Below, one piece after another: positions 1 through 46,437 of a stretch of 46,437 nucleotides of DNA. Positions within the stretch are counted from its first letter, which is position 1. Every line of letters begins with the position of its first letter. This DNA comes from Planctomycetota bacterium (lineage in GTDB: Bacteria > Planctomycetota > Phycisphaerae > Phycisphaerales > SM1A02), in the NCBI GenBank assembly GCA_022566535.1, contig JADFIR010000024.1:1-46437 (forward strand). Direction: 5' to 3'. Made by a program: the position numbers and the translations under genes. The notes below the pieces were generated by a model, which worked only from the letters and a program-made list of their open reading frames with translations, ran no database searches and was not told the origin of the DNA.

Positions 1-332
1 AGGTGGCCGTAGGTCACGAAAACGAGGATCGCCCCAAGCGCAATGTAGGCGGGCCGGCGAGCCAGCCCCAGACACACCATCGCTCCGGCGAGCAACTCCA
101 CTACGGGGATTGTCGCTCCCAGCCCCCACAACCACCAGACCGGGATCCATGTCTCCTGGAACTGCTCCAGGAAGAACATCTCTGCGTGTTGGACAGGCGA
201 GATCCCGAAGCACTTCCACCAACCCGCCATGAAGAAGATCAGGCCGAGCACCCAACGAACGGTGAAGATGGACCACATCCAGCCGAACCGGCTGGGTCGC
301 CGAGGGGTTCGAGCGCGGTCTGAGGCAGACAT
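1..332 (-). CDS. DoxX-like membrane protein, 3' end missing
   Basis: Partial gene running off the left edge; about 110 N-terminal residues are visible, starting MSASDRARTPRRPSRFGW. The reading frame is open from the ATG at 332 to the first base. A basic, Arg-rich cytoplasmic start is followed by a hydrophobic helix (VLGLIFFMAGWWKCFG), an amphipathic stretch rich in Phe/Gln, a second helix around GLGATIPVVELLAGAMVCLGLA and the start of a third. The early helix ending in AGxxK and the later E-x-x-x-G are the pattern of DoxX/DoxD-type four-helix membrane proteins. Their roles vary (thiosulfate:quinone oxidoreductase subunits, redox or sulfur-linked membrane factors), so no specific function is claimed. 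It lies 57 bp downstream of metE on the same strand and may be read through from it. Confidence 0.6.
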   Translation of the reverse strand, partial: MSASDRARTPRRPSRFGWMWSIFTVRWVLGLIFFMAGWWKCFGISPVQHAEMFFLEQFQETWIPVWWLWGLGATIPVVELLAGAMVCLGLARRPAYIALGAILVFVTYGH

Positions 333-389
333 CGGCTCATCATACCGGTGTGCAGTCCTGCATTGCGTCGCGCGCCGCCGGCAGCGGGC

Positions 390-2696
390 TCAGCGAACTT
401 CCGCTAGTTCGGCTCGCATCGCCTGGGCTGCCTGCACCATGTTTCGTAGCGCCGGGCGAATCTCCTCCCAGCAACGCGTCTTCAGCCCGCAATCGGGGTT
501 CACCCAAACCTGGTCGGCCGAGAGATACCTCGTCGCCCTGCTGAGCAGCTCCCGCATCTCCTGGGCGCTCGGTATCCGCGGCGAGTGAATGTCATACACG
601 CCCGGACCGATCTCGTTGGGGTAGTCGAACGACTCAAACGCATCCAGCAGCTCCATCTGCGATCGAGACGACTCGATGGAGATCACGTCCGCATCGAGCG
701 CCGCGATGGCCTCAACAATATCGTTGAACTCGGAGTAGCACATGTGAGTGTGAATCTGCGTGTCATCGCGGACGCCTGATGAAGCGATGCGGAAGCATTC
801 GACGGCCCATTCGAGATACGCCGGCCAATCGTGGCGCCGAAGCGGCAGCCCCTCTCGAATCGCGGGCTCGTCGATCTGGATTACACCGATGCCGGCCGCT
901 TCGAGATCACCGACCTCATCTCGGACGGCGAGCGCGATTTGACGGGCCGTATCTCGGCGGGGTTGGTCGTCGCGGACGAACGACCACTGGAGCATGGTGA
1001 TCGGCCCGGTCAGCATCGCCTTGATCGGCTTGTCGGTCAGTGACGCCGCGTACGTCGCCCATCGCACGGTCATGGGTTTCGGCCGGGAAACGTCCCCGTA
1101 GATGATCGGCGGCCGAACATAGCGCGACCCGTAACTCTGCACCCACGCCTGCTGTGTAAACGCAAAACCGGTGAGCTGTTCCCCGAAGTATTGCACCATG
1201 TCGTTGCGTTCGGGCTCGCCGTGGACGAGCACATCGAGACCGATCTCTTCCTGGAAGCGGATCGTTTCGGCAATCTCGGCTTCAAGAAAGCGCTCGTATT
1301 GCTCGCGCGTGATCTTGCCGTTGCGCAGCGCCGCGCGGTTGGTCCTCATCTCGGGCGTCTGCGGAAACGATCCGATGGTCGTGGTCGGGAAACGAGGTAG
1401 ACCAAGCTTCTGCTGCTGGAGCACCCGACGTTGGGCGAAGGGGCTTGCCCGGGATGCATCGTCGGGACCAATTCCGGCGACGCGATCCTTGACCTCCTGG
1501 CGATGCACTTTCGATGATCGCCGGCGGCTGTCTATTCGGCGCCGGCTCTCGGCCATGAGATCGGATACGGCGTCGCGACCCTCTCGCATTGCGCGGGTCA
1601 AGCCGACGATCTCGTCGAGTTTTTGTACCGCAAAGGCCAGCCAATCGTGCACCTCGGTATCGAGCTGCGTCTCGAGCCCCAGATCGATCGGGACGTGGAT
1701 CATCGAGCACGACGGCGCCACGATCAGCCGATCCGGGCCCACCTGCGACTCGATGCGCTCTAAGAGGTCCAGCGATCGTGAAAGGTCGTTGAGCCAAACG
1801 TTGCGGCCATCCACCACACCGGCTGAGAGGACCATATTGTCGGGAAACTTCGCCAGTGCATCGTCAAGTTGGTGCGGCGCGCGTACGAGATCGATGTGCA
1901 GCCCATCGATCGGGAGCTTGGCGACGGTGTCCAGGTTCTTGCCGAGATAGCCGAAATAGGTGCCGAGGAGCAGCTTGAGATCACCGGCAGGACGGCGCAT
2001 GCGCTGGTAGGCGATTTCATAGGCCGACAGCGCAGCTCCATCCAGATCAAGCACCAGGCAGGGCTCATCCATCTGCACCCACTCGGCGCCGGCTTCACCC
2101 AGACGGGTCAGGACCTCCTCGTACACTCCCACGAGAGGATCAAGCAGGTCCAGCGGCTCAACGGCGGGGTCCTTGGTCTTGCCAAGCATCAGGAATGAAA
2201 GCGGCCCAAGCAGGACCGGGCGGGTCTGCACGCCGATTCCCTTCGCTTCGTTGAATTCATCGATCGCCTTGGTGGAGGCCAACGTGAACTTCTGGTCGGC
2301 GGCGAACTCGGGGACGATGTAGTGGTAGTTGGTGTCGAACCACTTGGTCATTTCCATGGCGATGACGTCACGGCCGGTCGATTCGTCCTGGATACCGCGG
2401 GCCATTGCGAAATACGTATCGAGGTCCACACAACCTGCGTTCCAGGCGTAGCGGTCGGGAACCGCTCCAACCATCGCGCAGGTGTCCAGAACATGGTCGT
2501 AGAACGAAAAGTCGTTGGATGGGATGTGATCGATCCCCGCATCGCGTTGAAGCCGCCAGTTGGCTTTGCGGAGTTCAGCACCCACAGCTTCCAGCTCGGA
2601 CAACCCACACGCGCCCGACCAGTAGCTCTCAAGCGCCTTCTTCAGCTCACGCTTCGGGCCGATCCGTGGGAAGCCAAGGTTCGAGGCAGCGGGCAT
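390..2696 (-). CDS. metE: Cobalamin-independent methionine synthase MetE
   Basis: Transfers the methyl group of 5-methyltetrahydropteroyltri-glutamate to homocysteine, the last step of methionine synthesis, in the cytosol without B12. The 768-aa product is the usual full length (the E. coli enzyme is about 753). The N-terminal half starts MPAASNLGFPRIGPKRELK, the typical MetE opening. The C-terminal catalytic barrel shows the zinc ligands in HTHMCYSEF (His and Cys), the Glu of SIESSRSQMEL and the Cys of NPDCGLKTR, plus GEPERNDMVQYFGEQL for homocysteine binding. The ATG at 2696 has a good Shine-Dalgarno sequence (GAGAGG, six bases away). The gene is divergent from the ABC transporter pair across 233 bp. 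I saw no SAM or cobalamin riboswitch in that gap by eye. Confidence 0.97.
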   Translation of the reverse strand: MPAASNLGFPRIGPKRELKKALESYWSGACGLSELEAVGAELRKANWRLQRDAGIDHIPSNDFSFYDHVLDTCAMVGAVPDRYAWNAGCVDLDTYFAMARGIQDESTGRDVIAMEMTKWFDTNYHYIVPEFAADQKFTLASTKAIDEFNEAKGIGVQTRPVLLGPLSFLMLGKTKDPAVEPLDLLDPLVGVYEEVLTRLGEAGAEWVQMDEPCLVLDLDGAALSAYEIAYQRMRRPAGDLKLLLGTYFGYLGKNLDTVAKLPIDGLHIDLVRAPHQLDDALAKFPDNMVLSAGVVDGRNVWLNDLSRSLDLLERIESQVGPDRLIVAPSCSMIHVPIDLGLETQLDTEVHDWLAFAVQKLDEIVGLTRAMREGRDAVSDLMAESRRRIDSRRRSSKVHRQEVKDRVAGIGPDDASRASPFAQRRVLQQQKLGLPRFPTTTIGSFPQTPEMRTNRAALRNGKITREQYERFLEAEIAETIRFQEEIGLDVLVHGEPERNDMVQYFGEQLTGFAFTQQAWVQSYGSRYVRPPIIYGDVSRPKPMTVRWATYAASLTDKPIKAMLTGPITMLQWSFVRDDQPRRDTARQIALAVRDEVGDLEAAGIGVIQIDEPAIREGLPLRRHDWPAYLEWAVECFRIASSGVRDDTQIHTHMCYSEFNDIVEAIAALDADVISIESSRSQMELLDAFESFDYPNEIGPGVYDIHSPRIPSAQEMRELLSRATRYLSADQVWVNPDCGLKTRCWEEIRPALRNMVQAAQAMRAELAEVR

Positions 2697-2929
2697 TTCG
2701 ATCCTCTCTATAAGTCAGATACGTTACAGCTCGACAAGGCGAGATCATAGCCGTCCCGGCCGTGCTCATGTACAGTCCCAGTGTCGCTTTGTGACCCCCA
2801 GAGCAGCCCGGACATCCTCGCCCCTAACCCCGGCTACGATCTCGTTGCAGCCTGCCCAAAATCTCGGTCCCGGCGGAGCCTGGCTTGAGCCAATCATACC
2901 CCTGAGATTCGCATCTTGATCTGATCGCC

Positions 2930-3883
2930 ATGGCCGACTCTTCAATTACTTTGCGAGGCGTGAACAAATCGTTCGGCTCTACGCACGCGGTGCGCAAGCT
3001 GGATCTGGACGTGCCGCGAGGCAGCCTTTGCGGCTTCCTGGGGCCCAACGGGGCCGGCAAGACCACCACGATCCGCATGATCATGTCCATCATCTATCCC
3101 GACTCCGGCTCGATAGAAGTGCTCGGCGGCAACGCCTTGAAATCCAAGGACCGCATCGGCTATCTGCCCGAGGAGCGCGGGCTCTATCGCAAGATGCGCG
3201 TCGGCGAGTTCCTTCAGTACCTGACCAAGCTCAAGGGTGTGCGACGGCGCGATCTTTCGACCTACATCCAACAATGGCTCGAGCGGATCGACCTGCCGGA
3301 TGTCTACCGCAAGAAGTGCGAGGAGCTGTCCAAGGGCATGCAGCAGAAGGTGCAATTCCTTGCCGCCATTCTCCACGAGCCTGAGTTGCTCATCCTCGAC
3401 GAGCCGTTCTCCGGACTCGATCCCGTCAACACCAGGCTGCTGAACCAACTCATTCGCGAGCTGCAGGGCCAGGGCACGACGATCATCTTCTCGACGCACG
3501 TGCTGCACCAGGCAGAGCTCATCTGTGATCGTATCTTCTTGATCAACAAGGGCGCGAAGATTCTCGACGCCACGCTCCAGGAAATTCGACAACGATTCGA
3601 CCCAAGGACGATCGTCGCCGAGCCGGTCGATGGCGAAGTGCTCAGCGACCGAATCGCGGGCGTACAAGCGGTGCGAAGACTCCCCCACTCGGCTGCGTTT
3701 GAATTGGAACTTGAGAGGTCAGCTGACCCGCAGGTGATCATGCAGCATGTTCTGTCGCAGCGCCCGATGCGATCCGTGGAACTACGCCGACTCAGCCTCG
3801 ATGAGGTTTTCATCCAGGTCGTGCAGGACGACGTCGGTTCAGGCGCAGCCAAGCTTGCCCGCGAGGAGCTGAGTCATGTCTAA
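2930..3883 (+). CDS. ABC transporter ATP-binding protein (NatA-like)
   Basis: ATPase subunit (317 aa) that would power the permease encoded immediately downstream. The nucleotide-binding domain fills about residues 5-220: Walker A GPNGAGKTT near residue 40, Q-loop region GYLPEERGLY, signature LSKGMQQKVQ, Walker B LLILDEPFSGLDP and the H-loop histidine in FSTHVLHQAE. The roughly 90-residue C-terminal tail (from about 220, ending VFIQVVQDD) matches the accessory domain that often follows the ATPase in exporters of the NatA/YhaQ type. No strong ribosome binding site precedes the ATG. The 3' end overlaps the permease start by 8 bp, indicating translational coupling. The substrate cannot be read from the sequence; Na+ is only one possibility known for relatives. 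Confidence 0.9.
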   Translation: MADSSITLRGVNKSFGSTHAVRKLDLDVPRGSLCGFLGPNGAGKTTTIRMIMSIIYPDSGSIEVLGGNALKSKDRIGYLPEERGLYRKMRVGEFLQYLTKLKGVRRRDLSTYIQQWLERIDLPDVYRKKCEELSKGMQQKVQFLAAILHEPELLILDEPFSGLDPVNTRLLNQLIRELQGQGTTIIFSTHVLHQAELICDRIFLINKGAKILDATLQEIRQRFDPRTIVAEPVDGEVLSDRIAGVQAVRRLPHSAAFELELERSADPQVIMQHVLSQRPMRSVELRRLSLDEVFIQVVQDDVGSGAAKLAREELSHV

Positions 3884-5273
3884 GGTCGCGGCCGTGGCCT
3901 GGCGCGAATTCAAGCAGACGGTCATGCGCAAGATTTTTCTGCTGGCGGTGCTCGGCATACCTGTACTGGTTATCGCTATCGGGGCAGTTGCCGGCCTAAT
4001 GATGACCTCACATCAGGAACCCCCGATCGTTGGAACAGTCGCGATCGTCGATCCCACGGGTGAACTGTCCGTAGCGGCGCAGATCGAATTCGACCAAGAG
4101 AAGATCCGAAGCGACGAGGAGCGACAACAGCGAGATCTTGTAGAAAGCGCCACAGAAGCGATTGGTACTGGGTCGATCCCATCGAGTCCCATGAGCACGC
4201 CCGGCGCGATGCCAAAGGCAGCCCGGGGTGAGGTGATCATCACGATCGAGCGGGTTGAAGGGGATGCCGACGCGTCGCTGATGACGCTCAAGCAACGTGT
4301 TCGCGACGACGACCTGCTTGCGGTAGCGGTAATCGCGCCTGAGGTTCTCGACACACCCCCTGACCGGGGTAGCCGGCAGAGATTCCAATTGTTCGTTTCG
4401 GAGGATCTCGACAGCGACCACGTGAGTTTGATCGAGCAACGACTTGGCGCATCCGTCGTGCGCGTCCGAGCCCAGCGCACCGGCCAGGACCCCGAGGAGG
4501 TGCTGGCCATGCTCAAGCGCCCCAGGGCCGATACAAAACGCATGCTTGAGGACGGCCAAGAGATGGATGCCTCGGCTGGAACACGTAAGCTCGCGCAGAT
4601 CATCATTCCCATGGCCTTTATGATGCTGATCTGGATCGGCACGCTCACCTCAGGCCAACATCTCCTGATGACCACCATCGAGGAGAAGTCCAACCGCGTG
4701 ATGGAGGTGTTGCTCAGCGCGGTCAGCCCGCTCCAACTCATGACGGGAAAGATTCTCGGCCACGGTGGTGTCGGCCTCTTGATCGTGCTCATCTATTCGT
4801 CGGCCGGAATCTTCGCTCTGATCATGATGGAGCGTTTCACCCAGTTCATCAACACGATGGATCTGGTGTACCTCGGCGTGTTCTATTTCATGGCCTATTT
4901 CATGATCGCCTCGATCATGGCTGCGGTGGGCAGCGCCGTCAGCGACATACGCGAGGCGAACACGCTGATGACGCCGGTCATGCTGCTGCTGATGATCCCG
5001 TGGATGTTGTGGATGCCGATCACACAGGCGCCCAACGGCACGGTCGCCACGGTTTGCAGCTTCATTCCCCCGATGATTCCGTTCGCGATGATTCTTCGCC
5101 ACGTCGCGGAAGAGCCGATGCCGATGTGGCAGTATCCGGTTTCGATCATTTGGGGTTACATCTGCGTGCTCGGCATGATCTGGATGGCCGCCAAGGTCTT
5201 CCGCATCGGGGTACTCATGTACGGCAAGCCGCCGTCGCCGCTTGAGCTGCTCAAGTGGCTGCGGTACTCATAG
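3876..5273 (+). CDS. ABC-2 type transporter permease (NatB-like)
   Basis: Membrane subunit (465 aa) partnering the ATPase just upstream, which it overlaps by 8 bp. Topology is that of NatB/YhaP exporters. There is one N-terminal helix (IFLLAVLGIPVLVIAIGAVA), then a large extracytoplasmic domain of about 200 residues, then a C-terminal block of about six helices beginning near residue 245 (IIIPMAFMMLIWIGT). The motif TTIEEKSNRVMEVLLSAVSP before the later helices is the conserved ABC-2 family segment. It ends with a short cytoplasmic tail (GKPPSPLELLKWLRYS). Such pairs export ions, antibiotics or lipids; the sequence does not decide between them. It appears to be the last gene of a two-gene operon, followed by 150 bp without a gene. 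Confidence 0.88.
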   Translation: MSKVAAVAWREFKQTVMRKIFLLAVLGIPVLVIAIGAVAGLMMTSHQEPPIVGTVAIVDPTGELSVAAQIEFDQEKIRSDEERQQRDLVESATEAIGTGSIPSSPMSTPGAMPKAARGEVIITIERVEGDADASLMTLKQRVRDDDLLAVAVIAPEVLDTPPDRGSRQRFQLFVSEDLDSDHVSLIEQRLGASVVRVRAQRTGQDPEEVLAMLKRPRADTKRMLEDGQEMDASAGTRKLAQIIIPMAFMMLIWIGTLTSGQHLLMTTIEEKSNRVMEVLLSAVSPLQLMTGKILGHGGVGLLIVLIYSSAGIFALIMMERFTQFINTMDLVYLGVFYFMAYFMIASIMAAVGSAVSDIREANTLMTPVMLLLMIPWMLWMPITQAPNGTVATVCSFIPPMIPFAMILRHVAEEPMPMWQYPVSIIWGYICVLGMIWMAAKVFRIGVLMYGKPPSPLELLKWLRYS

Positions 5274-5359
5274 CGCCCCTTGACCCGTACCGTGCTCGGT
5301 TCTGAAGTGCCGCTTGGGCCGATGGCAACCGGCCTCCCGAACGGCCCTCCACCGAAGCC

Positions 5360-5388
5360 ATGACGCTCGCGGGGTCTCTCAGTACACT
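5360..5388 (+). promoter_or_regulatory. Possible sigma70-type promoter of the CoA-transferase gene
   Basis: ATGACG at 5360-5365 and TACACT at 5383-5388 are separated by 17 bases and lie 36 bases upstream of the start codon at 5424. Each box matches four of six consensus bases. This is pattern matching by eye only. Confidence 0.25.
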
Positions 5389-5423
5389 GCGACGGCTCGG
5401 ATGACTGGAAGCGAACAACAGCT

Positions 5424-6131
5424 ATGGTTGAGAAAGTCTACGACACCCCCGCGGCCGCCCTGGATGGGTTGCTGTTCGATGGCATGACGATCGCGGCCGG
5501 GGGCTTCGGCCTCTGCGGAATCCCCGAGCAGCTCATCATCGCCGTGGGCGCCTCAAACGTGCGTGACCTGACGGTGATCTCCAACAACGCCGGCGTTGAC
5601 GATTGGGGACTGGGGCTGTTGCTGCAATCCCGGCAAGTCAAGAAGATGGTCAGCTCCTACGTCGGTGAGAACGACGAGTTTGAGCGGCAATACATCGCCG
5701 GCGAACTGGAGGTTGAGTTCTGTCCCCAAGGCACGTTGGCGGAACGGCTTCGGGCCGGCGGCGCGGGCATCCCCGGCTTCTATACCCCCACCGGCGTCGG
5801 CACCATCATCGCCAAGGGAAAGGAGCAAAGGCAGTTTGACGGCCAAACCTACATTCTCGAACGCTCAATCGTTGCCGACCTCTCCCTCGTCAAAGCTTAT
5901 CAGGCTGACCACGCCGGCAACCTCATCTACCGCCGGACCGCTCGCAACTTCAACCCCATGATCGCCGCCTGTGGCAAGACCACCGTCGCTGAAGTTGAAG
6001 AGATCGTCCAGACAGGCCGGCTCAACCCCGAACACATCCATACACCGAGCATTTTCGTCAACCGCATCGTCCAAACGGTCCCCGAGAAGCGCATCGAACA
6101 GCGCACGACGAGCGATCGGCCGAAGACCTGA
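5424..6131 (+). CDS. scoA: 3-oxoacid CoA-transferase, subunit A
   Basis: Alpha subunit (235 aa, full family length) of succinyl-CoA:3-oxoacid CoA-transferase, which moves CoA from succinyl-CoA to acetoacetate in ketone-body or butanoate use. Family marks: start MVEKVYDTPAAALDGLLFDG, the glycine-rich segment GGFGLCGIPEQLI, SNNAGVDDWGLG, SSYVGEN, the GTLAERLRAGGAGIPGFYTPTGVGT segment (given here in part), and NFNPMIAACGKTTVAEVEEI. The beta subunit, which carries the catalytic Glu, normally follows directly. Here it does not: the next gene is an unrelated secreted protein behind a hairpin and its own promoter. The partner must be elsewhere or be lost. The spacing upstream (150 bp) suggests its own promoter. 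Neighbouring genes give no pathway context. Confidence 0.93.
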   Translation: MVEKVYDTPAAALDGLLFDGMTIAAGGFGLCGIPEQLIIAVGASNVRDLTVISNNAGVDDWGLGLLLQSRQVKKMVSSYVGENDEFERQYIAGELEVEFCPQGTLAERLRAGGAGIPGFYTPTGVGTIIAKGKEQRQFDGQTYILERSIVADLSLVKAYQADHAGNLIYRRTARNFNPMIAACGKTTVAEVEEIVQTGRLNPEHIHTPSIFVNRIVQTVPEKRIEQRTTSDRPKT

Positions 6132-6153
6132 TCGCGCGCCGTCAACCGCTTCT

Positions 6154-6220
6154 CACTGTAAAGCCGCGACCACTGGTCGCGGTCCTTTCATCGGCGCCAA
6201 CGATGCTAGCCGCCGAACAA
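6154..6220. repeat. Dispersed hairpin repeat, copy 1 (possible terminator)
   Basis: The palindrome CCGCGACCA (6164-6172) / TGGTCGCGG (6174-6182) is preceded by CACTGTAAAG and followed by TCCTTTC. It sits 23 bp after the CoA-transferase stop codon, so it can act as a transcription terminator. The hairpin and the conserved 3' tail (TCGGCGCCAACGATGCT, GCCGC, GAACAA) recur near the right end of the window (46182-46259), with a second bare hairpin at 46158-46176. It is therefore a dispersed intergenic repeat and not a one-off stem. Confidence 0.75.
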
Positions 6221-6289
6221 TCCCGTCACCCAATCCCATAGCCCCTGACTACGCCGGGGCATTGCTTTGTCATCTCGGCGCGCCATCGA

Positions 6290-6330
6290 AGCATTTTTTC
6301 CTTGACTGGTCGGACGATCCGTGTTCCAAT
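6290..6330 (+). promoter_or_regulatory. Promoter block of the FG-GAP exoprotein gene
   Basis: GCATTTTTTC runs straight into TTGACT (-35, 6302-6307); 17 bases later comes TCCAAT (-10, 6325-6330). The same T-tract plus TTGAC arrangement precedes two other exoprotein genes (9713-9754 and 11969-12009). The T-tract resembles an UP element. The conservation is visible; the promoter function is inferred. Confidence 0.55.
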
Positions 6331-6354
6331 GGCTTTGAGCAGGAGGAAAGGACG

Positions 6355-9300
6355 ATGGCAGGCAGCGTCCGATTGATCGGAGCGGGGGTGGCTGCGGGTC
6401 TCCTAACGAGCCTGTTGCTCCGCGGCGAGGCGAGCAGCGGCCAAGTGGCCCCGGTCGCCGTGGGCACAGTCCAGCTCACGGACGTGCGGTCCAAGGCACA
6501 ACCGGCCGGGCAGGCTGCCCCAAAGCGGCGCACCACCCGAGGACAACCCTCCTCGCCTGCGGACGGCGGTGTGGCCGGGCCCTGCCCAGGCCTGGGTGAC
6601 TGCTGCGTGAACAACGGATCGCCCGGATGCGATGATCTCGCATGCTGCAACGCGATCTGCGCGAATGACCCCTTCTGCTGCAAGAACACCTGGGACCAGC
6701 TCTGCGCCGATGCAGGGGTTGCGGATCCGGTCAACTGCCCGCAATGCCAGCCACCGCCGCCACCGGTTGGAGACGAGTGCGAGATCGCCAAACTCCTGGC
6801 CTCCGACGGCGCTAACGGCGACCGGTTCGGAATCTCGGTCTCGATCAGCGGCGACGTGGCGGTGGTGGGGGCCTTCGGGTTCGATATTGTTGGGCCTGAT
6901 GTGCCGGGCTCGGCGTATGTGTTCGGCTGGAACGGCTTGGCCTGGGTCCAGCAGGCCAAGCTCACCGCCTCCGACGGCGTTGACGATGACTTCTTCGGCG
7001 TCTCTGTCTCGATCAGCGGCGACGTAGTGGTGATCGGGGCTTCTAGGACCGGCGTCAACAACGGCTCGGCCTATGTGTTCCAAAAGCCCCCCGGCGGCTG
7101 GATGAACATGACCCAAACGGCCAAGCTCACCGCCTCCGATACCGATGTCTTCGATTTTTTCGGTTTCTCGGTGTCGATCAGCGATGACGTGCTCGTGGTC
7201 GGAGCCAAAGAAGAGTTTTCTGGTGACCCCGGCAAGGCGTATGTGTTCGTCAAGCCCCCCGGCGGCTGGGTGGACATGACGCAGACCGCCAGGCTCACCG
7301 CCTCCGATGGCGCTGCCGATGACCTCTTCGGCTGGTCGGTCTCGATCAGCGGCGAGGTGGCCGTGATCGGGGCCTATGTCGACGATGACAACGGCAGTGA
7401 CTCCGGCTCGGCGTACGTGTTCCAGAAGCCCGTCGACGGCTGGGTGAACATGACCCAGACCGCGAAGCTCACCGCCTCCGACGGCGCGGCCGGTGACAAC
7501 TTCGGCATCTCAGTCGCGATCAGCCGCGACGTGATCCAGATCGGGGCTCCTTTCGCCGATGGTAACGTTGCGAGTTCCGGCTCGGCGTATGTGTTCGTTC
7601 AACCCCCCGGCGGCTGGGTGACCGGGACCGAAACCGCCAAGCTCACCGCCTCCGACGGCGCTGCCTTGGACGAGTTCGGCGGCTCGGTGTCGATCAGCGA
7701 CGATGTGATCGTAGTCGGGGCCGCGTATGACGATGACAACGCCGGTGCCACTGGCTCGGCGTACGTGTTCGTCAAGTCCCCCCCCGGCTGGGTGGACATG
7801 ACCCAAACCGCCAAGCTCACCGCCTCCGATGGCGCTTTCGCTGACGCCCTCGGCAACTCGGCCTCGATCAGCGGCGATGTGGCTGTGATCGGGGCATCGT
7901 TCGACGATGACAACGGCCCGAGTTCCGGCTCAGCGTACGTGTTCGGCGTTCCCGGCCTCGATTGCAACGGCAACGATCTACCGGACGCCTGTGACGTCTT
8001 CCTCGGCACGAGCAGCGACTTCAACGCCAACCTTATCCCGGACGAGTGCGATAGCTTCGCCTACAACCTTACGCAAGTCACCTTCCACGGCACGATCGCA
8101 GACGCGATCGCCACCGCCGTCCACGGAGACGTTCTGCTCGCGTCTCCGGTGTTCTTCACCCGCGAGCCCGACATTGATTTCGCCGGCAAGTCGATCGCCC
8201 TGTCGAGCTTCGCCGAAATCGATCAGCCGGCGGGAGGGCTGTATGTCCTGGCCGACAGTTCGGCTCTGTCCGCTGCCGTCGGCAGCCATATGACCCTGGC
8301 CGGTGAGCTGCGAGTGGGTGTGACGGATAATGTGGATCTATTCGCCGATCAGATCATGATCAGCGCGACCGGTCTGTTGACGGCACAGCCTGGCGCCGGC
8401 GTAGACATCGCAGCGCCCAACGGGCTCATCAATGACGGGGCCATCAGTTCGCTCGGCGCTGTGCTTGGGGTGAGCCCAGGACTGACGAACTCGATATTGG
8501 CAACGATGACCTCCTACGGCGATATCGTCACGAACCTCACCAACGACGGCCAGGCGACTTACATCGCCGATACGCAATTCCTCGGTGATTACCTCAACAA
8601 CGGCACGACCACTATCCAGAACGGGACCTTGACGATCATCGGAACCCTGACCAACAACGGCACGATCATCGGTGATGTGGCCGGCGGTGCGGCTAGTGGG
8701 CTGCCCGTGGCGGCTGGGGACGGCCTCGCTGTGATCGGCGACTACGCCGCCGGTGTCGGAGCCTCCCTCGTGATGCCCTCGCCTGACCTGACCGTCAAGA
8801 TCGCCGGCAACTACGAAGTGGCGATCAACAACAACATCAGCTACGACATGGCCCAGGCCGAGCTGCGCATGATCGGCTTGGGCGGTCTGTCCCAGTCCCT
8901 GGAGGTGATGAGCCTCGATATCGGCCCAGACCCGGCCGGTCTGGATCGCACCCTGCCCGGCCACTATCCGATCGGCACGCTGCGCATCGGCCCGACGCGA
9001 ACCACCGTCAACATGACCGACATTCACGACAACGACGCCCTCGGCCAGAAGCTCTCCGAAGCGATCTACGTGGAGAACCTCATCATCGAAGCCGGTGCCA
9101 CGCTGAACACACTCGTCCGCCCGGTGTACTACGTGAACCTGACAAACAACGGCGCCGTTGACGATCCGGCGAACCTTATCGCCCTGCCACCGCCGTCTAG
9201 CACCGCCGACATCTCCGGTCCGCTCGGCCCCGGCTTCCCGGACGGATGCGTTGACGCGTTCGACCTGGGAACGCTGCTGGGTGCGTGGTGCTCTGCTGCG

Positions 9301-9492
9301 GGTGATCCGGACCCGCCCAAGGACGAAGACCCGCCCTGCGAGGACTGCACCTCCCCAAACTTCACCCTGGCGGACATCTCCGGTGCGGCCAATGTGGCGG
9401 ATGGTTGCGTCGATGCGTTCGACCTGGCGAAGCTGCTGGCCGAGTGGTGCTCGGTCGCCGGCGGCAACCCCTGCGGCACCTGCGGCCCGTAG
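6355..9492 (+). CDS. Secreted FG-GAP repeat protein with C-terminal double dockerin-like module
   Basis: Predicted extracellular or surface protein of 1045 aa. The start at 6355 is chosen because AGGAGG lies eight bases upstream and a signal peptide follows (MAGSVRLIGAGVAAGLLTSLLL); the open frame extends upstream to 5971 but that part overlaps scoA and the promoter. Order of parts: Cys-rich module about 78-131 (GDCCVNNGSPGCDDLACC...DPFCC...WDQLC); seven FG-GAP-like repeats about 143-535 (core AKLTASDGA..D.FG.SVSISGDV..IGA), expected to fold as a beta-propeller; an EF-hand-like calcium-binding stretch about 536-566 (DCNGNDLPDACD, DFNANLIPDECD); a long beta-rich region with LTNNGT repeats to about 940; and two dockerin-like units 951-1045 ending GGNPCGTCGP. 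No enzyme motif was found; adhesion or matrix binding is plausible. Likely T2SS cargo given the operon downstream. Confidence 0.88.
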   Translation: MAGSVRLIGAGVAAGLLTSLLLRGEASSGQVAPVAVGTVQLTDVRSKAQPAGQAAPKRRTTRGQPSSPADGGVAGPCPGLGDCCVNNGSPGCDDLACCNAICANDPFCCKNTWDQLCADAGVADPVNCPQCQPPPPPVGDECEIAKLLASDGANGDRFGISVSISGDVAVVGAFGFDIVGPDVPGSAYVFGWNGLAWVQQAKLTASDGVDDDFFGVSVSISGDVVVIGASRTGVNNGSAYVFQKPPGGWMNMTQTAKLTASDTDVFDFFGFSVSISDDVLVVGAKEEFSGDPGKAYVFVKPPGGWVDMTQTARLTASDGAADDLFGWSVSISGEVAVIGAYVDDDNGSDSGSAYVFQKPVDGWVNMTQTAKLTASDGAAGDNFGISVAISRDVIQIGAPFADGNVASSGSAYVFVQPPGGWVTGTETAKLTASDGAALDEFGGSVSISDDVIVVGAAYDDDNAGATGSAYVFVKSPPGWVDMTQTAKLTASDGAFADALGNSASISGDVAVIGASFDDDNGPSSGSAYVFGVPGLDCNGNDLPDACDVFLGTSSDFNANLIPDECDSFAYNLTQVTFHGTIADAIATAVHGDVLLASPVFFTREPDIDFAGKSIALSSFAEIDQPAGGLYVLADSSALSAAVGSHMTLAGELRVGVTDNVDLFADQIMISATGLLTAQPGAGVDIAAPNGLINDGAISSLGAVLGVSPGLTNSILATMTSYGDIVTNLTNDGQATYIADTQFLGDYLNNGTTTIQNGTLTIIGTLTNNGTIIGDVAGGAASGLPVAAGDGLAVIGDYAAGVGASLVMPSPDLTVKIAGNYEVAINNNISYDMAQAELRMIGLGGLSQSLEVMSLDIGPDPAGLDRTLPGHYPIGTLRIGPTRTTVNMTDIHDNDALGQKLSEAIYVENLIIEAGATLNTLVRPVYYVNLTNNGAVDDPANLIALPPPSSTADISGPLGPGFPDGCVDAFDLGTLLGAWCSAAGDPDPPKDEDPPCEDCTSPNFTLADISGAANVADGCVDAFDLAKLLAEWCSVAGGNPCGTCGP

Positions 9493-9689
9493 GTGCTCGG
9501 CGCAGCCACGTCTCTGCGCGCACCGCGGCACACATCGCCGCGCGCCCGCGGAGCGCACCGGCCCATAGCCGCGCGCCGAAGCCCGCGGACTCATGCCGCC
9601 GAATTGGGACCATCAAACGCCACCTCAGCGAGCGGCGCCGTCCCCAGCCCGGTGTCCCTCCGAACGCAAGCCGCACCCGCCGCCACGCC
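9205..9689 (+). repeat. Direct repeat copy A: dockerin coding block plus 3' flank
   Basis: This 485-bp block matches 11460-11944 at a constant offset of 2255 bp without gaps and with about seven mismatches. It starts at the codons for ADISG at the head of the double dockerin-like module, includes the stop codon (9490-9492), and continues almost 200 bp into noncoding sequence. Of the differences seen in the coding part, all three are synonymous. Weaker similarity continues into the next promoter (with one indel). Confidence 0.92.
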
Positions 9690-9712
9690 TTAGGTCTCCC
9701 CACGCGCAACCC

Positions 9713-9754
9713 ACGCATTTTTTCCTTGACAGGCGGGGTGATCTGTGCTATGGG
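9713..9754 (+). promoter_or_regulatory. Promoter block of the Gly-rich secreted protein gene
   Basis: ACGCATTTTTTC followed directly by C and TTGACA (-35, 9726-9731), then 17 bases, then TATGGG (-10, 9749-9754). It is nearly identical up to the -35 box with the block at 11969 and similar to that at 6290. The gap 9493-9849 otherwise holds only the noncoding part of the direct repeat and a leader of about 90 bases. Confidence 0.6.
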
Positions 9755-9849
9755 TCACAATGCGCGAGCGGGAGGAAGCAACCAGCCATGCAAGCAGTTG
9801 TAGGGTGGGTCTGGACCCACCACATGACTCAGAACAAGGAGAAACCATC

Positions 9850-11064
9850 ATGTACAAAGTTCTGATTGCGGTCAGCACTCTCATACTGACCTCACCGGCG
9901 CTGGCCCAATTCACCAGCGACTCGGACGGGTCGGATGGGGCGTTCATGCCAGGAGGACCCACGTACCTCGTTGACCTGTCGCTGGCCCCGACCGGTCCCT
10001 GGGACACCACACCCCATGCAGCCGGCGTCGGCGTCTACGATCCGGTGCAGTGGGCGGTTGTCTTCCAGTACACGACCATTGACATCCCCGCCGGCGTCAC
10101 CGTCACCTTTCATAACCATCTCAAGGGCCCGCCGGTCATCTGGCTGGCCACGGGGGATGTGACCATCGCGGGCGACGTGGTCCTGGACGGTGCAAACGGG
10201 TGCTTTGGCGCGGGATGCTCGTATGCCACTCCCGGCCCGGGCGGCTTCTCAGGGGGCATCGGCAGCCCAGGAGGAAGATCAGCAGGCTTTGGCCCCGGTG
10301 GAGGCGGCTTCAATGGTCTCTCTGGTGGCGGAGGTGGGTATGGAACCGGCGGCCAAGGACAAGGCGGAGTGATCTACGGGACGGCCACGATCGTTCCCCT
10401 GATCGGAGGCTCGGGCGGCGGCTGGGGGGTAGCCGGCGGACTCCGTTCAGGAGGAGCGGGCGGCGGCGCTATTCTGATCGCGTCCTCCGGGAACATCTTC
10501 CTGGATTCCTTCGGAGGGATCTTTGCCACAGGCGGCGATGCCGCCTGCTGCAACGAGGCCGGAGGCGGCTCGGGGGGCGGTATCCGGTTGATCACCAACA
10601 CTATTTCGGGATCGGGAATGTTGCGAGCCCTTGGCGGAACGGGGGGAGTTAATATCGGAGGCGACGGCAGGATTCGTGTCGAGGCCAAAAGGAACATGTT
10701 GGTGGATCCAGGTGATCCCCTGTTCACCACAGGCCTCCCGGGATCGGTCTTCCCTGATGCGACGGGACCAACGCTGCGGGTCACCGCCGTGAATGGCGTG
10801 CCGGTCCCGGCCGATCCCCTGGCCACCGTGGTCTCGCCGGATGTGTGCTTCATCTCCGCGGGCCTGGTCACGATCGACATCGAAGCCCAGAACGTTCCGG
10901 TCGGGCTGGCTGTCACCGTCCGCATCGTGGATGCGCTCGGGGGCTTTAGCCAGGTTGTCACCTCGACTCCTCTGGCAGGAACGTTGGTCCTGTCGACCGC
11001 CACCGCGGATGCCACGTTCATCGATGGCGCCTCGGAAGTGCAACTCAGCGTTCAAGTGCCGTGA
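9850..11064 (+). CDS. Gly-rich secreted protein of unknown function
   Basis: A 404-aa product. The ATG at 9850 is chosen because AAGGAGA lies about eight bases upstream and a clean signal peptide follows (MYKVLIAVSTLILTSPALAQ, cleavage after AQ); upstream in-frame codons to 9745 lie in the leader. The mature protein begins FTSDSDGSDGAFMPGG and has an Asp/Gly-rich start. It then has a beta-rich segment (VDIPAGVTVTFHN-type wording, here IDIPAGVTVTF; VTIAGDVVLDGANG). A markedly glycine-rich stretch about residues 130-210 follows (GGGGYGTGGQGQGG), then a C-terminal beta-rich domain ending VQLSVQVP. It lacks the dockerin-like module of its neighbours. The overall plan (short strands naming an ideal surface, then Gly-rich turns) suggests a right-handed beta-helix or matrix protein. 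No catalytic motif was seen. Located exactly between the two copies of the direct repeat. Confidence 0.78.
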   Translation: MYKVLIAVSTLILTSPALAQFTSDSDGSDGAFMPGGPTYLVDLSLAPTGPWDTTPHAAGVGVYDPVQWAVVFQYTTIDIPAGVTVTFHNHLKGPPVIWLATGDVTIAGDVVLDGANGCFGAGCSYATPGPGGFSGGIGSPGGRSAGFGPGGGGFNGLSGGGGGYGTGGQGQGGVIYGTATIVPLIGGSGGGWGVAGGLRSGGAGGGAILIASSGNIFLDSFGGIFATGGDAACCNEAGGGSGGGIRLITNTISGSGMLRALGGTGGVNIGGDGRIRVEAKRNMLVDPGDPLFTTGLPGSVFPDATGPTLRVTAVNGVPVPADPLATVVSPDVCFISAGLVTIDIEAQNVPVGLAVTVRIVDALGGFSQVVTSTPLAGTLVLSTATADATFIDGASEVQLSVQVP

Positions 11065-11135
11065 GTGATGATTCCTGACGGGGATCGTACGGGCTCGCCC
11101 CGAGAGCGGGGTGGGCGGGGATAAGGAGGCCTCCC

Positions 11136-11747
11136 ATGCAGGCTTATGCGAAGACCCTCGGGATTATGATTATCCTGGCGGCCCTGGCGATTCAACTGAC
11201 CCAGGCCGTAGTGCCAAAGGGTCCAATCGATGTGTTCGTATCCCGGGCCTTCACCGTCATCAACAACACCAACAACATCTTCGCATCCCGGGCCTTTACT
11301 GTCATCAACAACACCAACAACATCTTCGCATCCCGGGCCTTCACCGTCATCAACAACACCAACAACATCATCGTATCCCGGGCCTTCACCGTCTTAACCT
11401 CCAGCCTCGACTGCAACGGCAACGGGATTCCCGATGAGTGTGAAGTAGCGCTCTTCCCAGCCGACATCTCCGGTCCGCTCGGCCCCGGCTTCCCGGACGG
11501 ATGCGTTGACGCGTTTGACCTCGGGACGCTGCTGGGTGCGTGGTGCTCTGCTGCGGGTGATCCGGACCCGCCCAAGGACGAAGACCCGCCCTGCGAGGAC
11601 TGCACCTCCCCAAACTTCACCCTGGCGGACATCTCCGGTGCGGCCAATGTGGCGGATGGTTGCGTCGATGCGTTCGACCTGGCGAAGCTGCTGGCCGAGT
11701 GGTGCTCGGTCGCCGGCGGCAACCCCTGCGGCACCTGCGGCCCGTAG
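11136..11747 (+). CDS. Small secreted protein: 15-residue repeats plus double dockerin-like module
   Basis: A 203-aa product. The ATG at 11136 follows AAGGAGG with six bases of spacing and opens a signal peptide (MQAYAKTLGIMIILAALAIQ, cleavage near TQA-VVP). Residues 35-87 are three full copies and one partial copy of a 15-residue unit, [VA]SRAFTVINNTNNI[FI]. Next comes an EF-hand-like calcium loop (DCNGNGIPDECE, about 93-104). The two dockerin-like units (DGCVDAFDLGTLLGAWCS and DGCVDAFDLAKLLAEWCS) then end in GGNPCGTCGP. The whole C-terminal 95 residues are identical to those of the FG-GAP protein encoded at 6355-9492. With so little else in it, this may be a display scaffold, a structural repeat protein, or a decayed relic of a larger protein. 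The gene follows the Gly-rich gene by 71 bp and could share its transcript. Confidence 0.82.
   Translation: MQAYAKTLGIMIILAALAIQLTQAVVPKGPIDVFVSRAFTVINNTNNIFASRAFTVINNTNNIFASRAFTVINNTNNIIVSRAFTVLTSSLDCNGNGIPDECEVALFPADISGPLGPGFPDGCVDAFDLGTLLGAWCSAAGDPDPPKDEDPPCEDCTSPNFTLADISGAANVADGCVDAFDLAKLLAEWCSVAGGNPCGTCGP
11238..11396 (+). repeat. 45-bp in-frame tandem repeat
   Basis: Units at 11238-11282, 11283-11327 and 11328-11372 plus a partial unit to 11396. Each encodes SRAFTVINNTNNI with one flanking residue; only a few bases differ between units. The length is an exact multiple of three, so copy number can vary without breaking the frame. Confidence 0.93.
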
Positions 11748-11944
11748 GTGCTTGGCGCAGCCACGTCTCTGCGCGCACCGCGGCACACATCGCCGCGCGC
11801 CCGCGGAGCGCACCGGCCCATAGCCGCGCGCCGAAGCCCGCGGACTCATGCCGCCGAATTGGGACCATCAAACACCACCTCAGCGAGCGGCGCCGTCCCC
11901 AGCCCGGTGTCCCTCCGAACGCAAGCCGCGCCCGCCGCCAAGCC
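11460..11944 (+). repeat. Direct repeat copy B: dockerin coding block plus 3' flank
   Basis: Second copy of the block at 9205-9689. It covers the last 96 codons of the 203-aa protein gene and almost 200 bp past the stop at 11745-11747. Differences include TTC/TTT, CTG/CTC and GGA/GGG (all silent) and a few single-base changes in the flank. Confidence 0.92.
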
Positions 11945-11968
11945 ATTTGTCATCGCAGCCCGCAATCC

Positions 11969-12009
11969 ACGCATTTTTTCGTTGACATGGCCCGCCCGGG
12001 TGGTATCCT
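11969..12009 (+). promoter_or_regulatory. Promoter block of the subtilase gene
   Basis: ACGCATTTTTTC, one base, then TTGACA (-35, 11982-11987), 16 bases, TATCCT (-10, 12004-12009). It is the best consensus match of the three related blocks. The remaining gap 12010-12132 is a leader ending with AGAGG seven bases before the ATG at 12133. The earlier part of the gap (11748-11944) is the repeat flank. Confidence 0.65.
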
Positions 12010-12132
12010 GGCGGCCATCGTTGGGAGGTGGTCGCAGGGGGGCTCGTGACCTCCGGGGCGGCCAGGGACTCGGCCAACCAATCGGGAGCACCACCCTGTG
12101 GCCTGCCAGCACAAAGAAAAAGAGGTTCAGCC

Positions 12133-14022
12133 ATGCGGTTCAATCGCCATTGCATCACGATTCGCGCACTCGCAACGCTCTGCCTTCTCGCCGCGCTGAC
12201 TCTGCTCGCGAGCTCGGTTGATGCCCAGATCGTTCCCCGTCCAGAGGTGATCAAACCTGTGAATACGCGCGTGGACGATGCTCGCTTCCGCAGCGACGTG
12301 ATAACGGTTAAGTTTCGAGACGGTCTGTTGGTCCGCTTGCGCAACGGCAGCCTCACCGACATGGATACTGGCGGTCTGGACGGTGCGGAAGATGTGCTGG
12401 CTAGCGTTGCCGGTGGAAGGTGGGAACGCACGCATTCTCTGCCGGAACAAAAGCTCGACAAACTCCGTCAGACGGCCCAGAAGAACTTGGGGAAAGCCGT
12501 CGCTGACTTGAACCTGCAATTCACCCTCTTCTTGCCGCAAGGCGCTGATGCAGCTGCGACTCTTGACGCCTTCAATGCCCTCGACTGCGTCGAGATAGCG
12601 TTGCCGATTCCAAAGCCGGTACCTCCGCCGGTTCCGCCGAACTTTCAGCCGAACCAGGTCTATGAGAACGCCGGCCCGGCGGGCATCAGCGCCGAAGAGG
12701 TCTGGGCCAATCTGGGAATCACCGGCGGAGGCATCAAGATCGTCGATGTAGAGTACAGTTGGAACTTGAATCATCTCGACTTGCCGCCGACCACAGTTCT
12801 TGGCTTCGCTCCGGTTGATCCGTTCAACGACAACAACCACGGCACAGCGGTGCTCGGCGAGGTCGCGGCGATCGAAAACGGCTGGGGGGTCACCGGCATC
12901 GCGTATGATGCGCAGTTCTATGTGGCCGGCACCTGGAATGGCACCGTATGGAACGTCGGCGGGGCGATCATCACCGCACTCGGTACGCTTGGCCCCGGCG
13001 ACATCATCATCATCGAGCAACAGTTTCCCGGTCCCAATGGGGAAACCGCGTACGTCCCGATTGAATGGTGGCTGCCGTGGTACAACGCGATCGTCACTGC
13101 CGTGGGCAATGGCGTCATCGTTGTCGAGGCAGCGGGCAATGGCTCGCAGAATCTCGACGATCCAATCTACAGCACGGGCAATGGCGGCCACTGGCCGTTC
13201 CTGCCTGAGAACGATTCTGGTGCGATCATCGTGGGAGCAGGTGCTGCGTGGCCTCCCTTCGGCTCGGATGTCGCCGGCTCCCGCCTGTGGTTCTCCACCT
13301 ATGGATCCACCGTAGACCTGCAGGGGTGGGGCGAAGGCGTCTGGACCACGGGCTACGGCGGCGCCTGGTCCTCGGAGGGTGTGAACCTGTGGTACACATC
13401 CGGTTTCGCCGGTACCTCCTCGGCTTCACCCATCGTCGCCGGAGCCTGCGCGCTGCTCGAGTCGGCCTACAAAGATGCAACCGGTCTGGTCCTGACGCCT
13501 GCCCAGGTGAAGCAATACCTGCAAGACACCGGCTGGCCACAAACCAGCGGGACATACCCCGCCAGTCAGAACATCGGCCCTCGCACCGACGCCTACCAGG
13601 CCATTCTTGCCGTCCTGCCGACCGGTGCTTGCTGCTTCGGTGACGGCTCATGCACGGTGGAGACCTCCGGCAGTTGCCAGGCGCTCGGCGGCAGCTACCA
13701 GGGTGACGGCGGCAACTGCTCGCCAAACAACTGCCCCGCCCCCAGCCCCGCAGACATCACCGGGCCGGGCGGTGTACCTGATGGATGTGTTGACGCGTTT
13801 GACCTCGGCGCGATGCTCGGGGCGTGGTGTTCCGCCGTCAACGACCCGAACCCGCCGAGCCCACCCTGCGAGAACTGCACGCCGGCGAATCTCGCCGTCG
13901 CGGACATCTCCGGTGCGGCCAATCTCCCGGATGGGTGCGTCGATGCGTTCGACCTGGCGAAGCTGCTGGCCGAGTGGTGCTCCGTCGCCGGCGGCAACCC
14001 ATGCGGCACCTGCGGCCCCTAG
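12133..14022 (+). CDS. Secreted subtilisin-like serine peptidase (S8) with double dockerin-like module
   Basis: Predicted extracellular protease, 629 aa. Start at 12133 is set by AGAGG upstream and the signal peptide (MRFNRHCITIRALATLCLLA..., cleavage near VDAQ). A propeptide-like region spans about 35-175. The S8 domain covers about 185-500: Asp205 in IVDVEYSW, His236 in NNHGTAVLGE, oxyanion Asn336 in EAAGNGS, Ser429 in GTSSASPIVAGA. The Asp motif is D-V-E, not the usual D-[ST]-G, a variant I believe occurs in some S8 members. Then follows a Cys-rich unit (GACCFGDGSCTVET...GSCQALGG) about 497-535 and two dockerin-like units (PDGCVDAFDLGAMLGAWCS, PDGCVDAFDLAKLLAEWCS) ending GGNPCGTCGP. Its C-terminal module is more diverged from the other two, so it was not part of the recent duplication. 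Transcribed from its own promoter. Confidence 0.93.
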   Translation: MRFNRHCITIRALATLCLLAALTLLASSVDAQIVPRPEVIKPVNTRVDDARFRSDVITVKFRDGLLVRLRNGSLTDMDTGGLDGAEDVLASVAGGRWERTHSLPEQKLDKLRQTAQKNLGKAVADLNLQFTLFLPQGADAAATLDAFNALDCVEIALPIPKPVPPPVPPNFQPNQVYENAGPAGISAEEVWANLGITGGGIKIVDVEYSWNLNHLDLPPTTVLGFAPVDPFNDNNHGTAVLGEVAAIENGWGVTGIAYDAQFYVAGTWNGTVWNVGGAIITALGTLGPGDIIIIEQQFPGPNGETAYVPIEWWLPWYNAIVTAVGNGVIVVEAAGNGSQNLDDPIYSTGNGGHWPFLPENDSGAIIVGAGAAWPPFGSDVAGSRLWFSTYGSTVDLQGWGEGVWTTGYGGAWSSEGVNLWYTSGFAGTSSASPIVAGACALLESAYKDATGLVLTPAQVKQYLQDTGWPQTSGTYPASQNIGPRTDAYQAILAVLPTGACCFGDGSCTVETSGSCQALGGSYQGDGGNCSPNNCPAPSPADITGPGGVPDGCVDAFDLGAMLGAWCSAVNDPNPPSPPCENCTPANLAVADISGAANLPDGCVDAFDLAKLLAEWCSVAGGNPCGTCGP

Positions 14023-14330
14023 GTGTCCATGGTGAAAGTGGTTTCGACGTTTTACAGGCCGCGTTGCGGACCCCATCAGGAGCCGTGAAGCCTGACCCCA
14101 GTGAGTTCCGCCATGGGCTGCTCGGCCGCTTCCTGACGTGCGCAGCTCATCAAATCGCTACACTTGGGCCGCAACCGCTCTGATCCTGGCCCTACAGCCG
14201 GTCCGGATGGAGGCGAATTGTGGATTTCCTGCCATAATTGGCAGGGTGCGTCGTTGAACGGCGTAGAAGTGGTGCACCCAGACTGGCGGGGCACCACCGC
14301 GGTGGGATTATTTTGGAAGGAGACCTGTAG
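14023..14330. other. Intergenic region with a perfect palindrome
   Basis: No gene seen. It holds the inverted repeat CCTGCCA-TAAT-TGGCAGG at 14228-14245 and a second short one, CCACCGCGGTGG, near 14290-14302, just before the Shine-Dalgarno sequence (AAGGAG) of the next gene. The first could be an operator or a leader hairpin; no clear promoter boxes were found around it. Confidence 0.5.
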
Positions 14331-15635
14331 ATGAATGGTTTGAAGACTTGCGCCGGCCGGAGCAATCGCATGCGATGGGCGCCGACCCTGGTCGCCGCGC
14401 TGGGGCTGACCGCATCGGCATCGGCGCAGTTCGGCCTGAGTCCGAGCATCAGCAGCGCGTTTCGCCAGTCCTTTACCACCCGTGACATCCAACTGGCGGT
14501 TGAAGGGCTGCAACTGGACGAAAACCAGCGGTTCATCCTGGAGACTCTCTTTGCGGACTATCAGGCTGATTTTCGCACCGGCGTGGAAGGATTCCGCCAG
14601 CGCATCACCGACTTGCGCAGCGAGATCGACCCCACGAATCCCGACCCTGCACAGGCCATGCGGATCGTCTTCGGCTCGATGGACGAGTGGCAGGTAGAAA
14701 GTCAGCGATTGGCCGACCGGCTGGTCGAGGATCTGAAAGGACTGCTCAGCGAGGAGCAACAGGAGTTCTGGCCGCCCTTCGAGCGACGCGTGTTCCGCCT
14801 GAAGTTCCTCAACAAGGGCAGGCTGGCGGGCGAGAGTCTTGACCTGTTTAGCGCGGTGCGGAGCCTGAATCTCGATGAGACGATGATGCAGACGATCCAG
14901 CCGCTGCTCGATGAGTATGGGCAGACGCTACACGAGGCATTGCGGGCCCGCGAGGACTACGTCAACGCCGCAGAGTCTGATCGAATCAGGGCAATCCAGG
15001 ATCGTAAGCCTGAGCTCAACATTGCCGTGGCGGCGAGGGAAGTCCAGCTGCGCACGGCGGTGCGGGACGTCAACGAACAGTATTCGGTCACCATCGCCGC
15101 TGCATTGCCCGAAGAAACCGGACAGCGCCTTGTGGCATCATTACGGGAGAGGATGTACCCCCGCATCTACCGTCTGACGCACGCCCAGCGGATATTCAAG
15201 GCCGTCAAGAAAATCGATGGCCTCTCCGAAGATACCTTCGAGGCAATCGAAAGCCTTGAGGAGTTGTTCCTCAGCGAGCTCGGTTCGTTCAACGAACGCC
15301 TGGTGGGATTGATCAAGGAACAAGAGCCCAACGAACTGAAGAGCAAGCTCGAGCAGTTGACGGCTCGAGGAGCACAGCCCAAGTCAACTGGTGCGATCTT
15401 GCGCGAGGAGTTTCGCAAGCGCCAGGCAATGAGCGACCGATACGTCAATCAATTGCGGGACCTGCTCACGCCCGAACAGTTTGCGTCGCTCCCAGGGGCC
15501 GGAAGGTGGGTGAAGCCCGCTCGAGGTTCTCGTGCAACGGGAGCAGCGGGCAAGGACGGCGGCGCTACCGATGACTCCCGCCGCAAGCTGGGCATCCAGC
15601 GCAAAAAGGAGAAGAAGGGCGGGAGGCAAAGCTAA
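14331..15635 (+). CDS. Periplasmic helical protein with three Spy/CpxP-like repeats
   Basis: A 434-aa product with an AAGGAG box before the ATG. Its N-terminus is a signal peptide with a long basic lead (RWAPTLVAALGLTASASAQ, cleavage after SAQ). The mature part is almost all charged helix. I see three internal repeats about 120 residues apart, starting near residues 58, 178 and 297 (LQLDENQRFILETLFADY; LNLDETMMQTIQPLLDEY; IDGLSEDTFEAIESLEEL). Each is followed by an LTxxQ-like element (LLSEEQQEFW, ALPEETGQRL, LLTPEQFASL). The LTxxQ pattern is typical of the Spy/CpxP periplasmic chaperone or stress-sensor family, but those have one unit; a three-unit version is inference. The C-terminus is basic (KEKKGGRQS). 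It lies 365 bp upstream of gspE, on the same strand, and might serve the secretion system. Confidence 0.65.
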   Translation: MNGLKTCAGRSNRMRWAPTLVAALGLTASASAQFGLSPSISSAFRQSFTTRDIQLAVEGLQLDENQRFILETLFADYQADFRTGVEGFRQRITDLRSEIDPTNPDPAQAMRIVFGSMDEWQVESQRLADRLVEDLKGLLSEEQQEFWPPFERRVFRLKFLNKGRLAGESLDLFSAVRSLNLDETMMQTIQPLLDEYGQTLHEALRAREDYVNAAESDRIRAIQDRKPELNIAVAAREVQLRTAVRDVNEQYSVTIAAALPEETGQRLVASLRERMYPRIYRLTHAQRIFKAVKKIDGLSEDTFEAIESLEELFLSELGSFNERLVGLIKEQEPNELKSKLEQLTARGAQPKSTGAILREEFRKRQAMSDRYVNQLRDLLTPEQFASLPGAGRWVKPARGSRATGAAGKDGGATDDSRRKLGIQRKKEKKGGRQS

Positions 15636-16000
15636 CAGCTTCACTGCCTATGCCGCCGGCGGCAAGTTGCCAAGAGGCCAAGGGAATGATAAAGAATAAG
15701 CCCCGCAAACACGAGACAGAAGGACAACAGGGCGACGAGAACGGTAAGGACAGCCAGCCATAGCTCCGCCGGCGAGGCGGCCGGGCCGCCTGGCAACCGC
15801 GAGGATCGTTCCGGGAGGGGTGCAAAGAGATTCCTGCCTCCGTGGCATCGAGGTCTCTACGGCGGCGGAATCAGGCTCGGTACGCCGGCCCATTCGCACC
15901 CGCGTCGAGACGACGGACGGATCAGTCCCCGCTCGGCAGGCTGCGTGCGAATTTCAGAGGCGCCCGGCCAAACAGACACGGCCTTGGAGCCGTTGCCGTT
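15636..16000. other. Intergenic region before the type II secretion operon
   Basis: No convincing gene. There are short GC-rich inverted stretches (for example GCCGCCGGCGGC near 15652-15663 and GGCGGCCGGGCCGCC near 15775-15790) that could fold. On the minus strand 15641-15796 is a 51-codon frame encoding one strongly hydrophobic helix, but it has only a TTG start and no ribosome binding site. In-frame codons upstream of 16001 (to 15842) encode an Arg-rich stretch unlike GspE and are treated as noncoding. Confidence 0.5.
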
Positions 16001-18019
16001 ATGACTGATCACGTTGAATCTTCTGCGAGCACCGAATTCCGGTTCAACGGAGAGTTGCTGAGCAGTCTCAGTGCGTCCGACACCGGCGAGGCAGGATCGG
16101 CCCGCAAGCGATGCGCCGCCTTGGGCATCGACTGGCTCGACGAAGCGCCGGCGGCATCTCCCGAAGCGGTCAAGCTGATCAGCTCGGAGGTGGCGGTTCG
16201 TCTGCGTTTGGTGCCCCTGCGGATTGAGCACGATCGGCTCCTCGTGGCGATGTTCGACCCGTTGGACATTGCGTCGGTCGATGAAGTGTCCACGCTCACC
16301 GGCTATCCGGTCACGCGCGTAGGCGTTGAGCAAAAGAGCTTTGCCGAGCTAATGCGGGCACACTATGGCACCACAGCCGCCCGGATGGCCGAAAGCCTGG
16401 CCAGCGAGAATCCGCAAGGAGGCGCCGAGACGGAGCACAACCTCGACACCATAGAAGCCGACGACATTCACCGCATGGCCGAGCAGCCCACGTTGATCAA
16501 TCTGGTCAACTTGCTGCTGTTGGAGGCCATTCAGTCGCGGTCGTCGGACGTCCACATTGAACCATTTGAGAATGAGCTGAAGGTCAAATTCCGCATCGAC
16601 GGCATGTTGGTCGAGCAACCGCCACCGCCCAAGCATCTCCAGCCAGCGCTGATCGGGCGAGTCAAGATCATGGCCGGGATGAACATCGCCGAGCGCTATA
16701 TTCCGCAGGACGGCCACATCACGCTGCGGTTCGAAGGCCGAAAGGTGGACTTGCGCGTTTCGACCATCCCCACGCTCTACGGTGAATCCGTTGTGATGCG
16801 GATCTTAGATAAAAGCGCGTTGCGTCTGGATTTCGAGTCTCTGGGCATGCGTGAGAGCCTGAGGCAGGCGATGGACAAACTGATCGCCAAACCCCACGGA
16901 CTCGTGCTCGTCACCGGACCCACCGGCTCCGGCAAGACCACCACCCTCTATGCTGCGCTGACCAGGCTGTATGATCCTCGCAAGAAGATCATCACGATTG
17001 AGGATCCGGTCGAGTACGAGCTTTCAGGGATCAACCAGATTCCTGTGAACCCCAAGCGCGGGTTGACCTTCGCCACCGGCCTGCGACACATTCTTCGGCA
17101 AGACCCCGACATCGTGTTTGTCGGCGAGATCCGCGACGCGGAGACTGCGGAGATCGCTATTCGCTCCGCCCTCACCGGGCATCTCATCTTCTCCACCCTA
17201 CATACCAACGATGCGATCAGCTCGATTAGCCGGCTGATCGACATGGGCGCCGAGCCCTACCTGGTGGCGTCCGTACTCGAGGGCGTGCTGGCCCAGCGCC
17301 TCGGCCGGCGAGTATGTCCCCATTGTGCCGAGCAGATTCCGATGCCCGAAGATGTCAGCCACCGGCTATCAGCCTCGGAGCTGGCGCTGTTTGACGGGCA
17401 GGTGTGGCGGGGCGCCGGCTGCTCGAAATGCAACGGCTCAGGATACTTCGGCCGAGTTGGGTTCTTTGAGTTTGTGAAGATCAACGCCGCACTGCGCAAG
17501 GCCATTTCCGAGAACCGCACTACCGCGGAGCTCCTGGCGCTCGTTGATAAGCCATCCAGGACCACGCATACAAGTGGCGAGACCCCCGCGACGATAGGTG
17601 CTAACGATGAGTCTGGCGTGACTCTACGTGCGGACCAGCCCGGCACGGCTGCGGAGAGACTCAAGGGCCTAGTCAGCAGAGTTTCGCAAAGCCTCTCGGC
17701 ATGGGTGCGTCCGACGTCGCCTGGCGGTCAACCAGACGAGCCGGCAAGCGGCCCCCGCCCGGCTCGTGCACCGCTCACACCCCATGTCCGAGCACAATCC
17801 GCCGCGAGAGAAGCCGCCGGTCAACCACCGAACGTCGATTCGCCATCGGCACCGACCAAAGCAATGGCTGAAGACCGCCCTGCCCTTGGGCCGCAATCGG
17901 CGGTCGATGAGTCCTACATGACCATGCGGACCGACGGGCTGGTGAAGGCCGCGGCGGGCCACACCACGATCGAAGAAGTGCTGCGAGCAACGCAAGATAC
18001 GGAAGATTCCGTCGTTTGA
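16001..18019 (+). CDS. gspE: Type II secretion ATPase GspE with an insertion near the C-terminus
   Basis: Cytoplasmic ATPase that drives pseudopilus assembly for protein export. The ATG at 16001 gives 672 aa. The N-terminal MshEN-like domain covers about 20-140, with ALGIDWLDEAPAASPEAVKLI and the ...VAMFDPLDIASVDEV pattern. The catalytic domain has Walker A GPTGSGKTTTLYA from residue 306, Walker B-type DPDIVFVGEIRD near 368, and His-box TLHTNDA. The zinc-binding tetra-Cys is CPHCAEQ near 438 and CSKCNGSGYFGR near 474. After NAALRKAISENRTTAELLALV the family norm is a short link to the final MRxDGLxKxxxGxTTxEEVLRxT helix. Here that ending (MTMRTDGLVKAAAGHTTIEEV) is separated by about 120 extra Pro/Ala/Arg/Ser-rich residues (about 518-637). 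First gene of the operon; gspF follows after 7 bp. Confidence 0.95.
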   Translation: MTDHVESSASTEFRFNGELLSSLSASDTGEAGSARKRCAALGIDWLDEAPAASPEAVKLISSEVAVRLRLVPLRIEHDRLLVAMFDPLDIASVDEVSTLTGYPVTRVGVEQKSFAELMRAHYGTTAARMAESLASENPQGGAETEHNLDTIEADDIHRMAEQPTLINLVNLLLLEAIQSRSSDVHIEPFENELKVKFRIDGMLVEQPPPPKHLQPALIGRVKIMAGMNIAERYIPQDGHITLRFEGRKVDLRVSTIPTLYGESVVMRILDKSALRLDFESLGMRESLRQAMDKLIAKPHGLVLVTGPTGSGKTTTLYAALTRLYDPRKKIITIEDPVEYELSGINQIPVNPKRGLTFATGLRHILRQDPDIVFVGEIRDAETAEIAIRSALTGHLIFSTLHTNDAISSISRLIDMGAEPYLVASVLEGVLAQRLGRRVCPHCAEQIPMPEDVSHRLSASELALFDGQVWRGAGCSKCNGSGYFGRVGFFEFVKINAALRKAISENRTTAELLALVDKPSRTTHTSGETPATIGANDESGVTLRADQPGTAAERLKGLVSRVSQSLSAWVRPTSPGGQPDEPASGPRPARAPLTPHVRAQSAAREAAGQPPNVDSPSAPTKAMAEDRPALGPQSAVDESYMTMRTDGLVKAAAGHTTIEEVLRATQDTEDSVV

Positions 18020-18026
18020 CCGATGG

Positions 18027-19325
18027 ATGCCTTCCTTTGGATACCATAGCCTGACCGCCAGCGGCGAGCCCCGCCAGGGCGTGATCGTTGCAGCGGACCG
18101 ACCCGCAGCGATTCGACTGCTGCTGGACCGGGGGGAGACGGCCACGAGCATTGAATCAATTGGCACGGCCCAGCGGGTCTCGGCTGGGCCATCGTCGGCG
18201 ATTGCGTTCCAAGCCACGCCCGGAACTCAAGGCGTTGGCGCCATCCTCCGCGCCGCCTTCTCCGCGCCTCTGCGCCGGCGGTCCGCAAGGCCCGTCGCCA
18301 CCCGCACCGAGATGGCCAACCTCATGCGCGAGCTGGCGACAGCGCTGGAAGCCGGACTCCCGATCATGCAGAGCTTGCGCACCGTTCGGCGTCAAAGTTC
18401 AGGTCGAGCGATGCCGGTGATCCTCGACCATCTCATCGAGCGGGTCGAGGCCGGCACCCCCTTGCATCAGGCCGCCAGGGAGTACGGCTTGCCGTTCGAT
18501 GATCTGATCGTGGGCATGTTGCGCGCCGCCGACGCCTCGGGGAAGGTGGCCGAGGTGCTTCATCAGCTGGCCGATCTGCTGGAACGATCGCTTGAACTGC
18601 GCCGTGAAGTGCTCGGAGCCACGCTCTACCCGATGATTGTGGCGGCGCTGGTATTGATCAGCTCGATCCTGCTGGTGACCGTGCTGGTTCCCCGGCTGAT
18701 CGAGCCGCTCGCCGGAGAGTTCACGATGCCGCTGCCGACGCGCATCCTCATCGCGGTTGCTGCGTTTCTCTCCGGCTACTGGATCCATTGCCTCATCGGC
18801 ATCGCCCTGGTGTGGTTCGGTTGGCGGGCGTGGGTGGGCATCGCTGCCAACCGGCTGCGCATCGACCGGCTCAAGCTGCGGGCGCCGCTGTTCGGACGAT
18901 TGCTTCGCGACGTCGCCGTGGCCAGGTTCACGCGAACGCTGGGCACACTGGTATCAGCAGGCATACCGATTCTCGACGCGCTTCAGATCACGCGCGATAC
19001 TCTCGGCAACACCGCGCTGGCCCAGGCGATCGACGACGTGCAGGAGAGTGTGACCTCCGGAAAGGCCCTGGCCGAGCCGCTTGAAAAGTCCGGGCGTTTC
19101 CCGCCGTTGCTCGTGCAGGTCGTGAACCTGGGCGAGCGGTCCGGGCGGCTGGAAAGCATGTTGATGCACGCGGCCGGCGCGTTTGATCGCCAGGTCAACA
19201 GCTCGGTCAAACTCTTCACCAGGGCTCTCCCGCCGGTGCTCATCATGATCATGGCGACGCTTGCTGGGTTCGTCCTGGCGGCAATCCTGCTTCCCTTGCT
19301 CGAACTTCAATCAATGGTCCGATGA
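18027..19325 (+). CDS. gspF: Type II secretion inner-membrane platform protein GspF
   Basis: Polytopic platform protein (432 aa) that couples GspE to pseudopilus growth. It opens with the family's typical start (MPSFGYHSLTASGEPRQGVIVA) and has a basic cytoplasmic linker. Two GspF domains follow: first about 95-215 (MRELATALEAGLPIMQSLRTV ... FDDLIVGMLRAADASGKVAEVL) with helices around 200-225 (LYPMIVAALVLISSILLVTV) and 245-270, second about 300-420 (FTRTLGTLVSAGIPILDALQI ... LLVQVVNLGERSGRLESML). A last hydrophobic segment ends at ALPPVLIMIMATLAGFVLAAI. The stop codon overlaps the gspG start by four bases (ATGA). Length and domain pairing are normal for the family. Confidence 0.95.
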   Translation: MPSFGYHSLTASGEPRQGVIVAADRPAAIRLLLDRGETATSIESIGTAQRVSAGPSSAIAFQATPGTQGVGAILRAAFSAPLRRRSARPVATRTEMANLMRELATALEAGLPIMQSLRTVRRQSSGRAMPVILDHLIERVEAGTPLHQAAREYGLPFDDLIVGMLRAADASGKVAEVLHQLADLLERSLELRREVLGATLYPMIVAALVLISSILLVTVLVPRLIEPLAGEFTMPLPTRILIAVAAFLSGYWIHCLIGIALVWFGWRAWVGIAANRLRIDRLKLRAPLFGRLLRDVAVARFTRTLGTLVSAGIPILDALQITRDTLGNTALAQAIDDVQESVTSGKALAEPLEKSGRFPPLLVQVVNLGERSGRLESMLMHAAGAFDRQVNSSVKLFTRALPPVLIMIMATLAGFVLAAILLPLLELQSMVR

Positions 19326-19804
19326 CGACTGAACCGACTCGCAAACTCGCTGATTCATCTGGAGGCGCCGCGATGCCACGAAGACGCGCTGTACGCCATG
19401 TTCATCACGTTCGACGAGCGTTCACGCTCATCGAGATCATCGTCGTGGTCACCATCATCGCGCTGCTGGCGGCGCTGATCGCGCCACGACTCTTCGGCCG
19501 ACTGACCTGGGCGAAGGTGAACGCAGCCAAGACCGAAGTCAAAGCAATCGCAACGGCTGTGGAAATGTATATCACCGATACCGGCGGGATACTTCGCGAC
19601 GACTTTGACCTTGACGTGTTGTTGTTACCTCCAGAGGACGGAGGCGGACCACTGGGCCCCTATCTCCCCAAGCAGGAGGACCTCTTTGATCCCTGGGAAA
19701 CCCCGTTTGTGGTTCGCGTGCCGGGCGACGTGAATCACGATTTTGACATCATCTCGTATGGTCCCGACGGCCTGGAAGGCTCCGAGGACGACATCATCAA
19801 CTGA
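19322..19804 (+). CDS. gspG: Major pseudopilin GspG
   Basis: Main subunit of the pseudopilus (160 aa). A long basic leader (about 35 residues from 19322) ends in HHVRRA, and the mature N-terminal helix is FTLIEIIVVVTIIALLAALIA with the conserved Glu at +5. The residue before the cleavage site is Ala where Gly is usual. The next motif, PRLFGRLTWAKVNAAKTEVKA, is typical GspG, as is the ending PWETPFVVRVPGD...DIISYGPDGLEGSEDDI, which holds the calcium-binding Asp/Glu residues of the GspG C-terminal loop. The ATG at 19322 overlaps the gspF stop; an internal ATG at 19373 would also leave the prepilin leader intact. Processing requires a prepilin peptidase that is not in this window. Confidence 0.93.
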   Translation: MTTEPTRKLADSSGGAAMPRRRAVRHVHHVRRAFTLIEIIVVVTIIALLAALIAPRLFGRLTWAKVNAAKTEVKAIATAVEMYITDTGGILRDDFDLDVLLLPPEDGGGPLGPYLPKQEDLFDPWETPFVVRVPGDVNHDFDIISYGPDGLEGSEDDIIN

Positions 19805-19818
19805 CGAATCTGATCCCC

Positions 19819-20406
19819 ATGAGCTGCGCAGCGCGAACATCACGAACCGCCTTCACGTTGATGGAGGTCATCGTGGTTATCTGCATTCTCGCGATCATGG
19901 CGGCAATGACCATTCCCCGCCTTCTCGGACAAAATCGGCGGGCGGTGCAGGTCGCGGCGGACGAGGTCGCTGACCTGCTGACCATGTACGCGCAGCGCGA
20001 AATGCTGTCGCCAAAGCCGGTCGGCGTCTGGCACGACGCCGAACGCAACTGGATCATGCTCATGATCCTGGAAATCGATCCCGCCCGACCGGATGAGCCG
20101 GCCAACTGGCGTCTCGACCCGCACGTGGCCCCGGTCAAGCTCCCGGCGAACATTCCTGAGGCCAATGTGTCCGCCCGTGAGAACGGCGAGCCGGTGGATT
20201 TCCAGCTGTGGCCGATCGATGCCACTCCTGGCAAGCAGCGCCCCAGCATCGAGATCTCGCTGCTGGCCGATGACGGGACCGTCAGACGGCTTGTGCTTCC
20301 TTCTCATGCGATCGCACCGCATCAGCTCGATAACTTCCGTGACTCGGCCAACGTGCGCAGTCCAATTGACCTGGATGAGGCCGGCCGGCATCAGGAGGAC
20401 TGGTGA
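19819..20406 (+). CDS. gspH: Minor pseudopilin, GspH-like
   Basis: A 195-aa prepilin-type protein in the position of gspH. A short leader (MSCAARTSRTA) is followed by the hydrophobic helix FTLMEVIVVICILAIMAAMT with Glu at +5; the -1 residue is Ala, as in the GspG here. After IPRLLGQNRRAVQVAADEVADLL, a GspH-like helix continuation (LLTMYAQREML), the rest is a beta-rich globular domain with little recognisable similarity (PVDFQLWPIDATPG; SIEISLLADDGTVRRLVL). It begins 14 bp after gspG, and its stop overlaps the next start. GspH is assigned by position and the AQREML segment; it might be another minor pseudopilin. Confidence 0.8.
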   Translation: MSCAARTSRTAFTLMEVIVVICILAIMAAMTIPRLLGQNRRAVQVAADEVADLLTMYAQREMLSPKPVGVWHDAERNWIMLMILEIDPARPDEPANWRLDPHVAPVKLPANIPEANVSARENGEPVDFQLWPIDATPGKQRPSIEISLLADDGTVRRLVLPSHAIAPHQLDNFRDSANVRSPIDLDEAGRHQEDW

Positions 20407-20873
20407 TGGTTGGCCGTCGCCGACATGTCCGCACCCGGCGGGGAATCGCGCTGATGGACGCGATCCTGGGAGGGATGATGCTCGGCATCGGCCTAGCGGT
20501 TCTCCTGTCAGTCACCCAACGATCGCTGGCGATGCAAAGCCAGGGACAGAGGCTGGTCGTCGCTTCATGGATCGTGGATGAACTGCTGGCCATGGTGCTG
20601 GTTGAAGGCCCCGTTGCCTACCCGCAGATGTACACCACCCGAGGACGATACGAGTCGCCGCTGTTCGACGACTTCGAGTTCGACGTCGATATCCAAGACA
20701 TCGGCCTGGGAAAACCTCTGCTGGTCACGGCGACGGTCCGCTGGCCGCGCGGACGCGGCTACCAGCAAGTGCAGGCGCAAACCTACATCGCCCAGCGCCT
20801 GGGTGATCCCGTACAGGTCCGGGCCCCCTTTGAGCCGATCGACCGTCTTTCGAGGTATTACGACGATGAGTAG
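20406..20873 (+). CDS. gspI: Minor pseudopilin, GspI-like
   Basis: Small prepilin-type protein (155 aa from the ATG at 20406; a GTG one codon earlier at 20403 is an alternative and overlaps the gspH stop as GTGA). A basic leader (MVGRRRHVRTRRG) ends in Gly at -1. The helix is IALMDAILGGMMLGIGLAVLL: Ile at +1 and Asp at +5, where Phe and Glu are typical of the family. GspI is usually the shortest minor pseudopilin and sits between gspH and gspJ, which agrees with the size and position here. The C-terminal part (VTATVRWPRGRGYQQVQAQTY) has the GspI-like 'V.V.W' strand. It overlaps gspJ by 8 bp. Confidence 0.78.
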   Translation: MVGRRRHVRTRRGIALMDAILGGMMLGIGLAVLLSVTQRSLAMQSQGQRLVVASWIVDELLAMVLVEGPVAYPQMYTTRGRYESPLFDDFEFDVDIQDIGLGKPLLVTATVRWPRGRGYQQVQAQTYIAQRLGDPVQVRAPFEPIDRLSRYYDDE

Positions 20874-21726
20874 ACCGACCATTCATCGCCGAGGGTTCAC
20901 GCTATTGGAGCTGCTGCTGGCTGGACTGGTCACCGCATTGGTGTTGGGTGCGGTAACCATCAGTCTGTCCCAGTTGAACCAGGCGAAGGCGAGCGGCAAG
21001 ATGCGGCTGGAAGCGTACCTGCGAGCCGATACCGCCCTGAACGCCCTTCGTCGCGATATCGCCTCGGTGCTGCGCGACGATGATCTGTTTCTGACCCGGC
21101 TGCTGGTGGTAGACGGCTCCGCGCAGACCGGTATCGGTCACGTGGATCGCGATGAGATCCTTCTCTTCAACACTCGATTCCGCCCCATCCGCAACCTCGA
21201 CTTCATCGGCGAAGGCATGGAATATGAAACACAGTTCCGCATCGAGGAGGATGATGGTGGGGCTGTGCTCTGGCAACGCCGGTCCGCGATGCCCGACGAA
21301 TATCCGCGTGGCGGCGGCCTGGCTGTTCCATTGGTCGATGGGATGGTCGCGCTGGCCATCGAAGCATACGACGGTGACCTCTGGTATGAGCAGTGGGACT
21401 CAGACATCGACGGCCTTCCGCTGGCGATTCGGGTCACGGTGACCGCCCACAGCGATCGCCGCAACGGCGATGACCTCCACACCACACCTGCCGCGGTCCT
21501 GCGAACTGTGATCCCCATCGATCGGGTTCTGCCGCCGCCCAGCCCGCTCCTCGATGATTCCGGCGAGGGCGCGGACGTTGACGACGGGCAGGACTCCACA
21601 GGCGAGGGAGTTGGTTCGCCGGGCGATGACCGCGGCGGTTCGCCGGGCGGTTTTCGCGGCGGCGGCCGAAGCCGCGGCGGCAGCGCTGGGGCCACACAAG
21701 GCAGCACAATCGGGAAGGATCGATGA
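20866..21726 (+). CDS. gspJ: Minor pseudopilin GspJ
   Basis: A 286-aa pseudopilin of the tip complex. The ATG at 20866, inside the end of gspI, is chosen because the prepilin leader starts there (MSRPTIHRRG) and the helix FTLLELLLAGLVTALVLGAV follows with Gly at -1 and Glu at +5. The segment LRADTALNALRRDIASVLRDDD is the conserved GspJ stretch after the helix. A beta-rich domain follows (EILLFNTRFRPI; MEYETQFRIEEDDGGAVLWQR; GMVALAIEAYDGDLWYEQWDS; LPLAIRVTV). The last 60 residues are disordered, Asp-rich then Gly/Ser/Arg-rich (GGSPGGFRGGGRSRGGSAGA), an uncommon tail. The stop overlaps gspK's ATG by four bases. Confidence 0.88.
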   Translation: MSRPTIHRRGFTLLELLLAGLVTALVLGAVTISLSQLNQAKASGKMRLEAYLRADTALNALRRDIASVLRDDDLFLTRLLVVDGSAQTGIGHVDRDEILLFNTRFRPIRNLDFIGEGMEYETQFRIEEDDGGAVLWQRRSAMPDEYPRGGGLAVPLVDGMVALAIEAYDGDLWYEQWDSDIDGLPLAIRVTVTAHSDRRNGDDLHTTPAAVLRTVIPIDRVLPPPSPLLDDSGEGADVDDGQDSTGEGVGSPGDDRGGSPGGFRGGGRSRGGSAGATQGSTIGKDR

Positions 21727-23084
21727 TGCGCCGGATCACATCATGGCGTCGCCGGGGCTCTGTGGTGCTCATCGTGATGTGGGCGCTCGCCATCGCCGCG
21801 CTTCTCGTGAGCTCTATTCAACTGTTCGGATATCGACAGGCCATGCTGGGGCGCGAAGCGCTGGCTCGAGTCCAGGCGCGGTGGGCCGCGCGAGGGGGGG
21901 TGGAATACACCATCGCCGTGATGGCCGCGCACACCCAAGAGCCCGTCCCCGACGATGCGTTCGCGATGGTCCGCGAGATGGAAGACATCTCCGTCGGCGG
22001 TCTGATCAACGCCACCTATGCCATCCATCACCACGCCGACGGTCGGGATTGGGCCGGCCCGATGGATGAGCATTCGAAGATCAACATCAACTCGAGCATC
22101 ACCAATGCCAGCATGCTCCTATTGATTACAGACATCACACCGGACGTGGTCGACGCGATTCTGGACTGGATCGACGAGGACGACGAGGTGCGAGAGCAAG
22201 GTGCGGAGCGCGACTACTACCTCAGCCTGGAGGCGCCCTACCTACCCCGAAACGGGCCGATGCGCACGATTGCTGAGCTCGAACTCGTCGCCGGCGTCTG
22301 GCCGGAGCACCTGCGCGGCGAGGACTGGAACCTCAATAATCAGGTCGATCCCAACGAGGATGACGGCGACCGAACCTGGCCGGTCGACGAACCGAACCAC
22401 CAGCTCGAGGCCGGTTGGTCCGCCATCCTGACAGCCTACTCGGTCCAAGGCCCGCTGGGCGCATCGGGCCTGCCGCGAATCTTTCTCGCCGGAGCCGATC
22501 CACTAGAGCTCCAAGAACGTCTGAATATAGATGAAGAGCAGGCCGGGGCATTGATCCGCTTCGCAACCGCGAACACCACGACCGGGCTCGAGCAGCTGCT
22601 GACCCTGCAGGTCCAGCAGGAACTGGCATCCGACAGGTCCGCCAATCGCCGCGGCTCCACCGCTCCAACGCCGGGATCACCGACACTTTCGCTCACGCGC
22701 GACCAGCTTCGAGCCGTATTCGCTGAGACCACGCTCGAAAACGTGACTACACGCGCGCCGGGCAGATTGAATATCAACACCGTTTCAGAGCAACTGCTTC
22801 GGCAACTGCTGTTCACCAGAGAGTACCTCGCCGACGAGATTGTGTATATGCGCAACACCCGGCTGCAGGGGATCGCGAGCCTCGTCGATCTGCTGGACAT
22901 TCCCGCTTTCCGGGAAGAAACGGGCGCCCTGGAGTACCTCGGCCGCATCATGGACACCCGCAGCAATGTATACAGCATTTGCTCGCAAGGTCGATCCCAG
23001 TCCGGCGGCGTGGAAGTTGAAATTATCGTCGTGGTCGATCGTTCTACCCTGCCGATTCGAATTCTCGAGTACCGAGAACTATGA
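21723..23084 (+). CDS. gspK: Minor pseudopilin GspK
   Basis: Largest minor pseudopilin (453 aa), capping the pseudopilus with GspI and GspJ. The leader MMRRITSWRRRG is followed by SVVLIVMWALAIAALLVSS, which lacks the +5 Glu as is normal for GspK. Then QAMLGREALARVQARWAARGG (the GspK 'A...A..A..G' helix) and a GspK core with DEHSKININ, DAILDWIDEDDEVREQGAE and YYLSLEAPYLPRNGPMRTIAE, then ELELVAGV. These are the characteristic INxN, DWxDxD and Y...PRNGPM...EL motifs. The second half holds another INTxS motif (GRLNINTVSEQLLRQLL), consistent with the helix-hairpin-helix-like GspK alpha domain. It overlaps both neighbours by four bases. Confidence 0.92.
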   Translation: MMRRITSWRRRGSVVLIVMWALAIAALLVSSIQLFGYRQAMLGREALARVQARWAARGGVEYTIAVMAAHTQEPVPDDAFAMVREMEDISVGGLINATYAIHHHADGRDWAGPMDEHSKININSSITNASMLLLITDITPDVVDAILDWIDEDDEVREQGAERDYYLSLEAPYLPRNGPMRTIAELELVAGVWPEHLRGEDWNLNNQVDPNEDDGDRTWPVDEPNHQLEAGWSAILTAYSVQGPLGASGLPRIFLAGADPLELQERLNIDEEQAGALIRFATANTTTGLEQLLTLQVQQELASDRSANRRGSTAPTPGSPTLSLTRDQLRAVFAETTLENVTTRAPGRLNINTVSEQLLRQLLFTREYLADEIVYMRNTRLQGIASLVDLLDIPAFREETGALEYLGRIMDTRSNVYSICSQGRSQSGGVEVEIIVVVDRSTLPIRILEYREL

Positions 23085-25000
23085 CCAAGGCACCCAAGAG
23101 ACAATCCGCCGCAAGCGCCGTGGCCGTGTTGCACTGCGCGGCCGGCAAGTGGCGTGGGGTGATCGCTGCAACCTCCGACGACCGACCGACCATCCTCGCC
23201 TGGCGGAGATTCGAGGCCGACCAGAACGAACAGATCGATCAATGGCTCGATAAGCACCAGGTAGGGCGGGTTATCGGCGTGCTTCCGGCGGCGGCGGTCA
23301 TCTGCCGAACGTGCCCTCTGCCCGATGCTCAACCCGAGCAGTTGACACAGGCTTTGCGACTGCAGGCCGAAGCACACATGGGCGGTACCGTCCCCCCCCA
23401 TCGGCAGGCCACGGCCATACTTCCTGTCGCCGAGGGTGAGACGAGCCGCAGCGGCATCATTGTCGCCTGGCCTGAGGCAGCCCGCGCGCCGCTTCCCCCA
23501 ACCCGCCGTCGGATCACCTTTGCCCCGGACGTCGCGGCCTTGGCGGCTCTGCTCAACGGCAAGCGCCCGACCGAGCCGCTGCTATGGATCGACCGCCACG
23601 ATGGATCAGTGGCGCTGGCAATCAGTCATGCCAACGGCGCGATCCTTCGGGCCGCGCGCGCCAACGCCGAGAGTCCGCGGAGGTGGCAAGAGAATGTGGC
23701 CCGCGTGATCGCCGAAACCGCGCTGAGCGTCGGGCACACCCCTGCGTTTATCAAATCGCTCGTTGACGCCGTCGGCACCACAACCGCCGGCCTGGACCAC
23801 AACGCGGCGGCACTCATCGTGGCGCCCCAGATCATCGACAGCGCCTGCGCGCGGGTCAAAGGCGGCCCCGATTGGGTCGGGAGTGATCCGGCCTGGTGGC
23901 GGGACTATGGCATCGCCCTCGGCGCGGTGCTGGCGAGCACCAACCAACTTGCACCGCTCACACAGCTGCGCTTCTCGGCGCCGGTCGAATCGCCGTCGCC
24001 CACCCGCAGATTTCTCGACGCTCTGTCAAATCCGAGCGCCGCAGTCAAGACCGTCACCATTTGCCTGCTCATCGCGATTCTCTTCCCGTTCCTGGTCGGC
24101 GGAATGCGCCTCGGGATCCTCAAGGCCAAGCATTCCAGTCTGCAATCGCACCTGACCCAGACACGGGAAATCCAAACGCGGCTGGCCATGTACGACGAGT
24201 TGCAGGACCGAGCGTGGCCGATGACCAAGCTGCTGGCGGACATCGTGTGCAACACGCCCCAGGGCATCGACCTGGATCAGATTCGAATCAGGTTCGGCGA
24301 GCGCATGTCGCTCAGCGGCCGGGTCAAACCTCACGACGATCATTCCGCTCAGGAAGTCGTCGCGCTGATGCAGGAAAACCTCCGCAACTCGGGCATCGTC
24401 AAGAAGATCTACCTGAACTGGGGCGACCGTGACAACTTCGGCGCCTACGAGTTCACCCTCTCGGCGAAGGTTGTTGAGGCGTATCACCGCTATGAGTATC
24501 CTGCCGAGCTCGATTACGGCCAGCGGACGCTGGGTGACCGCCTGTATCCGTCGCCATCACAGCAGCAGGAGAACACGGAAGTCTCTTCGCCAGAAGAGCT
24601 TGCATCGGCTGATCAGCTGCCTGACGACTCGACGGCATCCAGCGAGACACCCGGCCAGTCAGAGACAGCCAAGGACGAGATCCCTGATGAGCTGGCCGAG
24701 GCCGTTGATCTCACCCGGCCGGTACCCCTGCCTTCACAGCACGAAGTCTTCTCCAGGCCAATGGCGGACCGCCGTAGCCGTGTCGGGGGGGGCGGGGCAT
24801 CGCTTCCTCCGTCCCAGAACATCCCCGAACCTCTGACGCCCCAGCAGATCAACGTCATGGCCTTACCGGAGGCGCAGGAAGCCTGGGCCCGCGTTGCCCA
24901 CGCGTTGCGCCGCGGCAGCCTCGATATGGAGACGCGCCTCCGGCTCCAAGAAGAGTTCCGTGTTCTTCGAGATCATATGAGGAAGCTAAAGGCCCCATGA
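23081..25000 (+). CDS. GspL-like assembly protein (PilM-like plus PilN-like regions)
   Basis: A 639-aa inner-membrane protein in the gspL position. The first 310 residues form a cytoplasmic domain of the actin-like PilM/GspL type (AVAVLHCAAGKWRGVIAAT; VIGVLPAAAVICRTCPLP; LLWIDRHDGSVALAI; NVARVIAETALS). Next comes one membrane helix about 324-345 (VTICLLIAILFPFLVGGMRL). A coiled-coil and PilN/GspL-type periplasmic ferredoxin-like domain follow (about 346-480: IQTRLAMYDELQDRAWPMTKLLADIV...; MSLSGRVKPHDDHSAQEVVALM). The C-terminal 160 residues are low-complexity, acidic and Ser/Pro-rich. GspL recruits GspE to the membrane. This arrangement corresponds to GspL or to fused PilM-PilN. Starts inside gspK's stop (ATGA). 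Confidence 0.8.
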   Translation: MTKAPKRQSAASAVAVLHCAAGKWRGVIAATSDDRPTILAWRRFEADQNEQIDQWLDKHQVGRVIGVLPAAAVICRTCPLPDAQPEQLTQALRLQAEAHMGGTVPPHRQATAILPVAEGETSRSGIIVAWPEAARAPLPPTRRRITFAPDVAALAALLNGKRPTEPLLWIDRHDGSVALAISHANGAILRAARANAESPRRWQENVARVIAETALSVGHTPAFIKSLVDAVGTTTAGLDHNAAALIVAPQIIDSACARVKGGPDWVGSDPAWWRDYGIALGAVLASTNQLAPLTQLRFSAPVESPSPTRRFLDALSNPSAAVKTVTICLLIAILFPFLVGGMRLGILKAKHSSLQSHLTQTREIQTRLAMYDELQDRAWPMTKLLADIVCNTPQGIDLDQIRIRFGERMSLSGRVKPHDDHSAQEVVALMQENLRNSGIVKKIYLNWGDRDNFGAYEFTLSAKVVEAYHRYEYPAELDYGQRTLGDRLYPSPSQQQENTEVSSPEELASADQLPDDSTASSETPGQSETAKDEIPDELAEAVDLTRPVPLPSQHEVFSRPMADRRSRVGGGGASLPPSQNIPEPLTPQQINVMALPEAQEAWARVAHALRRGSLDMETRLRLQEEFRVLRDHMRKLKAP

Positions 25001-25010
25001 GCCCCCCTCC

Positions 25011-25625
25011 ATGACCAAGACCCAGACAATCTGGAATCGATTCAGGCAGCTTCCTCGGGCCGTGCAATGGGCCAGTCTGGCCGCGATCGGCATCGGCCTC
25101 TTCTTGCTGTATGACCAGCACGTGCGCCCGATCACGACGAGCTGGCATGACCATGCTGACGAAATACTCAAAGAGGTGGGCGAAGCGGCCAGGAGCGAGA
25201 ACCGATCGAGGCAGCTGCGAGCCATGCGCGAGCCAATCCTGGGTCTCGGCGCCGTTGAGACGCCGGGCAACGAAGCCCAAGGCAGCAACGCGCTCAACGA
25301 CGCCGTCAACGAGGTGCTGAAGCGGCATACCGTCGCCAGGGACAGCTTCAACCTCAGGGGCGCAACCAGGCTGCCGCGCAACACGCTATCCCAGATCATC
25401 CAACCCAACCAACTGGTGCAGCGGATCACTGGAGACTTCCGGTTCGACGCAGCACCAGACGAGGCCGTCGCCATCATCGCTGAATTGGAGAGCAGTCCGA
25501 TGATCGAGGCCATCAGCAGCGTGCGGATCACCCGAGTCTCCGGCACAAGGAAGGTGACCGTAGACCTGACGGTCGAGGCCTGGATTGTGTCAGCCGAGCC
25601 GCGCAAGCGGATGGGAGGCGTGTAA
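25011..25625 (+). CDS. GspM/PilO-like inner-membrane protein
   Basis: A 204-aa protein with one N-terminal membrane helix (residues about 19-37, QWASLAAIGIGLFLLYDQHV) followed by a helical linker (DHADEILKEVGEAARSENRSRQ) and an alpha/beta periplasmic domain (AIIAELESSPMIEAISSVRIT; GTRKVTVDLTVEAWIVS). Size, topology and position after the GspL-like gene match GspM/PilO, which dimerises with GspL in the inner-membrane platform. The sequence itself is poorly conserved in this family, so the assignment rests mainly on context. It begins 10 bp after the upstream stop. Confidence 0.7.
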   Translation: MTKTQTIWNRFRQLPRAVQWASLAAIGIGLFLLYDQHVRPITTSWHDHADEILKEVGEAARSENRSRQLRAMREPILGLGAVETPGNEAQGSNALNDAVNEVLKRHTVARDSFNLRGATRLPRNTLSQIIQPNQLVQRITGDFRFDAAPDEAVAIIAELESSPMIEAISSVRITRVSGTRKVTVDLTVEAWIVSAEPRKRMGGV

Positions 25626-25627
25626 TC

Positions 25628-26266
25628 GTGCATCGCTTGGGGCTGAACACAACGCTTCTCGTCAACATCGCCGCCATTGTGGTGGCGACAGTGGTCTTTG
25701 CGGCGAACATGCCGACGCTGCTGGGAGCAATCCTATCCCCGCGATTGGGCGACGATAAGACCGTTTCATTGCTGTCGCAGTACCTAGCCGTTCACGACAC
25801 CGACCTGGTGCAGTATCAGCAGCGATTCAACGGGCGCTCCGTGTTCTTCAAGCCCATCCCGCCACGGCGTGAACTCCGCCTCCCGCCACCCCCCGTTGAA
25901 ATTGTCAAGGGCCCAACGGGCCCGCCGCCGCCACCACCGATCCCTGAACAGTACACCGGCCCAAGCATCGTTTTCGTGCTGGGCAACGAAGTGTGGTTCA
26001 CCGACGGACTGAAGCTGAGCGTCGGCGAGGAAGGCCAGGGGGTCAAGGTCCTGTCATGCGATCCTCCCTGGACGGTCAGGCTGGCGCACGCCGGCGGCGA
26101 ATACGACATCGTGCTTCTTGAGCGGAGCTTCCCGGGCTTTGAAACCGCCTCGCGCGAACCTCAATCCACGCCGGGAATCGTGCGCGTGCCTGAGGCCAAC
26201 CACAAGCCCCTGGAGTCTCCCGCATCATCCTCGCGGCCTGAGCCCAATGAATCTCGAAGGCAATAA
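25628..26266 (+). CDS. GspC-like inner-membrane/periplasmic connector
   Basis: A 212-aa protein with a GTG start two bases after the upstream stop. One N-terminal membrane helix (about 8-34, TTLLVNIAAIVVATVVFAAN) is followed by a linker, a long proline-rich stretch (about 74-115, GPPPPPPIPEQYTGP), then a small beta domain about 115-170 (SIVFVLGNEVWFTDGLKLSVG; VLSCDPPWTVRLAHAGGEYDIVL). This resembles the homology region of GspC or the PilP beta-domain, which bridges the inner-membrane platform to the secretin. The gspD start lies within its last codons, so the two are coupled. No PDZ domain is present. Assignment by topology, the beta domain and its place before gspD. Confidence 0.65.
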   Translation: MHRLGLNTTLLVNIAAIVVATVVFAANMPTLLGAILSPRLGDDKTVSLLSQYLAVHDTDLVQYQQRFNGRSVFFKPIPPRRELRLPPPPVEIVKGPTGPPPPPPIPEQYTGPSIVFVLGNEVWFTDGLKLSVGEEGQGVKVLSCDPPWTVRLAHAGGEYDIVLLERSFPGFETASREPQSTPGIVRVPEANHKPLESPASSSRPEPNESRRQ

Positions 26267-28988
26267 CTTCGCCGCTGAATCGTTGCCCAAACAGAGTAAA
26301 ACGGAATTGAACCCGCAGCCCAAGCAATTTGACCGTGAGAGTGATCCGGTGACGCGCCGACGCCTTGTCTTGTGGAATCCGAGATACGCGATCGTGTTAT
26401 TGGCCGTATTGCTGCTGGCCTCACCCGCCGCCGCTCAGGACGGGCGTCCCGGGCCTGAGCCGCCCCCGGCCGACGCAGCCTCCGAAACCGATCAGCCACA
26501 ACCCGCTGACCAAGAGAACGCTCCCGCGACCTCCAAGAACAACCACGGCCGACGACCGCCCAAGGACGACAAGGTCAAGCTCTTCTTCGAAAACGTCGGT
26601 GTAGATGAGATCATGGCCTTCATACTCGAAACCACAGGCAAGGCGGTCATGCCGGTGAACATCACCACCCTCAAGGCCAAGAAGTTTACGCTGATCAACG
26701 ACGAACCCATTGATCGAATGGAGGCGTTGGACCTGCTGTTCCACGCGTTTCGCCTCAACGGCGTGGGGGTCATCGAGCGGGAGGATCACATCATCATCGC
26801 GCTGATCAGCGAGATGCCGCAACACGATACGCCCATTAGCGGCCCGGACGAGGACATCATGGACCGAACCGATCGCGGAACGGTCATCACCAAGATCTTC
26901 CGTATCGAGAACACCAACGCGGCCGACATCTCCAACCAACTGCAGGGTACGTTGCCCAGCCACGCGACGCTGGGAGTGGATGAGAACTCCAATTCGATCA
27001 TTCTGATGGGCCCTATCGGGCTGTGCCAGCGAATGGGCAAGCTCATCAGCGAGCTGGATCACATGTACCTGAGAGTTAAGACGGAGACGTTCCGTCTCGC
27101 CCACGCCGACGCCGCGGAGATCGCACAGAACATCCTGGACCTCTTTGAAGGAGCTCGAACGACCAGCCCCGTGTCGCGCGGCCAGCAACAGGCCGCGCGG
27201 CAGCGTCGGCAAGCCGCCCAACGGGGAGCCGTGCGCCAGGTCCAGCAAAGGACGTCGGGTACGGGCGACGGCACCATCGGCCCGACCGCGGAGCTCCGCA
27301 TCACCGTCAACGTCCAGCAGAACTCCGTCACGGTCAGCGGTGAGCCGGACGTGGTTGACGAGATCGCCGAGCTGATCGACAACGAGTGGGACCTGCCCCG
27401 GCCGGAAGGAACCGCCAAGGTGTATTACCTCAAGTACACCGACCCCATCAAGATGCGAGACATGCTCCAGGACTTGCTGAGCGGGCAGTCGGGCGGCGGG
27501 GCTCGGCCGACGGCTCGGGGTCGTGCAGGGGCCGGAGCCGCTCGCGCGAACGTCCAACAGGCCATCGGCGGAATCTACACGTTCCAAGCCTATCCCGATT
27601 CCAACACCCTGGTGGTTCTCTGCAAGACCGAGGAGAGCTTCGTTTTCCTCGACTCAATCATCGAGCAGCTCGATCAGCCGTTGAACGCCGGCCTGCCGAT
27701 CGTGGTGGAGCTGAAGCACGCCAATGCCGTTGAGCTCTCTGAACAGCTCAACGTGATGTTCGCTGAAGCCGGCGCGGGGGGCGTCATTACGGCGCCGCAA
27801 AGAGGGCTCAGCGGCGGCGAAGGCATCGGCGATTCTCCCTTTGCCGGCGGCGGCGCCGGCGCCGACACCGGCGGCGGGCGCGACTCCGCCTCAGGACAGA
27901 CGATCTCGTTCCCCTGGCAGCGAGGCCGGGCCCGCGACGACCAAACACCCGAATCTCCGCTAATCGGCAGCGTCCGCATTGTGCCCATTGCCCGCCAAAA
28001 CGCACTCCTTGTCCTCGCCGTGCCGGAGTTCCAGCAGTCCGTGCTCGACGTCATCGCGACGCTGGACAAGCCCGGCCGGCAGGTCATGATCTCCGCCATC
28101 ATCGCCGAGGTGGAGCTCACCGATGAGCTGGCGCTTGGCCTTCGAGTCAGCAACAGTGACACCATCCTCGGCGGCGGGCTCGCCGACAATCGCATCGGGG
28201 CAACCTTGAGCACCGAAGCCAGCAAGGATGGGATCTTCGGCAATCTGTTCGATATGTCGATTCTCAACGTCGGTGTGAGCGTCAACCTTATAATACAGGC
28301 CCTCGCTCAGAAGACGAACGTTCGCATTCTCCAGGAGCCGAGGATCTTCACCGCCGACAACCAGGAGGCCATGTTCTTCGACGGCCAGGACATCCCCTTC
28401 ATTACGACCAGCCAGATCACGAACTTCGGCACCGTCAACGAGTCGTTCGAGTACAAGGCCGTCGGCATCATGCTCAATGTGAGGCCGCAGATCACCGTTG
28501 AGAAAGACGTGGACCTGGAGATCAATCTCGAGCTGTCCAGCATCGTGCCCGGGCAAACCCTCTTCGGCGGGTTCATCGTCGATCGCCGCGAAACCACCAC
28601 CCAGGTCATCGTCAAGAACGGCCAGACGATTGTTCTCTCCGGCATCCTGCGGGACGTGGAATCGCAGATCGTGCGCAAGATTCCACTGCTAGGCCACATT
28701 CCGCTGCTCGGTGAGTTGTTCACTTCCAGGGAAACCGCCACGACCAAGACAGAGTTGCTCGTCTTCATCACGCCGGTGGTGGTGGACAATCCTTCGGAGA
28801 ACGACACCAACTTCAATGTGGGCGAGCGTCAACGGCTCGAGGAACTCACCCGCCCGCTCAAGGAGCAGGCTCGCAGCCGACGGCGTGAGCCGGTCGGGTC
28901 ACACTTGCTGCATAAGCAGTTTGCCCGGACTGAGCAGACCTCGCGGCAAGCGACCGACGTCGATGCCGATGAGCCCAGCGAGGAGTGA
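26247..28988 (+). CDS. gspD: Type II secretion secretin GspD
   Basis: Outer-membrane channel of the system. From the ATG at 26247 the product is 913 aa; a GTG at 26349 would place the signal peptide (RYAIVLLAVLLLASPAAAQ) right at the N-terminus and is a serious alternative, giving 879 aa. After a Pro-rich spacer come the N0 domain (KLFFENVGVDEIMAFILETT, about 115-185) and N1-N3 domains with the usual repeats (TKIFRIENTNAADISNQLQG; AKVYYLKYTDPIKMRDMLQD; IVVELKHANAVELSEQLNVM), interrupted by two Gly/Arg/Gln-rich insertions. Then comes the secretin core with QVMISAIIAEVELTDELALG, VRILQEPRIFTADNQEAMF and VGIMLNVRPQI. It closes with TQVIVKNGQTIVLSGIL, KIPLLGHIPLLGELF and the final ELLVFITPVVV. Starts in gspC's last codons and ends in the next gene's start (GTGA). 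Confidence 0.94.
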   Translation: MNLEGNNFAAESLPKQSKTELNPQPKQFDRESDPVTRRRLVLWNPRYAIVLLAVLLLASPAAAQDGRPGPEPPPADAASETDQPQPADQENAPATSKNNHGRRPPKDDKVKLFFENVGVDEIMAFILETTGKAVMPVNITTLKAKKFTLINDEPIDRMEALDLLFHAFRLNGVGVIEREDHIIIALISEMPQHDTPISGPDEDIMDRTDRGTVITKIFRIENTNAADISNQLQGTLPSHATLGVDENSNSIILMGPIGLCQRMGKLISELDHMYLRVKTETFRLAHADAAEIAQNILDLFEGARTTSPVSRGQQQAARQRRQAAQRGAVRQVQQRTSGTGDGTIGPTAELRITVNVQQNSVTVSGEPDVVDEIAELIDNEWDLPRPEGTAKVYYLKYTDPIKMRDMLQDLLSGQSGGGARPTARGRAGAGAARANVQQAIGGIYTFQAYPDSNTLVVLCKTEESFVFLDSIIEQLDQPLNAGLPIVVELKHANAVELSEQLNVMFAEAGAGGVITAPQRGLSGGEGIGDSPFAGGGAGADTGGGRDSASGQTISFPWQRGRARDDQTPESPLIGSVRIVPIARQNALLVLAVPEFQQSVLDVIATLDKPGRQVMISAIIAEVELTDELALGLRVSNSDTILGGGLADNRIGATLSTEASKDGIFGNLFDMSILNVGVSVNLIIQALAQKTNVRILQEPRIFTADNQEAMFFDGQDIPFITTSQITNFGTVNESFEYKAVGIMLNVRPQITVEKDVDLEINLELSSIVPGQTLFGGFIVDRRETTTQVIVKNGQTIVLSGILRDVESQIVRKIPLLGHIPLLGELFTSRETATTKTELLVFITPVVVDNPSENDTNFNVGERQRLEELTRPLKEQARSRRREPVGSHLLHKQFARTEQTSRQATDVDADEPSEE

Positions 28989-30181
28989 TCCACCAACGAT
29001 CGATCACGTGGTTGGCCATCCTCAGCGCGGTGGCGGCGGCCGGTTGTGCTGCGGGGCCCAGGGCCTCCCCCCAAGAACCCCGTGTACGACCGCGGGGTTC
29101 AATCGAGCCGCTGGCTAGGCCCGCAGGGATCACCCGCACCAGCCATGTGCAAGTCGGGATCCTGCCGCTGGGGTCTGTGCCGTATGACAATCTCTCGCTG
29201 CCGATCGTCAGTCCCGATGGTCGATTCGTCGCTACTCAGACCGGTGTGCCACCTACATGGGCGGCGTTGATGGCAGCACCCAACGCTACCGTTCCTCGAG
29301 CGACTCGCATCGAGATCTACGAGCTCGATCGCGTGCTTCGTCGGGCCGTGCATCGCCGCACCCTCGACGAGCCCCTGTTGCTTGGGCGATCCTGCGACGC
29401 TCGAGGTTTCCTGGTTGAATCGGTCAGACCCAATGGTGTCCGCTGGATCGGCCGGGTGGCGTGGCTCGACGGCGAGATCGAGTGGCTGGTGGCCGATGAG
29501 CAGACCAACGCCAACGGCTGCCTCGGCCCAAAGGGGCGATTGGCCTGGTCTCGCCGAGCCAGGGATGCAGATCACTTTGATCTTGTCGTACGCTCAAGCG
29601 GCGAGGAATGGACCATCGGCTCCCAAGGCGGCGACTGGCTTTTCCCAGCGTGGAGCGGCCACGCCGACGGACTGTTTGCCCTGCGCCTGACGCAGGGCAT
29701 GCTCGAAGCGACCCACATGATCGCCGCCAGCCCGACCACGATCCATCAAACGCTGCGGCGACTGCCGCTGGCATCACAGGCGACGATCCACCACGCCTAC
29801 CAGGCCATGGCCAGCCAAGCGTTCGTGACCGAAGCTCAGCGGCCCGGCCCAGAGCAGTTGATGTTCTTCCATCCGGTCCGACTGCGAATGGCGTTGTGGC
29901 GACCGATTTCGCGGCATCAGACGACACCGATCCTGCTGGGAGAGCAATCTTCCGCGGCCGCGGCCGTTGGGACGGGCTTTGCCCTGGTGGCCACCGAAGA
30001 CCACCTGATGTTGCAGAACCTTGAGGACTTGAGCGATCGAACGGAGGTGATTGCCGGGTTGCAGGTGCCGCGGCGGCTTGCCTCGCCCGACTGGCCGTAC
30101 TTGCTGTTGGCCCCGACCGAGGGCCGCATCGGTCTGATCGCCCTCCGCCTCCTGCCCGGAGACGACGGCCGGGCTCGGTAA
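28985..30181 (+). CDS. Lipoprotein with WD40/beta-propeller-like pattern, end of the T2SS operon
   Basis: A 398-aa product with a GTG start that overlaps the gspD stop (GTGA). The N-terminus is a lipoprotein signal (ITWLAILSAVAAAGC) with Cys21 in an AAGC lipobox, so it should be anchored to a membrane. The rest is beta-rich, with phrases like LPIVSPDGRFVATQT, RGFLVESVRPNGVRWIGRVAWLDGEIEWLV, CLGPKGRLAWSRRA, DWLFPAWSGHADGLFALRLTQG and RLASPDWPYLLLAPTEGRIGLIA. These look like four-stranded propeller blades of the TolB/WD40 type, which is inference. No known Gsp component is recognised. Coupling to gspD makes a role at the secretin, perhaps pilotin-like or cargo-related, worth considering. The convergent transporter gene begins its 3' end 72 bp further on. 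Confidence 0.7.
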   Translation: MIHQRSITWLAILSAVAAAGCAAGPRASPQEPRVRPRGSIEPLARPAGITRTSHVQVGILPLGSVPYDNLSLPIVSPDGRFVATQTGVPPTWAALMAAPNATVPRATRIEIYELDRVLRRAVHRRTLDEPLLLGRSCDARGFLVESVRPNGVRWIGRVAWLDGEIEWLVADEQTNANGCLGPKGRLAWSRRARDADHFDLVVRSSGEEWTIGSQGGDWLFPAWSGHADGLFALRLTQGMLEATHMIAASPTTIHQTLRRLPLASQATIHHAYQAMASQAFVTEAQRPGPEQLMFFHPVRLRMALWRPISRHQTTPILLGEQSSAAAAVGTGFALVATEDHLMLQNLEDLSDRTEVIAGLQVPRRLASPDWPYLLLAPTEGRIGLIALRLLPGDDGRAR

Positions 30182-30253
30182 CATCTCATCCAAACTTCAA
30201 CTCAGCGTCGCCCGTCGCCTTTGCACCCGTGGATTTGCGTCTGCAGCTATGAA

Positions 30254-31606
30254 TCAAACGATGCGCGCGGTCTCGTCCTGGATGTAGGTCCGTTCGCGGT
30301 AGAGCTTGGCGACGATCAGAAAGGCAACGGCCGTGGCCGCGATCAGCGCCGTGAAGAACCAGTAATAGCTTGCGCCTTCGAGCTTGCTCGTGCCGTCCTC
30401 GTTTTGAATGAAGAAGTTCACCGCGGCGGTGAAGAGATTGCCGATCGAGACGGACACCAGATAAAACGACATGATGAACGATTTCATTGTCTTCGGGGCC
30501 TGCGTATAGGCGAATTCGAGGCACGTGATCGAGATCATGACCTCAGCCGCCGTTATGAGCACATAGGCCAGAAGTTGCCAACTGATATGAGGCACTTCGC
30601 CATTGCCGATCCGCAATTCGATCCAGGCCGGTATGGCAAACGCCGGAATCGTCACAAAAAAACCGATGGCGACCTTTCGCAGCGGCGTCAGCGGGTATAC
30701 CTTGCTGATCGCTGGATAGATGACCTTGAAAAACAGGGGGATCATGAGCACGATCAGCAGCGGGTTGGCCGCCTGAATCTGCGATGGCAGCACTTCATAG
30801 CCGAAGAAGCTGCGATCCATGTCCAGCGCCTGAAGCACCCACCTGGATCCGGTCTGGTCGAAGAGCGCCCAGAACATGGCAACAAAAATGAAGATGATGA
30901 AGAGCTTCCCTATGGCCTTGAGCCCTTCGCGGCCCAACGTCTCCTTCAACCACCTGATTCCGCCGGGCGGGATGTGGACGAACTTGTTCCGCCCCATCCA
31001 GAAACAGAGCGTGGCCAACAGCATCAGCACGCCCGGCACGCCGAATGCCCAGCTGGAGCCGTGGTGCTTCAAGAGCCACGGCGTGAGAAGAATCGAGATG
31101 AACGCGCCCAGGTTGATCGACATGTAGAACCAGCCGAAGATCCGCGAGATGAGATGCTCGTTGGTCTTGCCGAACTGATCGCCCACGTGGGCGGACACGC
31201 ACGGCTTGATTCCCCCTGCCCCGATGGCGATCAGCGCCAGCCCGATGGCCAGGCCGAACCGCGTGTCGTCGATCGCCAGGACAAAATGCCCCAGGCAGTA
31301 CACCAGCGACAGGGCGATGATGGTCCGAAACTTTCCGAGGAAGATATCTGAGACAAGCGCCCCGAGTAGCGGGGTGAAATAGACCGCCGAGGTGAACAGG
31401 TGGTAGTACCCCGTGGCGTCCTCCTTGCTCATGAGGTCCGATTCACCTTGGCGGCCAATCAGATAGGTTGTCATGAAAATCACGAGGATGCCCTTCATGC
31501 CGTAGAAGCTGAAGCGCTCGGCGAACTCATTGCCGATGATGTACGGAATGCCGCCGGGCATCTTGCTCGACGGGATCGGACCGGTCAGGTATTTCGCTTT
31601 TGCCAT
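30254..31606 (-). CDS. POT-family proton-dependent oligopeptide transporter
   Basis: Major facilitator family peptide importer (450 aa from ATG at 31606) of the PTR2/POT branch, expected to bring in di- and tripeptides with protons. The start is chosen at [19 protein letters not shown] since the family signature [15 protein letters not shown] follows at about residue 28; the open frame runs on to 31762 but that part is Arg/Gly-rich and not membrane-like. The second POT signature is [20 protein letters not shown] at about 145. Repeated hydrophobic segments fit 12 or so helices, and the length is on the short side of bacterial POTs. Other features: [15 protein letters not shown] (the D..G.+ MFS motif) and the loop [11 protein letters not shown]. 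The gene stands alone on the minus strand, convergent with the T2SS operon. Confidence 0.9.
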
Positions 31607-31791
31607 GTTGCCGCAGCCTCTTTCTGCAATCGTCGGACAATCCGCCCACAGCTCACCGGCAAGAACCTGCCCGCTCGGCGCTTCGACCAGAACAGCAGGG
31701 CCGACGCCAGGGGAGCCCGCGATTGTGCGGCGATCCAGCGCCGCGTCAAGCCGAAGCCACAACAGGGATAAAGGAACTGCTCTCGCGGCGG

Positions 31792-34335
31792 CTATTCGGA
31801 GGACGACTGCGTGACGATCTCAATCGGCAGTATCGTCCGCGTCGGCGCCAGACACGCCCGATCCGTGCAGACCTGGTAGACCAGCACCAGCTGCGGCTTG
31901 CGCGAGACCCGGCCGACCTGTTCGATCCGAACCGGCAGCGTGACCGTGCCCCGGTGGATGCGCATCTCGTCCTTGGCGAGCGCACTCTCGTAGCGCTCGC
32001 CCGGGGGATAATCGACGTGGATCTCCAGCCCATCACCCCCGACGCTCCGCAGATTCAACGGGATCAGGAACGACGGGCCGGGCTCGTGAGCGTTGATGTG
32101 GTATTGCTTGGCGATGTTCAGCGTAATCTCAAACGTCGCCGGCTCGTCCGGTGTGATTGGCAGTCGATCAACGCTCAGATCAACCTTCACCGCGTCAGGG
32201 GCACTTGGTGTCGCCGTGGGCCGGCGAACCAAGCGTTGCGGGTGCTGATCGATGAGGCGATTTAGGGCGACGGTCGCCAGTGCTGTGCCCACCGGATTGC
32301 GTGCAATGCTGCTGCTGATCCCTTGCAGCGCCGCCAACGCGTCGTCAAGAAACGCCTCGTCACCGCTCAGCTCGTGCAGGTCCAGCAGGTTGATCAGCAT
32401 CACGGAGTTGCCGCAGGGGACTGCCCCGTCATACGTGGACCTGGTGCGAACAAACAAATCGGCTTGCTGCGGAAGCGTATCGAAGTAGCTTCCCGTCGAG
32501 TCATCCCTGAAGCGCTGTTTCGCGACATGGGCTAGCTGCACGGCTTCATCAAGGAACCCCGACTCGCCCGTGGCTCGGTGCAGCGCGATCAGCCCGCGGA
32601 TCATGAAGGCGTAGTCCTCAAAGAATGCGTTGATCTTGGCCTGGCCGGACCGATAGGTGCGCAGCAGCCCGCCGTCGTCTGTGCGCATGGTGGAAAGGAC
32701 AAAGGCCGCGGCTCGCCGGGCCGCGTCGATGTACCGCGGCTCGTCGAGCACGCGGGCCCCGTCGGCCATACCCCCGATCATCAGGCCGTTCCAGCCGGCC
32801 AGAATCTTGTCATCTGTGCCGGGTTGATCCCGGCGGTCTCGAACAGCTAACAGCGCCGCGTTGACTCGCTTCAAACGTGCGTTGAAATCCTCGAGGCTGA
32901 TACCCATCGCGGCGGCTTGTGATTCCGGCTTGTCGATGAGGAACACCACATTCTTGCGGCCGTCCTCGGGATGGTGCGGATCAAGGAAATTCCTGCCGCG
33001 GTCCATCCCATAGACGCGCAGCGTGAACTCCACATCGTCGCCGAGCTGGGCCGCAGAAAGCGTCTCGCGAATCTGATCAGGCAGCCACAGGTAGCTTCCG
33101 CCCTCACGAGCGTTCACCTCGGCGTCCTGGGCGCTGTAGAAGCCGCCCGCCGAATCGGTCATCTCTCGCAGCATATAGTCCAGCGTTTCATGGACGATTT
33201 CGGCGTAATAGGGATCGCCGGTCCGCTCGTACGCATCGGCATAGACCGAGGCGAGCTGGCCGTTGTCATAGACCATCTTCTCGAAGTGCGGCACCAACCA
33301 TTGGCCATCGGTGCTGTAGCGGTGAAAGCCGCCGCCGACCTGATCGTACATCCCGCCCATCGCCATGCGATCGAGGGTGTGCAACACGGCGGCTCGCACG
33401 TCACTGCGGTCCCACGCGACGCCCATAAGCAACTCGATATAGACCGGCATCGGGAACTTGTTGCTTCTGCGTCCCCCGCCGAAGCCGGCGTCCGTGCGGT
33501 CGTAGATCGACATCATTAAGGACACGGCCCGATCGACATTTTGCGCCCCCAGCGGCTGGGGCAGCGAGGCCAGTGACAGTTGCCGAATGACCGCCTGGGC
33601 AACCTGATCGGCCTGCTGCTTGGTGGCCTCGCGCTGGGTTGCCCAACGCCCGGCGATCTGGTTGAGCAGCGATTTGAACCCCGGCCGGCCGTACCGGTCA
33701 TCCGGCGGGAAGTACGTGCCGCCGAAGAAGGGCTTGAGCGAATGGGGTTCGAGAACCGTGGTCATCGGCCAGCCGCCGCTACCCGTCAGCGTCTGCACCG
33801 CAGCCATGTAGATGTCATCGACGTCGGGGCGCTCCTCGCGGTCAACCTTGATCGAAATGAAATGCTCGTTCATGATGGCTGCGGTCTCTTCATCCTCGAA
33901 GCTCTCGCGCTCCATCACGTGGCACCAGTAGCAGGTGGAATAGCCGATGCTGAGGAAAATGGGCTTGTCTTGGGCGCGCGCCGCTTCGAACGCCTCCGGC
34001 CCCCACGCGTACCAGTCAACCGGGTTGTGGGCGTGTTGAAGCAGATAGGGACTCGTCTCGTTGATCAGACGATTGGTGAACTTGTGCGGATCCGCGTCGT
34101 TGGCGGTTCCATGGGGCGCAGCGGGCTGCTGGGACACGTCACTGGTAGCACGACTGGTCTGGCCGGTCACCGATGCCCGTTGTTCTTGATCCGTCACCTC
34201 AATTGCCTCCGTGTCCGCCGACACCACTGCAGTTTGGACTTCGCCGCCGGATCGTTCGCATCCGCCCGCCGCGAGCACCAGCAGCAGCACAGCGGGAATC
34301 ACGACCGCCAAACGCATGAAGACCCTGGCATACAT
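31792..34335 (-). CDS. YyaL/DUF255-type thioredoxin-like lipoprotein with DsbD-alpha-like C-terminal domain
   Basis: An 847-aa product from the ATG at 34335; MRLAVVIP at 34317 is an alternative start. Both precede a lipoprotein signal ([15 protein letters not shown], Cys about residue 26). A thioredoxin-like DUF255 domain spans about 95-260, with [40 protein letters not shown] (redox CYWC) and [12 protein letters not shown] toroidal alpha/alpha region resembling YyaL or SPATA20 follows to about 700 ([50 protein letters not shown]). The last 130 residues are a beta domain like the N-terminal domain of DsbD ([35 protein letters not shown]) with two cysteines in CTDRAC. YyaL-family activity is unclear; the fusion and lipid anchor suggest extracytoplasmic thiol chemistry (inference). 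pheA lies 89 bp upstream on the same strand. Confidence 0.88.
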
Positions 34336-34424
34336 CGCCTCATGGTATACCCACCGCACCGCCCACACCAAGCGTTGTCGCACAGGATTGAACCAAGCGC
34401 CCCGATGTCTCACCGAGGCGGTCC

Positions 34425-35561
34425 CTACAGGACTCGTTGGGCCCGGGGGTATGAGCCCAGCACCTTCATCGAGACGCAATGGCTGCGGGCGGCGTCCAGC
34501 GCCGCGGCCATCGCCGGATCATTGCGGTGCGCTTCACAGTCGATGAAAAACGTGTATTCCCAGTCGGACCTGCCGCTGGGGCGCTTATCGATGTGGCTCA
34601 GGTTGATGCTCGCATCGCGGAATACCGCCAGAACATCGACCAGCGCCCCCGGCTTGTCAGCGGTGACGAACATGATGGTCGTCTTGTCATCACCGCTGGG
34701 GAGGGCCTCCTCGCGGCCGATCACCAGGAACCGGGTGATGTTGTTCGGCTTATCCTGGACGTCGACGAAGAGCGGCTTTGCGCCGTAGATCTCGCCGGCG
34801 AGCGTGGAGCCGATGGCCGCGGCCTGCGGCTCGGCGGCGGCGCGCTGAACGGCCGCGGCGGAGCTCTCCATCGCCACCAGCTCCGCCTCCGGGTATTGCC
34901 GGCTCAGCCATCGACGGCACTGATCGAATACTTGCCGCTTGGAATAGATCCGCTTGATCTCGCCGGGGGCGCAATTGGCCAGGACACTCTGGCTGATCTC
35001 GATCAGCGCCTCGCTGTAGATAATGACCGCACGCTCACTCAACGCATCAAGCGTGTCCGTGACGCTGCCGCCGATCGAGTTCTCGTAGGGGACCAGGCCG
35101 TAATGACACCGGCCGGCCGCAACCTCCTCAAAGACGCCGTCGATCGTGTGCAGGTCGGCGCACTGCACCGACGAGCCGAAGTGCCGCACCGAGGCGATGT
35201 GGCTGAACGATCCCGGCGGGCCGAGGTAGCCCACCCGCAGTGGAAGCTCCAGGCTGAAGCTTCCGGACATCAGCTCGCGATAGATCGCCTCGATGGTGCG
35301 GTCCGACAACGGCCCGGGATTCTCGGCCAGGGCCCTGGCGAGCACTTCCTGCTCGCGATGCGGAGCGTAGATCGGGCTGCCGACTTCGCGCTTGGCCTTG
35401 CCGATCTGAACCACGATGTCTGCCCGCTCGTTGAGTATCCGCACCAGCCGCCCGTCGATTTCATCGATCTTTTCGCGCAGCGCCCGTAGATCAATAGTCG
35501 ATGACTGATCTTGGCCCGATTCAGCCGATCTGCTCTCATGGGGCTGCTTGTGGTGCATCAT
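34425..35561 (-). CDS. pheA: Bifunctional chorismate mutase / prephenate dehydratase
   Basis: Converts chorismate to prephenate and then to phenylpyruvate in phenylalanine synthesis. The 378-aa product has three parts. The chorismate mutase helix domain is at about 23-105 ([45 protein letters not shown]; catalytic Arg/Lys residues present). Prephenate dehydratase is at about 108-285 ([34 protein letters not shown]; and the catalytic Thr in [10 protein letters not shown]). The C-terminal ACT domain is at about 297-370 ([33 protein letters not shown]), where phenylalanine should bind for feedback inhibition. The usual ESRP of the ACT domain reads DKRP here. Length is typical for the fused P-protein. 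Divergent from the membrane protein gene at 35679. Confidence 0.96.
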
Positions 35562-35678
35562 TTTGCCAAATCAGGGGTTGGTATAGGATTTCAGATCGGC
35601 ACAGCGGTCGGCCGAATCGAATGTCGGCCCGTGGAATCCCAGAAATGAGGCGGGAGCGGCCGTACGGGAGCATAGACG

Positions 35679-36587
35679 GTGAACGACATAGCGCAGGCAC
35701 TGGGCGATCTGCCCGTCGCAAGCCTGGTCCCGATCGGATTGGGGTTCCTGACCGGCGTTCTGCTGTGGATTGCCGGACAAAGGATCATCGTCGCCGCGTT
35801 CGCGACGATCGGAATCCTGCTGGGTGGCGTGGCCGGGTGGATCGTCGGCGAGTGGGTCAACCTTGCGGTTTCGCCATGGGTGATCGCGGTGGTCGGCGCT
35901 GGGCTTCTGGGCAGCTTTGCGGCCCTGGCCACACGCATCATGGTCGCGGCTGCCCTGGCGGTCGTGCTGGGGATTGCGGCTCCTCTTGTGGTCCTGACCG
36001 CTGTCCAAATCAGCAACAGTTTTCTTGATCAGGAAGCCCAACAGCCAATCGAAGATTCCGAGCCTTCGCCCGACCAGCCCGACGAGTTCACAACGTGGCT
36101 GGAACAGGCCCAGGAGCCTCAGGACCAGGGCGCAACGCAGCCGATTCCGTGGAGGCCGCTCGATGCGGCGCCGGAGGTGCTGACCGAAACATTGGGGCTC
36201 GATCAAGACACCGAAGAGCGCCTCGAGCGAATCGACCGCGTCGCCCAGCAGATCGTCCAGGGCCTGAAGCAGCAGTGGGAACGCACGCCGCCGAAGCTTC
36301 GCCCCACGATGATCGCCTCGGCGTTATTCGGCGTGCTGGCGGGTGCGCTGCTGGGCGCCCTGGCCAGGGCCTTCAGCGCCGCTGTGGTCACGGCCTTCGG
36401 CGGGTCGCTGGTGTGGCTGACCTGCGCCTGGATGCTGGCCACACGGTTGAGCCTGCCGGATGGCCCCTGGCTGCCCGGTACGTCGGCGAGCTGGCTGACG
36501 CTATGGATGTTTGCGTCAGTTATCGGTCTTTGCATTCAATGGCAGTGGACGAGTCCGCCGAAGCGTGCCGATAAGTCGGCTGGCTAG
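35679..36587 (+). CDS. Multi-pass membrane protein, TMEM198/DUF4203-like (first of a pair)
   Basis: A 302-aa membrane protein with a GTG start eight bases after GGGAG. Four hydrophobic helices occur in the first 110 residues (LVPIGLGFLTGVLLWIAGQ; IIVAAFATIGILLGGVAGW; WVIAVVGAGLLGSFAALATR; MVAAALAVVLGIAAPLVVLT). A soluble acidic loop of about 95 residues then contains two helical segments (LDQDTEERLERIDRVAQQIVQGL). Three more helices follow (MIASALFGVLAGALLGALARAF, VTAFGGSLVWLTCAWML, SWLTLWMFASVIGLCIQWQ). The Gly-rich helix pattern with Arg/Lys between resembles TMEM198/TM7S3-like membrane proteins of unknown role. A related gene follows after 113 bp. No enzyme motif; function unknown. Confidence 0.72.
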   Translation: MNDIAQALGDLPVASLVPIGLGFLTGVLLWIAGQRIIVAAFATIGILLGGVAGWIVGEWVNLAVSPWVIAVVGAGLLGSFAALATRIMVAAALAVVLGIAAPLVVLTAVQISNSFLDQEAQQPIEDSEPSPDQPDEFTTWLEQAQEPQDQGATQPIPWRPLDAAPEVLTETLGLDQDTEERLERIDRVAQQIVQGLKQQWERTPPKLRPTMIASALFGVLAGALLGALARAFSAAVVTAFGGSLVWLTCAWMLATRLSLPDGPWLPGTSASWLTLWMFASVIGLCIQWQWTSPPKRADKSAG

Positions 36588-36700
36588 ACAACCTGCGGCC
36601 GGCCCAGCCAACATCGTCCGCCATGGTGTCGCCGCCCCGGCCGCCGGCCGGCAAGGTAACTTCGTCCATTTCTCGACCCCCAGCATATCGAGGGCTTCCA

Positions 36701-37438
36701 ATGACCAGCCACGCTTTGCTTCTTGCCCAAGAAACATCAGCCGGCACTCCAACCGATGCCAGCCCCTATGAGGTGATCACCTCTCTGATACCGCGGATGG
36801 ACTTCCTCAACCGCCCCGACGAGTTGCTGGCAGCACTGGCAAATATGCACATCGTATGGGCGTCGGCCTTGGTCATCGTCGGAGCGTTGTGTGTGCTCAA
36901 CGGCTATCGCTGGCACAAATGGGTGATCGTCATCTGTGCATTCTTGGGTGGGCTGGGGCTTGGGCAACTGCTGAGCAGCCAGATGGGCGAATCCCGTATC
37001 GTGATGGCTGCGCTGGGCCTGCTGTGCGCGGTCATCGCCACCCCCCTGCTGCGCTTGGCGGTGGCCGTCTTCGGCGGGCTGACCGGCGCATTCATCGGGG
37101 CCAACGCCTGGTCCGCCTTCAGCAGCACGCCCGATTCCCACATGGTGGGCGCGATCATGGGCTTCATTACTGTTGGGCTCGCCGCCTTCATCATGTTCCG
37201 GGTGGTCATCGTTCTGTTCACCTCGATCGGCGGCGCGGCGATGGCGGTCCTGGGAGCGATCACTCTGCTGATGCACGTGCCGGCATGGGAGGGCACCGTG
37301 CGGACCAGCCTCTCGACAAACCAACTGCTTCTGCCGCTGTTGGTGGGCGTGGCCGCGGTGACCGGCTTCGTCCTTCAGCATAGCGCCATACGCAAGACCG
37401 CCGCCGATGGTGACGGCGAAGCGGCCGGCGCTGGTTAG
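36701..37438 (+). CDS. Multi-pass membrane protein, TMEM198-like (second of a pair)
   Basis: A 245-aa membrane protein. The ATG at 36701 has GAGGG six bases upstream and is preferred over the frame's upstream extension (to 36623). Roughly 50 polar residues are followed by about seven hydrophobic helices. They include IVWASALVIVGALCVLNGY, WVIVICAFLGGLGLGQLLS, IVMAALGLLCAVIATPLL and LAVAVFGGLTGAFIGANAW, then AIMGFITVGLAAFIMFRVV, FTSIGGAAMAVLGAITLLM and LLPLLVGVAAVTGFVLQH. The Gly-rich helices and spacing are like those of the protein encoded just upstream, so the two are probably paralogues acting together, perhaps as a hetero-oligomer (inference). It ends in a charged Gly/Ala tail. Followed by 286 bp without a gene. 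Confidence 0.7.
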   Translation: MTSHALLLAQETSAGTPTDASPYEVITSLIPRMDFLNRPDELLAALANMHIVWASALVIVGALCVLNGYRWHKWVIVICAFLGGLGLGQLLSSQMGESRIVMAALGLLCAVIATPLLRLAVAVFGGLTGAFIGANAWSAFSSTPDSHMVGAIMGFITVGLAAFIMFRVVIVLFTSIGGAAMAVLGAITLLMHVPAWEGTVRTSLSTNQLLLPLLVGVAAVTGFVLQHSAIRKTAADGDGEAAGAG

Positions 37439-37724
37439 AATCGCCCAACAGAAACCTGGGGCACCGCTTCGCTTAGCCCGAGCCACCCGGCCACCCGCCA
37501 AGACGGCGGCCTGGAGGCCCTGTCGGACCGCTTGGGCAGGGGTGCGGACAGATTGACATCGCAGACCCCTCGTCGTTTGATACAAGGCTTCGCGCGCCTT
37601 TGGCAGACGATCCACAGGCGTGTTATGCGTGCGGCAAACCAAAGATCTGCATGTTATGCGGATGAATCTGATTATTGTTAGGCGGGCGCTGCACGGGGCT
37701 TTCTGAAATACAAGGGAGCTAGCC
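37439..37724. other. Intergenic stretch changing to lower GC, with attC-like 3' half
   Basis: No gene seen. The last 105 bases are noticeably more AT-rich than the surroundings. They contain GTTATGC twice (37622-37628, 37653-37659) and GTTAGGC once (37677-37683), followed by GGGCG. GTTAGGC fits the GTTRRRY right-end core of integron attC sites; the other two differ by one base. No matching left-end core is evident upstream, so this would be at most a remnant. Confidence 0.35.
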
Positions 37725-38201
37725 ATGAACTGCCAGAGCGTGACACACATAGCACTGGGCGTTGGTGACTTGCAAAAGGCCGAAGCATTGTATAGGAACC
37801 TTTTCCGGTTGAAAGTCGCCTTCCGCGAAGCCGAAACCTCGGACGGCTGGCGAACGCTACCTCAGGATAAATCGTGGGCCGATGCTCAGGCGGCGGGCAT
37901 CGAACTGGATATGGTGATGCTTCATCGTGACGGTCTTGTCCTTGCGCTAGCGAAGACTGATACCCTTGCCATAGGCGGAACCCCGGATCACATTGGCCTT
38001 CAGGTGGACGAGGAGGAACTTGTCCGCCTTCGTAAGCAAGCCGCCAACCTTGAATGCGAACTTGTCGGTGACCATCCTAAAGGGTTTATACTTCACGACC
38101 CTCTCCGAGTACGCTGGGAAATTACAACGACCCCTTACAACGATCCCCCGAGTCTCAGCAACGGTGCTCGAAAGGGTAGATGGCTCAAGCTCCAGGACTA
38201 A
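37725..38201 (+). CDS. VOC-family (glyoxalase/bleomycin-resistance fold) protein, cassette-like
   Basis: A 158-aa protein with AAGGGAG upstream of the ATG. The two-part VOC fold is visible: the first beta-alpha-beta motif MNCQSVTHIALGVGDLQKAEALYRNLF (seen in pieces, with His8 as a candidate metal ligand) and the second, TPDHIGLQVDEEELVRLRKQ, with His90 or so. A final strand KGFILHDPLRVRWEITTTPY ends with Glu in the usual metal-ligand position. VOC proteins cover lyases, dioxygenases and resistance proteins, so the activity cannot be named. Its base composition and codons (ATA, AGG, CTA) are unlike its neighbours, and attC-like sequence lies on both sides. This suggests acquisition, possibly as an integron cassette. 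It has no functional link to the genes around it. Confidence 0.82.
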   Translation: MNCQSVTHIALGVGDLQKAEALYRNLFRLKVAFREAETSDGWRTLPQDKSWADAQAAGIELDMVMLHRDGLVLALAKTDTLAIGGTPDHIGLQVDEEELVRLRKQAANLECELVGDHPKGFILHDPLRVRWEITTTPYNDPPSLSNGARKGRWLKLQD

Positions 38202-38228
38202 TCTTCCAGTGCCCCACAAAGAGCTCCC

Positions 38229-38258
38229 GCCTTACAACTTGCTGGAGCGGACGCCGCC
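38229..38258 (+). other. attC-like 5' half after the VOC gene
   Basis: GCCTTACAACTTGCTGGAGC and the following GGACGCCGCC resemble the left end of integron attC sites, which typically start GCCTAACAA followed by a G-T-C-AGC-GAC pattern. The left core reads GCCTTAC where RYYYAAC is expected (one mismatch at a normally fixed base). I do not find a matching GTTRRRY core downstream before the next gene's 3' end at 38330, so the site appears truncated or decayed. Confidence 0.35.
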
Positions 38259-38329
38259 AGCTGCGCGAAAACCGATGAACCGAGTGCTGCGCCGCTTCAT
38301 CGAGGTCACGTCTAGAACGGGTGCGGCAC

Positions 38330-39043
38330 CTACGCGGCCGTCGATCGCTGCATGATCTCCGCGCGGCGTTTCGTCACGTAGGCAGTGATGGCGTCCTGGT
38401 GGCGAGGCCCCGACTCAGATTCCGACTCGAAGGCGATGCCGTAATCAATCTCCGTGCCCGCGACGCCGCGGTGGCAGATGATCCCGTACAACTCGACGGG
38501 ATGTCCGCAATCTGGAAACGACATCGAGATGGCGATGCGCCTGGTCTCTAGGAGCGCTGACTCCACCTCACCCGAGACACGGAACCTCGCTCCGGTCGCC
38601 GAGATGTCAACGAGCCGAACTGGATATCGCTGGCCGTCCCGACCCGCCCCCAAGGTGACCTCGACGGGCATTTCAGGATTCGGCTGGACGCGATTCGACC
38701 CGCGCCGGTTCAAGAGCCGGCGGATATCCGGAGAAAGATGCTGGAAGTCGCTGTAATCCGTGAACCGAAATCCATAGCTGCGGGAGTCAGGCTTCTCGGT
38801 CCGGCGCGTCACCCTCGCGCGCGCCACAAGCGGCCTGTCAAGCCGGTCGGAGGTAAACCGAAGCTCCACCTCTTGACGGATCGCGAGATCCGGGCAGTGA
38901 GTCAAAGAGAAGCGCACGCTCGCTTCGTCGGCGCTGAGATCCAGGAGCAACCCCGACACGTCCGGTTCGTCGGCCAACAGCAGGCTCACCAGTAGGGCGT
39001 TGCTCTTTTCGACTCCGATACTGGTCCAGGCTCGCTCTTGCAT
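38330..39043 (-). CDS. PilZ-domain protein, candidate c-di-GMP receptor
   Basis: A 237-aa cytosolic protein. The ATG at 39043 is preferred because AGGAG lies six bases upstream; the open frame upstream to 39211 is Arg/Gly-rich and unlike the rest. The N-terminal half (about 20-110) is a beta-barrel-like YcgR-type domain (VSGLLLDLSADEASVRFSL; EVELRFTSDRLDRPLVARARV; SYGFRFTDYSDFQHLSP). The C-terminal half is a PilZ domain with both c-di-GMP motifs: RRGSNR (RxxxR-like, about 125) and DISATGARF ([DN]xSxxG, about 157). The likely role is switching a partner protein in response to c-di-GMP, but the partner is not shown. It lies 216 bp downstream of nuoN on the same strand, the gap holding a hairpin at 39081-39097. 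Confidence 0.83.
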   Translation of the reverse strand: MQERAWTSIGVEKSNALLVSLLLADEPDVSGLLLDLSADEASVRFSLTHCPDLAIRQEVELRFTSDRLDRPLVARARVTRRTEKPDSRSYGFRFTDYSDFQHLSPDIRRLLNRRGSNRVQPNPEMPVEVTLGAGRDGQRYPVRLVDISATGARFRVSGEVESALLETRRIAISMSFPDCGHPVELYGIICHRGVAGTEIDYGIAFESESESGPRHQDAITAYVTKRRAEIMQRSTAA

Positions 39044-39080
39044 GATCACTCCTACGTCGTCCAACACCTGTGCCAACCCT

Positions 39081-39097
39081 GGCGAGTGCGACTCGCC
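39081..39097. other. Short hairpin between nuoN and the PilZ gene
   Basis: GGCGAGT-GCG-ACTCGCC, a perfect 7-bp stem with a 3-base loop, located 38 bases upstream of the PilZ start and 160 bases after nuoN. No T-tract follows on either strand, so a simple intrinsic terminator is not certain. It may be an operator or a leader stem. Confidence 0.4.
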
Positions 39098-39259
39098 CGC
39101 CCGCCCAATTTGACAGGAAGCCGGGCCCGGCCCCCGCAGACGACCCCTCTTCGGATGTCGGGTCTTTCGTGGCCAATCTTGAGCGCACAACCCTTGCGAG
39201 ATGAGTGCCACGGCTTCGTCGGCAGTGTGAACGTTTCGGCGAACGCCGCCGGGCAGTCG

Positions 39260-40855
39260 TCACGGGGCGCGCTGATCTTCAGTCGGTTGATCCGCCATCG
39301 ATACGTCGAATTGATCGACCATCGGCGAAACCTCATCGGTCTGGATGACCGCTTCGGAGGCCGATAGCAGACGGCCGGCGACCAGCGGCAGACCCACCAC
39401 GCCGATCGCCGTCGCCAGCGCCGCCACCCGCGGCCAGATGACTGGCCGTGAAACGATCGTTTCGCTGGTCGGCGTAGGCATGGCCAGCATCGGCAGGCCC
39501 AGCAACAGCAGGTAGTACCACGCGCTGATCGCACTGTTGATGAGCGCAATCACCACCAGGGCGACGTGGCCGGCTTCGACACCGGCCATGAACAAATACA
39601 ACTTGCCCAAGAAACCCAGCAGCGGCGGGAACCCGACGAGCGACAGCGCCGTGATCGCCATCACGATCGCCAGCGCCGGGTGGCGGTGGCGCAGACCGGC
39701 CAGATCGTCCAGGGACTCGATCTCCTCGCCCTTGCGCTCGAGCGCCCCCAGCACTGCGAAGGCGGCCGTGTTCATCACCCCGTAGGCCAGCAGATAGAGC
39801 AACACGGCGTTGATTCCAAGTGTGGGCCCGGCGATGACGCCGATCAGCATGTAGCCGCTGTGGGCGATGGAGCTGTAGGCCAGCAACCGCTTGGCGGACC
39901 GCTGCAGCATGGCGCCGACGTTGCCCAGCGTCATCGTGAGCACGGCCATCATCCAGAGGGTGATGAGGATCGGCTGGGGCAAGCCCTCTACGCCCGGGCC
40001 GAGATGTCCGCTCCAGCCGACGGTCATCAACAAAAGGATGATCGCCAGCATCCCCGCCGTCTTAGGTACGAAGGCCAAGAACGCGGTCACCGCAGAGGCC
40101 GCGCCTTCATACACATCGGCGGCGTAGAAGTGCATCGGCACGGCCACGATCTTGTAGGACACCCCCAGCAGCGCGAGGACCATGCCCACCAGGGCGAGTC
40201 GATTCAGCCCGCCGGTCGCCGCCTGCTCAGCAAACGCGTCGCGCATCTCGGTCAGCACGATGGTGCCGGTCGAGCCGTACAGCAGCGCGAGCCCGTACAG
40301 GAATATCGATGCGGACATCGCTCCCAGGAAGAAATACTTCACCGCCGCTTCCTGGGCTTTGCGCGAGGGCCGGCTGATGGCGACCATGACGTAGGTGGGC
40401 AGCGACGTGAGCTCTAGAGCCAGGAACAGCCAGATCAGGTCGTTGGCATTGCACACCAACATCACCCCGATCAGGCTGAGCAGAAAGAACACGAAGTACT
40501 CGCCGCGGCTGACCCGGATGGGATCAAAACGTGCCCGACCGCTGGCCACCGCCTGCTCCAAGGGCCGGTCGATCAAGCCGATGCTCAGCATCGTCAACAC
40601 AATGCCGACCGCGCAAACGACCATCTTCACATACCTGCCCAGCATGGGGATGAGCAGACCGTCGGCAACCTTCGCAAGGCGGTCGTCGGTGTAGAGCAAA
40701 GGGGTGATGATGAACGCAACGGCGAGGAACCCGATCACCACCAGCGGGACCGCATTGCGGAGGCCTCTGGCCTTGCACAGACCCATCACCGAAATCACAA
40801 CAACCCCAACGAACAGCCACATCTCCGGGATGAGGAACCACAACTTGTCAACCAT
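39260..40855 (-). CDS. nuoN: NADH-quinone oxidoreductase subunit N
   Basis: Antiporter-like membrane subunit of respiratory Complex I (531 aa from the ATG at 40855), one of three that pump protons. The start is placed at MVDKLWFLIPEMWLFVGVVV, which overlaps the nuoM stop by 8 bp; the frame extends upstream but inside nuoM. Family signs: FLALELTSLPTYVMVAISR with the conserved Glu of helix 5, the central FAKxxxxP-like segment (FLAFVPKTAGMLAIILLL) with Lys, RSAKRLLAYSSIAHSGYMLIG, and GFPPLLGFLGKLYLFMAGVEAG. About 14 hydrophobic helices are visible. The tail (DQFDVSMADQPTEDQRAP) is soluble. Last of five nuo genes transcribed leftwards here. Confidence 0.95.
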   Translation of the reverse strand: MVDKLWFLIPEMWLFVGVVVISVMGLCKARGLRNAVPLVVIGFLAVAFIITPLLYTDDRLAKVADGLLIPMLGRYVKMVVCAVGIVLTMLSIGLIDRPLEQAVASGRARFDPIRVSRGEYFVFFLLSLIGVMLVCNANDLIWLFLALELTSLPTYVMVAISRPSRKAQEAAVKYFFLGAMSASIFLYGLALLYGSTGTIVLTEMRDAFAEQAATGGLNRLALVGMVLALLGVSYKIVAVPMHFYAADVYEGAASAVTAFLAFVPKTAGMLAIILLLMTVGWSGHLGPGVEGLPQPILITLWMMAVLTMTLGNVGAMLQRSAKRLLAYSSIAHSGYMLIGVIAGPTLGINAVLLYLLAYGVMNTAAFAVLGALERKGEEIESLDDLAGLRHRHPALAIVMAITALSLVGFPPLLGFLGKLYLFMAGVEAGHVALVVIALINSAISAWYYLLLLGLPMLAMPTPTSETIVSRPVIWPRVAALATAIGVVGLPLVAGRLLSASEAVIQTDEVSPMVDQFDVSMADQPTEDQRAP

Positions 40856-42497
40856 CGATGCGCTCCTCACGCTCGCGGGGCTGCTGCACAACGACGCCCA
40901 GGTCAACCGCGGGATCGGAGGCCGATTCGTGCGACGCCGCGAGATGGCGTTCAACCATCGCCGGGTAGGCCCCGAGGACACCCTCAATCGAGCCTTCCAT
41001 GGCGTCGGTCAACGGCTTTGGCTGAAGACCGATGTACAGGCATAGGACGGCCAGCGGGGCAAGCACCCCGATCTCCCGTATGGTCAGATCAGCGGGGAGG
41101 CGAATCGCGTGGGCGGTCGCGGCGCGAGCCGGCTCAGTGAGCGGCCCGAACACCACTTTGCCCACCATGATGAGCAAGTACATTGCGGCGAAGATCATCC
41201 CCACGCCCGCCACCGCCGCGTACCACGGCCCCAGCACCCCCGGATAGATCGCGTTGTCGGCACTGGCCGTAAACGCACCGACAAGACAGAGAAACTCACC
41301 GACAAACCCATTGAGCCCCGGCAGGCCCACCGATGAAAGCACGAAGAACACCATGAAGAATGCCCACACCGGCATCCGCTTAGAAAGCCCGCCCAGCTTG
41401 GTCATGTCGCGAGTGTGGTAGCGCTCGTAGATCATCCCCACCAGGAAGAACAAGGCCCCGGTCGAGAGGCCGTGATTGAGCATGTACAGCACCGACCCCT
41501 GAACGCCCAGCGGATTCAGGGCGAACAGCCCCAGCACGCAGAAGCCGAGGTGGCTGACCGATGAGTACGCAATCAACCGCTTGATGTCATCCTGCACCCA
41601 GCAGATCAGCGCGGCGTACAGAATGCCGATGATCGACACCACCGCAATGGCCGGCGCATACGCGACCACCGCCTCCGGGAGCATCGGCAGCACGAACCGG
41701 TACAGCCCGTACGTCCCCAGCTTCAACAGAATGGCGGCCAGAACAACCGACGCGGCCGTCGGCGCTTCGGTGTGGGCCAGCGGCAGCCAGGTGTGCAACG
41801 GGAACAACGGAACCTTCACCGCAAATCCCGCCAGCAGCGCCAACAGCACCCACGCCTGTTGCGACGCGGTAAGTTCGGTAGCGGCAAAGACGGTCAGTGC
41901 TGCGATATCAAACGACCATTGCCCGTACCCGATCTGGTACTGCCAGGCAATGTAGAGCAACCCCGCCAGCGCAATCAGCGATCCCGTAAACGTGTACAAA
42001 AAGAACTTGGTGCAAGCCCTGGCCCGGCCCTCGCTTCCCCAGATCGCAATGAGGAAGTACATCGGCACAAGAGTGAACTCGAAGCAGATGTAGAAGAAAA
42101 TCAGATCGCGGGCGATGAACACCCCGACCATCGCCGCCTCGATCGCCAGCAGCCAGCCGTAGTATTCCTTGAGCCGCTCGTTGATTGCGGTGAACGACCC
42201 AGCCACGCACAGCGGCATGAGCAGCGTCGTCAACAAGACCAGCAACATCGAGACCGAATCAGCCCCCAGGCTCAGCGTGATGCCGAGCTTCTCCAGGCCC
42301 GGCCAGGGGATCGACCCCTCGAACCCGAAGCCGCCGTCGCCCCAGTGCCGAAACACCAGTGCAAGCATCACGCTGTAGACAAACGTCGCCGCGGACACCC
42401 CAAGCGCAATCCACTTCGCCTGCCGCGACGGCGCCACCGCGACAACGATCGCCCCGAACAACGGAACCCCAAGCAGCAGCGCCGGCCAGACCCACAT
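40848..42497 (-). CDS. nuoM: NADH-quinone oxidoreductase subunit M
   Basis: Second antiporter-like Complex I subunit (549 aa). The ATG at 42497 shares its first base with the nuoL stop (TGATG). Typical segments: FFYICFEFTLVPMYFLIAIWG containing the essential helix-5 Glu, FTGSLIALAGLLYIAWQ, and FAVKVPLFPLHTWLPLAHTEAP with its Lys and the HTWLPxAHxEAPTxxS signature, then DDIKRLIAYSSVSHLGFCVLG. Further along come LFFLVGMIYERYHTRD and GLPGLNGFVGEFLCLVG. Around 14 helices are present, with a hydrophilic tail of about 60 residues. Full length compared with about 500 aa in other bacteria. The overlap with both neighbours supports translational coupling and equal expression. Confidence 0.96.
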   Translation of the reverse strand: MWVWPALLLGVPLFGAIVVAVAPSRQAKWIALGVSAATFVYSVMLALVFRHWGDGGFGFEGSIPWPGLEKLGITLSLGADSVSMLLVLLTTLLMPLCVAGSFTAINERLKEYYGWLLAIEAAMVGVFIARDLIFFYICFEFTLVPMYFLIAIWGSEGRARACTKFFLYTFTGSLIALAGLLYIAWQYQIGYGQWSFDIAALTVFAATELTASQQAWVLLALLAGFAVKVPLFPLHTWLPLAHTEAPTAASVVLAAILLKLGTYGLYRFVLPMLPEAVVAYAPAIAVVSIIGILYAALICWVQDDIKRLIAYSSVSHLGFCVLGLFALNPLGVQGSVLYMLNHGLSTGALFFLVGMIYERYHTRDMTKLGGLSKRMPVWAFFMVFFVLSSVGLPGLNGFVGEFLCLVGAFTASADNAIYPGVLGPWYAAVAGVGMIFAAMYLLIMVGKVVFGPLTEPARAATAHAIRLPADLTIREIGVLAPLAVLCLYIGLQPKPLTDAMEGSIEGVLGAYPAMVERHLAASHESASDPAVDLGVVVQQPREREERIDG

Positions 42498-44614
42498 CAG
42501 CCCGCCCCTCCCATCCAATGGCTCAGCCAATCGACCAGTTGAGGCATGAGGAAGACAAGAATCGCCAACAGCGCGACGCCTCCGGCCATCGACACCGCGT
42601 ATGACTGCAAGATGCCGTTGGAGAGCGGCTGAAACCCCCGACCCAGCAATCGGGGAATCCGTGCAACGCCGTCTACGATCGCCATGTCAATGATGTAGCG
42701 GTCGAAGAGATTGAGGATATGACCGCCCAGCCACAGCGGCCCGCGGAACATCAGGTGGTACAGCTCGTCCACGTACCACTTGTTCTCCATCGCCGTGGGC
42801 AGCCATCGCGTGGCAGGATTGGCCAGCATCGCATTCTTCAGGCCGTCCGCAGCTTTGCGATTCACCAGGTGGAAATATCCCGCAACGACAATTCCCAGCA
42901 GCCCGACGGCGCTTGCCACCCACGGCATCCAGACGTGAGGGTCTCCCCAGAAGCCGACGCCCAGGGCGTGCGGGGTGTGGTACGCGGCGGTGGAATCTTC
43001 AATCCGCTCACCCGCCCAACCTTTTAAGAAGATCGACCCCACCGCGCCGATCGTGATGACGATCAGCACGAAGTTGACCACCAACCGCGGCGCATGCGGG
43101 CGAAACTCGCCGTGCTCGGCGGCGTGATGATCGTCGTGTTGCTCCTCGCCGGGCTCGAAATGAACCGGCCCGGCACAAACGCGGAACCACACACGGAACG
43201 CGTAATAGGCGGTCAGGAACGCGGTGATGATGGCGATGACACCCAGCGCCCTAAACCCCGGACCCGTCGAGATGAACGCCTGGGCCATGATCGCGTCTTT
43301 GGACCAGAAGCCGTTGGTGATCAGCGGCACCCCGGCCAGGCACGCACAGGCATAGAGCATCGTGAAGCTGGTGATCCGAAATCCCGGCAGATGCCGCAGA
43401 CCCGAGACCTTCCGCAGGTCCACTTGCCCGGCGAAACCGTGCATCACCACCCCAGCGGTCAGGAACAGCACCGCCTTGAAGAACGCGTGGGTGAACACGT
43501 GGTAGGCCGCCCCGGCAGTTGTGAACAGACCGATGCCCATGAACATGTAGCCGAGCTGCGAGATCGTCGAGTAGGCGAAGATGCGCTTGATGTCGTGCTG
43601 GGCCATGGCGATGGTCGCCGCCAGCAGGGCCGTCAACCCGCCGATCCATGCGACCACCGTCAACGATGCCGGTTCCAACAGGAACACCGGGTACATTCTG
43701 GCCACCAGAAAGACGCCGGCCGTGACCATCGTCGCCGCATGGATCAGGGCCGACACCGGCGTGGGACCTTCCATCGCATCGGGCAACCAAACATACAACG
43801 GGATCTGGGCGCTCTTGCCGAACGCCGCGAGCATCAGCAGGTACGGAATCGCCTTGATCGACCAGCCGCCGGCTTCGGTGTTGTAACTTCCGCTTTGGAG
43901 CGCCTCAAACAGCGCGCGGTATTCGACCGTCCCGAAGTTATGCCAGATCAAGAAGACCGCCAGCGCCAGCCCGAGGTCGCCTATGCGGTTGACGATGAAC
44001 GCCTTCTTCGCCGCCGCTACCGCCGACGGTTTGCGGTAGTAGTAGCCGATCAGCCAATACGACGCGAAGCCCACGCCCTCCCAACCCAGATACAGCATCA
44101 GCAGGTTGTCGGCCATCACCAGCGCGGTCATCGCGAACAGGAACACACTGATGCCCGCGAAGAACCGCGCGTAGCCGCCCCGGACATCGGCCTCCATATA
44201 CTCGCTCGCGTACAGGGCGATCAGCGTGCCCAGCCCCGTCACGAACAGCATCCACAGCAGCGTCAGCGAATCGACATACAGCGAGAAGTTCGCAATAAAC
44301 GCCCAGCCGTCGCCGCCCAGCACGAACCAATCCAGCAGGTGAATCACAACCGGCTGGTCGTACCGCAACCACAGCGCCAAGGTCATCAAGAACGATGTGC
44401 CCAGCAAGCCCACGGTGATCCACGCGGGCAGCTTGGTCTTCACGCGCATCGCAGCGCATAGCCCGCACATCACCGTCGATATCGCAGGCAGCCAGAGAAT
44501 CCAGCCCGCCCATCCCATGCCGGCTGCGGTCTCAGCGATCGGTATCGGCGCCGAGTCTTGCGAGGCAAGCATCAGGTTGCCAGCCAGCGCGCTGAAGATG
44601 TCCGCCGCTGCCAT
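42497..44614 (-). CDS. nuoL: NADH-quinone oxidoreductase subunit L
   Basis: Largest antiporter-like subunit of Complex I (705 aa), with the lateral amphipathic helix at its C-terminal side. The ATG at 44614 shares a base with the nuoK stop. Recognised stretches: SLTLLWMLFVTGLGTLIALYA, YLGWEGVGFASYWLIGYYYRKP with the helix-5 Glu, FIVNRIGDLGLALAVFLIW, FGKSAQIPLYVWLPDAMEGP and PTPVSALIHAATMVTAGVFL. Then HDIKRIFAYSTISQLGYMFMG, AFFKAVLFLTAGVVMHG and GVPLITNGFWSKDAI. A His/Glu-rich loop (GEEQHDDHHAAEHGEFRPHA, about 470-490) lies between late helices. The length is normal for a bacterial NuoL with extended C-terminus. Confidence 0.96.
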   Translation of the reverse strand: MAAADIFSALAGNLMLASQDSAPIPIAETAAGMGWAGWILWLPAISTVMCGLCAAMRVKTKLPAWITVGLLGTSFLMTLALWLRYDQPVVIHLLDWFVLGGDGWAFIANFSLYVDSLTLLWMLFVTGLGTLIALYASEYMEADVRGGYARFFAGISVFLFAMTALVMADNLLMLYLGWEGVGFASYWLIGYYYRKPSAVAAAKKAFIVNRIGDLGLALAVFLIWHNFGTVEYRALFEALQSGSYNTEAGGWSIKAIPYLLMLAAFGKSAQIPLYVWLPDAMEGPTPVSALIHAATMVTAGVFLVARMYPVFLLEPASLTVVAWIGGLTALLAATIAMAQHDIKRIFAYSTISQLGYMFMGIGLFTTAGAAYHVFTHAFFKAVLFLTAGVVMHGFAGQVDLRKVSGLRHLPGFRITSFTMLYACACLAGVPLITNGFWSKDAIMAQAFISTGPGFRALGVIAIITAFLTAYYAFRVWFRVCAGPVHFEPGEEQHDDHHAAEHGEFRPHAPRLVVNFVLIVITIGAVGSIFLKGWAGERIEDSTAAYHTPHALGVGFWGDPHVWMPWVASAVGLLGIVVAGYFHLVNRKAADGLKNAMLANPATRWLPTAMENKWYVDELYHLMFRGPLWLGGHILNLFDRYIIDMAIVDGVARIPRLLGRGFQPLSNGILQSYAVSMAGGVALLAILVFLMPQLVDWLSHWMGGAG

Positions 44615-44949
44615 CACGTCTCTCTCAACTCCGACCACGCCTCAGCGCTCAGCGTCGCCTTATGCCGATACAACAACACCACCAAGGCCAGCGCCAGCGC
44701 CGCCTCAGCCGCAGCGATCGTGAGGATAAAGATCACGAACACCTGGCCTGAGACATCGAGGTGGTACCGGCCGAACGCAATCATCGCGATGGCCGCCGCC
44801 TGGAGCATCAGCTCGGTGCACAGGAACATCACGATCATGTTGCGCCGCGTCAGAAAACCGATCAGGCCGATCACCAACAGCAAGGCGCTGGTCAGCATGT
44901 AGTGACTCAGCGTCAGCCCGTTGATCGGCTCTATGGAGGCGAGGATCAT
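44614..44949 (-). CDS. nuoK: NADH-quinone oxidoreductase subunit K
   Basis: Small three-helix Complex I membrane subunit (111 aa; family norm about 100). It begins MILASIEPINGLTLSHYMLTSALLLVIGLI. The second helix holds the conserved Glu in FLCTELMLQAAAIAMIAFG and the third holds another in FILTIAAAEAALALALVVLLY, both needed for proton transfer. Between helices 1 and 2 is TRRNMIVM, typical for NuoK. The ATG overlaps the stop of the downstream frame of nuoJ (ATGA), and the stop overlaps nuoL's start. Confidence 0.97.
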   Translation of the reverse strand: MILASIEPINGLTLSHYMLTSALLLVIGLIGFLTRRNMIVMFLCTELMLQAAAIAMIAFGRYHLDVSGQVFVIFILTIAAAEAALALALVVLLYRHKATLSAEAWSELRET

Positions 44950-45964
44950 CGGCCACCCCCGCCGGCGCCCGCAGGTGGTGGCGCATCGTTGACACTGCCG
45001 CCTCGCCGCTGCCCGTCGCCGGCCGCCGCCCGCTTCTCCTGCTCCGAGAGCTCGATCTGCCGCTGGGCCAGCACCACCGCGCCGAACATCGCCATCAGCA
45101 GGATCACCCCGGCCAACTCCAGACTGACCGGGAACTTGGCGATCAGCGCCAGGCCGACTTGCTCGATGTTCTGCGGCATCGCATCGTCGGGAAGCTCAAC
45201 CATCTGTGGCTCGGTTGACTCAGCGGTGCGCACCAACACAAAGGCGACGACCGGAGGCCCCCCTCGATGCGCACCGCAGCTCCAGATCGATCGGGAATTA
45301 TCTCGATGTCAGTGGATTGGCCAATCTCCCGGCGAACAGCTGAGGCCAACCGATCCGGCAAGGCTTCAAGCTGCCGCCACGCCGCCACTTGGGCTTGTTG
45401 CTGCGAAGGCGGCGCCGGCAGATCGGCGATGCCATCGGGTGAAAAAAACATGTCGCCCAGCAGCGCGAACAACATAAACCCGACCACCACCGCCGCCGCC
45501 GGCTCGCGCGGCACACGGTCATACTCAGGCTGGCCGTCCTGATCATCCCCCTCCGGCGTCTGCTGGGCGAGCATCAGCACGAAGAGGTAGGTGATCAAGA
45601 TCGCCCCCGCGTACACGATGACCAGCGCAAACGCCATGAACTCTGCTTCAAGCAGCAGAAACAACCCCGCCGAGCTGAGCACCACCATGACGAAGTACAA
45701 CGCCGAATACAGCGGCCGGTGATGGGTGATCATCCGCACCGCCGACGCGATGGCGATGAGGCTAAAGATCACGAAGAAGGTTCCCGCCCCGCCGGCCTCA
45801 TCCCCCGCCGACAGCACAACCGCGGACTCCTTGAGGATCCAGGCCCCGGCCCCCAAGCCCAGCAGCGTCCCGACAACCTTGATCGGCAGCGGTCCGGGTC
45901 GCAGCAGCAGGTACACAGCGACGGCCCCGAAAACGCTTGCGGTATAGAGAATGGTGGGGCCCAT
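44946..45964 (-). CDS. nuoJ: NADH-quinone oxidoreductase subunit J, apparent one-base frameshift
   Basis: Membrane subunit of Complex I, split in this sequence. From the ATG at 45964 (GAGGG upstream; an in-frame ATG at 45976 also exists) the frame encodes two extra N-terminal helices. Then come the NuoJ core: FFVIFSLIAIASAVRMITHH, RPLYSALYFVMVVLSSAGLFLLL (part) and FMAFALVIVYAGAILITYLFV (part). A long soluble stretch follows, then a sudden change to a Ser/Cys/Trp-rich tail with a stop at 45143. The missing last helix of NuoJ, NIEQVGLALIAKFPVSLELA...GVILLMAMFGAVVLA, is in another frame ending at 44946, which overlaps nuoK (ATGA). The frames join if one G is added to the six-G run (minus strand) at 45258-45263, giving EGGPPVVAFVLVRTAE and a protein of about 339 aa. 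Sequencing error is the simplest cause. Confidence 0.88.
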
Positions 45965-46437
45965 CCATGCCCTCATTACTCATGGCCCGGCTGGCGCCCA
46001 AAGCGACGCCCCAAGACGACGACCGCCGCCAGCCGGCCCAAGCGACGGCCAACATAGGCCCGCACCCAGGTTCCCGCAACCGACTCCGTGCCAGGATTCA
46101 CAAACTGACAACCCCCTCACCCCCCGCCCCTCCGAGCCGCGCTCGCTTCTTGTGAAGCCGCGACCATTGGTCGCGGTTTGCCACTGTAAAGCCGTCCCAA
46201 TTCCACCGGGACTGGTCGCGGTTTTCTGTTCGGCGCCAACGATGCTCGCCGCTGAACAAGCCCCGCCAGGGAGCGCCCCGGAACCAAGTCGCGTAGCCGC
46301 CAGGTCCGGGCGATCTCAAGGAACAGGTGCGGCCGGAGATTCAAGCTCGGCGGGACGGCACGGCTTGCTCGGAATGTTCCTTGGCGACCGCGGCCGGTGG
46401 GTCTGATTGCTTACGGCCTCAACGGAGGTTGGGGATC
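45965..46437. other. Non-coding right end with hairpin repeats
   Basis: No gene is supported in these 473 bases. In particular nuoI or another upstream Complex I gene is absent: I see no CxxCxxCxxxCP motif on the minus strand. Frames that are open here are Arg/Pro-rich. The stretch contains the repeat copies described at 46154-46259. The nuoJ-N operon therefore probably starts with its own promoter here, but I could not pick boxes with confidence. Confidence 0.6.
46154..46259. repeat. Dispersed hairpin repeat, two further copies
   Basis: The first is a bare hairpin, CCGCGACCA (46158-46166) / TGGTCGCGG (46168-46176), followed by TTTG. The second (46182-46259) begins CACTGTAAAGCCG, has the right arm ACTGGTCGCGGTTTT but a replaced left arm (TCCCAATTCCACCGGG). 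It then carries the same tail as the copy at 6154-6220 (TCGGCGCCAACGATGCT, GCCGC, GAACAA). The stem with T-run on the plus strand could terminate transcription entering from the right-hand side. Confidence 0.75.

What the first reader, a model, noticed from the sequence alone, without database searches (positions are those of the whole stretch)
9205..11987. A dockerin tag duplicated together with its noncoding 3' flank and the next gene's promoter
The two copies (9205-9689 and 11460-11944) align without gaps at about 98-99% identity. They begin exactly at the first residues of the double dockerin-like module, run about 200 bp beyond the stop codon, and weaker similarity continues through the T-tract to the -35 box of the following gene (9731, 11987). 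Coding differences are all silent. So the unit that is being copied seems to be tag + 3' flank + next promoter, a ready-made module for giving a new gene both a C-terminal surface tag and an expression signal. That the noncoding part is as conserved as the coding part implies a recent copy, gene conversion, or function in the flank.
Basis: partly seen in the sequence, partly recalled or inferred. Interest (0 to 1): 0.72.

Follow-up and report, generated by a model that had tools for sequence, protein, structure and literature searches.

The report
Shared tags for swapping protein bodies
In this planctomycete-type bacterium the DNA for a C-terminal protein tag occurs twice, near-identical and together with its noncoding tail, and at the same chromosomal spots in sister species unrelated protein bodies sit in front of related tags, so the shared tag and start regions likely act as handles through which recombination swaps whole protein bodies while keeping the gene's ends.

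Summary
In detail: 9205-9689 and 11460-11944 match at 478 of 485 bases, from the first base of a double GC-type dockerin tag to 197 nt past the stop; the 3 coding differences are silent. This exact flank has no further full copy among the matches scored, so "tag + flank + next promoter" is not a general unit. The wider phenomenon is larger. I followed 40 such tags in the genome. Among the 36 with a body in front (630 pairs), 66 pairs share at least 60 nt of noncoding DNA past both stops, and only 9 of those 66 have related bodies. At 19 tag loci the downstream DNA is collinear in a sister genome; at 7 of them the body in front of the tag is unrelated. One is the next tag in this window: subtilase here, another protein in the sister, 94.9% identity from 13738 on. 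Promoter-leaders reassort too: gene B's leader joins a different body in a third genome. Junctions vary (tag start, inside the tag, in the flank), which points to homologous recombination rather than a site-specific element. The flank shows no sign of function. The window pair is best read as the youngest footprint of this exchange.

The parts
6291..6306 (+). Promoter box GCATTTTTTCCTTGAC upstream of gene A
   Evidence: Exact pattern match, one of 5 in the genome; leader alignment
6355..9492 (+). Gene A: FG-GAP repeat protein with C-terminal GC-type dockerin tag (start codon 6355 is my choice)
   Evidence: ORF; PF14312 E 1e-120; NF041540 25.8 bits full length, below the 29-bit cut-off
9205..9489 (+). 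Tag copy 1, double GC-type dockerin module
   Evidence: NF041540 32.8 bits on the tag alone; 282 of 285 nt identical to copy 2
9493..9689 (+). Noncoding 3' flank copy 1
   Evidence: 193 of 197 nt identical to 11748-11944; first ~35 nt similar after several other GC tags; no further full copy among matches scored
9640..9734 (+). Promoter-upstream leader segment within and past flank 1
   Evidence: 88.5% to the leader after the CoA-transferase gene in sister genome G001; similar stretches at C26, C23, C52
9726..9754 (+). Putative promoter of gene B, TTGACA -35
   Evidence: Read from the sequence; not in the list; conserved box
9850..11064 (+). Gene B: Gly-rich protein without tag; no match in sister genomes G001-G003
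   Evidence: ORF; no Pfam family; of 121 genomes, matches only in its own and two weak ones; 84% homologue and a large family in public proteins
11136..11747 (+). Small ORF (203 aa): hydrophobic N-terminus, 45-bp repeats and tag copy 2
   Evidence: Translation; NF041540 31.2 bits
11460..11744 (+). Tag copy 2
11748..11944 (+). Noncoding 3' flank copy 2
11895..12116 (+). Leader of gene C (promoter box 11971-11986, -35 11982-11987)
   Evidence: 90% to G001:C58, where it precedes FG-GAP-like gene X instead of a subtilase; promoter-like TTGACA-16-TATCCT, though the number of such sites is not above shuffles (2 against 0.9 +/- 1.0)
12133..14022 (+). Gene C: subtilase-family protease with tag copy 3
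   Evidence: PF00082 E 6.3e-16; NF041540 30.0 bits
13735..14019 (+). Tag copy 3; from 13738 the DNA is collinear with G001:C58, where another body precedes it
   Evidence: 94.9% over 8272 nt from 13738; bodies give no blastp hit

Best explanation
The duplicated tag plus flank is most likely the youngest footprint of homologous recombination between dispersed tag, 3'-flank and promoter-leader repeats, which would exchange the unrelated protein bodies lying between them. Shown: about 40 GC-type dockerin tags per genome in two species; tags and stretches of their noncoding flanks shared by genes with unrelated bodies; orthologous loci in sister species with different bodies in front of related tags and collinear downstream DNA; leaders joined to different bodies. 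Inferred: a crossover or conversion tract anchored in one of these repeats lets a gene body be replaced, inserted or deleted while the gene keeps a ready leader and an in-frame C-terminal tag. For the window: gene B plus the small tagged ORF lie between two near-identical tag+flank copies, and gene B has no protein match in three sister genomes; this is the geometry expected if they entered by a single crossover in the tag/flank or by a duplication followed by body replacement. Untested: the enzymes, the rate, whether exchange is selected for, and what the tag binds.
For: (1) Among 36 tags with a body (630 pairs), 66 pairs share at least 60 nt past both stops, 9 of them body-related; 16 share at least 150 nt, 1 body-related. 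(2) 19 of the 40 tag loci have collinear downstream DNA in a sister genome: bodies unrelated at 7, related at 9 (C57:19099 is in both groups, against different sisters), a tag remnant on one or both sides at 4. (3) Window tag 3: 94.9% from 13738 on, body different. (4) Polarised cases: at C57:19099 two genomes share the body end and G001 alone differs up to the tag start, with collinear DNA on both sides; at C9:701 the body is kept and G000 alone has a different first ~200 nt of tag, starting at the tag start. (5) Identity steps inside tags: C81:53423 goes from 0.70-0.76 in the first three quarters to 0.91 in the last, C6:3127 from 0.64-0.77 to 0.86-0.94. (6) G003:C138 joins gene B's leader (89%) to body Y (91.6% to G001) with a 5-nt overlap; leader C precedes gene X in G001. 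(7) Enough homology: the longest exact stretch that a tag region shares with another in the genome has median 53 nt.
Against: The exact window flank was not found elsewhere, so the window pair alone could be a one-off. 9 of the 19 loci keep a related body, so exchange is not universal. Flank families may have been copied few times and then inherited, so pairs are not independent events. All genomes are drafts, most likely metagenome assemblies (three are titled MAG); no reads were seen. Some sister-side bodies are short or look out of frame with the tag (G001:C58:25885, 123 aa; G001:C40:54803, 91 aa). At C26:28110 a 33-aa match remains. The C74:5989 comparison is weak (0.75 over +400 to +1200). 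At C57 the G002 contig shows only the last 353 nt of the body. No comparison with untagged secreted genes was made.
Confidence: 0.7

Rival explanations
1. The window pair is a single local duplication or insertion with no wider mechanism; the other tag similarities are ordinary paralogy.
For: No further full copy of the 485-bp block was found; the two copies are 2,255 bp apart on one contig.
Against: 57 pairs of tags with unrelated bodies share noncoding flank; orthologous loci with different bodies.
Confidence: 0.14
2. A site-specific or transposable unit carries the tag, flank and promoter as a cassette, in the manner of integron cassettes or a small mobile element.
For: 5' similarity starts within 15 nt of the tag start in 45 of 57 pairs; one flank family (F1) has 22 matches, some without a GC tag, and when body-less remnants are counted 7 of 71 pairs end together at +327 to +337, as an element with a fixed end would.
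Against: Otherwise 3' ends spread over +60 to +335; junctions lie at the tag start, inside the tag or in the flank; no inverted repeats of 40 nt or more in the window (shorter ones not looked for). The 5' boundary is also what protein homology alone would give. No integrase search was made.
Confidence: 0.08
3. The junctions are assembly chimeras at repeats.
For: All genomes are drafts; several tags lie near contig ends; the window pair shares 227 identical bases in a row.
Against: Among the 40 tag regions of this genome only the window pair shares 100 or more identical bases (2 of 40 regions; 6 of 42 in G001). Bodies agree between independent assemblies at C57, C34 and C9.
Confidence: 0.08

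Closest known systems
Variant surface glycoprotein exchange in African trypanosomes (passages read in PMC4155160)
   Same: Bodies of surface genes lie between shared upstream repeats and a shared 3' part (C-terminal coding region and 3'-UTR), and both sides serve as recombination sites; mosaics arise.
   Different: Here a bacterium, many loci with their own putative promoters, unrelated protein families instead of variants of one coat protein, no evidence of a single expression site or of fast switching.
GC-type dockerin domain-anchored proteins, NCBIfam NF041540
   Same: Gene C and the small ORF score above the cut-off.
   Different: The name of the family says nothing about shared noncoding flanks or exchange; Pfam dockerin models do not match.
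Planctosome model of cohesin/dockerin peptidase complexes in freshwater Planctomycetes (passages read in PMC6461901)
   Same: A dockerin-type tag on a secreted-type protease (gene C); subtilase relatives in other genera end in standard-looking double dockerin modules (5 of 6 loci printed).
   Different: No Pfam cohesin (PF00963) match in this genome, so the partner is unknown.

Membership tests
GC-type dockerin (NF041540) | Score above the curated 29-bit cut-off | tested here: met
   Small ORF 31.2, gene C 30.0, tags alone 32.8 and 36.5; full-length gene A 25.8 falls below
Dockerin type I (Pfam PF00404) | Pfam match | tested here: not met
   No dockerin family among hits for 22 tag sequences
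Dockerin fold | Confident structure like solved dockerins | tested here: inconclusive
   Mean pLDDT 58.1; no sequence match in solved structures; no fold search run on so weak a model
Cohesin-dockerin anchoring | A cohesin partner in the genome | tested here: not met
   0 PF00963 matches in a 92.8% complete assembly; divergent cohesins would be missed
Homology-driven cassette exchange (VSG-like) | Shared sequence on both sides of unrelated bodies | tested here: met
   3' side; 5' side:
Homology-driven cassette exchange (VSG-like) | Breakpoints inside the shared sequence | tested here: met
   Identity steps inside tag or flank at the loci examined
Homology-driven cassette exchange (VSG-like) | Switching within a clone, one active expression site | not testable with these tools
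   Needs population or expression data
Integron gene cassettes | One fixed recombination site | tested here: not met
   Junction positions vary
Integron gene cassettes | An integrase | not tested
   No integrase search was made

The most novel reading that the evidence does not exclude
This planctomycete genus runs a genome-wide body-exchange system for secreted proteins: dispersed promoter-leaders on one side and dockerin-type tags with their noncoding tails on the other are maintained as recombination handles, so that new or foreign protein bodies can be slotted between a working start and a working surface tag.
Probability: 0.35. Interest if true: 0.82.

Novelty: new variant of a known kind. 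Interest (0 to 1): 0.63.

Why it matters
This genome gives at least 150 matches to a standard dockerin module (capped at 150) besides the 40 GC-type tags; how unrelated proteins come to carry one tag is, as far as I know, open. Here the noncoding DNA next to the tag shows that tags and bodies recombine at the DNA level, with sister-species loci in different states. If exchange is recurrent, it is a bacterial, multi-family counterpart of the cassette exchange known from antigen genes, and long reads from one sample can test it. My searches found no print account: 'GC-type dockerin' 0 papers; dockerin with Phycisphaer 4 listed, one read in passages; dockerin with gene conversion 1 unrelated paper; planctomycet + dockerin + paralog + recombination 1 paper, on huge proteins, listing only; a six-term search on planctomycetes, surface proteins and gene conversion 44 papers, 10 listed, none on this by title. 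Most subscription papers are not in that library.

Tried and rejected
Function in the flank: RNA folding no better than shuffles (z 0.67), no terminator-like site in 9493-9690, one Rfam match in 5000-15000, far below its cut-off and outside the flank. Structure of the tag: AlphaFold2 mean pLDDT 58.1, too weak for a fold search, which I did not run. Cohesin partner: none by PF00963. Other genera: outside the four genomes of the genus, DNA matches to the block are short scraps. The F1 repeat as an RNA family: no match at the gathering score in the three loci scanned. Copy direction in the window pair: at 9261, 9267 and 9270 the states are mixed among the other tags, so I leave it open. Dockerin remnants after GC-tag stops: enriched (12 of 40 flanks at E 0.01 or less, against 13 of 400 control stretches at E 0.1 or less), but several flanks are copies of one another, so I do not count them as separate insertions. 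One search printed 160 DNA matches (HSPs, not distinct pairs) between 77 tagged genes with under 80 aa of aligned body; many lie upstream of the ORF, others near the tag. Papers seen as listings or passages only and not used.
Full report
What was checked. The window is a whole contig (C11, 46,437 bp) of a draft genome of 3.36 Mb in 86 contigs, 92.8% complete. The two blocks match at 478 of 485 bases without gaps, starting at the first base of the tag and running 197 nt past the stop; three coding differences, all silent and within 10 bp, and four noncoding. The 60 nt upstream match at 19 positions only. The tag is the GC-type dockerin of NCBIfam NF041540; no Pfam dockerin model matches it.

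How general it is. Searching the genome with the block and with the tag gave 42 matches each (in one search only 40 of 111 first-look candidates were scored). I carried 40 tags forward, dropping the two weakest (C7:43769, C75:13207). The window's own flank showed no further full copy (40 of 63 candidates scored). But other tags share other flanks. Over all 40 tags (780 pairs) 80 pairs share at least 60 nt past both stops and 9 of these have related bodies (one pair with overlapping stretches, C52:5037/C52:6341, dropped before the count). Four of the 40 are remnants with under 60 aa before the tag; without them there are 66 such pairs, 9 related and 57 unrelated, and 16 pairs at 150 nt or more, 1 related. 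In the 57 the similarity starts within 15 nt of the tag start in 45, 16-60 nt upstream in 11 and inside the tag in 1; 3' ends run from +60 to +335. With the remnants included, 7 of 71 pairs end together at +327 to +337. One flank type, F1, is itself a dispersed intergenic repeat with 22 matches, including places without a GC tag. Another carries a remnant of a standard dockerin module after the stop: 12 of 40 flanks here and 10 of 42 in sister G001, against 13 of 400 control stretches at a looser cut-off.

Sister genomes. Tag-scale DNA matches to the block are confined to three further genomes of the genus among the 121 genomes searched (own included); 19 more have only scraps. The sister side consists of the 63 tags on stretches I fetched (42, 15 and 6), so loci where a sister lacks a tag were not looked for. 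Of 38 candidate pairs with downstream similarity I kept 22 by hand, dropping 16 that looked like matches between unrelated copies, and added one (C34:5431/G002:C143:3823, whose far downstream DNA does not align): 23 comparisons over 19 of our loci. Bodies give no blastp hit at 6 loci and a 33-aa match only at a seventh; they are related at 9; C57:19099 is in both groups because G002 keeps the body and G001 does not; at 4 loci one or both sides are tag remnants. At the window's own locus G001 has the CoA-transferase gene (95.6%), then a leader matching 11895-12116 (90%), then FG-GAP-like gene X and gene Y, both tagged, and from 13738, three bases into tag 3, 94.9% identity over 8.3 kb. So the body in front of tag 3 is a subtilase here and protein Y there. 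G002 shows our left side up to 6258, where its contig ends. On its contig G003 has no GC tag after the CoA transferase.

Junctions. At C81:53423 identity to the sister is 0.70-0.76 over three quarters of the tag and 0.91 in the last; at C6:3127 it climbs in the third quarter; at C46:8219 high identity returns about 150 nt past the stop (11 of the comparisons were examined this way). In three-way comparisons C57 has a different body in G001 only, up to the tag start; C9:701 keeps its body but G000 alone has a different first ~200 nt of tag (two loci examined). Leaders behave alike: in G003:C138 gene B's leader and first codons (89%) run into body Y (91.6% to G001) with a 5-nt overlap. The promoter box has 5 exact copies: before gene A, gene B, gene C and the tagged C23 gene, and one at C52:12855 with the next GC-tagged ORF about 2 kb on. 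As promoters these are predictions; the scan of the cluster found no more promoter-like sites than shuffles.

Reading. Variable junctions inside shared repeats fit homologous recombination better than a fixed-site element, although F1 may have an end of its own. The flank is about as diverged as a freely drifting copy (3 of 192 against 3 per 72.7 synonymous sites) and has no structure signal, so its conservation reflects recency. Gene B has no match in the three sisters by protein search but an 84% homologue and a large family in public proteins. Its position between two near-identical tag+flank copies fits insertion through that homology, or duplication plus replacement; I cannot tell which, nor the direction of copying. 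Whether the tag anchors anything is unknown: no cohesin was found, and surface anchoring is taken from the family name only.

Limits. Draft assemblies, no reads; tags repeat, though only the window pair shares 100 or more identical bases among the 40 tag regions. Pairs are not independent events, and no set of untagged genes served as a control. Subtilase relatives in other genera end in standard-looking dockerin modules (5 of 6 loci printed, L120 and L122-L125; for L121 the script printed another frame), so the tag type on gene C probably changed within this genus, which is inference.

Noticed in passing
3' flanks of 12 of 40 GC tags, e.g. G000:C52:15532-15603: Remnants of a standard dockerin module lie within 300 nt after the GC-tag stop, on the sense strand in all 12, as if one tag type had been placed before another.
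   Followed up: partly
G000:C23:33867-34162 and 21 other places: A dispersed intergenic repeat (F1, about 300 nt), often but not always after GC tags; no Rfam match in the loci scanned.
   Followed up: partly
11235-11393: 45-bp tandem repeats (three full steps) encoding a SRAFTVINNTNNI-type unit in the small tagged ORF.
   Followed up: no
6780-8050: About seven repeats of 165-174 bp in gene A encoding FG-GAP units.
   Followed up: no
6172-6224 and 46211-46263: A 53-nt direct repeat, 85% identical, 40 kb apart, just after the CoA-transferase gene and near the contig end.
   Followed up: no
G001:C12:2024 and G001:C44:80941: Two tagged genes share about 610 nt at their 5' ends at 92% while their bodies differ in length (918 against 4635 nt before the tag).
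   Followed up: no
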